Part shown: in pieces, positions 1 through 48,307 of the stretch
How positions within the stretch are numbered: position 1 is the stretch's first letter
How the letters are laid out: the number at the start of each line of letters is the position of its first letter
Assembly: GCA_902558705.1 (NCBI GenBank)
Contig: CACEEW010000008.1
Span: 1-48,307, forward strand
Origin: an uncultured Pelagibacteraceae bacterium
GTDB lineage: Bacteria > Pseudomonadota > Alphaproteobacteria > Pelagibacterales > Pelagibacteraceae
Reading direction: 5' to 3'
DNA: 48,307 nt
The notes under the pieces: model-generated
Database searches by the model: none
Told to the model about the DNA's origin: nothing
The model's input: only the letters and a program-made list of their open reading frames with translations
Translations under genes and position numbers: made by a program

Positions 1-746
1 AAATGAGGATAGCAGGAAAACTAGCTGCTCAAACTTTAGATATGCTTACCGATAATATCAAAGAAGGTATTTCAACAGCTTATATAGATAAACTTGGATA
101 CGAATTTATTCGTGATAATGGTGGTTACTCTGCTCCGTTATATTATCGAGGTTTTAATAAATCTTTATGTACTTCTCTTAACCATGTTGTTTGTCATGGA
201 ATTCCGTCTAAAGAAAGAATTTTAGTAGACGGAGATGCGGTAAATGTTGATGTTACAGCAATTATAAATGATCATTATGGAGACACATCTAGAATGTTTT
301 GTGTCGGTAAAACATCTGTCAAACTTAAAAATTTAATTGATGCTACGTATGAGTCTATGATGAGAGCTATTAAAATTTTAAAACCTGGAATTAAACTTGG
401 AGATATAGGACATGAGATTCAATCTTACATTGAAGATAAAGGATTTTCTGTAGTAAGAGATTTTTGTGGCCATGGAATTAGTACAACATTTCATGAGCCA
501 CCTAACATTTTACACTATGGGAATAAAAATACTGGAATAGAACTTAAGCCTGGAATGACATTTACAGTTGAACCAATGATTAATGCTGGCAAATATGACA
601 CCAAAATGCTGAATGATGGATGGACTGCAGTAACTAAAGATAAATCTTTATCAGCACAATTTGAACATACAATAGGTATTACAGAAAATGGTTATGAAAT
701 CTTTACAGAATCTGTTAAAGGTTATTCTAAGCCTCCATACTTATAA
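1..746 (+). CDS. map: Methionine aminopeptidase type I (5' end outside window)
   Basis: Removes the initiator methionine from nascent proteins in the cytosol. The five metal ligands of type I MetAP are all present, at D83, D94, H157, E190 and E221 counted from the first in-window Met. Each is offset by exactly 14 from E. coli D97, D108, H171, E204 and E235. That offset also shows that about 14 N-terminal residues lie before the window, so the first ATG (position 3) is internal and corresponds to the 'EKMR-AG' stretch of the family. The C-terminus is complete. It is followed after 3 nt by purB (TAATTAATG junction), so it is probably read with the purine genes. Identity is firm; the true start cannot be seen. 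Confidence 0.93.
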   Translation, partial: MRIAGKLAAQTLDMLTDNIKEGISTAYIDKLGYEFIRDNGGYSAPLYYRGFNKSLCTSLNHVVCHGIPSKERILVDGDAVNVDVTAIINDHYGDTSRMFCVGKTSVKLKNLIDATYESMMRAIKILKPGIKLGDIGHEIQSYIEDKGFSVVRDFCGHGISTTFHEPPNILHYGNKNTGIELKPGMTFTVEPMINAGKYDTKMLNDGWTAVTKDKSLSAQFEHTIGITENGYEIFTESVKGYSKPPYL

Positions 747-749
747 TTA

Positions 750-2042
750 ATGATAAAAAGATATTCGCGAAAAGAACTTACTGATATTTGGTCAGAAGAA
801 AATAAATATAAAATTTGGCTAAATGTTGAAGTGGCTGCAGCACAAGCTATGGAGAAATTAGGTCAAATACCCAAAGGTGTTTCCACTGTAGTAAGAAAAA
901 AAGCTAGAATAAATGTTAAAAGAATTCACCAAATTGAAAGCCAAGTTAAGCATGATGTCATTGCTTTCTTAACTTCTATTACTGAAAAAGCTGGAATTAA
1001 AGCTAGATACCTTCATCAAGGAATGACTTCTTCAGATGTAGTGGATACAAGTTTTAATATTCAATTAGTTCAATCAGGAAAAATAATTCTTAAAGACCTA
1101 GATCAAATGTTAAAAGTTCTTAAAAAACAATCAATAAAATATAAATTTACTCCTTGTATGGGTAGAAGTCATGGCATTCATGCTGAGCCAATAACATTTG
1201 GTTTAAAACTTGCTTCTTTTTATGAAGAATTCAAAAGAAATAGAAAACGATTAGTTGATGCTATAAATGAAGTTTCAACGTGCGCTATTTCGGGTGCGGT
1301 TGGAACTTTTGCAAATATTAATCCGAGTGTAGAAAAACATGTAGCAAAAAAACTTGGTTTAAAAATTGAGCCTATTTCAACACAAGTAATTCCAAGAGAT
1401 CGTCATGCTTTCTATTTTTCGGTTTTGGGAATTATTGCTGGTTCAATTGAGAGAGTTGCTATTGAAATAAGACATTTACAAAGAACAGAAGTTTACGAAT
1501 TGCAAGAATACTTTTCAAAAAATCAAAAAGGTTCTTCTGCTATGCCTCATAAAAAAAATCCAATATTAAGTGAAAATTTAACAGGTCTTGCAAGAATGGT
1601 TAGAAGTGCTGTGACCCCTGCTCTTGAGAATATAGCTTTGTGGCATGAGAGAGATATTTCACATTCAAGTGTTGAAAGAAATATAGGCCCTGATGCAAAT
1701 ATTACTCTAGATTTTACATTAGTAAGGTTAACCAATATTTTAGATAACATGATAGTTTATCCAAAAAAAATGTTAGAAAATCTTAATATTACAAAAGGCT
1801 TAATTTTCTCTCAAGAACTAATGCTTGAACTTACAAAAACTGGTTTAAGTAGAGAAAAATCTTACAAAATGGTTCAGAGTTATGCAAAAAAATGTTTTGC
1901 TGAAAACCTAGATTTGTTTACTGTAATTCAATCTGATAAATATATAATGAACAATATTTCACCAAAAAATTTAAAATCTATTTTTAGTTATTCTAAACAC
2001 TTTAAGAATGTGAATTTAATTTTTAGGAGAGTTTTTAGATAA
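750..2042 (+). CDS. purB: Adenylosuccinate lyase
   Basis: Cytosolic enzyme for two fumarate-releasing steps: SAICAR to AICAR, and adenylosuccinate to AMP. The 430-residue length is normal for the bacterial short form. The fumarase/aspartase-superfamily signature loop [10 protein letters not shown] lies near residues 262-272, with the catalytic Ser at its start. Upstream are the conserved '[10 protein letters not shown]' region near residue 91 and '[10 protein letters not shown]' near 140, which carries the substrate-binding His. It starts 3 nt after the map stop, and its TAA shares one base with the purC ATG (TAATG), implying translational coupling. Placing purB first, followed by purC-S-Q-L, groups the later part of IMP synthesis in one operon. 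Confidence 0.96.
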
Positions 2043-2827
2043 TGAAAAAGGGAAAAAAATTATACGAAGGAAAAGCTAAAATAATATATGCTACTCAAGA
2101 TAAAGATTTAGTAATTCAGTACTTCAAAGATGATGCAACAGCATTTAACAATCAAAAGAAAACTACTATTGATGGTAAAGGGGTTTTAAATAATAGAATT
2201 TCTGAACATATACTCTCAAATTTATCTCAAATTGGTATCAAAAATCATTTAGTTAAAAGATTAAATATGAGGGAACAGATCGTAAAGTTGGTTGAAATAA
2301 TCCCTATTGAATTCATAGTTAGAAATGTTGCAACTGGCTCTCTTACTAAAAGATTAGGCATCGAAGATGGTACTGTTCTTAAAGAACCCTTAATTGAATA
2401 CTGTTTAAAAGATGACAAACTTGGTGATCCTTTAATAGCAGAAGAGCATATTTATGCTTTTGAATGGGCTAATAAAAAAGAAATTGAAAAAGTAAAAAAA
2501 ATGATCCTTAGAATTAATGACTTTATGATTGGGATGTTTAGAGGAATTGGAATTAAACTGATTGATTTTAAGTTAGAATTTGGAAGATTAAAGGTTAATG
2601 GTAAAAATGAAATTATTCTAGCAGATGAAATTAGTCCTGATACTTGTAGATTGTGGGACTCAATCACTGATAAAAAACTTGATAAAGATAGATTTAGAAA
2701 AGACCTTGGAGATTTAATACCAGCCTATACAGAGGTTGCAAAAAGATTGGGTATTCTACATGAACAATCAAATGTTTCAGCCGTTAATGTTACTCAACTA
2801 TCCTCAGTAAAGAAAAAAAATAGATGA
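2042..2827 (+). CDS. purC: Phosphoribosylaminoimidazole-succinocarboxamide synthase
   Basis: ATP-dependent ligase joining CAIR and aspartate to give SAICAR, the substrate of the PurB encoded just upstream. The protein opens with the family pattern '[11 protein letters not shown]', which forms the ATP-binding glycine-rich strand. It continues with 'NNRISE' and 'VRNVATGSL', and has 'LEFGRL' and '[11 protein letters not shown]' in the second half, which contact ATP and Mg2+. At 261 residues it is slightly longer than the usual 235-245, owing to a Ser/Val/Asn-rich and lysine-rich tail of about 20 residues of no known function. Its start overlaps the purB stop by one base and its stop overlaps purS by four (ATGA). 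Confidence 0.96.
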
Positions 2828-3066
2828 TAGTTTCAGCAATAATAACTCTAAAAAAAGATGTATTAGACCCCCAGGGTAAAGTGATTCATCAAACATTAGA
2901 AGGTATGGGTTTCAAGGATGTTAATGAAGTAAGACAAGGTAAGTATTTTGAAATTGATGTAAATGAAAATGACCCAACCAAAGCCAAAGGTATAGTTGAG
3001 GATATGTGTAAAAAACTTTTAGCAAATCTAGTTATTGAAAATTATAAGATTATTGAGACACAATAA
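2824..3066 (+). CDS. purS: FGAM synthase, PurS subunit
   Basis: Small (80 aa) subunit of the three-part formylglycinamidine ribonucleotide synthase found in Gram-positives, archaea and alphaproteobacteria. It bridges the PurQ glutaminase and the PurL synthetase. The family layout is visible: an N-terminal beta strand '[15 protein letters not shown]', the 'VR.GKYFEI' strand in the middle, and a helix leading to '[12 protein letters not shown]' at the end. It overlaps purC by 4 nt and is followed after 3 nt by purQ (TAATTAATG). The presence of purS fits the short 730-residue PurL downstream, as opposed to the single ~1300-residue enzyme of gammaproteobacteria. Confidence 0.94.
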
Positions 3067-3069
3067 TTA

Positions 3070-3753
3070 ATGAAATCATCTGTTATTACCTTTCCTGGTT
3101 CAAATTGTGATCGAGATATGGATGTAGCTTTAAATAAATTTGGATTTAAGAATAAAATGGTCTGGCATAACGATCATGAACTTCCAAAAAGTGATCTTGT
3201 TGTTTTGCCAGGAGGTTTTTCTTATGGTGATTATCTCAGATGTGGAAGTATGGCATCAAAATCTAAAATAATGCATTCAGTAATTAATTTTGCGAAATCA
3301 GGTGGATTAGTAATGGGTATTTGTAATGGCTTTCAAATTTTAGTTGAGTCAGGATTACTTCCAGGTGTTTTATTGCGAAATAGATATTTAGAATTTATTT
3401 GTAAAAACGTTTACGTAAAGATTGATAATAAACAAAATCCTTATTTTAAAAACTTAGATAAAGAAGTATTTGAATTTCATATAGCACATAATGAAGGAAA
3501 TTATTTTTGTACTAAGGACCAACTAAAAGAAATTGAAGCTAACAACCAAGTAGCTGTTTATTACTGTAATGATGAGGGAAAAACTGAAGATCTGTTTAAT
3601 CCAAATGGATCAATAAAAAATATTGCAGGCATATTCAATAAAGAAAAAAATGTTTTAGGAATGATGCCACATCCTGAAAGAATGATTGATCAAAGTTTAT
3701 CTGGTGAAGATGGTTCTTTATTTTTTAAAAATCTAATCAATAATTTAAAATAA
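3070..3753 (+). CDS. purQ: FGAM synthase, PurQ glutaminase subunit
   Basis: Class I (triad) glutamine amidotransferase that hydrolyses glutamine and passes ammonia to PurL. The nucleophile is C85 in 'GICNGFQ', and the partner residues are H201 and E203 in 'MMPHPER'. The N-terminal 'FPGSNCDRD' and '[12 protein letters not shown]' stretches are family hallmarks, and 227 residues is the normal length. The ATG follows the purS stop after 3 nt. The purQ stop shares one base with the purL ATG (TAATG), so the two interacting subunits are translationally coupled. Confidence 0.96.
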
Positions 3754-5945
3754 TGACAGTTAATGAGAAAATTGCCATAGAACATGGTCTTAAATCTGAT
3801 GAATTTAAAAAAATTTGTGATCTGTTAAAAAGAACTCCAAATATAACTGAACTTGGAATTTTTTCTGCAATGTGGAATGAACATTGCTCTTATAAATCTT
3901 CTAGACTTCACCTAAAAAAATTACCAACAAAAGGTAAGAAGGTTATTCAAGGACCTGGTGAAAATGCTGGTATCATAGATATTGAGGATGGAGATGCTAT
4001 AGTATTTAAAATTGAAAGTCATAATCACCCCTCTTTCATAGAACCATATCAAGGAGCTGCAACTGGAGTAGGTGGAATTATGAGAGATGTGTTTACAATG
4101 GGAGCTAGACCAATAGCTAATTTAAATTCAATTCACTTTGGTTCTCCTCAACATAAAAAAACTAAAAATCTTTTAAGAGGTGTTGTGCATGGAATTGGGG
4201 GCTATGGAAACTGTATGGGTGTTCCTACTATAGCTGGTCAAACATCTTTTGATAGCTCTTACAATGGGAATATTTTGGTTAATGCAATGACTTTAGGGTT
4301 GGTTAAAAAGAATAAAATATTTTATTCAAAAGCAGCAGGATTAAATAAACCGGTGATTTATGTCGGTTCTAAAACTGGAAGAGATGGTATTCATGGTGCT
4401 AGTATGGCTTCTGCAAGTTTTGATGAAAAGATTGAAGAAAAAAAACCAACTGTTCAAGTTGGAGACCCTTTTACTGAAAAACTTCTTTTAGAAGCATGTT
4501 TAGAATTAATGGCTGGCGACTCTATCATTGCTATTCAAGATATGGGTGCAGCGGGTCTGACATCTTCGAGTATTGAGATGGCATCAAAAGGAAATTTAGG
4601 AATTGAAATAAATCTAAATAAAGTTCCTTGTAGAGAAGCTAAGATGACACCTTACGAAATTATGCTTTCTGAGAGTCAAGAAAGAATGTTGATTGTATTA
4701 GAAAATGGTAAAGAAGAATTAGCAAAAAAAATATTCGATAAATGGAATTTAGATTTTGCAATAATTGGTAAAACTACTGATACAAAAAACATTGAGTTAT
4801 TTTTTGACGATAAACAAGTTGCGAATATTCCAGTTAATACATTAGTTGAAAACTCACCTATGTATAATCGAAAATGGAAAAAATCTAAATTGCCGAAAAA
4901 AGTTAAAATAAAAAAGGACTCTTTAAATGGTCTCAAAATTAAAGAAATATTAAAAAAAGTTTTATCAAACCCAAATATATGTAGCAAAGAATGGATTTGG
5001 CAACAATATGATCACACAGTAATGGGTGATACAATTCAAAAACCTGGCGGAGACTCTGGTGTAGTAAGAGTTCATGGTACAAATAAAGCAATAGCTGCTT
5101 CAGTGGACTCATCAGCAGTGTATTGTTGGGCTCACCCTTTAACTGGTGGAAAACAGGTAGTTGCAGAAAGTTGGCGAAATTTAATTTCTGTTGGTGCTAC
5201 GCCAATTGCAATAACTAATTGTTTAAATTTTGGAAGTCCAGAGAATGAAGAAAACATGGGTGAATTTGTTGAATGTGTTCAAGGTATTGGAGAGGCGTGT
5301 AAATACTTAAACTATCCTGTGGTTTCAGGAAATGTTTCTTTTTATAATCAAACAAAAGAAATAGGAATAAAACCAACACCTTCTATAGGAGGAGTTGGTT
5401 TAATAAAAGACTTTACAAAAATGGTTACTATGAATTTTAAAGAAATTAATAATATAGTTATGGTTATTGGAAAGACTGAAGGGCATATCGATCAAAGCCT
5501 TTTTGCTAGATCAATTTTAAATGAAAAAAATGGCCCCCCACCAGAAGTAAACCTTTTTAATGAAAAAAATAACGGAGAGTCATTATTAAACTTAATGCAA
5601 AAAGGTCTTATTAAAAGTGCTCACGACGTATCTTTAGGAGGTATAATTACTGCTGTAAGTAAAATGTCTATAAAGGGAAATAAAAGTATAAAATTTAATA
5701 AATCTAAAAATTTAATTAACGAAATTAATTACCTGTTTGCAGAGGATCAAGGAAGATATATTATAGAGATAAATCCAAAAAATTTAAAAGAAGTTGCTAA
5801 AATTTTGGATCAAAATTCAGTTTATCATGAAGAATTAGGCGTGATTATTGAAAAAGATATGATAATTAATCAAAAGACAAAAGTTACAATTGACGAATTA
5901 AAATCTTATAATAGTAATTGGTTAACTAATTTTATGAGTGCATAA
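3753..5945 (+). CDS. purL: FGAM synthase, PurL synthetase subunit
   Basis: ATP-dependent large subunit that converts FGAR to FGAM using ammonia from PurQ. At 730 residues it is the 'small PurL' type, which needs PurS and PurQ; both are encoded directly upstream. Two tandem PurM-like halves are visible. The first contains '[12 protein letters not shown]', 'GPGENAG' and the ATP/substrate motif 'ESHNHPS' around residue 90. The second half begins near residue 400, with '[12 protein letters not shown]' and 'SGNVSFYNQ'. The start overlaps the purQ stop and the stop overlaps the bolA ATG by one base, so the operon runs on into the Fe-S genes. Confidence 0.97.
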
Positions 5946-6175
5946 TGGCAATGGATTTAAAAGAAATAGAGAGACACATCAAAGAAGCTTTACCTGATGC
6001 TTCAATAGAAATTCAAGATTTAGCAGGAGATAATAATCATTACTCAGCAACCATAACATCTGCTAGATTTGCTGGTAAAAGTAAAATTGAACAACATAAA
6101 ATGGTATACGATTCATTAAAAGGTAAAATGGGTAATGAATTGCATGCTTTAGCAATTAAAACTAAGGAGCAATAA
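5945..6175 (+). CDS. BolA family protein (IbaG/BolA2-like)
   Basis: Small cytosolic partner of monothiol glutaredoxins; BolA-Grx pairs bridge a [2Fe-2S] cluster and take part in cluster trafficking or iron sensing. The 76-residue protein has the BolA signature 'FAGKSKIEQHKMVY' around residues 42-55 and a C-terminal 'ELHALAIKT', whose H67 is the usual conserved cluster-ligand histidine. It contains no cysteine. It sits between purL and grxD with one-base overlaps on both sides. The adjacent glutaredoxin gene makes a BolA-Grx4-type complex very likely. The exact BolA subfamily cannot be fixed from the sequence alone. Confidence 0.92.
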   Translation: MAMDLKEIERHIKEALPDASIEIQDLAGDNNHYSATITSARFAGKSKIEQHKMVYDSLKGKMGNELHALAIKTKEQ

Positions 6176-6507
6176 TGGATGATAAAGTTAAAAATTTAAT
6201 ACAAAATCATATTGAAAATAATGAAATTTGCTTATTTATGAAAGGAACACCAGATGCTCCTCAATGTGGATTTTCGATGGCAGTTACAAATATACTAAAA
6301 ATTTTAGAAGTTAACTTTAAAGCTGTTAATGTTTTAGAAGATCAAACATTAAGAGAAGGAATAAAAGTCTTTAGTGATTGGCCAACTATACCTCAACTTT
6401 ATGTAAAGAGAGAATTTGTTGGTGGATGTGATATTATCAAAGAAATGTATGAGAGTGGTGAAATTAAAAAAATTTTCGATGATAAAGGTATAAATTATAA
6501 AAAATAA
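6175..6507 (+). CDS. grxD: Monothiol glutaredoxin, Grx4 type
   Basis: CGFS-type glutaredoxin that binds and transfers a [2Fe-2S] cluster with glutathione and, usually, BolA. The active site 'PQCGFSMAV' places the single reactive cysteine at C31. The downstream 'DWPTIPQLYV' cis-proline stretch and 'FVGGCDIIKEMYESGE' are standard for the family, and 110 residues is the normal length. It is coupled to bolA by a TAATG junction and closes the purine operon. Its stop lies 2 nt from the stop of the convergent rpsD, and no intrinsic terminator is visible. Confidence 0.95.
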   Translation: MDDKVKNLIQNHIENNEICLFMKGTPDAPQCGFSMAVTNILKILEVNFKAVNVLEDQTLREGIKVFSDWPTIPQLYVKREFVGGCDIIKEMYESGEIKKIFDDKGINYKK

Positions 6508-6509
6508 TT

Positions 6510-7127
6510 TTATCTTGAATAATATTCAATTACCAAGTTAGGTTCCATAACTATTGGATAAGGCACTTCTTCAAGTTTTGGTGTTCTAACAAACTTAAAC
6601 TTTTTATTTTTTTCGTCCATTTGAATATACTCAGGAGTTTCTCTTTCTTTACTAGCTAAGGCTATGTCGACAATAGCTAATTGTTTAGATTTATCTCTTA
6701 TTTCAATTGAGTCCTCCTCCTTTACAGAATAACTAGCAATATTAACTTTTTTGCCATTAACTTTTACATGACCATGATTAATCAATTGTCTTGCCGAAAA
6801 AATTGTTGTGGAGAATTTTGCTCTATAGATTACTGCATCTAGCCTTTTTTCTAACAAACCAATTAAATTTTCACTAGTATCACCTTTAAGCATACTTGCT
6901 TTCTTATAAATATTCCTGAATTGTCTTTCATTAATATTACCGTAATAAGCTTTTAATTTTTGCTTAGCTTGCAATTGAATTCCATAATCTGATGGCTTAC
7001 CTTGTCTTGATTGACCATGCTGACCAGGTCCGTAAGCTCTTGTATTAAATGGACTTTTGGGTCTTCCCCATAGATTGACTTTTAGTCTTCTATCTACTTT
7101 ATGTTTAGAGTTTAATCTTTTTGTCAT
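6510..7127 (-). CDS. rpsD: 30S ribosomal protein S4
   Basis: Primary 16S rRNA-binding protein that nucleates 30S assembly. The 205-residue sequence has the N-terminal 'GPGQHGQ' and '[12 protein letters not shown]' region and an S4 RNA-binding domain from about residue 95 ('[18 protein letters not shown]', then '[22 protein letters not shown]'). No zinc-binding cysteines are present, as in E. coli S4. It is the last gene of a minus-strand run, but a good promoter fills the 40-nt gap in front of it, so it can be transcribed separately. No Shine-Dalgarno-like sequence precedes the ATG. Confidence 0.97.
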
Positions 7128-7139
7128 TTAATAGAGGGG

Positions 7140-7167
7140 TTTATAAACTTACTCCTTATTTTGTCAA
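7140..7167 (-). promoter_or_regulatory. Candidate sigma-70 promoter of rpsD
   Basis: On the minus strand a perfect -35 TTGACA (7167 down to 7162) is followed by a 16-bp spacer and TATAAA (7145 to 7140). The -35 begins at the base next to the stop codon of the preceding methyltransferase gene. Only 12 nt separate the -10 from the rpsD ATG at 7127, so the transcript should have a leader of about 5-7 nt. This is a motif match in AT-rich DNA, but a perfect -35 is rare by chance. Confidence 0.6.
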
Positions 7168-7881
7168 TCAACGTTTTTTACTCAAACTAGCAAATACACT
7201 CGATAAAATACGTGTTTCTTTGTCAGACAAGTCCATTTTATAGAAAATATTTCTAAGGTTCTCGAGCATTTTTGGTCTCTTTTCTTTAGGCTTAAAAAAA
7301 TTAATTTCATCTAAATTTTTAATGCAAAGAGTTAACATTGATTGAATTTCTTTTTTACTAGCAGATTTAATTTTTTTTGATTTCTTGAACGGAACATTTT
7401 TAAGTTTGATTAGACCATACACGTATTGAGCAATTATGATCAAGCTATGGGACAAATTTAATGATTTAAAATCAGGATTAGTGGGTATTTGCAAAGTATA
7501 ATTGGCATAACTAATTGCATCATTTGATAAACCTGATGCCTCTGAACCAAACAAAAAACCAATTTTTTTTTTAAAATTAATCTTTTTTAAATCATCTAAG
7601 TTAATATGTTTGACATTTTTATTTCTAAATCTTGCGGTAGTGGCGATAATAATGTCAATTTTGCTTATTGCCTTCTCCAAGTTATCATATTCTTTGCTTT
7701 GTTTAACTACATCCTTAGCTCCAACTGATGTGGCTAAAATTTTATCATTTGGAAAAATAGGTTTTGGATTAATTACAATCAATTTCTTGAAATTAAAGTT
7801 TTTAATTGCTCTTGCGCATGCACCTATATTTTCTGATAATTGAGGTTTATGAAGAATAAATGAGATATTATTTTTACTCAT
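7168..7881 (-). CDS. TrmJ-like tRNA/rRNA 2'-O-methyltransferase (SPOUT)
   Basis: SpoU/TrmH-family RNA ribose methyltransferase; the closest functional type is TrmJ, which methylates position 32 of tRNAs using SAM. The three SPOUT motifs are visible: 'PQLSENIGACARAIKNF' near residues 13-29, 'GFLFGSEASGLSND' near 108-121 and 'LQIPTNPDFKSLNLSHSLIII' near 131-150, the last forming the SAM-binding knot. The C-terminal ~70 residues are a lysine-rich helical extension typical of TrmJ. The ATG directly abuts the cimA stop (no gap). It is annotated at family level because TrmJ and related RNA methylases cannot be separated with certainty by eye. Confidence 0.85.
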   Translation of the reverse strand: MSKNNISFILHKPQLSENIGACARAIKNFNFKKLIVINPKPIFPNDKILATSVGAKDVVKQSKEYDNLEKAISKIDIIIATTARFRNKNVKHINLDDLKKINFKKKIGFLFGSEASGLSNDAISYANYTLQIPTNPDFKSLNLSHSLIIIAQYVYGLIKLKNVPFKKSKKIKSASKKEIQSMLTLCIKNLDEINFFKPKEKRPKMLENLRNIFYKMDLSDKETRILSSVFASLSKKR

Positions 7882-9483
7882 TTATTTACTTGCAGGTGCA
7901 TTATCTTTAAATAATTTATAATCTAAACTATCTATTAACGCTTTAAAAGAAGCATCGATAATGTTTGTGGAGACACCAATAGTAAACCAATTTTTTCCTT
8001 GAGAGTCTGTACTTTCAATAGAAACTCTTGTTACGGCCTCAGTTCCTGTATTTAAAATTCTAACTTTATAATCTACCAGTTTTAAATCTTTTAAATATTT
8101 TGAATATTTTGCCAGTCTATCAACATTTTGTCTGATAGCATTATCTAAAGCATTTACTGGACCATTCCCCTCTCCTTCACACATAATTTTTTCTCCATCA
8201 ACTTCTAATTGAGCTTTTGCAGAAGAAACTATTTCTCCAGATTTACTTTTTTTTACAGAAACATCATATTCATTAATTGATATATATCTTGGAATTTCTC
8301 CAATAATTCTTCTAGCTAATAATTCAAATGATGCATCAGCACCATCATAGCTATAACCAATGAATTCTCTATCTTTTACTTCGTCTAATAATTTTTTAAT
8401 TTTTGGATCATTTTCTTGAATATCAATTTTGATACTTTTTAATCTTGAAATAATATTTGATTTTCCTGATTGATCAGAAACCACAATATTTCTTGAGTTA
8501 CCAACTTCCTCTGGATTAATGTGTTCATAAGTTTTTGGATCTTTTTGTACAGCGGATACATGTAGTCCTCCTTTGTGTGAAAAAGCTGCTGCGCCCACAT
8601 AAGGTAAATGTTGGTTTGGTTTTCTATTTAAAATTTCATCCAAAAGTCTTGAACAATCGGTTAGATTTTTGATGTTTTTTGATTTTATTCCAATTTCAAA
8701 TTGAGATGAAAAATCTTTCTTTAAAAAAAATGTTGGTATTAATGACATCAAATTTGCATTTCCACATCTTTCACCTAATCCATTTATTGTACCCTGAATT
8801 TGACGAACACCAGACAATACCGCTACTAATGAATTTGCAACCGCATTACCAGTGTCATTATGTGCATGAATTCCTAAGTTTTTTCCTGGTACTACTTTAC
8901 TAACTTCGCTTACTATCTGTGCAACTTCATGTGGAAGTGTACCTCCGTTAGTATCACATAGTATCACCCACCTTGCACCTTGATCATAAGCAGCTTTGAT
9001 ACATGAAAGTGCATATTTTGGATTTGCTTTATAACCATCAAAAAAATGTTCTGCATCAAACATAAATTCTTTTTTTGCTTTAACAAAATGTTTGGCACTC
9101 TCAGAAATATTATCTAAATTTTCATCATTTGTTATTCCTAAAGCAACATCAACATGAAAGTCCCAGGACTTACCTACCAAACATACTGCAGAGGTATTAG
9201 AGTTCATAAGTGCAGATAAACCAGTATCATTTTCCGCACTTCGTCCAGATCTTTTTGTCATACCAAAAGACGTTAGTCTTGAATTTTTAAAATCATGTTT
9301 TTTTTGAAAAAATTCCGTATCTGTTGGGTTAGCCCCAGGCCATCCTGCCTCTATATAATCCACACCAAGATTATCCAAAGCTAAAGCAATCTTTTCTTTA
9401 TCTTCTAAAGAAAAATCAACGCCTTGCGTTTGAGCTCCATCTCTTAGAGTTGTGTCAAATATGTATAATCTTTCTTTGCTCAT
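7882..9483 (-). CDS. cimA: (R)-citramalate synthase
   Basis: Condenses pyruvate and acetyl-CoA to citramalate, the first step of the threonine-independent isoleucine route. It belongs to the isopropylmalate/homocitrate synthase superfamily: 'FDTTLRDGAQ' at residues 9-18 (metal-binding Asp), 'HAHNDTG' near 206 (metal His pair), and a C-terminal LeuA-type regulatory domain over roughly the last 130 residues. The opening ('DGAQTQGVDFSLEDK') and the 533-residue length fit the CimA branch better than LeuA. The start overlaps the cysS stop by 4 nt (ATGA). The role is inferred from subfamily resemblance, and 2-isopropylmalate synthase is the alternative. Confidence 0.87.
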   Translation of the reverse strand: MSKERLYIFDTTLRDGAQTQGVDFSLEDKEKIALALDNLGVDYIEAGWPGANPTDTEFFQKKHDFKNSRLTSFGMTKRSGRSAENDTGLSALMNSNTSAVCLVGKSWDFHVDVALGITNDENLDNISESAKHFVKAKKEFMFDAEHFFDGYKANPKYALSCIKAAYDQGARWVILCDTNGGTLPHEVAQIVSEVSKVVPGKNLGIHAHNDTGNAVANSLVAVLSGVRQIQGTINGLGERCGNANLMSLIPTFFLKKDFSSQFEIGIKSKNIKNLTDCSRLLDEILNRKPNQHLPYVGAAAFSHKGGLHVSAVQKDPKTYEHINPEEVGNSRNIVVSDQSGKSNIISRLKSIKIDIQENDPKIKKLLDEVKDREFIGYSYDGADASFELLARRIIGEIPRYISINEYDVSVKKSKSGEIVSSAKAQLEVDGEKIMCEGEGNGPVNALDNAIRQNVDRLAKYSKYLKDLKLVDYKVRILNTGTEAVTRVSIESTDSQGKNWFTIGVSTNIIDASFKALIDSLDYKLFKDNAPASK

Positions 9484-10823
9484 TTAAATTTCCAGAGAGT
9501 TTTACCATCTTTGTCCTCTATTAAAACACCTTTGTCTGAGAGCTCATCTCTAATTCTATCAGCTTCTTCATAATTCTTATTTTCTCGAGCTTTATCTCTT
9601 AAACTAAGCATTTTTTCAATTTCTGACTCGGTTAAAGAAACTCTTTTCTTTTTAAATTCATTCCATTGCTGACTAGTTTCGTTCATTAAGCCAATAAATT
9701 TACATGCTGAAACAAATAAATCTATGTTTTCACCTTTATTGGCTTTTTCATATAACTTGTGAAGATTAGCAATATATCCAGGTGTATTCAAATCTTCATA
9801 AAGTGGTTTTAAAATTTCATCTGAAACTTTGACAGGTTTAAGATTAGATGAATATACTTTATACCACTTGTCTAAAGTACTTTCGCAATCACTTAATAAT
9901 TTATCGTTCCAATCTAATGGTTGTTTATAGTGTGCACTCATTAAGGCTAACCTTATTATTTGACCACTTATCTTGTTTCTAAAATCTTTTATCTTAAGGA
10001 TGTTCCCTTGTGATTTAGCCATTTTTTCATTAGACATGGTGATAAATGCATTATGCACCCAATAATTTGCAAAAACTTTTGTATCATTTGCACATCTAGA
10101 TTGGGCTATTTCATTTTCATGATGGGGAAAAATTAGGTCTATACCTCCACCATGAATATCAAATTCATTACCTAAAAATTTTTTTGACATAGCTGAACAC
10201 TCTAAATGCCAACCTGGTCTACCTTTGCCCCAAGGTGAGTCCCATGTAGGTTCATCAGTATTTGATGGTTTCCATAAAACAAAGTCCTCTAAATTTTTTT
10301 TATTTTCACTAATCTCTACTCTAGATCCAGCAACTAAATCCTCTAAATCTTTGTTTGATAATTTTCCGTAATCAGAAAATTTTTTAACCTCAAAATAAAC
10401 ATGCTTTTTATTTTCATATGCAAATCCTTTTTTAATTAAATCATTTATCATTTTAATCATCAGGTCAATATGTTCAGTTGCTTTTGGCTGATGAGTAGGA
10501 TTTTCACAATTCAAAAACTCACAATCTTTAAAAAAACTTAAAGTTATTTTTTCTGTAAGTTCTGTTGTAGAAATTTTTTGCTCTTTTGAGAATTTAATTA
10601 TTTTATCATCAATATCAGTTATATTTCTCACATATGTTACTGTCTGAAATTCTTTTTTTAATAATTTAAATAAAATATCAAAAATGACTAAAGGTCTTGC
10701 ATTGCCTATATGGGGATCATCATAAACCGTAGGTCCACAAACATACATTCCAACATTTTTTTTTTCTTTTGGAACAAAATGTTCTTTTTTATTGGTTAAA
10801 TTGTTAGTTAAAAAAATATCCAT
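9480..10823 (-). CDS. cysS: Cysteinyl-tRNA synthetase
   Basis: Class I aminoacyl-tRNA synthetase charging tRNA-Cys. The HIGH motif appears as 'HIGN' near residue 38, and the KMSKS motif as 'KMAKSQGN' near residue 268. Zinc ligands that discriminate cysteine are present in 'YVCGPT', 'WHLECSAMS' and 'HHENEIAQ'. The C-terminal anticodon-binding part ends with 'IRDELSDKGVLIEDKDG', as in the family, and 447 residues is normal. It overlaps cimA by 4 nt. The 51 nt in front of it, after nadE, contain only a weak promoter-like match. Confidence 0.97.
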   Translation of the reverse strand: MDIFLTNNLTNKKEHFVPKEKKNVGMYVCGPTVYDDPHIGNARPLVIFDILFKLLKKEFQTVTYVRNITDIDDKIIKFSKEQKISTTELTEKITLSFFKDCEFLNCENPTHQPKATEHIDLMIKMINDLIKKGFAYENKKHVYFEVKKFSDYGKLSNKDLEDLVAGSRVEISENKKNLEDFVLWKPSNTDEPTWDSPWGKGRPGWHLECSAMSKKFLGNEFDIHGGGIDLIFPHHENEIAQSRCANDTKVFANYWVHNAFITMSNEKMAKSQGNILKIKDFRNKISGQIIRLALMSAHYKQPLDWNDKLLSDCESTLDKWYKVYSSNLKPVKVSDEILKPLYEDLNTPGYIANLHKLYEKANKGENIDLFVSACKFIGLMNETSQQWNEFKKKRVSLTESEIEKMLSLRDKARENKNYEEADRIRDELSDKGVLIEDKDGKTLWKFK

Positions 10824-10874
10824 ATCAGTTGATTAAGAAATATACCTTATTTTATGATTTGTTAATCTAATTGA

Positions 10875-11612
10875 TTAACTAGGAATTTTGCATACAGGAA
10901 TAGGCTCCATTTTATGCAAATTTTGTTTTCGAATTTTTTCGTATTTAGCTTTGTGGGGTGAGTCGGGATTACTCATTGCATCCTCTAATTCATTATAATT
11001 AAAACCAAGTTGACCTTCGTCAGTTCTTCCGTCGTCCCATAAACCATCTGTTGGGGGAGCATCTATAATTTCTTTTAATATTCCCAATTCTTTACCTAAT
11101 TCCCAAACTTCAGTTTTATTACAATCTGCTATAGGAGAAATGTCTACTCCGCCATCTCCATATTTTGTATAAAATCCAACACCAAAATCTTCTACTTTAT
11201 TACCTGTACCTACAACAATACCTTTGTTTGCAGATGCCACTTGATAAAGTGTTGTCATTCTCAATCTTGCTCTAGAATTCGCAAAACCATGTTCATTATC
11301 AAATTTATTTAATGTTAAAGAAAAAGTCTCAAATAATTTATCTAAGCTTATTGTGTGAGCTTCAACATTTTTAAAATTTTTTACCAGCCATTGTTGATGT
11401 TTTAAACTTAGATCATGTTGATTTTCTATTTGTTTAATAGGCATAGTGAGAACTATTGTTCTAAGGCCAGTCATGGCACTTAATGTGCTTGAAACAGAAG
11501 AATCTATACCACCAGAAATACCAATAACCAAAGATTGTGCTTTTGAGGGCATTCCTTCAGCATAAGATTTAATCCAATTTGATATAAATTTTGTTTTTTC
11601 TTTAAGATTCAT
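10875..11612 (-). CDS. nadE: NAD synthetase, ammonia-dependent
   Basis: Amidates nicotinic acid adenine dinucleotide to NAD+ with ATP. The PP-loop 'GISGGIDSS' lies at about residues 29-37. 'GTGNKVEDFGVGFYTKYGDGGVDI' carries the Mg/substrate residues, and 'PTDGLWDDGRTDEGQLG' is the mobile loop of the family. The 245-residue protein is only the synthetase domain. There is no nitrilase-type glutaminase domain, so ammonia is taken as such or delivered by another protein. It lies between aroF and cysS on the same strand with gaps of 38 and 51 nt. Confidence 0.95.
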   Translation of the reverse strand: MNLKEKTKFISNWIKSYAEGMPSKAQSLVIGISGGIDSSVSSTLSAMTGLRTIVLTMPIKQIENQHDLSLKHQQWLVKNFKNVEAHTISLDKLFETFSLTLNKFDNEHGFANSRARLRMTTLYQVASANKGIVVGTGNKVEDFGVGFYTKYGDGGVDISPIADCNKTEVWELGKELGILKEIIDAPPTDGLWDDGRTDEGQLGFNYNELEDAMSNPDSPHKAKYEKIRKQNLHKMEPIPVCKIPS

Positions 11613-11650
11613 ATGTTTTTTTTAATTATCTTGCAACAGATAGCAATAGT

Positions 11651-13030
11651 TTAAGATGCCGCTTGAATAGCATTTTTAGAATAGCTGCTATTCTTTTTAA
11701 TTTCATCAGAAATTAAAAAGGCTAATTCTAAAGCCTGGTCTGAATTTAATCTAGGGTCACAATGTGTATGGTATCTACTTGATAAATCAGCATCTGATAT
11801 TTTTCTAGCTCCACCTGTGCACTCTGTCACATCTTGACCAGTCATTTCAACATGTAAACCACCAGCGTAAGATCCCTCAGACTGATGAACACCAAAAACA
11901 TTTTTGACTTCATTAACTACATTGTTAAATGGTCTCGTTTTAAAACCAGTAGTTGATACAATTGTATTCCCATGCATTGGGTCACATGACCATATAACAT
12001 TAAGACCTTCTTTTTTAATTCGTCTTATTAACTTTGGTAAAAACTTTTCCACATTTTGATGACCAAATCTTGAGATTAAAGTTATTTTGCCTTTTTCATT
12101 TTTTGGATTTAATACTTCACAAATTTTTGCAATCTCCTCAGGTTTAGAAGTAGGACCACACTTTATTCCAATCGGATTTTCTATTCCTCGACAAAATTCG
12201 ACATGTCCACCATCCAATTGTCTTGTTCTATCTCCTATCCAAACAAAGTGAGCAGATGTATCATGGTACTCACCAGTAGTAGAGTCTACTCTAGTCATAC
12301 TTTCCTCGAATGGTAAGTGCAACGCTTCATGTGATGTCCAGAAATTTACAGTGTATAATCTGTTATTAAAGTCTGAAGTTATTCCACAAGCTTCCATAAA
12401 AGCTAGTGCATCTGCAATTTTGTCCTCCAAGTCTTTAAATTTTTTTGCTTGAGGACTTTTTTTAATGTAATCTAAATTCCATAAATGAACTTTGTTCAAA
12501 TCTGCAAAACCACCTTTTGAAAATGCTCTAAGTAAATTAAGCGTTGAAGCTGATTGAGAATATGCTTTGTACATTCTTTTTGGATCAGGTCTTCTAGCTT
12601 TTTCGTTAAAGTCTATTGCATTAATGTTATCACCTAAATAACTTGGTAATTCTAGATCACCTTGTTTTTCTGTTGGAGCACTTCTTGGTTTAGAGAATTG
12701 TCCAGCAATCCTACCAAGTTTTACAATAGGTAAAGACGCCGAGTATGTCATTACCAAAGCCATTTGAAGAATTACCTTAAAAGTATCTCTTATATTGTCA
12801 GGATGAAATTCTGCAAAACTCTCGGCACAGTCACCGCCTTGCAATAAAAAAGCTTTGCCATCAACTACTTTAGACAATTGATCTTTTAAATGTCTTGTCT
12901 CACCTGCAAATACAAGTGGCGGAAATGTTTTTAATTTATTTAAAACACTATTAAGCTCCTTCTCATCACTATACGTTGGTATGTGTTTGACAGGATACTT
13001 TCTCCAACTATTTATTTTCCAATTTTTCAT
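11651..13030 (-). CDS. 3-deoxy-D-arabino-heptulosonate-7-phosphate synthase, class II
   Basis: First enzyme of aromatic amino acid synthesis, joining phosphoenolpyruvate and erythrose 4-phosphate. The sequence is of the plant/actinobacterial class II type (about 460 aa): 'LLQGGDCAESF' (metal-binding Cys) near residue 81, 'IGCRTRQL'-like 'IGDRTRQLDGGHVEFCRGI' near 262, 'WSCDPMHGNT' and 'EMTGQDVTECTGG' near the end. I chose the ATG at 13030 (MKNWKINSW) because the two-codon longer alternative begins with TTG. It is the only DAHP synthase in the window. Class II enzymes are often feedback-regulated, but nothing here shows by what. Confidence 0.94.
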   Translation of the reverse strand: MKNWKINSWRKYPVKHIPTYSDEKELNSVLNKLKTFPPLVFAGETRHLKDQLSKVVDGKAFLLQGGDCAESFAEFHPDNIRDTFKVILQMALVMTYSASLPIVKLGRIAGQFSKPRSAPTEKQGDLELPSYLGDNINAIDFNEKARRPDPKRMYKAYSQSASTLNLLRAFSKGGFADLNKVHLWNLDYIKKSPQAKKFKDLEDKIADALAFMEACGITSDFNNRLYTVNFWTSHEALHLPFEESMTRVDSTTGEYHDTSAHFVWIGDRTRQLDGGHVEFCRGIENPIGIKCGPTSKPEEIAKICEVLNPKNEKGKITLISRFGHQNVEKFLPKLIRRIKKEGLNVIWSCDPMHGNTIVSTTGFKTRPFNNVVNEVKNVFGVHQSEGSYAGGLHVEMTGQDVTECTGGARKISDADLSSRYHTHCDPRLNSDQALELAFLISDEIKKNSSYSKNAIQAAS

Positions 13031-13065
13031 GTTCAACTCAGGATTGTTGTATCAGAGTTTTTCTA

Positions 13066-14886
13066 TTATTCAACGGTTACTGATTTAGCTAAATTTCTAG
13101 GCTTATCTATATCAAATCCTTTTTTTAGAGCTGAATAATAAGCTAATTTTTGTAAAGGTATTGTTAAAAGGAAAGGTAAAAGATCCTCATTCGCACTTTC
13201 TACCTCTATAGTTTCCCAAATATTTTCAGATAAAACTTCATCTTTACTTTTATTTGTTATTAATAAAACTTTCGCTCCTCTTGCAATTACTTCCTGCATG
13301 TTTGAGATTGTTTTTTTGTAATAGTTGTCTCTTGGAGCCAAAACTACAACTGGCATTCCCTCTTCAATTAGAGCTAACGGACCATGTTTCATTTCTCCTG
13401 CTGGATAGCCCTCAGCATGTACATAAGATAATTCTTTTAATTTGAGCGCTCCTTCAAGTGCAATTGGAAAAGAAAAACCCCTTCCTAAAAACATTGATCC
13501 TTTTGCTTCATTAAATGTGCCACATACTGATTGTATTTTATTATCAATAGATAATGTCTTCTCAACTAATTTTGGTAAATCTTGAAGATCTCTAATTTTT
13601 TTTGTAAATACTTTTTTTTCTATATCTTGTTTTAACAACCCTAGTTTTAAGGCTAAAATATAAAGAATTAAAATTTGACCTAAAAAAGCTTTTGTTGATG
13701 CGACTCCGATTTCAGTTCCACAATGTATTGGGAGAACAAATTCACTATCTCTAGCTATTGAACTTTCAATGACATTTACTACTGCACAAGTCTTCATTCT
13801 ATTTTTAATACATATATCGAGTGCTGCATAAGTATCTGCTGTTTCACCGGATTGGGATACAAATACATATAAAGTATCTTTTTTGAATCTGTTTTTTCTG
13901 TATCTAAATTCTGATGCTATATCTATATTAACATCTAAAGAGGTAAGTTCTTCGAACCAATATTTTGCCATTAAACAAGAATGGTATGCTGTTCCACAAC
14001 CGATTAAAGTAACAGACGATATCTCATTAATTTTCCAAGGAAAATTATGAATATTGATGTCATTATTTGATGTATCGATATATTCTTTAATTCCATTTTT
14101 AAGTGTAATTGGTTGTTCTTCTATTTCTTTTGCCATGAAATGTTTGAAGTCACCTTTATCATATTTCTCTTCTTCTGAGGATAATTCTAAAACTTTTTTA
14201 TTAATTTTGGTTCCATCTTCACTAAAAAATTCTACATGATCCTTTTTAATAATACAGAATTCTCCATCATTTAAATAAGTAATCTTATTTGTCATTGATT
14301 TAAGTGCATATGAGTCTGAACCTAAATAATTTTCATTAGGACCATATCCAACAGCAAGAGGAGAACCTCTTCTTGCTCCAATAATTAAATCTGGTTCATC
14401 TTTAAATATAATTCCTAATGCGAAACTTCCATGAAGAGATTTTAATGTTTTTTTAATTGACTCAACAATATTATCTGTTTTTAAATTCTCTGTTATTAAA
14501 TGAACTATCACCTCAGTATCGGTCTGTGATTTAAATTTATGACCTTTTCCTACTAAAAACTTTTTTAATAATGTTGAGTTTTCAATAATTCCATTATGAA
14601 CAACTGAAACATTTTGAGACGAATGAGGGTGAGCATTTATACTATTTGGTAATCCATGAGTTGCCCATCTTACATGGCCAATACCTACAGTGCCTTCCAT
14701 ATTTTTTACTAAAGAACTTTTTTCAAGATTATCTACTCTTCCCTCAGATTTAATTTCATTAATTGAGCCATTAAAAAGTGTAGCAATACCAGCTGAGTCA
14801 TAACCTCTGTATTCTAATTTTTTAAGAGAGTTAATGATTGTTGCTGAAACTGATTTGCTACTATTTATACCAATAATTCCACACAT
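13066..14886 (-). CDS. glmS: Glucosamine-6-phosphate synthase (isomerizing)
   Basis: Makes glucosamine 6-phosphate from fructose 6-phosphate and glutamine, the entry point to peptidoglycan and LPS amino sugars. The N-terminal Ntn glutaminase domain starts with the nucleophile C2 ('MCGIIGI') and contains 'GHVRWATHG'. Two SIS sugar-isomerase domains follow, with 'GCGTAYHSC' near residue 298 and 'SQSGETADT' near 345. The C-terminal tail 'DIDKPRNLAKSVTVE' closes the active site, as in the family. The 606-residue length is normal. It starts 2 nt after the GlmU-like acetyltransferase gene, so the two amino-sugar genes form one unit. Confidence 0.97.
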   Translation of the reverse strand: MCGIIGINSSKSVSATIINSLKKLEYRGYDSAGIATLFNGSINEIKSEGRVDNLEKSSLVKNMEGTVGIGHVRWATHGLPNSINAHPHSSQNVSVVHNGIIENSTLLKKFLVGKGHKFKSQTDTEVIVHLITENLKTDNIVESIKKTLKSLHGSFALGIIFKDEPDLIIGARRGSPLAVGYGPNENYLGSDSYALKSMTNKITYLNDGEFCIIKKDHVEFFSEDGTKINKKVLELSSEEEKYDKGDFKHFMAKEIEEQPITLKNGIKEYIDTSNNDINIHNFPWKINEISSVTLIGCGTAYHSCLMAKYWFEELTSLDVNIDIASEFRYRKNRFKKDTLYVFVSQSGETADTYAALDICIKNRMKTCAVVNVIESSIARDSEFVLPIHCGTEIGVASTKAFLGQILILYILALKLGLLKQDIEKKVFTKKIRDLQDLPKLVEKTLSIDNKIQSVCGTFNEAKGSMFLGRGFSFPIALEGALKLKELSYVHAEGYPAGEMKHGPLALIEEGMPVVVLAPRDNYYKKTISNMQEVIARGAKVLLITNKSKDEVLSENIWETIEVESANEDLLPFLLTIPLQKLAYYSALKKGFDIDKPRNLAKSVTVE

Positions 14887-14888
14887 AT

Positions 14889-15512
14889 TTATTTTCTTTT
14901 TCTTTTATAATTTTTTACCTCAGTTTGTAAACTCCTAGTGAGAGCTAAAGATTTTCTTTTTACTTTTTTTGTTATAACTGAACCAGCACCAATGGTACTA
15001 CCTTCCTCTAAAGTTAAAGGCGCTACCAATGATGAGTTTGATCCAATAAATACATTGTCTTTTATTAATGTTTTACTTTTTTTAGTGCCATCATAATTAC
15101 AAGTAATAGTACCTGCTCCGACATTAACATTTTTACCAATATTTGTATCACCAATATACGTTAAATGATTAACTTTAGAATTTTTTCCAATTTTGCTTTT
15201 TTTAATTTCAACAAAGTTACCAACTTTTGAACCTTTTTCTAAAATAGTATTTGGTCTAATTCTTGCATAAGGTCCTATTTCAACTTTATCTTTAACAATG
15301 CAATTCTCTAAATGGCTAAATGATCTAATTAATACATTGCTTCCAATTTTTACTTTTGGGCCAAAAACTACGTAAGGTTCAATAGTTACATTTTTTCCAA
15401 TTTTTATATCTTTAGAGAAATAAATTGTTTCTGGTCCAGACATTTTTACACCTGACCTTAAAAATTTATCCCTTAATCTATCTTGGTCTTTTTTTAAATT
15501 TCTCTGTTTCAT
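14889..15512 (-). CDS. glmU: GlmU C-terminal acetyltransferase domain only (left-handed beta-helix)
   Basis: Corresponds to the second half of bifunctional GlmU, which acetylates glucosamine 1-phosphate. Hexapeptide repeats fill residues 28-190. The catalytic His loop 'NHLTYIGD', 'GPYARIRP', 'VGNFVEIKK' and 'GAGTITCNYDG' match full-length GlmU closely. The first ~25 residues resemble the arm that links the two GlmU domains. The N-terminal uridyltransferase domain (about 230 aa with the GxGTRM loop) is absent. Only 71 nt separate this start from the divergent gph gene, leaving no room for it. So this gene supplies acetyl transfer only, and UDP-GlcNAc formation must come from another gene. It is followed by glmS after 2 nt. 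Confidence 0.88.
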   Translation of the reverse strand: MKQRNLKKDQDRLRDKFLRSGVKMSGPETIYFSKDIKIGKNVTIEPYVVFGPKVKIGSNVLIRSFSHLENCIVKDKVEIGPYARIRPNTILEKGSKVGNFVEIKKSKIGKNSKVNHLTYIGDTNIGKNVNVGAGTITCNYDGTKKSKTLIKDNVFIGSNSSLVAPLTLEEGSTIGAGSVITKKVKRKSLALTRSLQTEVKNYKRKRK

Positions 15513-15583
15513 CTAGGAAAATCTTTATATTAAGTATATATAATTCTTAATTCACAAAATATTTCTTAAAAATACTTTTAATT

Positions 15584-16267
15584 ATGAAACAAAATTTTAC
15601 AATTCTTTTCGATTTAGATGGTACTTTAGTTGATACAGCGCCAGATTTAATGCGAGCTCACAATCATGTAATGAAAAAATTTGGTTACCCAACAAAATCA
15701 ACTGAGGAAATAAGAAATTTAGTTGGTCAAGGTGCTGGAGTAATGCTTGGAAGGTCAATATGGGGACAGGCTAAAAAAGAATTTGGTAAAGTACAAGATG
15801 AAAAAATTAAGAAAGAAATGGTTAAAGATTTTGTAGATTTTTACGGAAAAAATATTGTTAATGAGAGCACTCTTATAAACGGTGTTAAAGATTTTCTTAT
15901 ATGGTCTAGAGATAAAAATATTTCGATGGGTGTGTGCACAAATAAACAAGAACATCTAGCGGTTGATCTTTTAAAAAAAATTGGCATTTATGATTTTTTT
16001 GAATATGTAGCTGGACATAATACTTTCAACTACTGCAAACCTGATCCTAGACATCTAACATCAGTAATTGAAATTTTAGATGGAGACATAAAAAAATCCT
16101 TAATGATTGGTGATAGTGAAACTGATGCTAATGCAGCAAAAGAAGCAGGTATGCCTGTAATTCTATTAGAGGATGGTTATACTGAAAAAAATACTAGTGA
16201 AATATATCATAATCACTTGATAAGAGACTTTGTGGGTATTGAAAAAATTGTATTACAATATCTTTAA
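15584..16267 (+). CDS. gph: HAD-family phosphatase, phosphoglycolate phosphatase-like
   Basis: Haloacid dehalogenase-type phosphatase. Motif I 'FDLDGTLVDTAPDL' is at residues 9-22 (nucleophile Asp and acid/base Asp), motif II 'GVCTNK' near 116, motif III Lys in 'CKPDPRHL', and motif IV 'MIGDSETDANAAKEAG' near 176. The Gph-type helical cap domain lies between motifs I and II. The length of 227 aa fits phosphoglycolate phosphatase. The substrate is inferred from overall resemblance, because HAD family members vary. It is transcribed away from the glmU-like gene and precedes prpD by 54 nt. Confidence 0.85.
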   Translation: MKQNFTILFDLDGTLVDTAPDLMRAHNHVMKKFGYPTKSTEEIRNLVGQGAGVMLGRSIWGQAKKEFGKVQDEKIKKEMVKDFVDFYGKNIVNESTLINGVKDFLIWSRDKNISMGVCTNKQEHLAVDLLKKIGIYDFFEYVAGHNTFNYCKPDPRHLTSVIEILDGDIKKSLMIGDSETDANAAKEAGMPVILLEDGYTEKNTSEIYHNHLIRDFVGIEKIVLQYL

Positions 16268-16311
16268 GATTGATTATTTTTTTTTAACTATTAAAAACAA
16301 TTTCGTAAATT

Positions 16312-16316
16312 AGGAG
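16312..16316 (+). promoter_or_regulatory. Shine-Dalgarno site fixing the TTG start of prpD
   Basis: AGGAG lies 5 nt in front of the TTG at 16322. Strong Shine-Dalgarno sequences are scarce in this window, so this one supports the non-ATG start and the N-terminus '[10 protein letters not shown]' of the PrpD protein. Confidence 0.7.
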
Positions 16317-16321
16317 TTATT

Positions 16322-17824
16322 TTGATAATACATAAAGTTAAAGTTTATCCATCTAAGATTCACCTCCCAAAAAAAAACCAGCTTGCCTGGAAAATTGCAG
16401 AGATTGCAAGTGATAATGCAAAATTAGATAAAAATGCAATTGAAATGGCAATTAATAGAATTATTGATAACGCTTCTGTTGCTATTGCTTCTTTGAACAG
16501 AAGACCTGTTATTTCTTCACGAGAAATGGCTTTAAAACACTCAAGAAAAAATGGGGCTTTATTATTTGGTGTAAACAACAAATTAAAATTTGATTGTGAG
16601 TGGGTAGCTTGGTCTAATGGAACTGCTGTAAGAGAACTAGATTTTCATGATACTTTTTTAGCTGCAGATTACAGTCATCCTGGAGATAATATTCCTCCAT
16701 TGTTAAGTGTTGCTCAACAAAATAAAAAAAGTGGTTTAGATCTTCTAAGAGGAATTATAACTGCATATGAAGTCCAAGTAAATTTGGTTAAAGGTATTTG
16801 TCTACATAAACATAAAGTTGACCACATAGCTCATTTAGGGCCAAGCGTTGCTGCAGGTCTTGGTACAATGTTAAGATTAAATGCTGAAACAATTTATCAA
16901 GCAGTACAACAAGCATTGCATACGACGGTTTCTACAAGACAATCAAGAAAAGGTGAAATCTCAAGTTGGAAAGCTTACGCACCTGCTCATGCAGGAAAAC
17001 TTGCTATTGAAGCTGTTGATAGAGTGATGAGAGGTGAAGGTGCACCAAGTCCAATCTATGAAGGTGAAGATAGTGTAATTGCTAGAATTCTAGATGGAAA
17101 AAAAGCTTTATATAAAGTTCCTTTACCAAAAAAAGGTCAAACAAAAAAAGCAATTCTTGAAACTTATACTAAAGAGTATTCTGCTGAATATCAGTCTCAA
17201 GCTTTGATTGACTTAGCAAAAAAACTTAAAAAAAAAGTTCAAAATTTAAATCAAATTAAAAAAATTGATATCTATACTAGTCATCACACCCATTATGTTA
17301 TTGGAACTGGTGCAAATGATCCTCAAAAAATGGATCCTAATGCTAGCAGAGAAACGCTAGACCACTCTATAATGTACATATTTGCAGTAGCTTTAGAGGA
17401 TGGTAGTTGGCACCATGTCAAATCTTATACAAAAGCCAGGGCTAAAAGAAAAAGTACTATTAAAATTTGGAGATCAATTAAAACTCATGAAGATAAAAAA
17501 TGGACAAAAAAATATCATAATCCAAATCCAAGAAAAAAAGCATTTGGTGCTAAAGTAGTTATTACTCTAAAAAATGGGAAAAAAATAATTGAAGAGCAAG
17601 ACAGAGCTGATGCTCATCCATATGGTTCTCGACCCTTTAAAAGACAAAATTACATCAATAAATTTCTATCTTTAACTGAAAATATTTTAGATAAAAAAGA
17701 AAGTGATAGATTTTTAAAGGCAGTACAAAATTTAAAAAAACTAAAACCTGGACAATTAGATAGATTAAATATTGAAGTCAAAAAAAGTAAACTTAAAAGA
17801 AATTTAAGGAAAGGTATTTTTTAA
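16322..17824 (+). CDS. prpD: 2-methylcitrate dehydratase (MmgE/PrpD family)
   Basis: Dehydrates 2-methylcitrate in the methylcitrate cycle, which turns propionyl-CoA into pyruvate and succinate. The MmgE/PrpD fold is recognisable from '[14 protein letters not shown]' near residue 99, '[12 protein letters not shown]' near 120, '[15 protein letters not shown]' and '[11 protein letters not shown]' near the end; 500 aa is usual for true PrpD. The assignment is supported by prpB and prpC directly behind it. It starts with TTG, backed by an AGGAG site. Its TAA shares one base with the prpB ATG. Confidence 0.93.
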
Positions 17825-18720
17825 TGCACTTTGTTGAAAAAGAACCTAAGCAAAAAAGATCTGATTTTGTTAAAAAATTAAAATCAAATAAAATCTTAAG
17901 AGTTCCAGGAGCTTATAATCCTTTAACAGCTAAATTAATTGAGGAAATAGGTTATGATGCTGTTTATGTTTCAGGAGGAGTAATGGCTAATGATCTTGGA
18001 TTTCCAGATATTGGTCTAACTACTTTACAGGATGTTAGTACAAGATCTTATTTAATATCAAGAGTTACAAATCTTCCTACAATCGTTGATATAGATACAG
18101 GATTTAAATCTTGTAAAGAAACTGTTGAAACATTTGAAGAGTTTGGAATTACTGCTGTACATTTAGAAGATCAAATTGAAAGGAAAAGATGTGGGCACTT
18201 GGATAATAAGGAATTAATAACAACTGAAGCTATGGTTAAAAAAATTAAAGAATGTGTTGCTTCAAGAAAAGATGAGAATTTTAAGATTATTGCTAGATCA
18301 GATGCAAAGAGTGTTGAGGGTATCGATAAAATGATTGAAAGATGCAAAGCCTATGTAGACGCTGGAGCTGAAATAGTTTTTCCTGAGGCTTTACATGATG
18401 AAAAAGATTTTGAAAAAGTGAGAAAAGAGTTGTCGTGCTACTTACTCGCGAACATGACCGAATTTGGAAAAACCAAATTGTTCAACTATAAAGAATTAGA
18501 AACATTTGGTTATAATATTGTTATTTATCCAGTTACAACGCAACGTTTAGCAATGAAAAATGTTGAGGACGGATTACGAGACATTTATGCAAATGGACAC
18601 CAAAACAATTTTATAGATAGAATGCAAACTAGAAAAAGACTTTACGAGCTTGTTGATTATGAAAAATATAATAGTTTAGATGAAAAAATTTATAATTTTA
18701 GTACTGAAGGACATGAGTGA
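17824..18720 (+). CDS. prpB: Methylisocitrate lyase
   Basis: Cleaves 2-methylisocitrate to pyruvate and succinate. It belongs to the isocitrate lyase/PEP mutase superfamily: 'DIDTGFKSCKETV' carries the metal-binding Asp, and the 'ERKRCGHLDNKELI' loop near residues 119-132 holds the catalytic Cys (KKCGH motif). 'LEDQ' and 'IARSDA' are also family motifs. The 298-residue length is typical of PrpB. It is translationally coupled to prpD upstream (TAATG) and prpC downstream (TGATG). No prpR-type regulator and no prpE are in the window. Confidence 0.94.
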   Translation: MHFVEKEPKQKRSDFVKKLKSNKILRVPGAYNPLTAKLIEEIGYDAVYVSGGVMANDLGFPDIGLTTLQDVSTRSYLISRVTNLPTIVDIDTGFKSCKETVETFEEFGITAVHLEDQIERKRCGHLDNKELITTEAMVKKIKECVASRKDENFKIIARSDAKSVEGIDKMIERCKAYVDAGAEIVFPEALHDEKDFEKVRKELSCYLLANMTEFGKTKLFNYKELETFGYNIVIYPVTTQRLAMKNVEDGLRDIYANGHQNNFIDRMQTRKRLYELVDYEKYNSLDEKIYNFSTEGHE

Positions 18721-19844
18721 TGAGTGATGAAATTAAAAAAGGTTTGCTTGGAATAGTAGTAGATGAAACTGAAGTTTCAAAAGTTATGCCTGAAATTAAT
18801 TCTTTAACTTATAGAGGATATGCTGCGCAAGATTTATGTGAATATTGTAGGTTTGAAGAAGTTGCCTATTTAATTTTAAATAAAGATTTACCAAATACAA
18901 TAGAATTAAGAAAATTTGAAAAGGAAGAAAAAAACAATAGAGAGTTATCTAAAGATCTTTACTCAATCATCAAAAAAATGCCAAAGAAATCTCATCCAAT
19001 GGATGTTGCTAGAACAGCTGTCAGCATAATGGGACTTGAGGATAAAGAAACCACTGACTCTTCTCAAGAAGCAAATACAAGAAAAGCAATACGAATTTTG
19101 GCAAAAACCCCAACTGCACTAGCTGCTTTTTACAGAGTAAGAAAAGGAAAAAATATTATTAAGCCTAAGAAAAATTTAACTATGGCTGAAAATTTTTTTT
19201 ATATGTGTTTTGGTAAAGTTCCACAAAAAGAAATAGTAAAAGCTTTTGATGTTTCTTTAATTCTTTATGCTGAGCATAGTTTTAATGTGTCAACTTTTAC
19301 AGCAAGAACTATTACAAGTAGCTTATCTGATATTCATGGGGCTATTACTGGTGCAATAGCAAGTTTAAAAGGTCCTCTTCATGGTGGAGCTAATGAGGAA
19401 GTAATGCATATGATGAATAAGATTAAGAAACCTGAAAATGCACTTAAATGGATAAATAAAGCCTTAGATAATAAAGATGTTGTAATGGGATTTGGTCATA
19501 GAGTTTATAAGTCTGGAGACTCTAGAGTCCCAACTATGAGAAAATATTTCGCAAAAGTAGCAAAAATCAAAAAGGATAAAAAATTTGAAAAAATTTACGA
19601 TATTGTTGAAAAAGTAATGATTGAAAGAAAAAATATTCATCCTAATGTTGATTACCCTACTGGACCTACCTACCATTTAATGGGTTTTGATACAGATTTT
19701 TTCACACCAATATTTGTTATTTCTAGAATTACAGGTTGGTCAGCGCACATTATGGAACAACATGCGGCTAATAAATTAATAAGACCTTTAGCAAGTTACA
19801 AAGGAAATCAGCACAGAAAAGTTGTTCAGTTAAACCAAAGATAA
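18720..19844 (+). CDS. prpC: 2-methylcitrate synthase (citrate synthase family)
   Basis: Condenses propionyl-CoA with oxaloacetate. Citrate-synthase motifs are present: 'YAEHSFNVSTFTAR' (first active-site His), 'GPLHGGANEEVM' (second), 'GFGHRVYKSGDSRVPTMR' and the C-terminal catalytic Asp region 'MGFDTDFFTPIF'. The short 374-residue length is that of PrpC rather than the ~430-residue housekeeping citrate synthase. I use the ATG at 18720, which overlaps the prpB TGA by one base (TGATG). A GTG one codon upstream (18717) would add a single Met. It converges on the next gene with no spacing between the stops. Confidence 0.93.
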   Translation: MSDEIKKGLLGIVVDETEVSKVMPEINSLTYRGYAAQDLCEYCRFEEVAYLILNKDLPNTIELRKFEKEEKNNRELSKDLYSIIKKMPKKSHPMDVARTAVSIMGLEDKETTDSSQEANTRKAIRILAKTPTALAAFYRVRKGKNIIKPKKNLTMAENFFYMCFGKVPQKEIVKAFDVSLILYAEHSFNVSTFTARTITSSLSDIHGAITGAIASLKGPLHGGANEEVMHMMNKIKKPENALKWINKALDNKDVVMGFGHRVYKSGDSRVPTMRKYFAKVAKIKKDKKFEKIYDIVEKVMIERKNIHPNVDYPTGPTYHLMGFDTDFFTPIFVISRITGWSAHIMEQHAANKLIRPLASYKGNQHRKVVQLNQR

Positions 19845-20471
19845 TTATTTCTCAATTTTTGCAAAACGTTCATCACATAGAATTTGACATTTAAAATTAT
19901 TCGCTTCTACAAAATCATCAATTGCATTTTTTACATCTGGTAAATGACCAAAGTTATAATCATCACACATGACTGTTCCATTTGCATTAATAACATCTAA
20001 GCAACATTCAAGATCATTTTTAACAGTATCATAAGTGTGACCTCCATCTAAAAATACATAGTCAACTTTTGACATATCTATCTTCTTTAAAACTAAATTT
20101 GAATTACCTTTTATTAAATCAATATTATCTTTGAATTTTTTTAAAAGATCTTCTACCGCCTCTTTGCTATAAGGGTTTTGTTTTTTAATATACTTAAAAT
20201 AAAAAACTTTTAATGGATTATTGAAAACTGTATTTGGGATTACTTCAGATTTATTCTCATCATTCTCTTCAAACAAATCTAAACCAATATACCTAAAATC
20301 ATCTTTATGAATTTTATGTAATAGTTCACAGATATTTCTTGCTGTTACACCATGAAAAACACCAACCTCTAAAAAAGTTTTTGGACTTTTTTTTTTTACT
20401 TCTTCCAGAAAAAAATCTCCAACCCCTTTTTGTTTAAGGCTAGTTTTTCTGAAATATTTTTTATATTTCAA
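19845..20471 (-). CDS. Class I SAM-dependent methyltransferase, Methyltransf_24-like
   Basis: Probable small-molecule methyltransferase of unknown substrate. The SAM-binding motif I is 'FLEVGVFHGVTARN' near residues 34-47, followed by 'YIGLDLF' (acidic loop). 'VDYVFLDGGHTYDTVKNDLE' near residue 134 and 'GTVMCDDYNF' are typical of the class I group found with sugar and cell-surface genes. The 208-residue protein begins with TTG 5 nt after the nrdB stop. No in-frame ATG is found before motif I, so the TTG is the best candidate. It follows nrdAB on the same strand and is probably co-transcribed, but no functional link to nucleotide reduction is evident. Confidence 0.75.
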   Translation of the reverse strand: MKYKKYFRKTSLKQKGVGDFFLEEVKKKSPKTFLEVGVFHGVTARNICELLHKIHKDDFRYIGLDLFEENDENKSEVIPNTVFNNPLKVFYFKYIKKQNPYSKEAVEDLLKKFKDNIDLIKGNSNLVLKKIDMSKVDYVFLDGGHTYDTVKNDLECCLDVINANGTVMCDDYNFGHLPDVKNAIDDFVEANNFKCQILCDERFAKIEK

Positions 20472-20476
20472 TTGGA

Positions 20477-21493
20477 TTAACTAAATGCTTCTACCCAAGT
20501 TCCTTGAGTTGATGCTTTAGAATACTCTGTTGCTCTACCTTCAAAGAAATTCATGTGTTCTACGGCATTTAACATAGTATCTAGCCATCCTAATGGATTT
20601 TTTTGAACATCATAAATTGGTTCCAAACCTAACTGGACCAATCTACGGTTTCCAATAAATCTAATATAGTCTTTAACTTCTTTTGCAGTAAGACCTTCCA
20701 TTGGTCCCATTTCAAATGCAAGATCTATAAAAGCATCTTCATGTTCAATAATAGTTCTACATGCTTCGTAAAGTTCTTTCTTTAGTTTTGCATTCCATAT
20801 TTCTGGGTTCTCTTTAATGAATTCTTTGAAAATTCTTATCATAGAATTACAATGTAGAGTTTCATCTCTAACAGACCATGTAACTATTTGGCCCATACCT
20901 TTCATCTTATTATGTCTTGGAAAGTTCAAAAGAATAGCAAAACTTGCAAACAACTGTAGACCTTCTGTGAATGCACTAAAAACTGCAACTGTTTTAGCTA
21001 TGTCTTCTTTCGAACTCATATCAAAATTTTGCATGTAATCGTATTTGTCTTTCATCTCTTTATACTTCATGAAAGCAGAGTACTCAGACTCGGGCATACC
21101 AATTGTATCTAAAAGATGTGAGTAAGCAGCAATATGGACTGTTTCCATAGATGCAAAAGCAGTCATCATCATCAAAACTTCTGTTGGTTTAAACACAGTT
21201 GTATAATGTCTCAAATAACAATTGCTAACTTCAACATCTGCTTGAGTAAAAAATCTAAATATTTGAGTTAATAAATTTTTTTCTGATTGAGACAAATTTT
21301 TCTGCCAATCTCTAACATCATCACCTAATGGGACCTCTTCTGGTAACCAATGAATTCTTTGTTGTGTTAGCCATGCATCGTAACACCATGGATATCTGAA
21401 TGGTTTATAAACAGGATTTTCAACTAATAGTCCCATTTTTTTTGGTTGGATTATTTCTTTTTTTTCTGTTTTTATTTTTTCTGCTACTGACAT
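20477..21493 (-). CDS. nrdB: Ribonucleotide reductase class Ia, beta subunit
   Basis: Diiron-tyrosyl radical subunit that starts catalysis in NrdA. The metal ligands and radical are at the positions expected from E. coli plus two: D86, E117, H120 and the tyrosine radical Y124 ('METVHIAAYSHLL'). The second helix pair carries 'AFTEGLQLF' and 'RDETLHCNSM'. I chose the ATG at 21493 over the GTG at 21502 because a GAGGAG site lies 8 nt before the ATG and would collide with the GTG. It overlaps the nrdA 3' end by 10 nt. The retained Tyr makes this the standard Fe-Tyr type. No ATP-cone is present at the N-terminus. Confidence 0.95.
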   Translation of the reverse strand: MSVAEKIKTEKKEIIQPKKMGLLVENPVYKPFRYPWCYDAWLTQQRIHWLPEEVPLGDDVRDWQKNLSQSEKNLLTQIFRFFTQADVEVSNCYLRHYTTVFKPTEVLMMMTAFASMETVHIAAYSHLLDTIGMPESEYSAFMKYKEMKDKYDYMQNFDMSSKEDIAKTVAVFSAFTEGLQLFASFAILLNFPRHNKMKGMGQIVTWSVRDETLHCNSMIRIFKEFIKENPEIWNAKLKKELYEACRTIIEHEDAFIDLAFEMGPMEGLTAKEVKDYIRFIGNRRLVQLGLEPIYDVQKNPLGWLDTMLNAVEHMNFFEGRATEYSKASTQGTWVEAFS

Positions 21494-23424
21494 GATAAAC
21501 ACTCCTCGTACTCTGGTTCTTGGTTAGTTTGTTGATTTTTAGATTTATATACATTGGCTGTAACATCAGTTGATTTTGAATCATTGATATTTTCAGCTCT
21601 TTGAATTGATTTTGATCTACAGTAGTAAAGGCTTTTTAAACCTTTTTTCCATGCATCAAAATGAATTCTATGTAATTCTTTTTTATGAACATCTGCTGGT
21701 AAAAATAAGTTAACTGATTGAGCTTGAGAAATAAACGGTGTTCGATCTCCACTTAATTCAATAATCCATTTTTGATTTAACTCAAATGCAGTTTTAAAAA
21801 CATCTTTCTCTAAATCAGTCAAAAAATCTAGATGTGAAACTGAACCCTGATTAGTCGTTATAGTAGACCAAGTTTCATCATCATTTTTACCGTAACTTTC
21901 TAAGATTTCTTCAAGATATCTATTTCTTACATTAAAAGACCCTGATAAAGTTTTATGAGTATAGCTGTTAGCAGCAATAGGCTCAACACCTGGTGAAGCT
22001 CCACCACAAATAATTGAAATAGAAGCTGTAGGTGCAATTGCAGTTTTGTTTGAAAACCTTTCTTGAAAACCATATTCTGCTGCATCAGGACACGCACCTC
22101 TTTCTTCAGCTAAATTTTTTGATGCCATGTTAACCTGTTCATCAATTTGTTTAAATATTTTTTTATTCCAGGATTTTGCCATTACTGACTCAAGTGGAAT
22201 TCTATTTTTTTGTAAAAAAGAATGAAAACCCATTACACCTAAACCAACACTTCTTTCTCTTTCAGCTGAGTATTTAGCATCTCTAAACTGGTCTGGAGCT
22301 TTATTAATAAAATCAGATAAAACATTATCCAAAAATCTCATTACATCTCCAATCATATCCGGGTCATCTTTCCACTCATCATATTTTTCTAAGTTTAAAG
22401 AGGATAAGCAACAAACGGCTGTTCTATCATTGCCATCTTTATCTATTCCTGTAGGTAAAGTTATTTCACTACATAAATTTGATGTTTTAACTGTTAAGTT
22501 TGCAAGTTTATGATGTTGAGGAATTAATCTGTTAACTGTATCAATATAAATAATATATGGTTCTCCGGTTTCAATTCTAGCTGTTAATAGTCTAATCCAT
22601 AAATTTCTAGCTGAAACAGTTTGTTGAACTGTACCATCTGCAGGACTTTTTAATGCCCATTGCTCATCTGTTTCAACAGCACGCATAAATGCATCTGAAA
22701 GTAAAACACCATGGTGTAAGTTTAATGCTTTCCTATTTGGATCACCGCCTGTGGGTCTTCTCATCTCTATAAACTCTTCTATTTCAGGATGATCAACTGG
22801 AAGATAACAAGCTGCAGAACCTCTTCTTAATGAACCTTGGCTGATTGCCATTGTTAAAGAGTCCATCACTTTTATAAATGGAATTATTCCAGAAGTTTTT
22901 CCAACTTTACCAATTTTTTCTCCTATAGATCTTAGGTTACCCCAATAGCTTCCAATACCTCCACCTTTTGCAGCTAACCAAACATTTTCACTCCAAAGAT
23001 CTAAAATGCCACCAAGACTATCTGACGCTTCATTTAAAAAACATGAAATTGGTAATCCCCTTTTAGTTCCACCGTTAGATAATACTGGTGTAGCTGGCAT
23101 AAACCATAAATTACTTATGTAATTGTAAATTCTTTGAGCGTGTAAATTATCATCTGCGTAAGAGCTAGCGACACGGGCAAATAAATCTTGAAAAGATTCA
23201 TTTTGACCGAGGTATCTATCTTTTAAAGTTGCTTTACCAAAATCAGTTAAGTTAGCATCTCTAGATCGGTCGATCTTGATAATTATACCTTTCTCATTTT
23301 GAAAAAGTTCTGTTTCACTATTTAGTGAAAAAAGGTCAGGTCTGTTATTTCTTTCTACTTCTTTGACTTCTGGGCTATATTCGGAGACAGCTTTCTTCAG
23401 GGCCTGCGATAGAATTTTATTCAT
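21484..23424 (-). CDS. nrdA: Ribonucleotide reductase class Ia, alpha subunit, lacking ATP-cone
   Basis: Catalytic subunit reducing ribonucleoside diphosphates. Active-site residues are C128 ('PISCF', E. coli C225), N316-C318-E320 ('SNLCSE', E. coli N437/C439/E441) and C338 ('VCCLSSLNL', C462). The 'LYYCRSKS' tyrosine pair of the radical path and a C-terminal redox pair 'ECLSCQ' are also present. At 646 residues it is about 115 shorter than E. coli NrdA, and C128 sits about 97 residues earlier, so the N-terminal ATP-cone domain is missing. Overall-activity control by dATP is therefore unlikely. Transcription seems controlled by two NrdR-like boxes upstream. No Shine-Dalgarno-like sequence precedes the ATG. 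Confidence 0.95.
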   Translation of the reverse strand: MNKILSQALKKAVSEYSPEVKEVERNNRPDLFSLNSETELFQNEKGIIIKIDRSRDANLTDFGKATLKDRYLGQNESFQDLFARVASSYADDNLHAQRIYNYISNLWFMPATPVLSNGGTKRGLPISCFLNEASDSLGGILDLWSENVWLAAKGGGIGSYWGNLRSIGEKIGKVGKTSGIIPFIKVMDSLTMAISQGSLRRGSAACYLPVDHPEIEEFIEMRRPTGGDPNRKALNLHHGVLLSDAFMRAVETDEQWALKSPADGTVQQTVSARNLWIRLLTARIETGEPYIIYIDTVNRLIPQHHKLANLTVKTSNLCSEITLPTGIDKDGNDRTAVCCLSSLNLEKYDEWKDDPDMIGDVMRFLDNVLSDFINKAPDQFRDAKYSAERERSVGLGVMGFHSFLQKNRIPLESVMAKSWNKKIFKQIDEQVNMASKNLAEERGACPDAAEYGFQERFSNKTAIAPTASISIICGGASPGVEPIAANSYTHKTLSGSFNVRNRYLEEILESYGKNDDETWSTITTNQGSVSHLDFLTDLEKDVFKTAFELNQKWIIELSGDRTPFISQAQSVNLFLPADVHKKELHRIHFDAWKKGLKSLYYCRSKSIQRAENINDSKSTDVTANVYKSKNQQTNQEPEYEECLSCQ

Positions 23425-23433
23425 ATTTTAAGT

Positions 23434-23462
23434 ATTATAATTTGTTATTTATACGAAAACAA
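23434..23462 (-). promoter_or_regulatory. Candidate nrdA promoter
   Basis: On the minus strand: -35 TTGTTT (23462 to 23457), 17-bp spacer, perfect -10 TATAAT (23439 to 23434). Only 9 nt separate the -10 from the nrdA ATG at 23424, which predicts a leader of about 2-4 nt. The -35 overlaps the first NrdR-like box. Confidence 0.55.
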
Positions 23463-23475
23463 CTATATGTTGTAT
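23460..23475 (-). promoter_or_regulatory. NrdR-like box 1
   Basis: The core CTATATGTTG matches the published NrdR consensus CwAtATaTwG at 9 of 10 positions, and 12 of 16 over the full box. It overlaps the candidate -35 element of nrdA, where a repressor would block RNA polymerase. Confidence 0.55.
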
Positions 23476-23490
23476 GCGCTTTTAGTTAAT

Positions 23491-23506
23491 ATACTATATA
23501 AACAGT
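23491..23506 (-). promoter_or_regulatory. NrdR-like box 2
   Basis: The core CTATATAAAC begins exactly 31 bp from the core of box 1, about three helical turns, which is the usual spacing of paired NrdR boxes. It matches 12 of 16 consensus positions, with the 3' half degenerate. The spacing carries most of the weight. Confidence 0.5.
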
Positions 23507-23585
23507 AAATCAATAGAACATTTATAGAACATAACGAAAAAAATATCAATAAAAAAAACGAAAAAAAGGTAAGTAATTAACAATA

Positions 23586-25040
23586 ATGTCAGAAAAATTA
23601 AAAATTGATCCTTATGGATTTAGAGAATATGACGCCCGATGGTTGTATGAAAAAGATATTAATCTCTCAGGAATTACGAATCTTGGTAAAGGGCTAGGTT
23701 CACAGATTATAAAACATACAAAAAAAAATAATCCAAGAATAATTGTGGGCCATGATTATAGATCATATAGTGAAGAAATTAAAAGTGCACTAATTAGTGG
23801 ATTAATTTCAACTGGATGTTTTGTTGAAGATATAGGTTTATCTTTGTCACCAATGGTTTACTTCGCACAATTCAATTTAGATGCTGATGGAGTTGCAATG
23901 GTAACAGCCAGTCATAATGAAAATGGTTGGACAGGAGTAAAAATGGGAATCAAAAAGGGATTAACCCACGCACCAGATGAAATGAAAGAATTAAAAGAAA
24001 TTACATTACAAGAAAAATTTACTCAAGGAAAGGGAAACAAAAAAGAAATTAAAGATTTTGATAAAATATATAAAGAAGATCTAATCAAAAAGAATAAAAT
24101 TAAAAAAAAAATAAAAGCAGTAGTTGCTTGTGGTAATGGAACTGCAGGAATTTTTGCACCAGATATTTTAAGACAAATTGGTTGTGAAGTAATTGAATTG
24201 GACTGTAATCTAGATTGGACTTTTCCAAAATATAATCCAAATCCTGAAGATTTAGAAATGTTACATGAAATTGCAAAAGCTGTTAAAGTAAATAATGCTG
24301 ATATTGGCTTTGGCTTCGATGGAGATGGTGACAGAGTTGGAGTAATAGATGACAAAGGAAATGAAATTTTTTCAGATAAAATAGGTTTACTAATTGCAAG
24401 AAATTTATCCAATAAACATAATAATTCTAAATTTGTTGTAGATGTTAAATCTACTGGTTTATATTCAAATGATAAAGTGCTGATTAAGAATAAATGTGAA
24501 ACAATTTATTGGAAAACTGGTCATTCACACATTAAAAGGAAAGTAAACAATGAAAAAGCTTTAGCAGGATTTGAGAAAAGTGGACATTTTTTTTTCAACC
24601 AACCTTTAGGGTATGGATATGATGATGGGATAAACTCAGCAATCCAAGTTTGTCATTTAATAGATAATCAAGATAACAAATTAAGTGAAATTATAAATCA
24701 GCTTCCAAAAACTTATCAATCACCAACAATGGCACCTTTTTGTAAAGATAAAGAAAAATATGAAGTTGTTGAAGATATCAAAAAAGAGATTGAAAAAAGT
24801 AAAAAGGAAAAAATTAAGATTGATAACCAAGAAATAATTGAAATTTTAACTGTTAATGGTGTAAGATTTTCATTTAAAGATGGGTCTTGGGGATTAATTA
24901 GAGCTTCATCAAATAAACCATCATTAGTTATAGTAACTGAAAGTCCAACTTCTGATGAAAGAAAACTTAAAATATTTTATTTTATTGATGAATTACTAAA
25001 AAAAACAGGAAAAATTGGAGAATACGATCAAAAGATATAA
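23586..25040 (+). CDS. Phosphomannomutase/phosphoglucomutase
   Basis: Alpha-D-phosphohexomutase (AlgC/ManB type) that interconverts 6- and 1-phospho-sugars for surface glycans. The phosphoserine loop is 'VTASHNENGWTG' near residues 108-119. The Mg-binding loop is 'GFDGDGDRVGV' near 240-250. The sugar-specificity loop 'GFEKSGHFFF' lies near 330, and a C-terminal phosphate-binding region 'RASSNKPSLVI' is present. The 484-residue length fits the PMM/PGM group. Specificity (Man, Glc or GlcN) cannot be read from the sequence. It is divergent from nrdA across 161 nt and converges on the next gene with 4 nt between stops. Confidence 0.88.
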   Translation: MSEKLKIDPYGFREYDARWLYEKDINLSGITNLGKGLGSQIIKHTKKNNPRIIVGHDYRSYSEEIKSALISGLISTGCFVEDIGLSLSPMVYFAQFNLDADGVAMVTASHNENGWTGVKMGIKKGLTHAPDEMKELKEITLQEKFTQGKGNKKEIKDFDKIYKEDLIKKNKIKKKIKAVVACGNGTAGIFAPDILRQIGCEVIELDCNLDWTFPKYNPNPEDLEMLHEIAKAVKVNNADIGFGFDGDGDRVGVIDDKGNEIFSDKIGLLIARNLSNKHNNSKFVVDVKSTGLYSNDKVLIKNKCETIYWKTGHSHIKRKVNNEKALAGFEKSGHFFFNQPLGYGYDDGINSAIQVCHLIDNQDNKLSEIINQLPKTYQSPTMAPFCKDKEKYEVVEDIKKEIEKSKKEKIKIDNQEIIEILTVNGVRFSFKDGSWGLIRASSNKPSLVIVTESPTSDERKLKIFYFIDELLKKTGKIGEYDQKI

Positions 25041-25044
25041 ATAA

Positions 25045-26175
25045 TTAATTCTTATTACCTATATCACTTTCAGGAGTATTATCTATTTGAGAATCATTTT
25101 GACTTTGATTAGTAGATTGATCACTGTAAAATTTTTTTATTAACTCCTCCTCTTTCTTTTTTTGCTCTAAATCAAATTTTTGTTCCCATTCTTTAATTCT
25201 TTGATTTTCTTGTTTAATTCTCTCTTCTTCTTCAGTTTTTTGTTTTAAGGCTATTTCTTTTTCTTGTTCAGCTATTTTTTCTTCTTCTTGCTCTCTTTTA
25301 AGTGCTATATCTCGCTCTCTTTCCTCTTTTTCTCTTAAAAATTTCTCTTTTTCGTCAGCTTTAATCTTTTCTTCTTTCAATTTAAGTTCTTCCTCTTTTA
25401 CCCTTTGTTCAGCTTTCTCTTTTAATAATTGTCTTTCTATTTCTTGTACTCTTTCAGTTTCCAATTGACGTAATCTATCTTCAGTTTCCCTTAATTTTTC
25501 CTCCTCATATTTCAACTTTCTGGCAGCTTCTCTTATTCTCTGTTCTTCATCTAATCTTTGCTGTCTTTCAGCTTCTTTAACTTCAAGATGTCTCTGTCTT
25601 TCAGCTTCTCTTAATTCTCTTAATTTTTCTGCCTCAATATCTTTAGCCTTAATAGCATCCTGTTTTGCTTTAATTTTTTTTTCTCTTATTCTCTGTCTTT
25701 CTAACATTTTAATTCTAAGCTCTTCTTCTCTAAGTTTTCGAGCATCTTCTCTGATTTTTTTAGCTTGTTCATCTTTTATTTTTTGGTTTTCAATTTTAAG
25801 TCTTTTGGCTTCAATTTTTTTTCGTTTTTCTTCATTTTTTTGAACTTGTCTTTCATTATCAAGAATTAATTTTTTTTGAGCTAATATTTGTTTTTTTTCT
25901 TCTCTAATTAAATCTAATCTTTCTTTTTGAGCTTGTTTTTTTTGATTTTCTAAATCTCTTTTTTCATCTAATTCTCTCTGTCTTTCCTGTCTTTTCTTTT
26001 GTTTCTCTCTTTCTTTTTTAAGATTATGATAAAAATTGCCTAATTTATTTTTAGTTTCCTCTATTACTTCAAAAGGATTAACTTTAATTTTATCTATTTT
26101 GATGTTGTTGTTTATTAGAGACTGAATATTCTTTAAATTTTTCTTTTTTTTCTTACTATTTTTTTTTAAACCCAT
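25045..26175 (-). CDS. Highly charged long-helix protein of unknown function
   Basis: I do not recognise a family. The protein (376 aa) opens with a basic segment (LKKNSKKKKKN), then 'KVNPFEVIEETKNKLGNFYHNL' near residues 35-57. From about 58 to 345 it is almost nothing but Lys, Arg, Glu and Gln with regularly placed Leu/Ile, no Pro or Gly runs, and repeats such as 'EAERQRHLEVKEAERQQRL'. This predicts one very long coiled coil or ER/K single alpha-helix. The last ~25 residues are Ser/Asn/Gln/Asp-rich and disordered. No signal peptide or membrane segment is seen. Generic BLAST hits to such composition would be uninformative. It is flanked by 4 nt to the convergent mutase stop and 191 nt to the divergent lipoprotein. 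Confidence 0.7.
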   Translation of the reverse strand: MGLKKNSKKKKKNLKNIQSLINNNIKIDKIKVNPFEVIEETKNKLGNFYHNLKKEREKQKKRQERQRELDEKRDLENQKKQAQKERLDLIREEKKQILAQKKLILDNERQVQKNEEKRKKIEAKRLKIENQKIKDEQAKKIREDARKLREEELRIKMLERQRIREKKIKAKQDAIKAKDIEAEKLRELREAERQRHLEVKEAERQQRLDEEQRIREAARKLKYEEEKLRETEDRLRQLETERVQEIERQLLKEKAEQRVKEEELKLKEEKIKADEKEKFLREKEERERDIALKREQEEEKIAEQEKEIALKQKTEEEERIKQENQRIKEWEQKFDLEQKKKEEELIKKFYSDQSTNQSQNDSQIDNTPESDIGNKN

Positions 26176-26366
26176 AAAAAAAATTTAACAATTTTAAAAT
26201 ACATTAAATACATTGGATGTGTTTAAATTGAGTTAAAAATTTTAATTAAACTCCATATTATTAATAAATTAACAAAATACAATTTCTACGTGTAATTAAA
26301 TGTCTATTTTTTTTTTAATAAATTAATTTTTTTGAAACAAGAATCATGTACTAGCAATTTAGATTT

Positions 26367-26672
26367 ATGTTTAAAAATTTATTTATATTAGCTTGTATTT
26401 TACTCTTATCTAATTGCACTACTCCTACTTCTGCGTTTTTAGGGCCAATATTTACTGGAGCTAAAACTGGTAGTGTTTATCAAGCATCTTTATCTTATGG
26501 TGGTAATAGAATTATTGATAAAATGAGAAAAGAGAACCAAAATAATTTTCAGGAAATGAATTCATTAACATCTGATTTATCAACCAATGATAGAAATCCC
26601 CTAGTATTAGTTGCTTATAAAATTTCAAAAATTGAAATATCTGATGTAATAGAGCCAGAACCCTTACCTTAA
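26367..26672 (+). CDS. Small probable lipoprotein
   Basis: This 101-residue protein has a short hydrophobic N-terminus (MFKNLFILACILLLSNC). The likely lipobox is LLSNC, with the lipidated Cys at 17; Asn at -1 is less usual than Gly/Ala/Ser. The mature part contains 'GPIFTGAKTGSVYQASLSYGGNRIIDKM' and ends in acidic and Pro residues. Rest of function unknown. It is preceded by 191 nt of very AT-rich DNA in which I see no other gene. A GC-rich structured element follows it. Confidence 0.7.
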   Translation: MFKNLFILACILLLSNCTTPTSAFLGPIFTGAKTGSVYQASLSYGGNRIIDKMRKENQNNFQEMNSLTSDLSTNDRNPLVLVAYKISKIEISDVIEPEPLP

Positions 26673-26757
26673 AAATTTTAATTAAAATAATAAAACTTTC
26701 ATTTTCAATTATTAAGAGTTTTGAATATTGACGAGAATCGCTTAAATTTTTAACTAA

Positions 26758-26794
26758 GGGTGGTAGAGGGAGACTGAAACCACCCCAACCCTCT
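26758..26794 (+). other. GC-rich element able to form a stem and pseudoknot
   Basis: GGGTGGT (26758-26764) is exactly complementary to ACCACCC (26779-26785). AGAGGG (26765-26770), in the loop of that hairpin, is exactly complementary to CCCTCT (26789-26794) downstream. About 59% of these 37 bases are G/C, in surroundings that are mostly A/T. No T-run follows on the + strand, so it is not an intrinsic terminator. It ends 23 nt before the start codon of the DUF2061 gene. This could be a 5' regulatory element or a small RNA; I cannot match it to a named riboswitch class. With no linker between the first two strands, the full pseudoknot may be strained. Confidence 0.45.
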
Positions 26795-26817
26795 TTCTAA
26801 AAGATATAGCTTTTTTA

Positions 26818-27024
26818 ATGGCAGATAAAAAAATCAGATCAGTTGCTAAAACATTTTCTTGGAGATTTTTAATATTTTTATATTGGATGTTATTTGGCTA
26901 TATTTTTACAGGATCTATTAAAATAGCAGGTATATTAGGTATTGGCTCTATAATCCCTCTTTTTTTTTACTACTTTCATGAAAGAGCGTGGAACAAAGTA
27001 AAATGGGGAACAGATAAAGAATAA
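26818..27024 (+). CDS. DUF2061 small membrane protein
   Basis: The 68-residue protein matches the DUF2061 pattern: an N-terminal 'RSVAKTFSWRFL', two hydrophobic segments (roughly residues 17-33 and 36-52) and 'YYFHERAWNKVKWG' at the end. It is predicted to be an inner-membrane protein with two passes. The function of this family is not known. No Shine-Dalgarno site is near the ATG, and a structured element lies in its leader. It converges on malonyl-CoA decarboxylase with 2 nt between stops. Confidence 0.8.
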   Translation: MADKKIRSVAKTFSWRFLIFLYWMLFGYIFTGSIKIAGILGIGSIIPLFFYYFHERAWNKVKWGTDKE

Positions 27025-27026
27025 TT

Positions 27027-28331
27027 TTATAATTTTTTCTTTAATTGATCTGAAATAATTATTTTTTTGTTATTTATGTAGTCTTCATGATTTTTTTCAA
27101 TATTTTTAAGTTCATAAAGATAATTTACCATTACACCAAAAGATCTATTTAATCCAACCTCTGAAACGTTTGCATTAATATTTATATCATCAATAATTGC
27201 TCCATTGCCTAAGTGAAACCTACAAACATCGTTAATTGGAAGACCCTTTTTATTTTTTTCATTAATTAAATAATGGGCAACTAATTTAATTATTGCATGT
27301 TTATTTGATACTATTCGTCCATCTCCAACTTTTAAGTCTGTAGATTTTAAAAACGCAACATTGCTGTAAGGTATTTTTCCTAGAATATTTTGAATTATTT
27401 TTTCATCTAAAGTAGTAAACCAGTCTCTAAAACCTGGAATTGGGGAAAGAGTTCCGAAATTTTTTATATTTGGTAATTCTTCCTGAATTTCGTAGACAAC
27501 TCTTTTAATCAAAAAATTTCCAAGTGTAACCCTTGAAAGTCCTTCTTGACAATTACTTATAGAATAAAAAGTTGCTGTATCATATTTTTTTGCACCTTCT
27601 GTACTTGGTTTCATTATTTCTTGAATTGATTTTCCTAAACCATTAGTAAGTGCCACTTGTACAAATATTATCGGTTCGTCATCAAGCGCTGGATGAAAAT
27701 AAGAAAAAAACCTTCTATCCTCTCCAAGCCTTCTTTTAAGTTCATTCATATCTTTTATTTTGTGAACTCTTTCATATTGAATTATTTTTTCTAATACTGC
27801 TGCTTTTGTATCCCAAGTAATCTTAGCAAGTTTTAAAAATCCAGGATTAAACCAAGATTTAAACAATTCTCTTAGATCATTATCTAATGATTTTAATTCT
27901 TTGTTCTCATTTAGTATTTTCAGAAGGTCTTCTCTTAGAGACACTATTGTTGAAATCCCATTAGGTGACATATTCATTCTTCTAAATAATTCTCTTCTTT
28001 GACCTTCAGATGTAATAAACAATTTAAATAGATTCTTATCATTTTGTTCTGCTTTATAAAGATCTATAGCTTCAGTTACTTTGGTGTGGTTAGGTCTAAA
28101 TTTTTCATTTATCTTTTTAAAAAATAAAAGTTTTTTTTCAGGACTTAATGTTTGATATAAGTCAGTAATATCTCTTGCAACAGTAATACCAAATGCAGCT
28201 CCTTTATTTGAAATTAGATCGTCACATAATGAAATAATTGATTCTAAATCATTTTTTTTAACTACACTTTTTTTGAATAATTTTTGACCTACGTCAGCAA
28301 TTGATGAAATAATTTCTTTTAAATTAAACAT
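27027..28331 (-). CDS. Malonyl-CoA decarboxylase
   Basis: Converts malonyl-CoA to acetyl-CoA and CO2. The MCD family is recognisable in the C-terminal catalytic half by 'FATLSPIPGF'-like 'NFGTLSPIPGFRDWF' near residue 294, the 'VAHYLINEKNKKGLPINDVCRFHLGNGA' stretch (catalytic Ser/His region) and 'SFGVMVNYLY'. The N-terminal helical domain has 'SPNGISTIVSLREDL' near residue 141. At 434 aa it is similar to alphaproteobacterial MatA. It is the last gene of the dctPQM-dusA-tauE run, 21 nt behind tauE. Together with the TRAP genes this hints at malonate use, but no malonyl-CoA synthetase is present. Confidence 0.9.
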   Translation of the reverse strand: MFNLKEIISSIADVGQKLFKKSVVKKNDLESIISLCDDLISNKGAAFGITVARDITDLYQTLSPEKKLLFFKKINEKFRPNHTKVTEAIDLYKAEQNDKNLFKLFITSEGQRRELFRRMNMSPNGISTIVSLREDLLKILNENKELKSLDNDLRELFKSWFNPGFLKLAKITWDTKAAVLEKIIQYERVHKIKDMNELKRRLGEDRRFFSYFHPALDDEPIIFVQVALTNGLGKSIQEIMKPSTEGAKKYDTATFYSISNCQEGLSRVTLGNFLIKRVVYEIQEELPNIKNFGTLSPIPGFRDWFTTLDEKIIQNILGKIPYSNVAFLKSTDLKVGDGRIVSNKHAIIKLVAHYLINEKNKKGLPINDVCRFHLGNGAIIDDININANVSEVGLNRSFGVMVNYLYELKNIEKNHEDYINNKKIIISDQLKKKL

Positions 28332-28352
28332 AAAAAATCTTTATCAAAATTA

Positions 28353-29189
28353 TTAATTAATTGATAAGTATTCAAAAAAAGATCTTATTGAAACTATAAT
28401 CAGAAAAGACCCAAATATCTTACTTAATAATTTTTTGTTAATTTTATACACTGCTTTAGCACCAATTCTAGCCATAATCATCGTCACAGGAACAAACACT
28501 ATAAAACCTAATAAATTTATATATCCAACACTAAAAGGAGTATTAATATTATCAATTATTTTTCCTCCAGTGATCATTGTAATAGTTCCACTTACAGCAA
28601 TCAAAAACCCTACTGCAGCAGCAGTACCTATTGATTTTCTTATGTCATATCCAAAAGTTCTCATAAAAGGAACCATCAAAGAACCACCACCAATTCCAAG
28701 TGGCACTGAAATAAAACCAATTATTATTCCAGAAATATTTTTTATTAAATCAGATATTTTTTTTGGATTTTCCATAAGTTTTTCTCTTACAAAAATAAAA
28801 AATAGACCTACAATAAATGCAAATATTGAAAAAAATAAAACCAAAGCTGGTGTTTTTAAATTTACTGCCAAAAAAGTTCCAGCAATTACACCAAGAAGAA
28901 TAAAAATACCAAATGATTTTACCATTTTGAAATCAACTGCATCATATTCCATATGTGTTTTGGTTGAGATAATAGAAGTAGGTATAATAATTGCTAAAGA
29001 TGTTCCAACCGATAGATGCATACGTGTTACAATATCAAAATCTAAAACTGTAAAAGCATAATACAATGCTGGCACCATTATAATTCCTCCTCCTACGCCA
29101 AGTAACCCTGCCATAAAACCAGCAACTGCTGCTGCAGATGCTAGAACAATTAATAAGTTAATTAATTCAGATGAATTTAATATTTCCAT
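28353..29189 (-). CDS. TauE/SafE family permease (sulfite exporter family)
   Basis: A 278-residue membrane protein with about eight hydrophobic segments. It shows the two-fold TauE pattern: 'GFMAGLLGVGGGIIMVPALY' near residues 24-43, and its repeat 'IGFISVPLGIGGGSLMVPFM' near 156-175. Family members export sulfite, sulfoacetate or other organic anions. The start follows the dusA stop directly, so it is part of the TRAP operon. The presence of a TauE member here and another at 47039-48133 suggests more than one sulfur or organic anion outlet. The substrate cannot be read from the sequence. Confidence 0.87.
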   Translation of the reverse strand: MEILNSSELINLLIVLASAAAVAGFMAGLLGVGGGIIMVPALYYAFTVLDFDIVTRMHLSVGTSLAIIIPTSIISTKTHMEYDAVDFKMVKSFGIFILLGVIAGTFLAVNLKTPALVLFFSIFAFIVGLFFIFVREKLMENPKKISDLIKNISGIIIGFISVPLGIGGGSLMVPFMRTFGYDIRKSIGTAAAVGFLIAVSGTITMITGGKIIDNINTPFSVGYINLLGFIVFVPVTMIMARIGAKAVYKINKKLLSKIFGSFLIIVSIRSFFEYLSIN

Positions 29190-30194
29190 TTAAGAGCTAA
29201 CTTGATTAGCTTTTTCGTTATTTTGAACAATTGTCATAATATGTTTTGCTTTTTGAAAATCTGAGTCTCTTGCCATCATATTATCACTTAAATATCTTTT
29301 CCATTCCTTTGATCCCACTTGACCATGATATAGTCCAACAGTATGTCTCATTATGTGATTTACCTTAGTCCCCAATTTAACTTCTTTATCTAAATATTCT
29401 AAAAGTTTTTCTGCTACTTGTTCCCGAGATGGATTGTCTGTGGTTTTAAATATTTCTTTTTCAATTTCAATTAAAGAATAAGGGTTTTGATAAATCGATC
29501 TACCTATCATAACCCCATCACAAAAATTTAAATGATTATTAATTTCATCAACTTTTGTGATACCACCGTTAATAATTATTTCTAAATCTGTGTTCTCTTT
29601 TTTAATATTGTAAACCATGTCATAATTTAATTTAGGTATATTTAAATTTTGTTTTGGAGATAAACCAGAAAGCATAGCTTTTCTTGCATGTAAAATGAAT
29701 GTTTTTGATCCTGCATCTCGCATTTTATGAATAAAATTATTTAGATAGTCGAATTCTTCTGTGTCATCAAAACCAATTCTAGTTTTTGCTGTTACAGGAA
29801 TTTTACATGCATTTACCATTGAATTTATACATTCAGCTACTAAGTCTGGCTCTTTCATTAAACATGCACCAAACATATTCTTTTGAACTTTTTTACTAGG
29901 ACAGCCTAAATTAATATTAATTTCATCATATCCCATGTCCTCAGCAATTTTAGCCACTTCTGCTAATTCATTTTTATCTGATCCTCCTACTTGTAAGGCT
30001 AATGGTTTTTCTTCTGGACTGTAAGATAAAATTCTTTTTCTATCACCATGAATTGCAGATTTAGTAGCTACCATTTCAGAATAGAGCATCACATTTTTGC
30101 TCATTAATCTTAAAAAGAAACGATCGTGTCTATCAGTACAATCCATCATCGGAGCTACTGAAACTTTTCTATTAATTCTTTTTTTAGTATCCAA
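29190..30194 (-). CDS. dusA: tRNA-dihydrouridine synthase A
   Basis: FMN-dependent enzyme reducing uridine 20/20a in the tRNA D-loop. DusA features are 'VAPMMDCTDRHDRFF' near residues 12-26, the catalytic Cys in 'NLGCPSKKVQKNMFGACLM' near 94-112, 'KTRIGFD' and 'INGGI' FMN-binding strands, and 'HIMRHTVGLYHGQVG' typical of the DusA subgroup. The start lies 11 nt inside the end of dctM, so this housekeeping gene is translated from the TRAP transporter mRNA. That association is probably a by-product of compaction. Confidence 0.94.
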   Translation of the reverse strand: MDTKKRINRKVSVAPMMDCTDRHDRFFLRLMSKNVMLYSEMVATKSAIHGDRKRILSYSPEEKPLALQVGGSDKNELAEVAKIAEDMGYDEININLGCPSKKVQKNMFGACLMKEPDLVAECINSMVNACKIPVTAKTRIGFDDTEEFDYLNNFIHKMRDAGSKTFILHARKAMLSGLSPKQNLNIPKLNYDMVYNIKKENTDLEIIINGGITKVDEINNHLNFCDGVMIGRSIYQNPYSLIEIEKEIFKTTDNPSREQVAEKLLEYLDKEVKLGTKVNHIMRHTVGLYHGQVGSKEWKRYLSDNMMARDSDFQKAKHIMTIVQNNEKANQVSS

Positions 30195-31515
30195 GAGGTT
30201 TACCCATTATTTTATCTGGAAGCCATGTCACTATTTCTGGAAAAATACACAGGATTAATATAGCTAAAGCCATGATAATCATGAACGGTATAGATCCTTT
30301 TAGAATTTCTGACAAACTTACATCTGGGGTAATTCCTTTAATTATATAAAGATTTAATCCCACAGGTGGTGTGATTAATCCTATCTCCATGTTGATAGTA
30401 AATACAATTGCAAACCAATAAGGGTCAAACCCTAAGGTTGTTATAACTGGTAATAATATTGCTGAGGTCATTACAATCACAGCAACTGGAGGTAAAAAGA
30501 AACCAGCTATTAAAAGAAATATGTTGATTAAAATAAATACAACCCACTTATTTGAGCTTAATTCTACCATGCTCTGAGCTAAAGACTGTGTTACGTAAAG
30601 TTGTGAAAGAGTAAATGCAAAAAGATAAGAAGCAGCAATGATGAACATAATCATTACACTTTCTTTCATTGAAACTTTAACAATGTTCCATATTTTTTTT
30701 GGTTGATAAATTTTGTAAACGACAGCGATTAATACGAAAACAAGAAATGCTCCAACACCTGAAGCTTCAGATGGTGTTGCGACACCTCCATATAAAACAT
30801 ATAAAACACCAACTATAATAGCTAGAAAAGGAAAAATTCTTGGTAATACTTCAAGTTTTTCTTTTAAAGTTGGAGGTGTTCTATTTTTTAATGCTTTAGC
30901 AGAGTCTTTATCAATAAAATAACTGTGTATGAGGGCCCATACAGCAAACATTCCTGCTAACATAAAGCCAGGTACAAGCCCACATAAGAATAATCTTCCA
31001 ATTGAAGTACCCGTTGCAATACCATAAACAATTAAGACAATACTTGGAGGAATTAACACCCCCAATGTTCCTCCAGCAGCAATAGTACCTGTAGCTATTT
31101 GATCAGAGTATCCTCTTTTTCGCATCTCAGGAATTCCCATTGTTCCAATTGCTGCACAAGTCGCGGGACTAGAACCACTCAAAGCTGCAAAAATTGAACA
31201 AGCACCTATATTTGAAATAACCAACCCTCCTGGAACTCTCCAAAGCCACCTATCTAAACCTGTATATAAATCTTTTCCTGCTGGAGAATTGGCAACCGCC
31301 ATCCCCATTAAAATGAACATTGGTATCGAAAGCAAAACAAATGAATTCAATCCAGCATAAAATGTTTCTGCAAACACATCTAACATTTGAAAACCTTCAA
31401 ATGATACTAAAAGAACTATTGATACAAAACTTAGACCAAAAGCTATGGGTATTCCTGAAAAAAGGACTATCAAAGTAAAAACTGCTACTATTATTGCAAT
31501 TATTAATGGATCCAT
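30184..31515 (-). CDS. dctM: TRAP transporter large permease (DctM)
   Basis: The 443-residue ion-coupled permease of a tripartite ATP-independent transporter. It has about 12 hydrophobic segments and DctM hallmarks: 'SIPMFILMGMAVANSPAGKDLY' near residues 62-83, 'SGSSPATCAAIGTMGIPEM' near 113-131, and 'GLITPPVGLNLYIIKGI' near 378-394. It is coupled to dctQ by a one-base TAATG overlap and overlaps dusA by 11 nt. The solute is set by the DctP protein encoded upstream. A C4-dicarboxylate-like or other carboxylate/sulfonate anion is expected for the family. Confidence 0.94.
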   Translation of the reverse strand: MDPLIIAIIVAVFTLIVLFSGIPIAFGLSFVSIVLLVSFEGFQMLDVFAETFYAGLNSFVLLSIPMFILMGMAVANSPAGKDLYTGLDRWLWRVPGGLVISNIGACSIFAALSGSSPATCAAIGTMGIPEMRKRGYSDQIATGTIAAGGTLGVLIPPSIVLIVYGIATGTSIGRLFLCGLVPGFMLAGMFAVWALIHSYFIDKDSAKALKNRTPPTLKEKLEVLPRIFPFLAIIVGVLYVLYGGVATPSEASGVGAFLVFVLIAVVYKIYQPKKIWNIVKVSMKESVMIMFIIAASYLFAFTLSQLYVTQSLAQSMVELSSNKWVVFILINIFLLIAGFFLPPVAVIVMTSAILLPVITTLGFDPYWFAIVFTINMEIGLITPPVGLNLYIIKGITPDVSLSEILKGSIPFMIIMALAILILCIFPEIVTWLPDKIMGKPLGY

Positions 31516-32009
31516 TAATTAAAATCCTTTTCATCAGTTAATTTAATAATTTCAGCTATGTATTGTAATATCATCAATATAGCACCTAACATCATTGAGG
31601 AATAAGGTATCCACAATGGTGGATCCCAAACTGTTCCTGTTGAATAATTTTTTGTAAATGCCTCTTCAACCATTAAAAAACCAAAATAAAATAAAATCAA
31701 AAAAAATAATAAACTTAAAAGAGATGTAAAAATTTTTAATCTGACTACATTTTTTTTTGATAAAAAATCATATATCCATTCCATGCTAACATGAGCTTTT
31801 TCACTAAGAACGTAAGCGCTTCCTATAAAAGTGGAAGCCACTAAAAGCATTGTAACAAGTTCTGTTTGCCAAGTAATTGCTCTTTGAAAAAAATATCTTT
31901 CAAATACAAGTTCTACAATCACTAAAATTGATAAAAGCAAAGCTAAAACTGCAAATGCTCCGCAAGCTTTTGCAACATAATCACAAAATTTAAGATATCT
32001 TTTTTTCAT
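31515..32009 (-). CDS. dctQ: TRAP transporter small permease (DctQ)
   Basis: The 164-residue four-helix small membrane subunit that pairs with DctM and docks the binding protein. Hydrophobic segments lie near residues 16-35, 48-65, 90-110 and 133-152. The family-typical 'RYFFQRAITWQTELVTMLLVASTFIGSAYVL' stretch spans segments one to two. The ATG is placed only 6 nt from the base of a stem-loop that separates it from dctP, leaving no Shine-Dalgarno site. Translation may need readthrough or structure melting. Confidence 0.91.
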   Translation of the reverse strand: MKKRYLKFCDYVAKACGAFAVLALLLSILVIVELVFERYFFQRAITWQTELVTMLLVASTFIGSAYVLSEKAHVSMEWIYDFLSKKNVVRLKIFTSLLSLLFFLILFYFGFLMVEEAFTKNYSTGTVWDPPLWIPYSSMMLGAILMILQYIAEIIKLTDEKDFN

Positions 32010-32044
32010 AAAAAAACCCCTACTTAAAAGAATAAATAGGGGTT
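32010..32044 (-). terminator. Stem-loop with T-run between dctP and dctQ
   Basis: AACCCCTA (32015-32022) pairs perfectly with TAGGGGTT (32037-32044) around a 14-nt loop. In the minus-strand direction the stem is followed by seven T, and the dctQ ATG comes at once. It has the form of an intrinsic terminator, and its place after the binding-protein gene suggests partial termination that favours DctP over the permease subunits. Confidence 0.7.
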
Positions 32045-32058
32045 CTTTATATATTATT

Positions 32059-33069
32059 TTATTTAACTGCTAAAGCCATTTCCATTAGCTTATCGCCACC
32101 TGGAACTTTATCAGCAAATGCCTTGTGGGAAGATTTTTTAGCAATCTCAACCCATGCAGCATGATCTTTTTCATTCATATACACTAACTTAACACCAGCT
32201 GCTTTGTAAGCATCTTCAAACTTTTTATCTAAGTTTTCTACTTGTGCTGTCATGTATTTTTCAGCTACTTTTCCAGCTTTCATTAAAGCTTTTTGTTGCT
32301 TAGAATTTAATGCATCAAAAGACTTTTTAGACATTAGAATTGGTTCATACATAAACCATAAACCAAATTTTCCTGGAGGAGTTGCACATGAAACTTGTTC
32401 ATATATTTTGTAACTAACAAAACTTCCTGAACTAGTATTTGCACCTGTTAATACACCAGTTTGTAACCCAGTATAAATTTCAGATGATGGCATACTTTGA
32501 ATACCTGCTCCTGCAGCTTCTAACATTTGGTTAAATGCTTTTCCAGCAGCTCTCATGACTTGTCCTTTTGCATCGCTAGGATTTTTAATACATTTTGTTT
32601 TTGAGGCAAAACCACCACCTAACCAAGCATCAGATAAAACTACAACACCAGCATTATTAATTATATTTTTAATTTCAGTCATCATTGGACCTTTATTGAA
32701 TCTTAATGCATGATCGTGGTTTTTAACAGTTCCTGGCATTAACGTAGCGTCAAACTCAGGATGAAACTTTGATGCATAAGCTAATGGGAATGCAGAAATG
32801 TCCAATTGACCAGTTGTCATTGGCTTCCACTGTTCTTTAGGTTTATACAAAGATTTAGCTGGATAAATTCTGATATCTATTCCAACATTTGCTTTTTTAA
32901 CCTCGTCAGCAATGATTTGAACCATTTCGTGACGTGGGTCGAATGATCCATCAGCTCTTGGAGTTCCAGGCCATTGGTGACTAGCTTTTAGTGTAACCGC
33001 AAAAGCAGAACCAACAGTAGTAAAAACAAAAACTAATGAAGTTAAATATAAAGATATTTTTTTTAACAT
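32059..33069 (-). CDS. dctP: TRAP transporter substrate-binding protein (DctP)
   Basis: Periplasmic solute receptor of the TRAP system. A Sec signal peptide (LKKISLYLTSLVFVFTTVGSAFA, cut after AFA near residue 24) precedes the mature 'VTLKASHQWPGTPRADG'. DctP-family features include 'MTTGQLDISAF' near 82, 'KGQVMRAAGKAFNQMLEAAGA' with the conserved Arg that binds the carboxylate (or sulfonate) group, and 'PSSEIYTGLQTGVLTGANTS'. The length is 336 aa. A GAGGG Shine-Dalgarno site lies 8 nt before the ATG. It is first in the operon and has its own promoter containing a palindrome. The ligand is unknown. Confidence 0.92.
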   Translation of the reverse strand: MLKKISLYLTSLVFVFTTVGSAFAVTLKASHQWPGTPRADGSFDPRHEMVQIIADEVKKANVGIDIRIYPAKSLYKPKEQWKPMTTGQLDISAFPLAYASKFHPEFDATLMPGTVKNHDHALRFNKGPMMTEIKNIINNAGVVVLSDAWLGGGFASKTKCIKNPSDAKGQVMRAAGKAFNQMLEAAGAGIQSMPSSEIYTGLQTGVLTGANTSSGSFVSYKIYEQVSCATPPGKFGLWFMYEPILMSKKSFDALNSKQQKALMKAGKVAEKYMTAQVENLDKKFEDAYKAAGVKLVYMNEKDHAAWVEIAKKSSHKAFADKVPGGDKLMEMALAVK

Positions 33070-33104
33070 TATTTTTTCCCTCTATTGTTATTTTTAATAT
33101 TTCA

Positions 33105-33133
33105 ATTAAAGTGAACTTATTAATAAGAGTCAA
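33105..33133 (-). promoter_or_regulatory. Candidate dctP promoter with palindromic operator in the spacer
   Basis: On the minus strand: -35 TTGACT (33133 to 33128), 17-bp spacer, -10 TTTAAT (33110 to 33105). A perfect 12-bp palindrome, CTTATTAATAAG, lies at 33116-33127 inside the spacer. It is a plausible binding site for a repressor; the promoter elements each match 5 of 6 consensus bases. Confidence 0.5.
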
Positions 33134-33166
33134 GCCGGCAAAAGAACTTTTAATAAACAGAAATCT

Positions 33167-34309
33167 ATGGATGGACCTTTAAAAAACCTTTTAGTTGTTG
33201 ATTTAACGAGAGTATTAGTAGGTCCCTACTGCACGATGATATTGTCTGACCTTGGTGCAAGAGTAATAAAGGTTGAGGCACCAGAAATTGGAGACGACTC
33301 TAGAAAATTTGGTCCATTTATTAAAGATTATTCTGCTTACTTTATGTCTCTCAATAGAGGCAAAGAAAGCATTGCACTGAATTTAAAAAATGAAGATGAT
33401 AAAAAAATATTTGATAAAATTTTATCTAAAGCAGATATTTTAGTTGAAAACTTTAAACCTGGTACTTTGGAAAAATGGGGATATGGTTGGGAAGATGTTA
33501 ATAAGAAATATCCAAAATTAATTTATGCTTCTGCCTCTGGTTTTGGACAAACAGGTCCTTTAAAAGAATTACCTGCTTATGATATGGTTGTGCAAGGTAT
33601 GGGTGGTTTAATGAGTGTAACAGGGCAACCTAACTCTGAACCCACAAGAGTTGGAACATCTATTGGAGATATTACAGCAGGTTTATTTACAACAATTGGA
33701 ATTAATGCTGCACTTTATGATAGACAAAAAACAGGCAAAGGTATGTACATAGATGTTTCTATGCTTGATTGTCAGATAGCTATTTTAGAAAATGCTATAG
33801 CTCGTTATCTCGCAAAAAATGAAATTCCAAAGCCAATGGGGTCTCGACATCCATCAATTGCACCATTTGAGGCATTCAAAACTCAAGATAGCTATATAAT
33901 TATTGCTGCTGGTAACGACAAACTATTTGAAAAACTTTGTACTCTTTTAAAATTAACAGAATTAATTCAAGATCCAAAATTTTCTGATAATTCCTCAAGA
34001 GCTCAAAATATGGATGAACTTAAAAAAATTTTAGAAAATAAATTATCTTCAAGAAAAACTAATGAATGGGTTAAAGATATGGAAAAAGAGAAAATTCCTT
34101 GTGGTCCAATATTTAATATCAAAGAAGCTGTTGAAAATCCTCAAATAGACTCAAGAAACATGATTGTTAAAGCTTACCATAAAATCATTGGAGATTTTAA
34201 ATTAGCAGGTAATCCAATTAAAATGTCAACTTACAAAGATGAAAAAACTAGAGGTGATATTCCAGATTTAGATGAGCACAGAGAAAAAATTTTAAAAGAA
34301 TTTAATTAA
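33167..34309 (+). CDS. CoA-transferase family III (CaiB/BaiF)
   Basis: Transfers CoA between carboxylic acids through an aspartyl-CoA intermediate. The family core is clear: '[28 protein letters not shown]' at residues 10-37, '[12 protein letters not shown]' near 64, '[11 protein letters not shown]' near 124, and the catalytic Asp in '[10 protein letters not shown]' near residue 168. The length is 380 aa. Family members act on carnitine, formate/oxalate, mesaconate, citramalate, glutarate and others. It is divergent from dctP across 97 nt. It may activate the acid imported by the TRAP system, and if that acid is malonate the product would feed the decarboxylase at 27027. Its stop shares a TTAA with the rpoZ stop. 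Confidence 0.85.
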
Positions 34310-34833
34310 TTTGTTTCTGTTTCGTCAGAGTTAGTTTCTGTAACTTGTTCTTCTGACTCAGAAATTTGATCTAGAGAAACATCTTCATCATTTTCAGATT
34401 CATCTGATACAGCATCTTCTACAGTTGGTTGAGCTGCCTCAGATAATTCTGCTAAGTCATCTTCAGATACTTGAATTTTTTCTGGAGCTTTTCTAGCTCT
34501 TTTAGATGGCAGAATTGGTGTTCCACTTTTTGAAATTTCACCTTTATATAAACTTTCAAAATCATCACCTATATCTTCATCAGCTTCTGCTCCGTCATCA
34601 ACCTGTTCAACATGTTTTCTTAACTTGTAAACCGCAGTTTCAGTTAAGTCTGGAACTTTAATATTTTCCTGTGCAATTTCTCTTAATGCTATAACAGTAT
34701 TTTTATCGTTATCTCTATCTAAAGTTGGTTCAATTCCAGTGTTAAGTTGAGTTGCTCTTTCTTTTGCAACAAGAACTAATTCATAAGGGCTGTCAACTTT
34801 ATCGATACAATCTTCTACGGTAACTCTCGCCAT
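34306..34833 (-). CDS. rpoZ: RNA polymerase omega subunit with acidic C-terminal tail
   Basis: Omega helps assemble beta-prime into RNA polymerase. The N-terminal ~70 residues match the family: '[13 protein letters not shown]', '[14 protein letters not shown]', '[16 protein letters not shown]'. The protein is 175 aa, against about 90-130 in most bacteria. After a short basic patch near residues 111-119, residues 121-175 contain 21 Asp/Glu and no Lys or Arg. The tail is likely disordered. The gene has no visible Shine-Dalgarno site, and a TATAGA hexamer lies 8 nt before the ATG. It converges on the CoA-transferase with a 4-nt overlap. Confidence 0.9.
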
Positions 34834-34877
34834 GCGCAGTATCTATACAGTGAAGTTTAAAAAATCAAGGAGAATTT

Positions 34878-36086
34878 TTATATATATTTGGGATTTAGCT
34901 TATTTCTAACAAAAAAGAGAAGTAAAATTGAAATAAATATATAAACAAAAGATATAGAAGCAATCTGCTCAATAGAATATCCTTGATCAATTAAAAGACC
35001 AAATAAAGCGGTTCCAAAAGCAGTAGAAAAAACCATTAATGCAGTAGAAAGAGCTTTAATGGATCCAATATGCTTTACCCCATAAATTTCTGCCCAAGTA
35101 GAAGATCCCAAAACGTTAGCCAGTCCATTTGAAATACCAATTAAACCTAAAAATATAAATGATGTCATAGAGGAGTCAAAAAAAATTAGGACTACAGTAG
35201 ACAACAGTAATGGAATATTCATGAAAATAAGTAACTTTCTACTGGTAAACTTATCAATTAAAAAGCCAGAGATTAATAAAGTCACCACAGATAAAATTGA
35301 GTAAACCATAAATGATTGGGCAATAACAAAAGTTCCCCAATCTTTAGACTCAGTAATAAATGATTGATATACGAATACTCCTGTAGCAATCCATGGCATT
35401 GCCAACATATTTAGACAAATAATGTAAAATCTATAATCTTTTAATACTTCAATTCTTTTCCACTGAAAAATATCTTTTTCTTTATGTTCTGTCTCTTTCA
35501 CTTCTTCTCTTGAATCAAAATTCAAATTTTTAATTAGAGTATAAGAAGTTATTGGTAAAAATATTAAAACTAATATTGATACTGAAATCCAAATATTTTG
35601 CCAACTTGTGATGGTTAATAAGTATACAATTAAGATCGGTAAAATAAATTCTGCAGTTGAAAGACCAAACCAACCAGTGCTTAAAGCTTTGCCTCTAGAT
35701 TTTGTAAAGTATCTTGAGATAGTAGTAGTTGCAGTATGAGACATCATCCCCTGCCCTGAAAATCTCATTAGAAATATAGCAACAAATAAAAATGTAACTG
35801 ATGATATTTTAGAAAAGAAAAAACATGAAAAAGAAAGAAGTAATGTTACAAAAAAAGCAAATTTGAAAATATTAATATCATCAATTTTTTTTCCAACCCA
35901 TATTAAAAGAAAGCTACTGAGTAATGTTGCAGTTGCATAAATTGATCCAAATTGTCCCTGTGTAATAGAAAGTGTATCACGTATGCTTGAATTAAATAGA
36001 CCAAGAAAAAAACTCTGTCCAAAACTTGAAAAAAATGTAAATATAAAACCAAATATAATTACTTTTAAACTTAAACTCTTAAACAT
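34878..36086 (-). CDS. MFS transporter
   Basis: Major facilitator with about 12 hydrophobic segments in 402 aa, the central cytoplasmic loop around residues 185-205 being charged (REEVKETEHKEKD). The N-terminal half shows 'WVGKKIDD' after TM2, equivalent to the family's G-x3-D-R/K-x-G/R loop, and 'FISRYFTKSRGKALSTGWFG'-type sequence between TM4 and TM5. The substrate is unknown; monocarboxylate or similar organic-anion carriers of MFS look alike. Its start codon is only 11 nt from that of the divergent dehydrogenase gene. Confidence 0.82.
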   Translation of the reverse strand: MFKSLSLKVIIFGFIFTFFSSFGQSFFLGLFNSSIRDTLSITQGQFGSIYATATLLSSFLLIWVGKKIDDINIFKFAFFVTLLLSFSCFFFSKISSVTFLFVAIFLMRFSGQGMMSHTATTTISRYFTKSRGKALSTGWFGLSTAEFILPILIVYLLTITSWQNIWISVSILVLIFLPITSYTLIKNLNFDSREEVKETEHKEKDIFQWKRIEVLKDYRFYIICLNMLAMPWIATGVFVYQSFITESKDWGTFVIAQSFMVYSILSVVTLLISGFLIDKFTSRKLLIFMNIPLLLSTVVLIFFDSSMTSFIFLGLIGISNGLANVLGSSTWAEIYGVKHIGSIKALSTALMVFSTAFGTALFGLLIDQGYSIEQIASISFVYIFISILLLFFVRNKLNPKYI

Positions 36087-36097
36087 ATAAAAAAATT

Positions 36098-36967
36098 ATG
36101 ACTTGTAATGTTGCTTTCATAGGTCTTGGTGTTATGGGCTATCCAATGGCTGGTTATATATCAAAAGCTGGACACAATGTAACTGTTTTTAATAGAACTA
36201 AATCTAAAGCTGAAAAATGGGTGGGTGAATACAAAGGCAAAATAGCTGAAACACCTGCTGAAGCTGCAAAAGATGCTGAATATATTTTTACCTGTGTTGG
36301 AAACGACAATGATTTAAGAGAAGTTACTTTTGGTGACAATGGTATTTTTAAAACTATTAAAAAAGGATCTGTTTATGTAGACAATACTACTGCCTCTGCA
36401 ACAATAGCTAGAGAAATTCATGAATATGCAAAAAAAAATGGTTTTGGTTCTTTAGATGCCCCTGTATCTGGTGGACAAGCTGGTGCAGAAAATGGTGCCC
36501 TTACTGTTATGATTGGTGGAGATCAAGCTAACTTTGACAAAGCAAAAGATAAAATAGATTGTTACAGTAAAAAAATGAAATTACTAGGTGGTCCAGGTAA
36601 CGGACAGCTAGCCAAAATGGTAAACCAAATTTGTATTGCAGGATTAGTTCAAGGTTTATCTGAAGCTATTAACTTTGGAATGAAGGCTGGATTGAACATG
36701 GAAGATGTCATTGAAGTAATTTCAAAAGGTGCTGCTCAATCCTGGCAGATGGAAAATAGATACAAAACTATGATTGATGATAAGTTTGATTTTGGTTTTG
36801 CTGTAGATTGGATGAGAAAAGATCTTAAGATTGCAATGGAAGAGGCTAAAAATAATGGTTCACTATTACCTGTAACTGAATTAGTTGATAAGTATTATGG
36901 TGAAGTTCAGGGTATGGGTGGAAATCGTTGGGATACATCTAGCTTGATCAAAAGATTTAGAAAGTAG
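36098..36967 (+). CDS. NAD(P)-dependent beta-hydroxyacid dehydrogenase (HIBADH/GLYR-like)
   Basis: Short-type 6-phosphogluconate/3-hydroxyisobutyrate dehydrogenase family. The Rossmann loop is 'FIGLGVMGYPMAGYI' at residues 7-21. Substrate-binding 'DAPVSGGQAGAENGALTVMIGG' is near 122-143, and the catalytic Lys is in 'GPGNGQLAKMVNQI' near residue 172. The length is 289 aa. Possible substrates include 3-hydroxyisobutyrate, tartronate semialdehyde and, in related enzymes, sulfolactaldehyde; the sequence does not choose among them. It is followed by the flavin-type protein after 6 nt. Confidence 0.86.
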   Translation: MTCNVAFIGLGVMGYPMAGYISKAGHNVTVFNRTKSKAEKWVGEYKGKIAETPAEAAKDAEYIFTCVGNDNDLREVTFGDNGIFKTIKKGSVYVDNTTASATIAREIHEYAKKNGFGSLDAPVSGGQAGAENGALTVMIGGDQANFDKAKDKIDCYSKKMKLLGGPGNGQLAKMVNQICIAGLVQGLSEAINFGMKAGLNMEDVIEVISKGAAQSWQMENRYKTMIDDKFDFGFAVDWMRKDLKIAMEEAKNNGSLLPVTELVDKYYGEVQGMGGNRWDTSSLIKRFRK

Positions 36968-36973
36968 ACACGT

Positions 36974-37573
36974 ATGCAGCCAGCATACTATGAAAATTTC
37001 AAAGAAATTCAGAACAAGTATTGGTCTATGTTAGATGATGCAATAACTAATAGAGGTTCACAGTTTAGAATACCTGTTTTCATTTGTGCTTATCAAGATA
37101 AAGTTGATGGTAGGATTGTTGTTTTGCGTAAATCAGATAGAGCAAATAATTTATTACAATTTCATACTGATTTAAGATCTCCAAAGGTGAACATTTTAAA
37201 AAAAAATAAGAATGCCTCTCTAGTTTTCTACGATAAAGAAGAAAAGATACAGCTTAGAGTAAAAGTAGAATGTGAAGTTAATAATCAAAATTCTACAACT
37301 GAAGAGTCTTGGAAAAAAACTCAACATATAAGCAGACGTTGTTATTTAACTGATAGTCCCCCAGGAACTGCATCAGAAAAACCAACTTCTGGAATGATAT
37401 CTAAATTGGAAGATTTTGATTACACAATGGAACAAAGTGAAGATGGTTATAAAAATTTTACTGTAATTAAATGCAAAATAAAATCTATAGAATGGCTATA
37501 TCTTGCTGCTAAAGGACATCGAAGAGCTAAGTTTGATTTAGAAACAAACAAAAGTGAATGGTTAGTTCCTTAA
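36974..37573 (+). CDS. Pyridoxamine 5'-phosphate oxidase-like flavin-binding protein
   Basis: Split-barrel protein of the PNPOx-like superfamily, 199 aa. Characteristic stretches are 'GRIVVLRKSDRANNLLQFHTDLRSPKVNIL' near residues 46-75, 'ASLVFYDKEEKIQLRVKVECEV' near 81-102 and 'IEWLYLAAKGHRRAKF' near the end, which form the FMN-binding barrel. It is probably an FMN-dependent oxidase or reductase of unknown substrate. PdxH itself is less likely because its C-terminal pattern is absent. It probably forms a two-gene unit with the dehydrogenase upstream. It converges on the tautomerase with 1 nt between stops. Confidence 0.72.
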   Translation: MQPAYYENFKEIQNKYWSMLDDAITNRGSQFRIPVFICAYQDKVDGRIVVLRKSDRANNLLQFHTDLRSPKVNILKKNKNASLVFYDKEEKIQLRVKVECEVNNQNSTTEESWKKTQHISRRCYLTDSPPGTASEKPTSGMISKLEDFDYTMEQSEDGYKNFTVIKCKIKSIEWLYLAAKGHRRAKFDLETNKSEWLVP

Positions 37574-37574
37574 A

Positions 37575-38015
37575 CTATTTTTCAATAGCTGCTAATTTTT
37601 TCTTTAATTTAACTGGTAAATTTGCGAACCACTCTTTCTCTTTGCCAGAGTCTGGTAAGACAGCCCCATATTCAATCATTTGAGATGGGGGAAGATCATT
37701 AATATAAACCCAAACTTGGGTTTCATCTAATTTGGAATTTTTTATTAATACATGTTTTAAATCTGAAATTAATTCGTCTTTGACCTCTTTTGATCGACCT
37801 GCTCTAATTTGACCAAGTAAAAATAATGAGGGTTCTCTTACTTTTTTTCCACCCATAAAATGATTATTTTTTTTTGTTTTATTAAATATTACTTGAGCAA
37901 AATAAGTATTCGCACCAGTTACTACATTATGAGCTTTAGTTATACCCTCTGCTAATTTTTTTTGTTGTCTTGAGGATAAATTAAAGTTTGAATTTGTGAC
38001 TGTATATGTTGGCAT
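37575..38015 (-). CDS. Tautomerase-superfamily protein, cis-CaaD-like
   Basis: Small (146 aa) tautomerase with the catalytic N-terminal proline exposed after Met removal. Numbering from Pro1, it has H28, R70, R73, Y103 and E114, the same set at the same positions as the six catalytic residues of cis-3-chloroacrylic acid dehalogenase. The regions 'VWVYINDLPPSQMIEYGAVL' and 'EKEWFANL' also resemble that enzyme. The natural substrate is unlikely to be chloroacrylate and could be an unsaturated acid. It lies 1 nt downstream of the secreted hydrolase gene on the same strand. Confidence 0.8.
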   Translation of the reverse strand: MPTYTVTNSNFNLSSRQQKKLAEGITKAHNVVTGANTYFAQVIFNKTKKNNHFMGGKKVREPSLFLLGQIRAGRSKEVKDELISDLKHVLIKNSKLDETQVWVYINDLPPSQMIEYGAVLPDSGKEKEWFANLPVKLKKKLAAIEK

Positions 38016-38016
38016 A

Positions 38017-39036
38017 TTAATTAAGAAGTTCCTTTTTAAAAAATTTTACAAATTGTGATTTAAAAATTTTACCTTTATCCCCTCCAACATGTGCACCCCA
38101 TTTTATACAACTGTCCATCCACCATGCTTTGGCCCATTTATAATTGGGATCAGTTGAACTCGTTGTTCCATCATCATTAGTGAAAAAACCTGGACAATTA
38201 GTAAATACCATTCCGTCTTTTTCCCATTCTCTTTCATAGTTAGCTGTAAAACCATGATGCCAACCTTTTTTAACTGTAACTTCTATATTTCCACCATTAG
38301 CTTTAATTTTTTTACCAAGTTCAACACATGGTTCTGCTGCTGTATAATTGTCAGCACCACCTAATACCATCCAAGTTTTTGTTTCTGGTGTTGGTGTGGG
38401 ATTTTTAAACATTCCGATGCTCCAACATGGTGGCGACCTTGGTTGAGCAGCAGCAAAAAATAAATTTTTATCAATAAGTGCATCTCTTAACTTTTTTTCT
38501 GAAGCCATAATAGAGATTGCACCTCCTCTTGACCAACCTGTTATTCCCACTTTATTAATATTTATTTTAGGATCTTTAGATACGTGTTCAAGAGCCATAA
38601 AAGTATCAATAAAAGTAGACCAATGTGGGACCTTTTGTTGATTTGCATGAGTTGTATAAGTTCCTCGAGGGGCAAAATTATCTATAAACATAACTGCAAT
38701 TCCTTTTCTCTGTAAAGATTTGGCAGCTAGTCTATTGAACTGAAACCATTTATTAGTAAATAAAAGTGGACCACCACTCGCATGAGCAAACATTACTAAA
38801 GGGAAAGGTCCTTCGCCTTTTTTTGGATATGCTATAAATGCTTCTATTTCTAACGGTGATTTTTTATAAGTCCCATCTTTAATCTCCATGTAATTTTTTG
38901 CGTTATATGAATTTATTTTAATCATTTGGCCATTTTTAAAATATTTGAATAATTTATCTAAAGGAGATTCTATTGGAGCAGCAAAAAGTGATGAAGTAAA
39001 TAAAGTTATCAGTAATGTAAGAAAAATTTTTTTCAT
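38017..39036 (-). CDS. Exported alpha/beta hydrolase, dienelactone-hydrolase-like
   Basis: Secreted or periplasmic hydrolase, 339 aa from the chosen ATG. The signal peptide (MKKIFLTLLITLFTSSLFA, cut before APIES) is clear, and it guided the start. The longer frame beginning at 39099 would put 21 residues before the signal and overlap the carbonic anhydrase gene by 59 nt. The nucleophile elbow is 'GWSRGGAIS' near residue 172, and a His in 'KKGWHHGFT' near 265 completes the triad. Several Trp and Cys residues lie near the C-terminus. The substrate is unknown. Confidence 0.8.
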   Translation of the reverse strand: MKKIFLTLLITLFTSSLFAAPIESPLDKLFKYFKNGQMIKINSYNAKNYMEIKDGTYKKSPLEIEAFIAYPKKGEGPFPLVMFAHASGGPLLFTNKWFQFNRLAAKSLQRKGIAVMFIDNFAPRGTYTTHANQQKVPHWSTFIDTFMALEHVSKDPKININKVGITGWSRGGAISIMASEKKLRDALIDKNLFFAAAQPRSPPCWSIGMFKNPTPTPETKTWMVLGGADNYTAAEPCVELGKKIKANGGNIEVTVKKGWHHGFTANYEREWEKDGMVFTNCPGFFTNDDGTTSSTDPNYKWAKAWWMDSCIKWGAHVGGDKGKIFKSQFVKFFKKELLN

Positions 39037-39040
39037 TAAA

Positions 39041-39553
39041 TTAAAATATAGATTTAGAATATTTTTTCCAATTATCTTGATAGTGTTTAGTATTTTCAAA
39101 TACAGCTTTTTTTTCTTCTTCTGTAATTTCTCTTACAACTTTACCAGGAGCACCAATAACTAACGAGTTATCGGGAATTTCTTTATTTTCAGTGATTAAG
39201 GCTTTAGCACCAATGATACAGTTTTTTCCTATCTTGGCGTTATTTAAAATTACAGCACCAATCCCTATTAAACTATTGTCTCCTATAGTGCAGCCATGGA
39301 GCATAACCATATGTCCAACAGTTACATCTTTTCCTACTTTAATAGGATAACCTGGATCAGTGTGCAAAACACATCCATCTTGCACATTTGACCCCTCGCC
39401 TATATGGATATTTTCAATATCTCCTCTAAGAGTAGCATTAAACCAAATACTAGTATTTTTATCTAATGTTATATCTCCTATAACAACTGCATTTGGCGCT
39501 ACCCAATTTTCGCCAGAGTTTTTTGGTTTTTTATCTTTTAAATCATAAAACAT
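39041..39553 (-). CDS. Gamma-carbonic anhydrase family protein
   Basis: Left-handed beta-helix protein of the PaaY/YrdA/CaiE group, 170 aa, with hexapeptide repeats from residue 15 to 130. Three histidines that bind zinc in the gamma-carbonic anhydrases fit 'VLHTDPGYPI' near residue 63 and 'VGHMVMLHGCTIG' near 80-92. The C-terminal helix ('EEEKKAVFENTKHYQDNWKKYSKSI') closes the trimer. Catalytic activity is not certain, since many relatives are inactive. The hydrolase gene follows 4 nt after. It is divergent from the redoxin gene across 20 nt. Confidence 0.87.
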   Translation of the reverse strand: MFYDLKDKKPKNSGENWVAPNAVVIGDITLDKNTSIWFNATLRGDIENIHIGEGSNVQDGCVLHTDPGYPIKVGKDVTVGHMVMLHGCTIGDNSLIGIGAVILNNAKIGKNCIIGAKALITENKEIPDNSLVIGAPGKVVREITEEEKKAVFENTKHYQDNWKKYSKSIF

Positions 39554-39573
39554 AATTTATATATTAATACATT

Positions 39574-40125
39574 ATGCCAATAAAAACTCCAATATGTGAT
39601 TTTGGGCAAAATGCCTACTACTTCAAGCTTAAATCAACAGAGAATAAATTTGTTTCATTAAATGATGTAAAGGGAGAAAAAGGAACTTTGATTATGTTTA
39701 TCTGCAATCATTGTCCATATGTTAAAGCCGTAACAAAAGACTTTGTTGAGGATTGTAATGAATTAAGTAAAATCGGAGTAAATTCTGTAGCTATATGCGC
39801 CAATGATGCTGAAAATTATCCAGAAGACTCTTTTGATAATATGATTGAATTTGCGAAAAAAAATCATTTTGGTTTTCCTTACTTAAATGATGAAACTCAA
39901 GAAATTGCTAAAATATATGATGCGGTATGTACACCAGATTTTTTTGGTTATAATAAAGATTTAGAGCTTCAGTACAGGGGTAGATTAAGAGAACTTAAAA
40001 ACTTAGTTCCAGTTAGAAGTGGAGAGAGTGATTTATTAAAGGCCATGAAATTAATTGCAGAAACTGGAAAAGGACCTGAAAATCAAATACCTAGTGTTGG
40101 TTGTGGTATTAAGTGGAAACAATAG
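39574..40125 (+). CDS. Redoxin / thioredoxin-like protein
   Basis: AhpC/TSA-type thioredoxin-fold protein, 183 aa. The active site is 'MFICNHCPYVKAV' (C-N-H-C) near residues 45-57, with a cis-proline region 'AVCTPDFFGYNKD' near 120-132 and a C-terminal 'SVGCGIKWK' carrying a third Cys. The CNHC pair with 'PYVK' is common in a family of uncharacterised bacterial redoxins. It is likely cytosolic, since no signal peptide is seen. The glycosyltransferase gene starts 3 nt later (TAGTTAATG). Confidence 0.85.
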   Translation: MPIKTPICDFGQNAYYFKLKSTENKFVSLNDVKGEKGTLIMFICNHCPYVKAVTKDFVEDCNELSKIGVNSVAICANDAENYPEDSFDNMIEFAKKNHFGFPYLNDETQEIAKIYDAVCTPDFFGYNKDLELQYRGRLRELKNLVPVRSGESDLLKAMKLIAETGKGPENQIPSVGCGIKWKQ

Positions 40126-40128
40126 TTA

Positions 40129-41211
40129 ATGTACCTTATTGTAACTAGAGCCTTTCCACCCGAGTTAGGTGGAATGCAAAGTTTAATGTGGGGCTTAACA
40201 AAAGAAATGTCTAAAAACTTTATGATAAAAGTTTTTGCAGACTATCAAGAAAACCATAAAGAATTTGATAATAAAGAAAACTTTTCAATTGAGAGAGTTG
40301 GGGGTATTAAATTTTTAAGAAAAATAAGAAAAGCACAATTAATAAACGAATTTTTAAAAAAAAATAAGATTAAAGGAATTATAGCTGATCACTGGAAGAG
40401 TTTAGAATTAGTAAAAACAGATAAAAAAAAATACTGTTTAATTCATGGAAAGGAAATTAATCATCCTAAAGGCTCCTCTTTAAACAATAGAGCTCTTAAA
40501 GTTCTTAATAATGTTGAAAAAGTGATAGCTAATTCAACGTATACAAAAAACCTCGCTATAAATAATGGAGTAATAGCGGATAGAGTTTTAGTGATTAATC
40601 CAGGTGTAAAACCTACTGAGGAGTTAAATAAAAAATCTTTAGAAAAAGTTGAGAGCTTACTCAAAACAAAGACACCACGTTTAATCACTGTTTCTAGATT
40701 TGATAAAAGAAAAAATCACGAAAAAGTAATGATGGCGCTTAGAAATTTAAAACAGTTGTACCCTGATATTGTTTATATTTGTATTGGTTATGGTGATGAG
40801 GAGGAAAATTTAAAAAAATTAGTTCAAGAACTTGATTTAGGTTCTCAAGTTATGTTTTTCAAAGATATTAGTAATGATCTTAAAAATGCATTAGTAGCAA
40901 AGTCAAATATATTTGTTATGCCTTCAGTAATTCACAAAGCTTCTGTTGAAGGTTTCGGTATAGCTTATGTAGAAGCTGCACAATATGGAATTCCCTCATT
41001 GGGTGGAAAAGATGGAGGTGCTTCTGATGCAATTAAGCATGATGAAACAGGATTGATTTGTGACGGTAATAATCTAGATCAAATTTATTCATCTTTAAAT
41101 TCAATGATTGATAATAAAAAATATCTGGAAATGGGTAAAAATGCAAAAAAATATGTCTCTAAATTTGACTGGGAAAAAATATTAAAAGAATATGAAAAAA
41201 TTCTTAATTAA
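40129..41211 (+). CDS. Glycosyltransferase family 4
   Basis: GT-B fold retaining glycosyltransferase, 360 aa. The N-terminal 'FPPELGGMQSLMWGLTKEM' glycine-rich loop near residues 9-27, 'VNPGV'-like 'VINPGVKP' near 157, 'VSRFDKRKNHEKVMMAL' near 188, and the E-x7-E motif in 'EGFGIAYVEAAQYGIPSLGG' near 275 are standard. It is likely to add a sugar in LPS or another surface glycan; donor and acceptor are unknown. The neighbouring GT9 and DUF6165 genes point to LPS core work. Confidence 0.88.
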   Translation: MYLIVTRAFPPELGGMQSLMWGLTKEMSKNFMIKVFADYQENHKEFDNKENFSIERVGGIKFLRKIRKAQLINEFLKKNKIKGIIADHWKSLELVKTDKKKYCLIHGKEINHPKGSSLNNRALKVLNNVEKVIANSTYTKNLAINNGVIADRVLVINPGVKPTEELNKKSLEKVESLLKTKTPRLITVSRFDKRKNHEKVMMALRNLKQLYPDIVYICIGYGDEEENLKKLVQELDLGSQVMFFKDISNDLKNALVAKSNIFVMPSVIHKASVEGFGIAYVEAAQYGIPSLGGKDGGASDAIKHDETGLICDGNNLDQIYSSLNSMIDNKKYLEMGKNAKKYVSKFDWEKILKEYEKILN

Positions 41212-41229
41212 GATCTCTTTTTTTAAAAA

Positions 41230-42171
41230 CTAAGTTAAAGAATTAGTTAATCTTTCAAAAACTTTTTCAGCACTTAAATTATTTAAATCCCCTACTTCTA
41301 TTGCTTTAAAGTTTTCTCTTTCAATACTAACTTTATAGGCTGTTGTATGTTTTCCAAATAAAGTTAAACCTTTAGCTCCTACGTGAGCTGCAATGTGGGC
41401 AGGCCCTGTATCATTTGCTATAACGAAAGAGCTAGCTTTAATTATTGAAGTTAATTGAGAAATATCAAGAGCTCTACCATTATCTAATAAAGTTTGTGCA
41501 TTAATTTCTTTAGCATCATTTATTTCTGAAGAACCTGGAGCAGTAACAATTTTATACTCATCACCAAATTTATCTAAAATAAGTTTTATAAGATCATTAT
41601 AATAAGGCCATTTTTTAATATTTAAATGAGGTGAGCAAAAAGGAAATAACAAAATAAATTTATTTAACCTGAAATAATTTTTGATTTCACTAGCATCAGA
41701 ACAAGCCCAACTAAAATCTGGATTTAATGTATGGGAAGTTTTTAATCCTGAGGTTTGTAATTGATGATTAAATCTATCTAAAACAGAATGTTTATCAAAT
41801 TCTTTTTTATTTATCACTTCAGGTAAAGTTGTAATAGAGCTTGACCATGTTTCTTTTTTTGCTTTTGGAAAAAGAATATTTTTATAAAAATTTGTTCTAG
41901 ATGAATTTTGAAGATCAAAAATTTTGGAAAACTTATATTTTTTAATTTCTCTCATTAAAAAATACAAATAAATCAAATTATATTTAGGTAACCTTTTGTC
42001 TATAATTACTTCATGAATGAAAGGATTCTTCTTAAATAATTCACTATAAGGTTTCGTTGTTAATAAATAAATTTGATCATTTTTATGGTTTTCAGATATA
42101 TCTTGAATTGCCCCACTTGCTTGAGCTATATCTCCTAAAGAGCCATGTTTAATAATTAAAATATTAGACAT
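41230..42171 (-). CDS. Glycosyltransferase family 9 (heptosyltransferase-like)
   Basis: ADP-heptose:LPS heptosyltransferase family, 313 aa. The N-terminal 'IIKHGSLGDIAQASGAIQDI' near residues 5-24 is the GT9 acceptor-binding opening, with the catalytic Asp at 'GDI'. 'LLFPFCSPHLNIKKWPY' near 174 and 'ANDTGPAHIAAHVGAKGLTLFGKH' near 255-278 form the donor site. It converges with the GT4 gene and is divergent from the DUF6165 gene by 32 nt. The exact sugar is uncertain, because SAR11 LPS is poorly known. Confidence 0.87.
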   Translation of the reverse strand: MSNILIIKHGSLGDIAQASGAIQDISENHKNDQIYLLTTKPYSELFKKNPFIHEVIIDKRLPKYNLIYLYFLMREIKKYKFSKIFDLQNSSRTNFYKNILFPKAKKETWSSSITTLPEVINKKEFDKHSVLDRFNHQLQTSGLKTSHTLNPDFSWACSDASEIKNYFRLNKFILLFPFCSPHLNIKKWPYYNDLIKLILDKFGDEYKIVTAPGSSEINDAKEINAQTLLDNGRALDISQLTSIIKASSFVIANDTGPAHIAAHVGAKGLTLFGKHTTAYKVSIERENFKAIEVGDLNNLSAEKVFERLTNSLT

Positions 42172-42203
42172 ATTTGTAACAAGATAACACAGTATTATAT
42201 TTT

Positions 42204-42593
42204 ATGAATAAAATTATAGTAGAGGTATCTATTGGAGAGCTTTTAGATAAGATTTCAATTTTGGAAATCAAACAAGAAAAAATTAAAGATCCAGAAAAAC
42301 TTAGATTTATATCAAACGAACATTCAATATTAAAAAAACAATTGGATGATAATGTAAAATCTGACGATAAGATTAAGGATTTATTTCAGTCATTAAAAGA
42401 TATAAATGCTAAACTATGGGTTATTGAAGATGATAAGAGACAATGTGAAAAAGTTAAAGATTTTGGGGAAAAATTTATTAAACTTTCAAGAGATGTTCAT
42501 TTTTTAAATGATGACCGTGCTAAAATTAAATTAGAAATTAACAATTACACAGGTTCTGCAATCAAAGAAATTAAAGAATATACTACTTATTAA
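42204..42593 (+). CDS. DUF6165 family protein
   Basis: This 129-residue, helix-rich cytosolic protein opens with 'VEVSIGELLDKISILEIKQEKIKD', the signature I associate with DUF6165. Later comes 'LWVIEDDKRQCEKVKDFGEKFIKLSRDVHFLNDDRAKIK', also typical. No membrane segment or catalytic motif is seen. Family members are often found beside LPS and tetratricopeptide glycosyltransferase genes, which fits the GT9 gene divergent from it. The function is unknown. Confidence 0.75.
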   Translation: MNKIIVEVSIGELLDKISILEIKQEKIKDPEKLRFISNEHSILKKQLDDNVKSDDKIKDLFQSLKDINAKLWVIEDDKRQCEKVKDFGEKFIKLSRDVHFLNDDRAKIKLEINNYTGSAIKEIKEYTTY

Positions 42594-42603
42594 TCAATAG
42601 ATC

Positions 42604-44388
42604 TTAAGATATCAAAGAGGGTTGTTTTTTCATATCCTCTTTTTTAATGCCTGCTACCTTAACTGGTTTCTTCATTGCGTCTCTTCTAAATGGCTCACCA
42701 AGCTCTTGATTCAAAATTACTTCGATAAATGTAGTAATTCCTTTTTTTTGATCTTCACAAGATTGTTTTATAGCTGCTGTTGTTTCTTCCATAGTTTTAA
42801 CTGTTACTCCCTTTAAACCACAAGCATCAGCCACTTTTGCATAACTTAATTCAGGATCGAGCTCTGTCCCCACAAAATTATCTTCAAACCATAAAGTAGT
42901 ATTTCTTTTTTCTGCACCCCATTGATAATTTCTAAAGATAACCATAGATATTGCAGGCCACTCTTCTCTTGCACAAGAACTCATTTCATTCATGCTTATT
43001 CCAAAAGCACCATCTCCTGCAAAACCAATAACTGGAGTATCAGGACATCCAATTTTAGCACCCAAAATAGATGGAAAGCCATAACCACAAGGACCGAATA
43101 AACCTGGAGCTAAATATTTTCTTGGCTTTTCAAAAGTTGGATATGCATTACCTATTGCACAATTATTTCCAATGTCGCTTGAAATAATAACATCATCTGG
43201 CATACCAGCTTGAATTGCTCTCCATGCTTGTCTTGGGGACATTCTGTCAGAGTCTCTTTCTCTAGCTTCTTTGTTCCAAACAGTACCTTCGTCATCATCT
43301 TCATGATCAAGACTTGATAATTTTTGTAACCAAGCCGACTTAGTTTGATGAATAATATCTTTTCTTTTTTGTCTATCAGTATCACCTGCTGTTGGAGAAA
43401 GTTGGTCTAGAATTTGTTGAGCAACTAATTTTGCATCTCCACATATTCCTACTGTAACTTTCTTTGTTAAACCAATTCTATCAGAATTCATATCTACTTG
43501 AATAATACTGGCATTCTTCGGCCAATAATCTATTCCATATCCGGGTAAAGTTGAAAAAGGATTTAATCTTGTACCTAGTGCTAAAACAACATCTGCTTTT
43601 GAAATTAATTCCATCCCAGCTTTTGATCCGTTATATCCTAATGGTCCTGCAGCTAATGGATGACTTCCTGGGAAACTGTCGTTGTGTTGATATCCTGAAC
43701 ACACTGGTGCATCTAATTTTTCTGCCAATTTTTTACATTCTTCAATAGCCCCACCTATTACAACACCTGCCCCAGATAATATTACTGGAAACTTTGCCTT
43801 AGATAATAAGTCTGCAGCTTTTTTAATTGCATCAACTCCACCTGCTTGTCTTTCTAATCTTACGATTGGAGGAAGTTCAATATCAATTACTTGTGTCCAA
43901 TAATCTCTAGGAACATTAATTTGTGCAGGGGCAGAACCTCTAATCGCTTTTTCAATAACTCTATTTAAAACTTCAGCCATTCTTGATGGATCCCTTACTT
44001 CTTCTTGATAGCAAACCATATCTTTAAATAAATTCATTTGTTCAACTTCTTGAAAACCACCTTGTCCCATAGTTTTGTTTGCAGCTTGAGGTGTCACTAA
44101 TAATAATGGAGTGTGGTTCCAGTAAGCAGTTTTAATTGGAGTAACTAAACCTGTAATACCAGGTCCATTTTGAGCTATAACCATACACATTTTACCAGTG
44201 GCTCTAGTATATCCATCAGCAATTAGACCACCATTTGTTTCGTGGGCCACGTCCCAAAATGTAATTCCTGCATCAGGAAAAATATCTGAAATTGGCATAA
44301 AAGCAGATCCTATAATTCCAAATGAATGCTCAATACCATGCATTTGTAAAACTTTTACAAAAGCTTCCTCTGTTGTCATTTTTGTCAT
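42604..44388 (-). CDS. xsc: Sulfoacetaldehyde acetyltransferase
   Basis: Thiamine diphosphate enzyme that turns sulfoacetaldehyde plus phosphate into acetyl phosphate and sulfite, the common exit of taurine, isethionate and related sulfonates. The N-terminal 'MTTEEAFVKVLQMHGIEHSFGIIGSAFMPISD' region is a hallmark of Xsc. Other features are 'AQNGPGITGLVTPIKTAYWNHTPLL', and the ThDP-binding motif beginning 'GFAGDGAFGISMNEMSSC' and ending with Asn-Tyr-Gln ('FRNYQWGAEKRNTT'). The 594-residue length is normal. AAAGG lies 9 nt before the ATG. No taurine or isethionate dehydrogenase is in the window, so the sulfoacetaldehyde source lies elsewhere. Confidence 0.95.
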   Translation of the reverse strand: MTKMTTEEAFVKVLQMHGIEHSFGIIGSAFMPISDIFPDAGITFWDVAHETNGGLIADGYTRATGKMCMVIAQNGPGITGLVTPIKTAYWNHTPLLLVTPQAANKTMGQGGFQEVEQMNLFKDMVCYQEEVRDPSRMAEVLNRVIEKAIRGSAPAQINVPRDYWTQVIDIELPPIVRLERQAGGVDAIKKAADLLSKAKFPVILSGAGVVIGGAIEECKKLAEKLDAPVCSGYQHNDSFPGSHPLAAGPLGYNGSKAGMELISKADVVLALGTRLNPFSTLPGYGIDYWPKNASIIQVDMNSDRIGLTKKVTVGICGDAKLVAQQILDQLSPTAGDTDRQKRKDIIHQTKSAWLQKLSSLDHEDDDEGTVWNKEARERDSDRMSPRQAWRAIQAGMPDDVIISSDIGNNCAIGNAYPTFEKPRKYLAPGLFGPCGYGFPSILGAKIGCPDTPVIGFAGDGAFGISMNEMSSCAREEWPAISMVIFRNYQWGAEKRNTTLWFEDNFVGTELDPELSYAKVADACGLKGVTVKTMEETTAAIKQSCEDQKKGITTFIEVILNQELGEPFRRDAMKKPVKVAGIKKEDMKKQPSLIS

Positions 44389-44415
44389 TAATAGAACCTT
44401 TCTAAATTAGTAAGT

Positions 44416-44483
44416 ATTATAATATTTTTAAAAATTAATTGTTAATTTTTTGGATTAATATATAAGTTTTGAAAAATTTCAAA
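44416..44483. promoter_or_regulatory. Shared xsc/suyA divergent promoter region with inverted repeat
   Basis: For xsc (minus): TTAACA (44445 to 44440), 18-bp spacer, TATAAT (44421 to 44416). For suyA (plus): TTGTTA (44439-44444), 16-bp spacer, TATAAG (44461-44466). The two -35 elements overlap. Just after the suyA -10 lies a 7-bp inverted repeat, TTTGAAA-AA-TTTCAAA (44468-44483), placed where a repressor or activator could bind. These are consensus-like matches in AT-rich DNA, so moderate support only. Confidence 0.4.
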
Positions 44484-44501
44484 CAAACAAATCGACACCA
44501 T

Positions 44502-44786
44502 ATGGCTACAGACATCATAATCCACGATCAAAAGGATAATGTGGGAGTAGTTGTTATTGAAAAAATCACACCTAAACAGGATTGTAGTTGCTGGATCATG
44601 GAAAATGATAGCTCTACAAATATTCAATCAATGGATGAAATTCCTCTAGGTCACAAAATTGCTATGGTTGACTTAAAAGAAGGAGACACAATACTTAAAT
44701 ATGGACATGATATTGGTAAAGTAGTTAAATCAATCAAAAAAGGTGAACATGTTCATGTTCATAATGTTAAAACAAAAAAGTGGTAA
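44502..44786 (+). CDS. suyA: (2R)-sulfolactate sulfo-lyase, alpha subunit
   Basis: Small subunit of the enzyme that splits (R)-sulfolactate into pyruvate and sulfite. It is a UxaA-type SAF-domain protein: '[17 protein letters not shown]' at residues 5-21, and '[25 protein letters not shown]' near 51-75. The start at 44502 gives 94 aa, matching the family; an in-frame TTG at 44469 would add 11 residues. The large subunit follows after 4 nt. Identity rests on fold, size, the suyB partner and the neighbouring xsc. An altronate/galactarate dehydratase-like function is the alternative. Confidence 0.8.
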
Positions 44787-44790
44787 TTGT

Positions 44791-45957
44791 ATGGAAATAC
44801 CAAAAAGTTTTTTAGGTTATAAAAGAGAGAATGGTAGAGCAGGAACTAGAAATCACGTAATTATTCTTCCTGTAGATGATATCTCTAATGCATGCGCTGA
44901 AGCAGTGGCTAACAATATTAAAGGTACTATTGCACTCCCTCATTCTTATGGCAGACTTCAGTTTGGTGCAGACTTAGAACTACACTTTAGAACAATGATA
45001 GGCACAGGAAGTAATCCAAATGTTGCTGCTGTAATTGTAATAGGAATTGAACCTAAATGGACAAAAAAGATTGTTGATGGAATTGCAAAAACTGGAAAAC
45101 CAGTCGAAGGTTTTCATATAGAACGAACAGGAGATATTGGAACTGTAATGAAGGCCTCCAAAAAAGCACAGGAGTTTGTAATGTGGGCTTCTGAAAAACA
45201 AAGAGAAGAATGTCCTATAAGTGATTTATGGATTTCAGTTAAATGTGGAGAATCTGATACCACATCTGGATTAGCGTCAAACCCGACTGTTGGAAACTTG
45301 ATGGATAAACTTGAGCCATTAGGAGTTCATTTATGCTTTGGTGAAACCTCAGAACTTACGGGAGCAGAAAAAGTTTGCGCAACGAGAGGAGCAACAAAAG
45401 AAGCTTCAGATAAATTTATGAAAACTTGGAGTTCTTACAATGATTTTATTTTAAAAGAAGCAACAGATGATTTATCTGAAAGTCAACCAACAGCTGGAAA
45501 TATTGCTGGTGGTCTAACTACAATTGAAGAAAAAGCATTTGGTAATTTTCAAAAAATTGGTAGTTGTAAATTTGTAGATGTATTAGAGCCAGCAGAAGAA
45601 CCAAAAAAAGGTAAAGGTTTATATTTTATGGATACATCATCAGCAGCAGCAGAATGTGTGACACTTCAAGCTGCAGCAGGATTTAATATTCATTTATTTC
45701 CAACTGGACAAGGAAACATTGTTGGTAACCCAATTGAACCTGTTGTAAAATTAACTGCAAACCCTTTAACAGTTAAAGGAATGGGTGAACATATAGATTG
45801 TGATGTGTCTAAAATTCTTTCAAGAGAGATGAACTTATCTGAGGCGGGAGATAGACTTATCGAAACAACTTTAAGAGTTGCTAATGGAAGACTAACCTGC
45901 GCTGAAGCTTTAGGTCATAAAGAATTCGTAATGACTAAACTTTATAGAAGTGCTTAA
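44791..45957 (+). CDS. suyB: (2R)-sulfolactate sulfo-lyase, beta subunit
   Basis: Large catalytic subunit, 388 aa, of the UxaA/GarD family. The opening '[26 protein letters not shown]' is the family signature, and the cysteines in '[12 protein letters not shown]' near residue 150 and '[18 protein letters not shown]' near 184 fit Fe-S or metal binding in the family. The C-terminus contains '[20 protein letters not shown]'. I chose the ATG at 44791; the frame open from 44743 overlaps suyA and adds non-family residues. SuyB with SuyA would release sulfite and pyruvate without needing Xsc. Confidence 0.82.
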
Positions 45958-45972
45958 TCATTAATACATATA

Positions 45973-47046
45973 ATGTTTTTAAAAAAATATTTGGTAATTT
46001 TACCAGGTATAATTCTTGCTTTTGTTCTTTATTCTCTTTCACAAGGGTTCAACAATATTATTGGGATTGAAATTTTAGGTTACAGTAAAAGTCCTATTTC
46101 AACTGCAATGATAGCAATACTTCTTGGAATTTTTTTTGGAAACTTTTTTAAAATTCGTGAAAGTTTTCAAAAAGGTTTAGATTTTTGCAAAGAATATATA
46201 TTAAAGCTTGGAATTATTTGTCTTGGTATTCAATTAAAACCATTTGAATTTATAGAATTTGGAAAAATTGCAATTCCATTAATAATAATTTGTATCATAA
46301 GTGTTTTAGTTATTATCAAACTTTTAATAAAAAAATTCAAAATACCTACAAGGATGGCTTATTTAATATCAATAGGAAGTACAGTTTGTGGAACAACCGC
46401 AATCATGGCAACAGCACCTGTAATTAAAGCGAATAAAAATGAAGTATCCTATGCAGTAGCTAACATTACCTTATTTGGAATATTGTCTATGTTGTTGTAT
46501 CCATATTTTGCAAATTTTTATTTTGAGGGAAATTCTTTATTTGCTGGTCTTTTTTTAGGGACTGCAATTCATGAAACTTCTCAAGTTGCTGCAGCAGGTT
46601 TAATATACGACCAACAATTCAATAGTCCTGAAACTTTAAATATAGCAACAGTAACTAAACTCATTAGAAACACTTTTTTAATTGTGATGATTCCTCTTTT
46701 TGCTTTTTTGTATAATAGAGGTTTAGTTAAAGAAAAGAATTACTCTATCATAAACATTTTTCCTTATTTTGTTTTAGGTTTTGTAGGAATGATTATTTTT
46801 AGAAATATAGGTGATCAACTCTTTACTGAATATAATAAAGATATATGGGTTGAAACAATCAACTTTATTAAATTTTTTTCTAAGGTTTTTTTAACTATGG
46901 CTATGGCAGCTATTGGATTGTCAACAGATCTTAAAGATGTAAAAAGTATGGGTTACAAACCTTTTGTAGTTGGATTTATTGCAATGTTGACTGTAGGTAT
47001 TGTTTGTATTCTCACAATAGAAATTTATTTAAAAATATTTATTTAG
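45973..47046 (+). CDS. YeiH-family (UPF0324) putative sulfate exporter
   Basis: Membrane protein of 357 aa with about ten hydrophobic segments. Family features: 'STAMIAILLGIFFGNFFKIRESF' near residues 36-58, 'KLGIICLGIQLKP' near 77-89, 'GSTVCGTTAIMATAPVIKANKNEVSYAVANITLFG' from about 135, and 'AIHETSQVAAAGLIY' near 197-211. Members of this family are proposed to export sulfate or related sulfur anions, and some lie in taurine or sulfonate clusters. It is 15 nt downstream of suyB, so it is probably co-transcribed. The substrate is inferred from context. Confidence 0.85.
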   Translation: MFLKKYLVILPGIILAFVLYSLSQGFNNIIGIEILGYSKSPISTAMIAILLGIFFGNFFKIRESFQKGLDFCKEYILKLGIICLGIQLKPFEFIEFGKIAIPLIIICIISVLVIIKLLIKKFKIPTRMAYLISIGSTVCGTTAIMATAPVIKANKNEVSYAVANITLFGILSMLLYPYFANFYFEGNSLFAGLFLGTAIHETSQVAAAGLIYDQQFNSPETLNIATVTKLIRNTFLIVMIPLFAFLYNRGLVKEKNYSIINIFPYFVLGFVGMIIFRNIGDQLFTEYNKDIWVETINFIKFFSKVFLTMAMAAIGLSTDLKDVKSMGYKPFVVGFIAMLTVGIVCILTIEIYLKIFI

Positions 47047-48133
47047 TCTGCTTTGCAGATTGATTGAAATATTTATTTCTAAATTTTGAGATAGATCTTC
47101 TAATAAAAGCTGCAGCAATACCAAGAGAAACTGCAAACAATATTGAAAATAATCCATAAAAGAATGGCATATCTTTAGAAAATTCTTTAATAAATTTAGA
47201 AAAGAAGTTTAGATCCTGATCTATTACTTTGATTGTTTCTTTTTGAATTTCCTCAGCAAAAAAAGTGTCATATGCAATAACTATTCCAACGACTAATAAT
47301 AAAATTGCTAATAATGCTTTTAATCCTGAACTATCAATTTGTTCTCCAAGTTTTTGACCAACCTGAACTCCAACAATTGACCCTACTACCAACATGACAA
47401 CTAACATTAAATCTATTGAACCATAATTAATAGAGTGTAAGAAAGTAACAATCACACTTACAAAGATTGTTACGAATAGAGATGTGCCTGGAACTAATCT
47501 TGTTGGCATCTTAATAATATAGATCATTGCAGGAACTAAGATGAAAGCACCACCTATGCCCATTATTGCAGCAATAAATCCAACTACTAATCCTATTAGG
47601 ATTGGTGTAAATACACTTTCATATAATTTTGATTTAGGAAATCTCATTCTTAAAGGAAGACCATGTATCCAATAATGAACATGTAATTTTTTTCTTTCTA
47701 CAATATTTTTTTTTGCTTTATCAATTTCACCTAAACTTTCTACAAGCATTAATGTACCAATAATTGCAAGTATATACATATAAGCTAAAGAAATTACGGT
47801 ATCTATTTTTCCAATATCTTGAAAATAAGTAAAAGTATAAATACCTAATGCAGTTCCTATTGAGCCACCAATTACAATCATGAATCCCATTTTATAATCT
47901 AAAGTATTTTTTAAATAATGCGTGGTGGATCCTGAGACAGATGTTGCTAAAATATTATTTGCTTCATTGGCAACTGCATACGCTGGGGGTACACCCATAA
48001 AAATTAAAAATGGTGTCATTAAAAAACCACCACCAACACCAAACAATCCTGACAGAACTCCAACAATTGCACTTAATAAAAGTATTTCAACAGGATTTAT
48101 AAATACTTGAGCTATTGGTAAAAAAACTTCCAT
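47039..48133 (-). CDS. TauE/SafE family permease (sulfite exporter-like)
   Basis: Long TauE-type permease, 364 aa. The first repeat 'GVLSGLFGVGGGFLMTPFLIFMGVPPAYAVANEANN' lies near residues 25-60, and the second repeat 'VGFIAAIMGIGGAFILVPAMIYIIKMPTRLVPGTS' near 184-218. About eight membrane segments and an additional C-terminal segment are visible. The form with 'WIHGLPLRMRFPKSKLYES' between the halves is the one common near sulfonate genes in alphaproteobacteria. It probably exports the sulfite formed by Xsc/SuyAB. A 44-residue gene precedes it by 26 nt. It converges with the YeiH-type gene and overlaps it by 8 nt. Confidence 0.87.
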   Translation of the reverse strand: MEVFLPIAQVFINPVEILLLSAIVGVLSGLFGVGGGFLMTPFLIFMGVPPAYAVANEANNILATSVSGSTTHYLKNTLDYKMGFMIVIGGSIGTALGIYTFTYFQDIGKIDTVISLAYMYILAIIGTLMLVESLGEIDKAKKNIVERKKLHVHYWIHGLPLRMRFPKSKLYESVFTPILIGLVVGFIAAIMGIGGAFILVPAMIYIIKMPTRLVPGTSLFVTIFVSVIVTFLHSINYGSIDLMLVVMLVVGSIVGVQVGQKLGEQIDSSGLKALLAILLLVVGIVIAYDTFFAEEIQKETIKVIDQDLNFFSKFIKEFSKDMPFFYGLFSILFAVSLGIAAAFIRRSISKFRNKYFNQSAKQTK

Positions 48134-48159
48134 TTAAAAATAAAAACTTAAGATATAGC

Positions 48160-48294
48160 TTATTTAAAAGTTATAAAAGTTCCGACTAAGATTAAACCCC
48201 AACAAGCTGCTATAGCTGATAAAATCCCAGTTTTAATAAAAGTTGTTTTTTTGTTTATAATTTTTTGAGGGATTTTTATATTTGGAAGTTGCAT
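48160..48294 (-). CDS. Small membrane peptide upstream of tauE
   Basis: The frame codes for 44 residues starting MQLPNIKIPQK. One hydrophobic segment (about residues 22-42, TGILSAIAACWGLILVGTFI) follows a basic region (KINKKTTFIK), predicting a single-pass protein with N-terminus inside. AGGAAG lies 6 nt before the ATG, a rather good Shine-Dalgarno site for this window. It is 26 nt from the tauE start on the same strand, so it is likely co-transcribed and may be an accessory peptide. I do not recognise a family. Confidence 0.6.
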   Translation of the reverse strand: MQLPNIKIPQKIINKKTTFIKTGILSAIAACWGLILVGTFITFK

Positions 48295-48307
48295 CTATCT
48301 TCCTGAA

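Follow-up and report, generated by a model that had tools for sequence, protein, structure and literature searches.

We found a short hairpin in SAR11 bacteria of the family Pelagibacteraceae and in some of their phages. Judged by its sequence conservation, it is best read as a structured-RNA family, for which no earlier description was found in the article texts covered by one open-access library; it may have been listed before, for instance with the HIMB5 candidates of PMC6429828. This small structured RNA family appears to be unusual in being common to a bacterial lineage and its phages. We favour, with somewhat better than even confidence, the reading that the element is a stand-alone SAR11 small RNA that acts in trans by presenting the loop octamer GGGAGACU and that has look-alikes in phages. 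Covariation in hosts and phages, a promoter-like block at fixed spacing, the almost constant limit of one copy per genome and the occurrence in pelagiphages all speak for this reading.

In the window (the whole 48,307-nt stretch of DNA that was analysed), the element lies on the plus strand. Its 5' arm GGGTGGT (26758-26764) pairs perfectly over 7 bp with the 3' arm ACCACCC (26779-26785), as the preliminary description had read directly from the letters, and both arms belong to a stem with two-sided changes in our alignments. The loop AGAGGGAGACTGAA (26765-26778), delimited by the alignments, the fold and the phage copies, holds the core octamer GGGAGACT (26768-26775). A C/T-rich tail (26786-26797) contains CCCTCT (26789-26794), which is the perfect complement of the loop bases AGAGGG (26765-26770), also as first described. 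Most relatives have a terminator-like T run in this tail, which is absent in the window lineage. The G/C content of 59% (22 of 37 bases) and the missing T-run after the stem were likewise correctly reported. The window stem exceeds chance expectation; the 28-nt hairpin alone folds at -13 kcal/mol, with none of 200 shuffles as good (z -3.4), and the 43-nt stretch including the tail has an unremarkable fold (z -0.8; 44/200 shuffles as good). One possible fold of the loop core is a GAGA tetraloop on a closing G-C pair, beneath which lie purine mismatches. Phage HTVC011P has base pairs at the three positions flanking the core on either side, and HTVC120P, Bylgja and HTVC134P have a 2x2 inner loop; these variants agree with the tetraloop model.

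We then investigated the stem in the SAR11 hosts. Among 83 distinct copies from the genus, 95.9% of the stem cells pair and five of the eight stem pairs show two-sided changes (67 cells versus 22.9 in shuffles, bearing in mind that kinship alone can lift sequences above such shuffles without any structure); one of the five measures, further pair types, is below the shuffles. A set of 53 matches, mostly from other genera, all gathered by our model R1 and with weakest members that are probably chance, shows 97.5% pairing, two-sided changes in six of the eight pairs and all five measures above the shuffles. Slid versions of the stem score far below the true stem in both sets. Thus the stem sequence differs between lineages of Pelagibacteraceae while the pairing stays. 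The preliminary description had proposed looking for covariation in two helices and for the same sequence at the same place in relatives. The first stem covaries and is present at the same place in relatives, and the second helix, between loop and tail, shows no covariation. The loop core GGGAGACU is conserved and the surrounding positions vary, an invariance that is partly ascertainment because the copies were first gathered by loop sequence. In genus g6, the matching stem of two copies (L277 and L279) encloses a loop that is extended and rearranged, GGAGACCGAGAGGCGAA.

With model R1, the element is detected in 164 of 297 family genomes, among them 81 of 127 good ones, and the other 46 good genomes have no match. 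Two of the 164 genomes have two matches and all others have one. An order-level search of 197 genomes matched 98, and every listed match belongs to the same family (Pelagibacteraceae). A scan of named genomes gave at least 120 stretches, and among the matches listed all are Pelagibacteraceae, Pelagibacterales or Pelagibacter. Allowing one mismatch at most, GAGGGAGACTGAA occurs in 260 of 397 family genomes, a count that includes chance matches. When 35 genomes, mostly without an earlier match, were searched less strictly, 11 gave matches at E up to 1; five of these are known copies (E 3e-8 to 1e-3), and six more weak matches (E 0.02 to 0.94) look like chance. In the TauE flanks of 14 genomes without the element, some of them cut by contig ends, the best hit of an unfiltered model search has an E of 0.19. 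A protein search found DUF2061 in 36 of 247 family genomes, and the same hairpin lies just upstream in 12 of 30 fetched DUF2061 loci, in some cases with other stem sequences. As for additional copies, L108 has two at sites 480 nt apart, and L296 and L316 each have a second, lower-scoring one.

The hairpin also occurs in phages. A search in which the loop and part of the 3' arm were fixed picked out 112 viral contigs, and in 110 of these the unconstrained 5' arm completes a stem of at least 6 bp, compared with 33 of 20000 random upstream flanks. Forty distinct phage hairpins, in an alignment that left out four named phages lacking the 3x3 inner loop, show 97.8% pairing and two-sided changes in seven of the eight pairs (85 cells versus 21.3). 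With gene functions taken from one representative per cluster, 55 of the 110 viral copies come after an amidase-cluster gene, with primase/helicase as the first or second gene beyond; 29 come after a major head gene, and 14 lie ahead of another primase. The first two groups have pelagiphages as their nearest named relatives. For the third, the nearest is pelagiphage HTVC027P at 41.5%, and a fourth, small group (L421, L429 and L430) finds distant cyanophage terminases only. Among 17 pelagiphages (16 pelagiphage records and HTVC010P; the named phages were chosen from those viral matches, not randomly), 13 carry a single stem-enclosed GGGAGACT, with a stem of 7 bp or more. Four lack the hairpin: GGGAGACT is absent from HTVC025P and HTVC119P, the sole octamer of HTVC023P has no stem, and none was found in HTVC010P. 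Further octamers without a stem are present in HTVC011P and HTVC168P. The octamers of four control phages, roseophage or cyanophage (CRP-125, CRP-113, CRP-5 and S-CBP1), never lie in a stem of at least 6 bp (0/4; best 5).

In five viral contigs (L465, L501, L504, L517 and L526), all called neighbouring ORFs are on the opposite strand, except for one of 45 codons in L517, and the hairpin therefore looks like a unit of its own there. Four of the five have a TATATATAAC-like stretch ahead of the hairpin, and L501 starts too close to tell. L484, a relative of these contigs, has plus-strand ORFs on both sides of the hairpin. We also noticed a second hairpin with the shared loop GATTAACACAGACAA and different paired stems in HTVC019P (L529, about 21080-21110) and HTVC011P (L531, about 20630-20660). 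It sits between capsid and tail tubular genes and is possibly another shared phage RNA motif. In HTVC019P (L529, 8867-9054), a terminator-like hairpin lies just before the element and an antisense tRNA-like stretch after it. At the place matching this stretch, Rfam detects a minus-strand tRNA in L437 (8141-8211), perhaps an attachment site.

We then investigated the sequence upstream of the hairpin, where position-wise conservation among 87 representatives reveals two blocks on the plus strand. Block A (CAAYTAWWAMGWGTT type; 26706-26720 in the window) is a possible activator site or -35 region and is replaced by other sequence in the L005/L058 lineage. Block B (GAATCG-CT-TAAATT; 26735-26748) has GAATC and TA at fixed spacing and includes the predicted -10 hexamer TAAATT (26743-26748). 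Of 218 host copies, 217 have GAATC 27-35 nt upstream of the loop. The hexamer at a fixed distance after it has T and A each at a frequency of 1.00 and a last-position T at 0.84 in the 218 copies, and it lies 7-8 nt from the stem in 169 of 217. The GAATC-N3-TAWWNT block is probably the -10 region of the element's own promoter. Its spacing places the predicted transcription start at the base of the hairpin (26754-26758), and with this start the predicted RNA would be about 42 nt long. Of 297 family genomes, 162 (among them 82 of the 127 good genomes) contain the pattern GAATCNNNTAN{12,28}GGGAGACT, where a few of the listed matches look like chance, and 2 contain its reversed control. A wider promoter regulon was considered and dropped, as the model of blocks A and B recovered nothing but the element above noise in 10 genomes. 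A mini-ORF (GTG/ATG ... GAG GGA GAC TGA) has an in-frame start and a stop in 195 of 218 copies. Coding seems unlikely, because the search pattern fixes GGGAGACT, 23 copies lack a start or a stop, and the stem covaries.

At least six T within 9 nt after the stem are found in 143 of the 218 host copies, and this T-tract is absent in the window lineage and in the L051 lineage. Conservation, covariation and this order of the parts are seen in the alignments themselves; transcription and both ends of the RNA are predicted. In the small-RNA reading that we favour, block B would act as the promoter, with block A as a possible activator site, and transcription would start at the base of the hairpin. 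The T-tract would end the transcript in most copies, giving an RNA of about 42 nt that would be a single hairpin displaying the octamer GGGAGACU. This RNA would act in trans through its loop, which a single partner would recognise, most probably an RNA-binding protein. The pelagiphage hairpins may address the same partner, either recruiting it to their own transcripts or titrating it from the host. In the window lineage, which has lost the T-tract, the transcript would probably read on into DUF2061. A more specific proposal, which we hold tentatively and rate somewhat below even, is that the loop GGGAGACU shared by the host RNA and several phage lineages marks an RNA-binding regulator of SAR11, and that phages capture this regulator by look-alikes.

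We then searched for the partner. Neither Hfq (present in 5/14 control genomes) nor CsrA (present in 3/14 control genomes) was found in nine SAR11 genomes. Hfq-dependent and CsrA-titrating mechanisms were therefore set aside, and the partner would be something else. We also looked for base-pairing targets. In all four genomes searched, GTCTCCCTC with one mismatch allowed gave fewer matches than its reversed control, and the exact complements of GTCTCCCTC in the fetched loci of four genomes had no gene start in common. One exact GTCTCCCTC match is 23S rRNA; the sense strand of this rRNA in SAR11 (L388, L397 and L402) includes GGAGGGAGAC, a 10-nt stretch that the common loop shares, at a place that we take to be the L1-stalk region. 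A mimic of the L1 site was considered from this likeness and set aside as a probable coincidence.

We then investigated the gene neighbourhood of the host copies. Among the genes of the window, Pfam identifies DUF2061, MCD, PGM/PMM, TauE, Dus and DctM; the TolA-like and lipoprotein-like labels are our own, Pfam having returned nothing for these proteins. A census of 180 distinct sites (up to 4 kb per side, less at locus ends) counted 154 pgm-like and 61 DUF2061 genes, all on the plus strand, together with 180 TauE-type genes (two at some sites) and 70 TolA-like genes, all on the minus strand. At no fewer than 20 of the 180 sites, the element is flanked by two minus-strand genes, a divergent TolA-like gene on one side and a convergent TauE gene on the other, so that it has no co-directional neighbour there. 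It is thus independent of its neighbouring genes at these sites, as a stand-alone small RNA would be. The next gene downstream of the element is convergent at many sites.

The main rival is a cis-acting signal for transcript end, processing or stability (a terminator, an end protector or an RNase site) that is read where it lies. The host copy would then mark where the upstream gene or a short transcription unit ends. We consider this cis reading rather unlikely. The T-tract of the 143 host copies fits such a signal, and pgm is the next upstream gene at many host sites; at other sites, however, including the window, genes intervene between pgm and the element. The phage sites are mostly lysozyme/primase or capsid/tail gaps, where some relatives have, by eye, ordinary terminator-like hairpins, and 98 of the 110 viral copies lie between co-directional genes, at a median of 45 nt before the next one. 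On the other hand, the T-tract is present in only 9 of the 110 viral copies and missing from 101. Moreover, ordinary terminators need neither a conserved loop nor a promoter-like block, and the element is nearly always a single copy per genome.

This last feature also suits a DNA-level site kept once per replicon (a cruciform, an origin, or a packaging or recombination site), as do the single stem-bearing octamer in each of 13 pelagiphages and the covariation of the inverted repeat. We nevertheless consider a DNA site improbable, since the loop is asymmetric, 98 of the 110 viral copies are on the same strand as the flanking genes, and the hosts have a -10-like element before the hairpin and a T-tract after it.

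Marginally less probable still is a cis-regulatory leader (a riboswitch, an attenuator or a protein operator) of DUF2061, a small membrane protein (Pfam PF09834) whose gene lies directly downstream in the window (26818-27024, plus strand). At 29 sites, DUF2061 starts 30-31 nt after the loop start. This leaves scant room for another promoter, and the gene is thus probably expressed either from the element's transcript or from one starting further upstream. However, the linkage is not constant: only 61 DUF2061 genes occur at the 180 sites, the downstream gene is often convergent, the element is retained where no DUF2061 is called, and some DUF2061 genes have no element directly upstream. An identical type of hairpin also adjoins unrelated phage genes. 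Among the options of the preliminary description, the structured RNA stands by its stem, a small RNA or a protein-binding site remains the best choice, and the riboswitch-like leader of DUF2061 is not supported. The H-type pseudoknot first proposed is very improbable: although the 6-bp complementarity of loop and tail is present in the window, where it is unusual for that tail alone (p 0.01), and in L185 (the L051 lineage has it in a different register), p < 0.05 is reached by only 6 of the 52 distinct non-T tails (p >= 0.05 for 46), and over 83 sequences the second helix shows no two-sided pair change and slid controls pair equally well.

A conserved small RNA that also occurs in some phages would, if confirmed, give access to the study of post-transcriptional control in SAR11 and of how phages exploit it. 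According to PMC13198564, SAR11 are among the most abundant bacteria of the sea and have few transcription regulators. If the regulator reading is true, the shared mark would work in bacteria where neither Hfq nor CsrA was found (nine genomes). A pull-down for the partner is practical, because the predicted RNA is short and its loop is nearly fixed. As given in their article, Meyer et al. 2009 (PMC2704228) surveyed intergenic regions with cuts of at least 100 bp and 26% G/C. The element's intergenic region in Candidatus Pelagibacter ubique has 205 nt and 22% G/C, below the G/C cut, which may explain its absence from the list in that article. However, 88 of 166 measured intergenic regions pass both cuts, so that length and G/C alone do not explain why earlier surveys missed the element.

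Finally, we compared the element with known systems. The SAM-II and SAM-V riboswitches are likewise small RNAs known from SAR11, as described in PMC2704228, and kinship to them had been raised at the outset. Our element differs from them in having neither a covariance-model match nor a conserved, supported H-type pseudoknot, and no methionine gene is among the neighbours identified. Rfam covariance models give no match at the gathering score in the window, five unrelated minus-strand matches, all far below gathering, around the element at E up to 10, and one tRNA only in 10 viral loci. The SAR11 rhtB element (Meyer et al. 2009, PMC2704228) is described as a hairpin with a conserved bulge, located near rhtB, proC and liv genes. 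It resembles ours in being a single SAR11 hairpin with a conserved loop, followed by poly-U in about half of the examples; in contrast, our hairpin shows no bulge and lies by pgm, TauE, MCD and DUF2061. This distinction follows the published description, and the two might still be one family. Intrinsic terminators share the G/C-rich stem with a T-tract (143/218 host copies), whereas our element has a conserved loop and a promoter-like block, and lacks the T-tract in the window and in 101 of the 110 viral copies. CsrB/RsmZ-type RNAs titrate a protein through purine-rich hairpin loops. They have many hairpins versus our one, and no CsrA gene was found in the nine SAR11 genomes. A purine-rich loop presented to a protein would, as we propose, be common to these RNAs and the SAR11 element.
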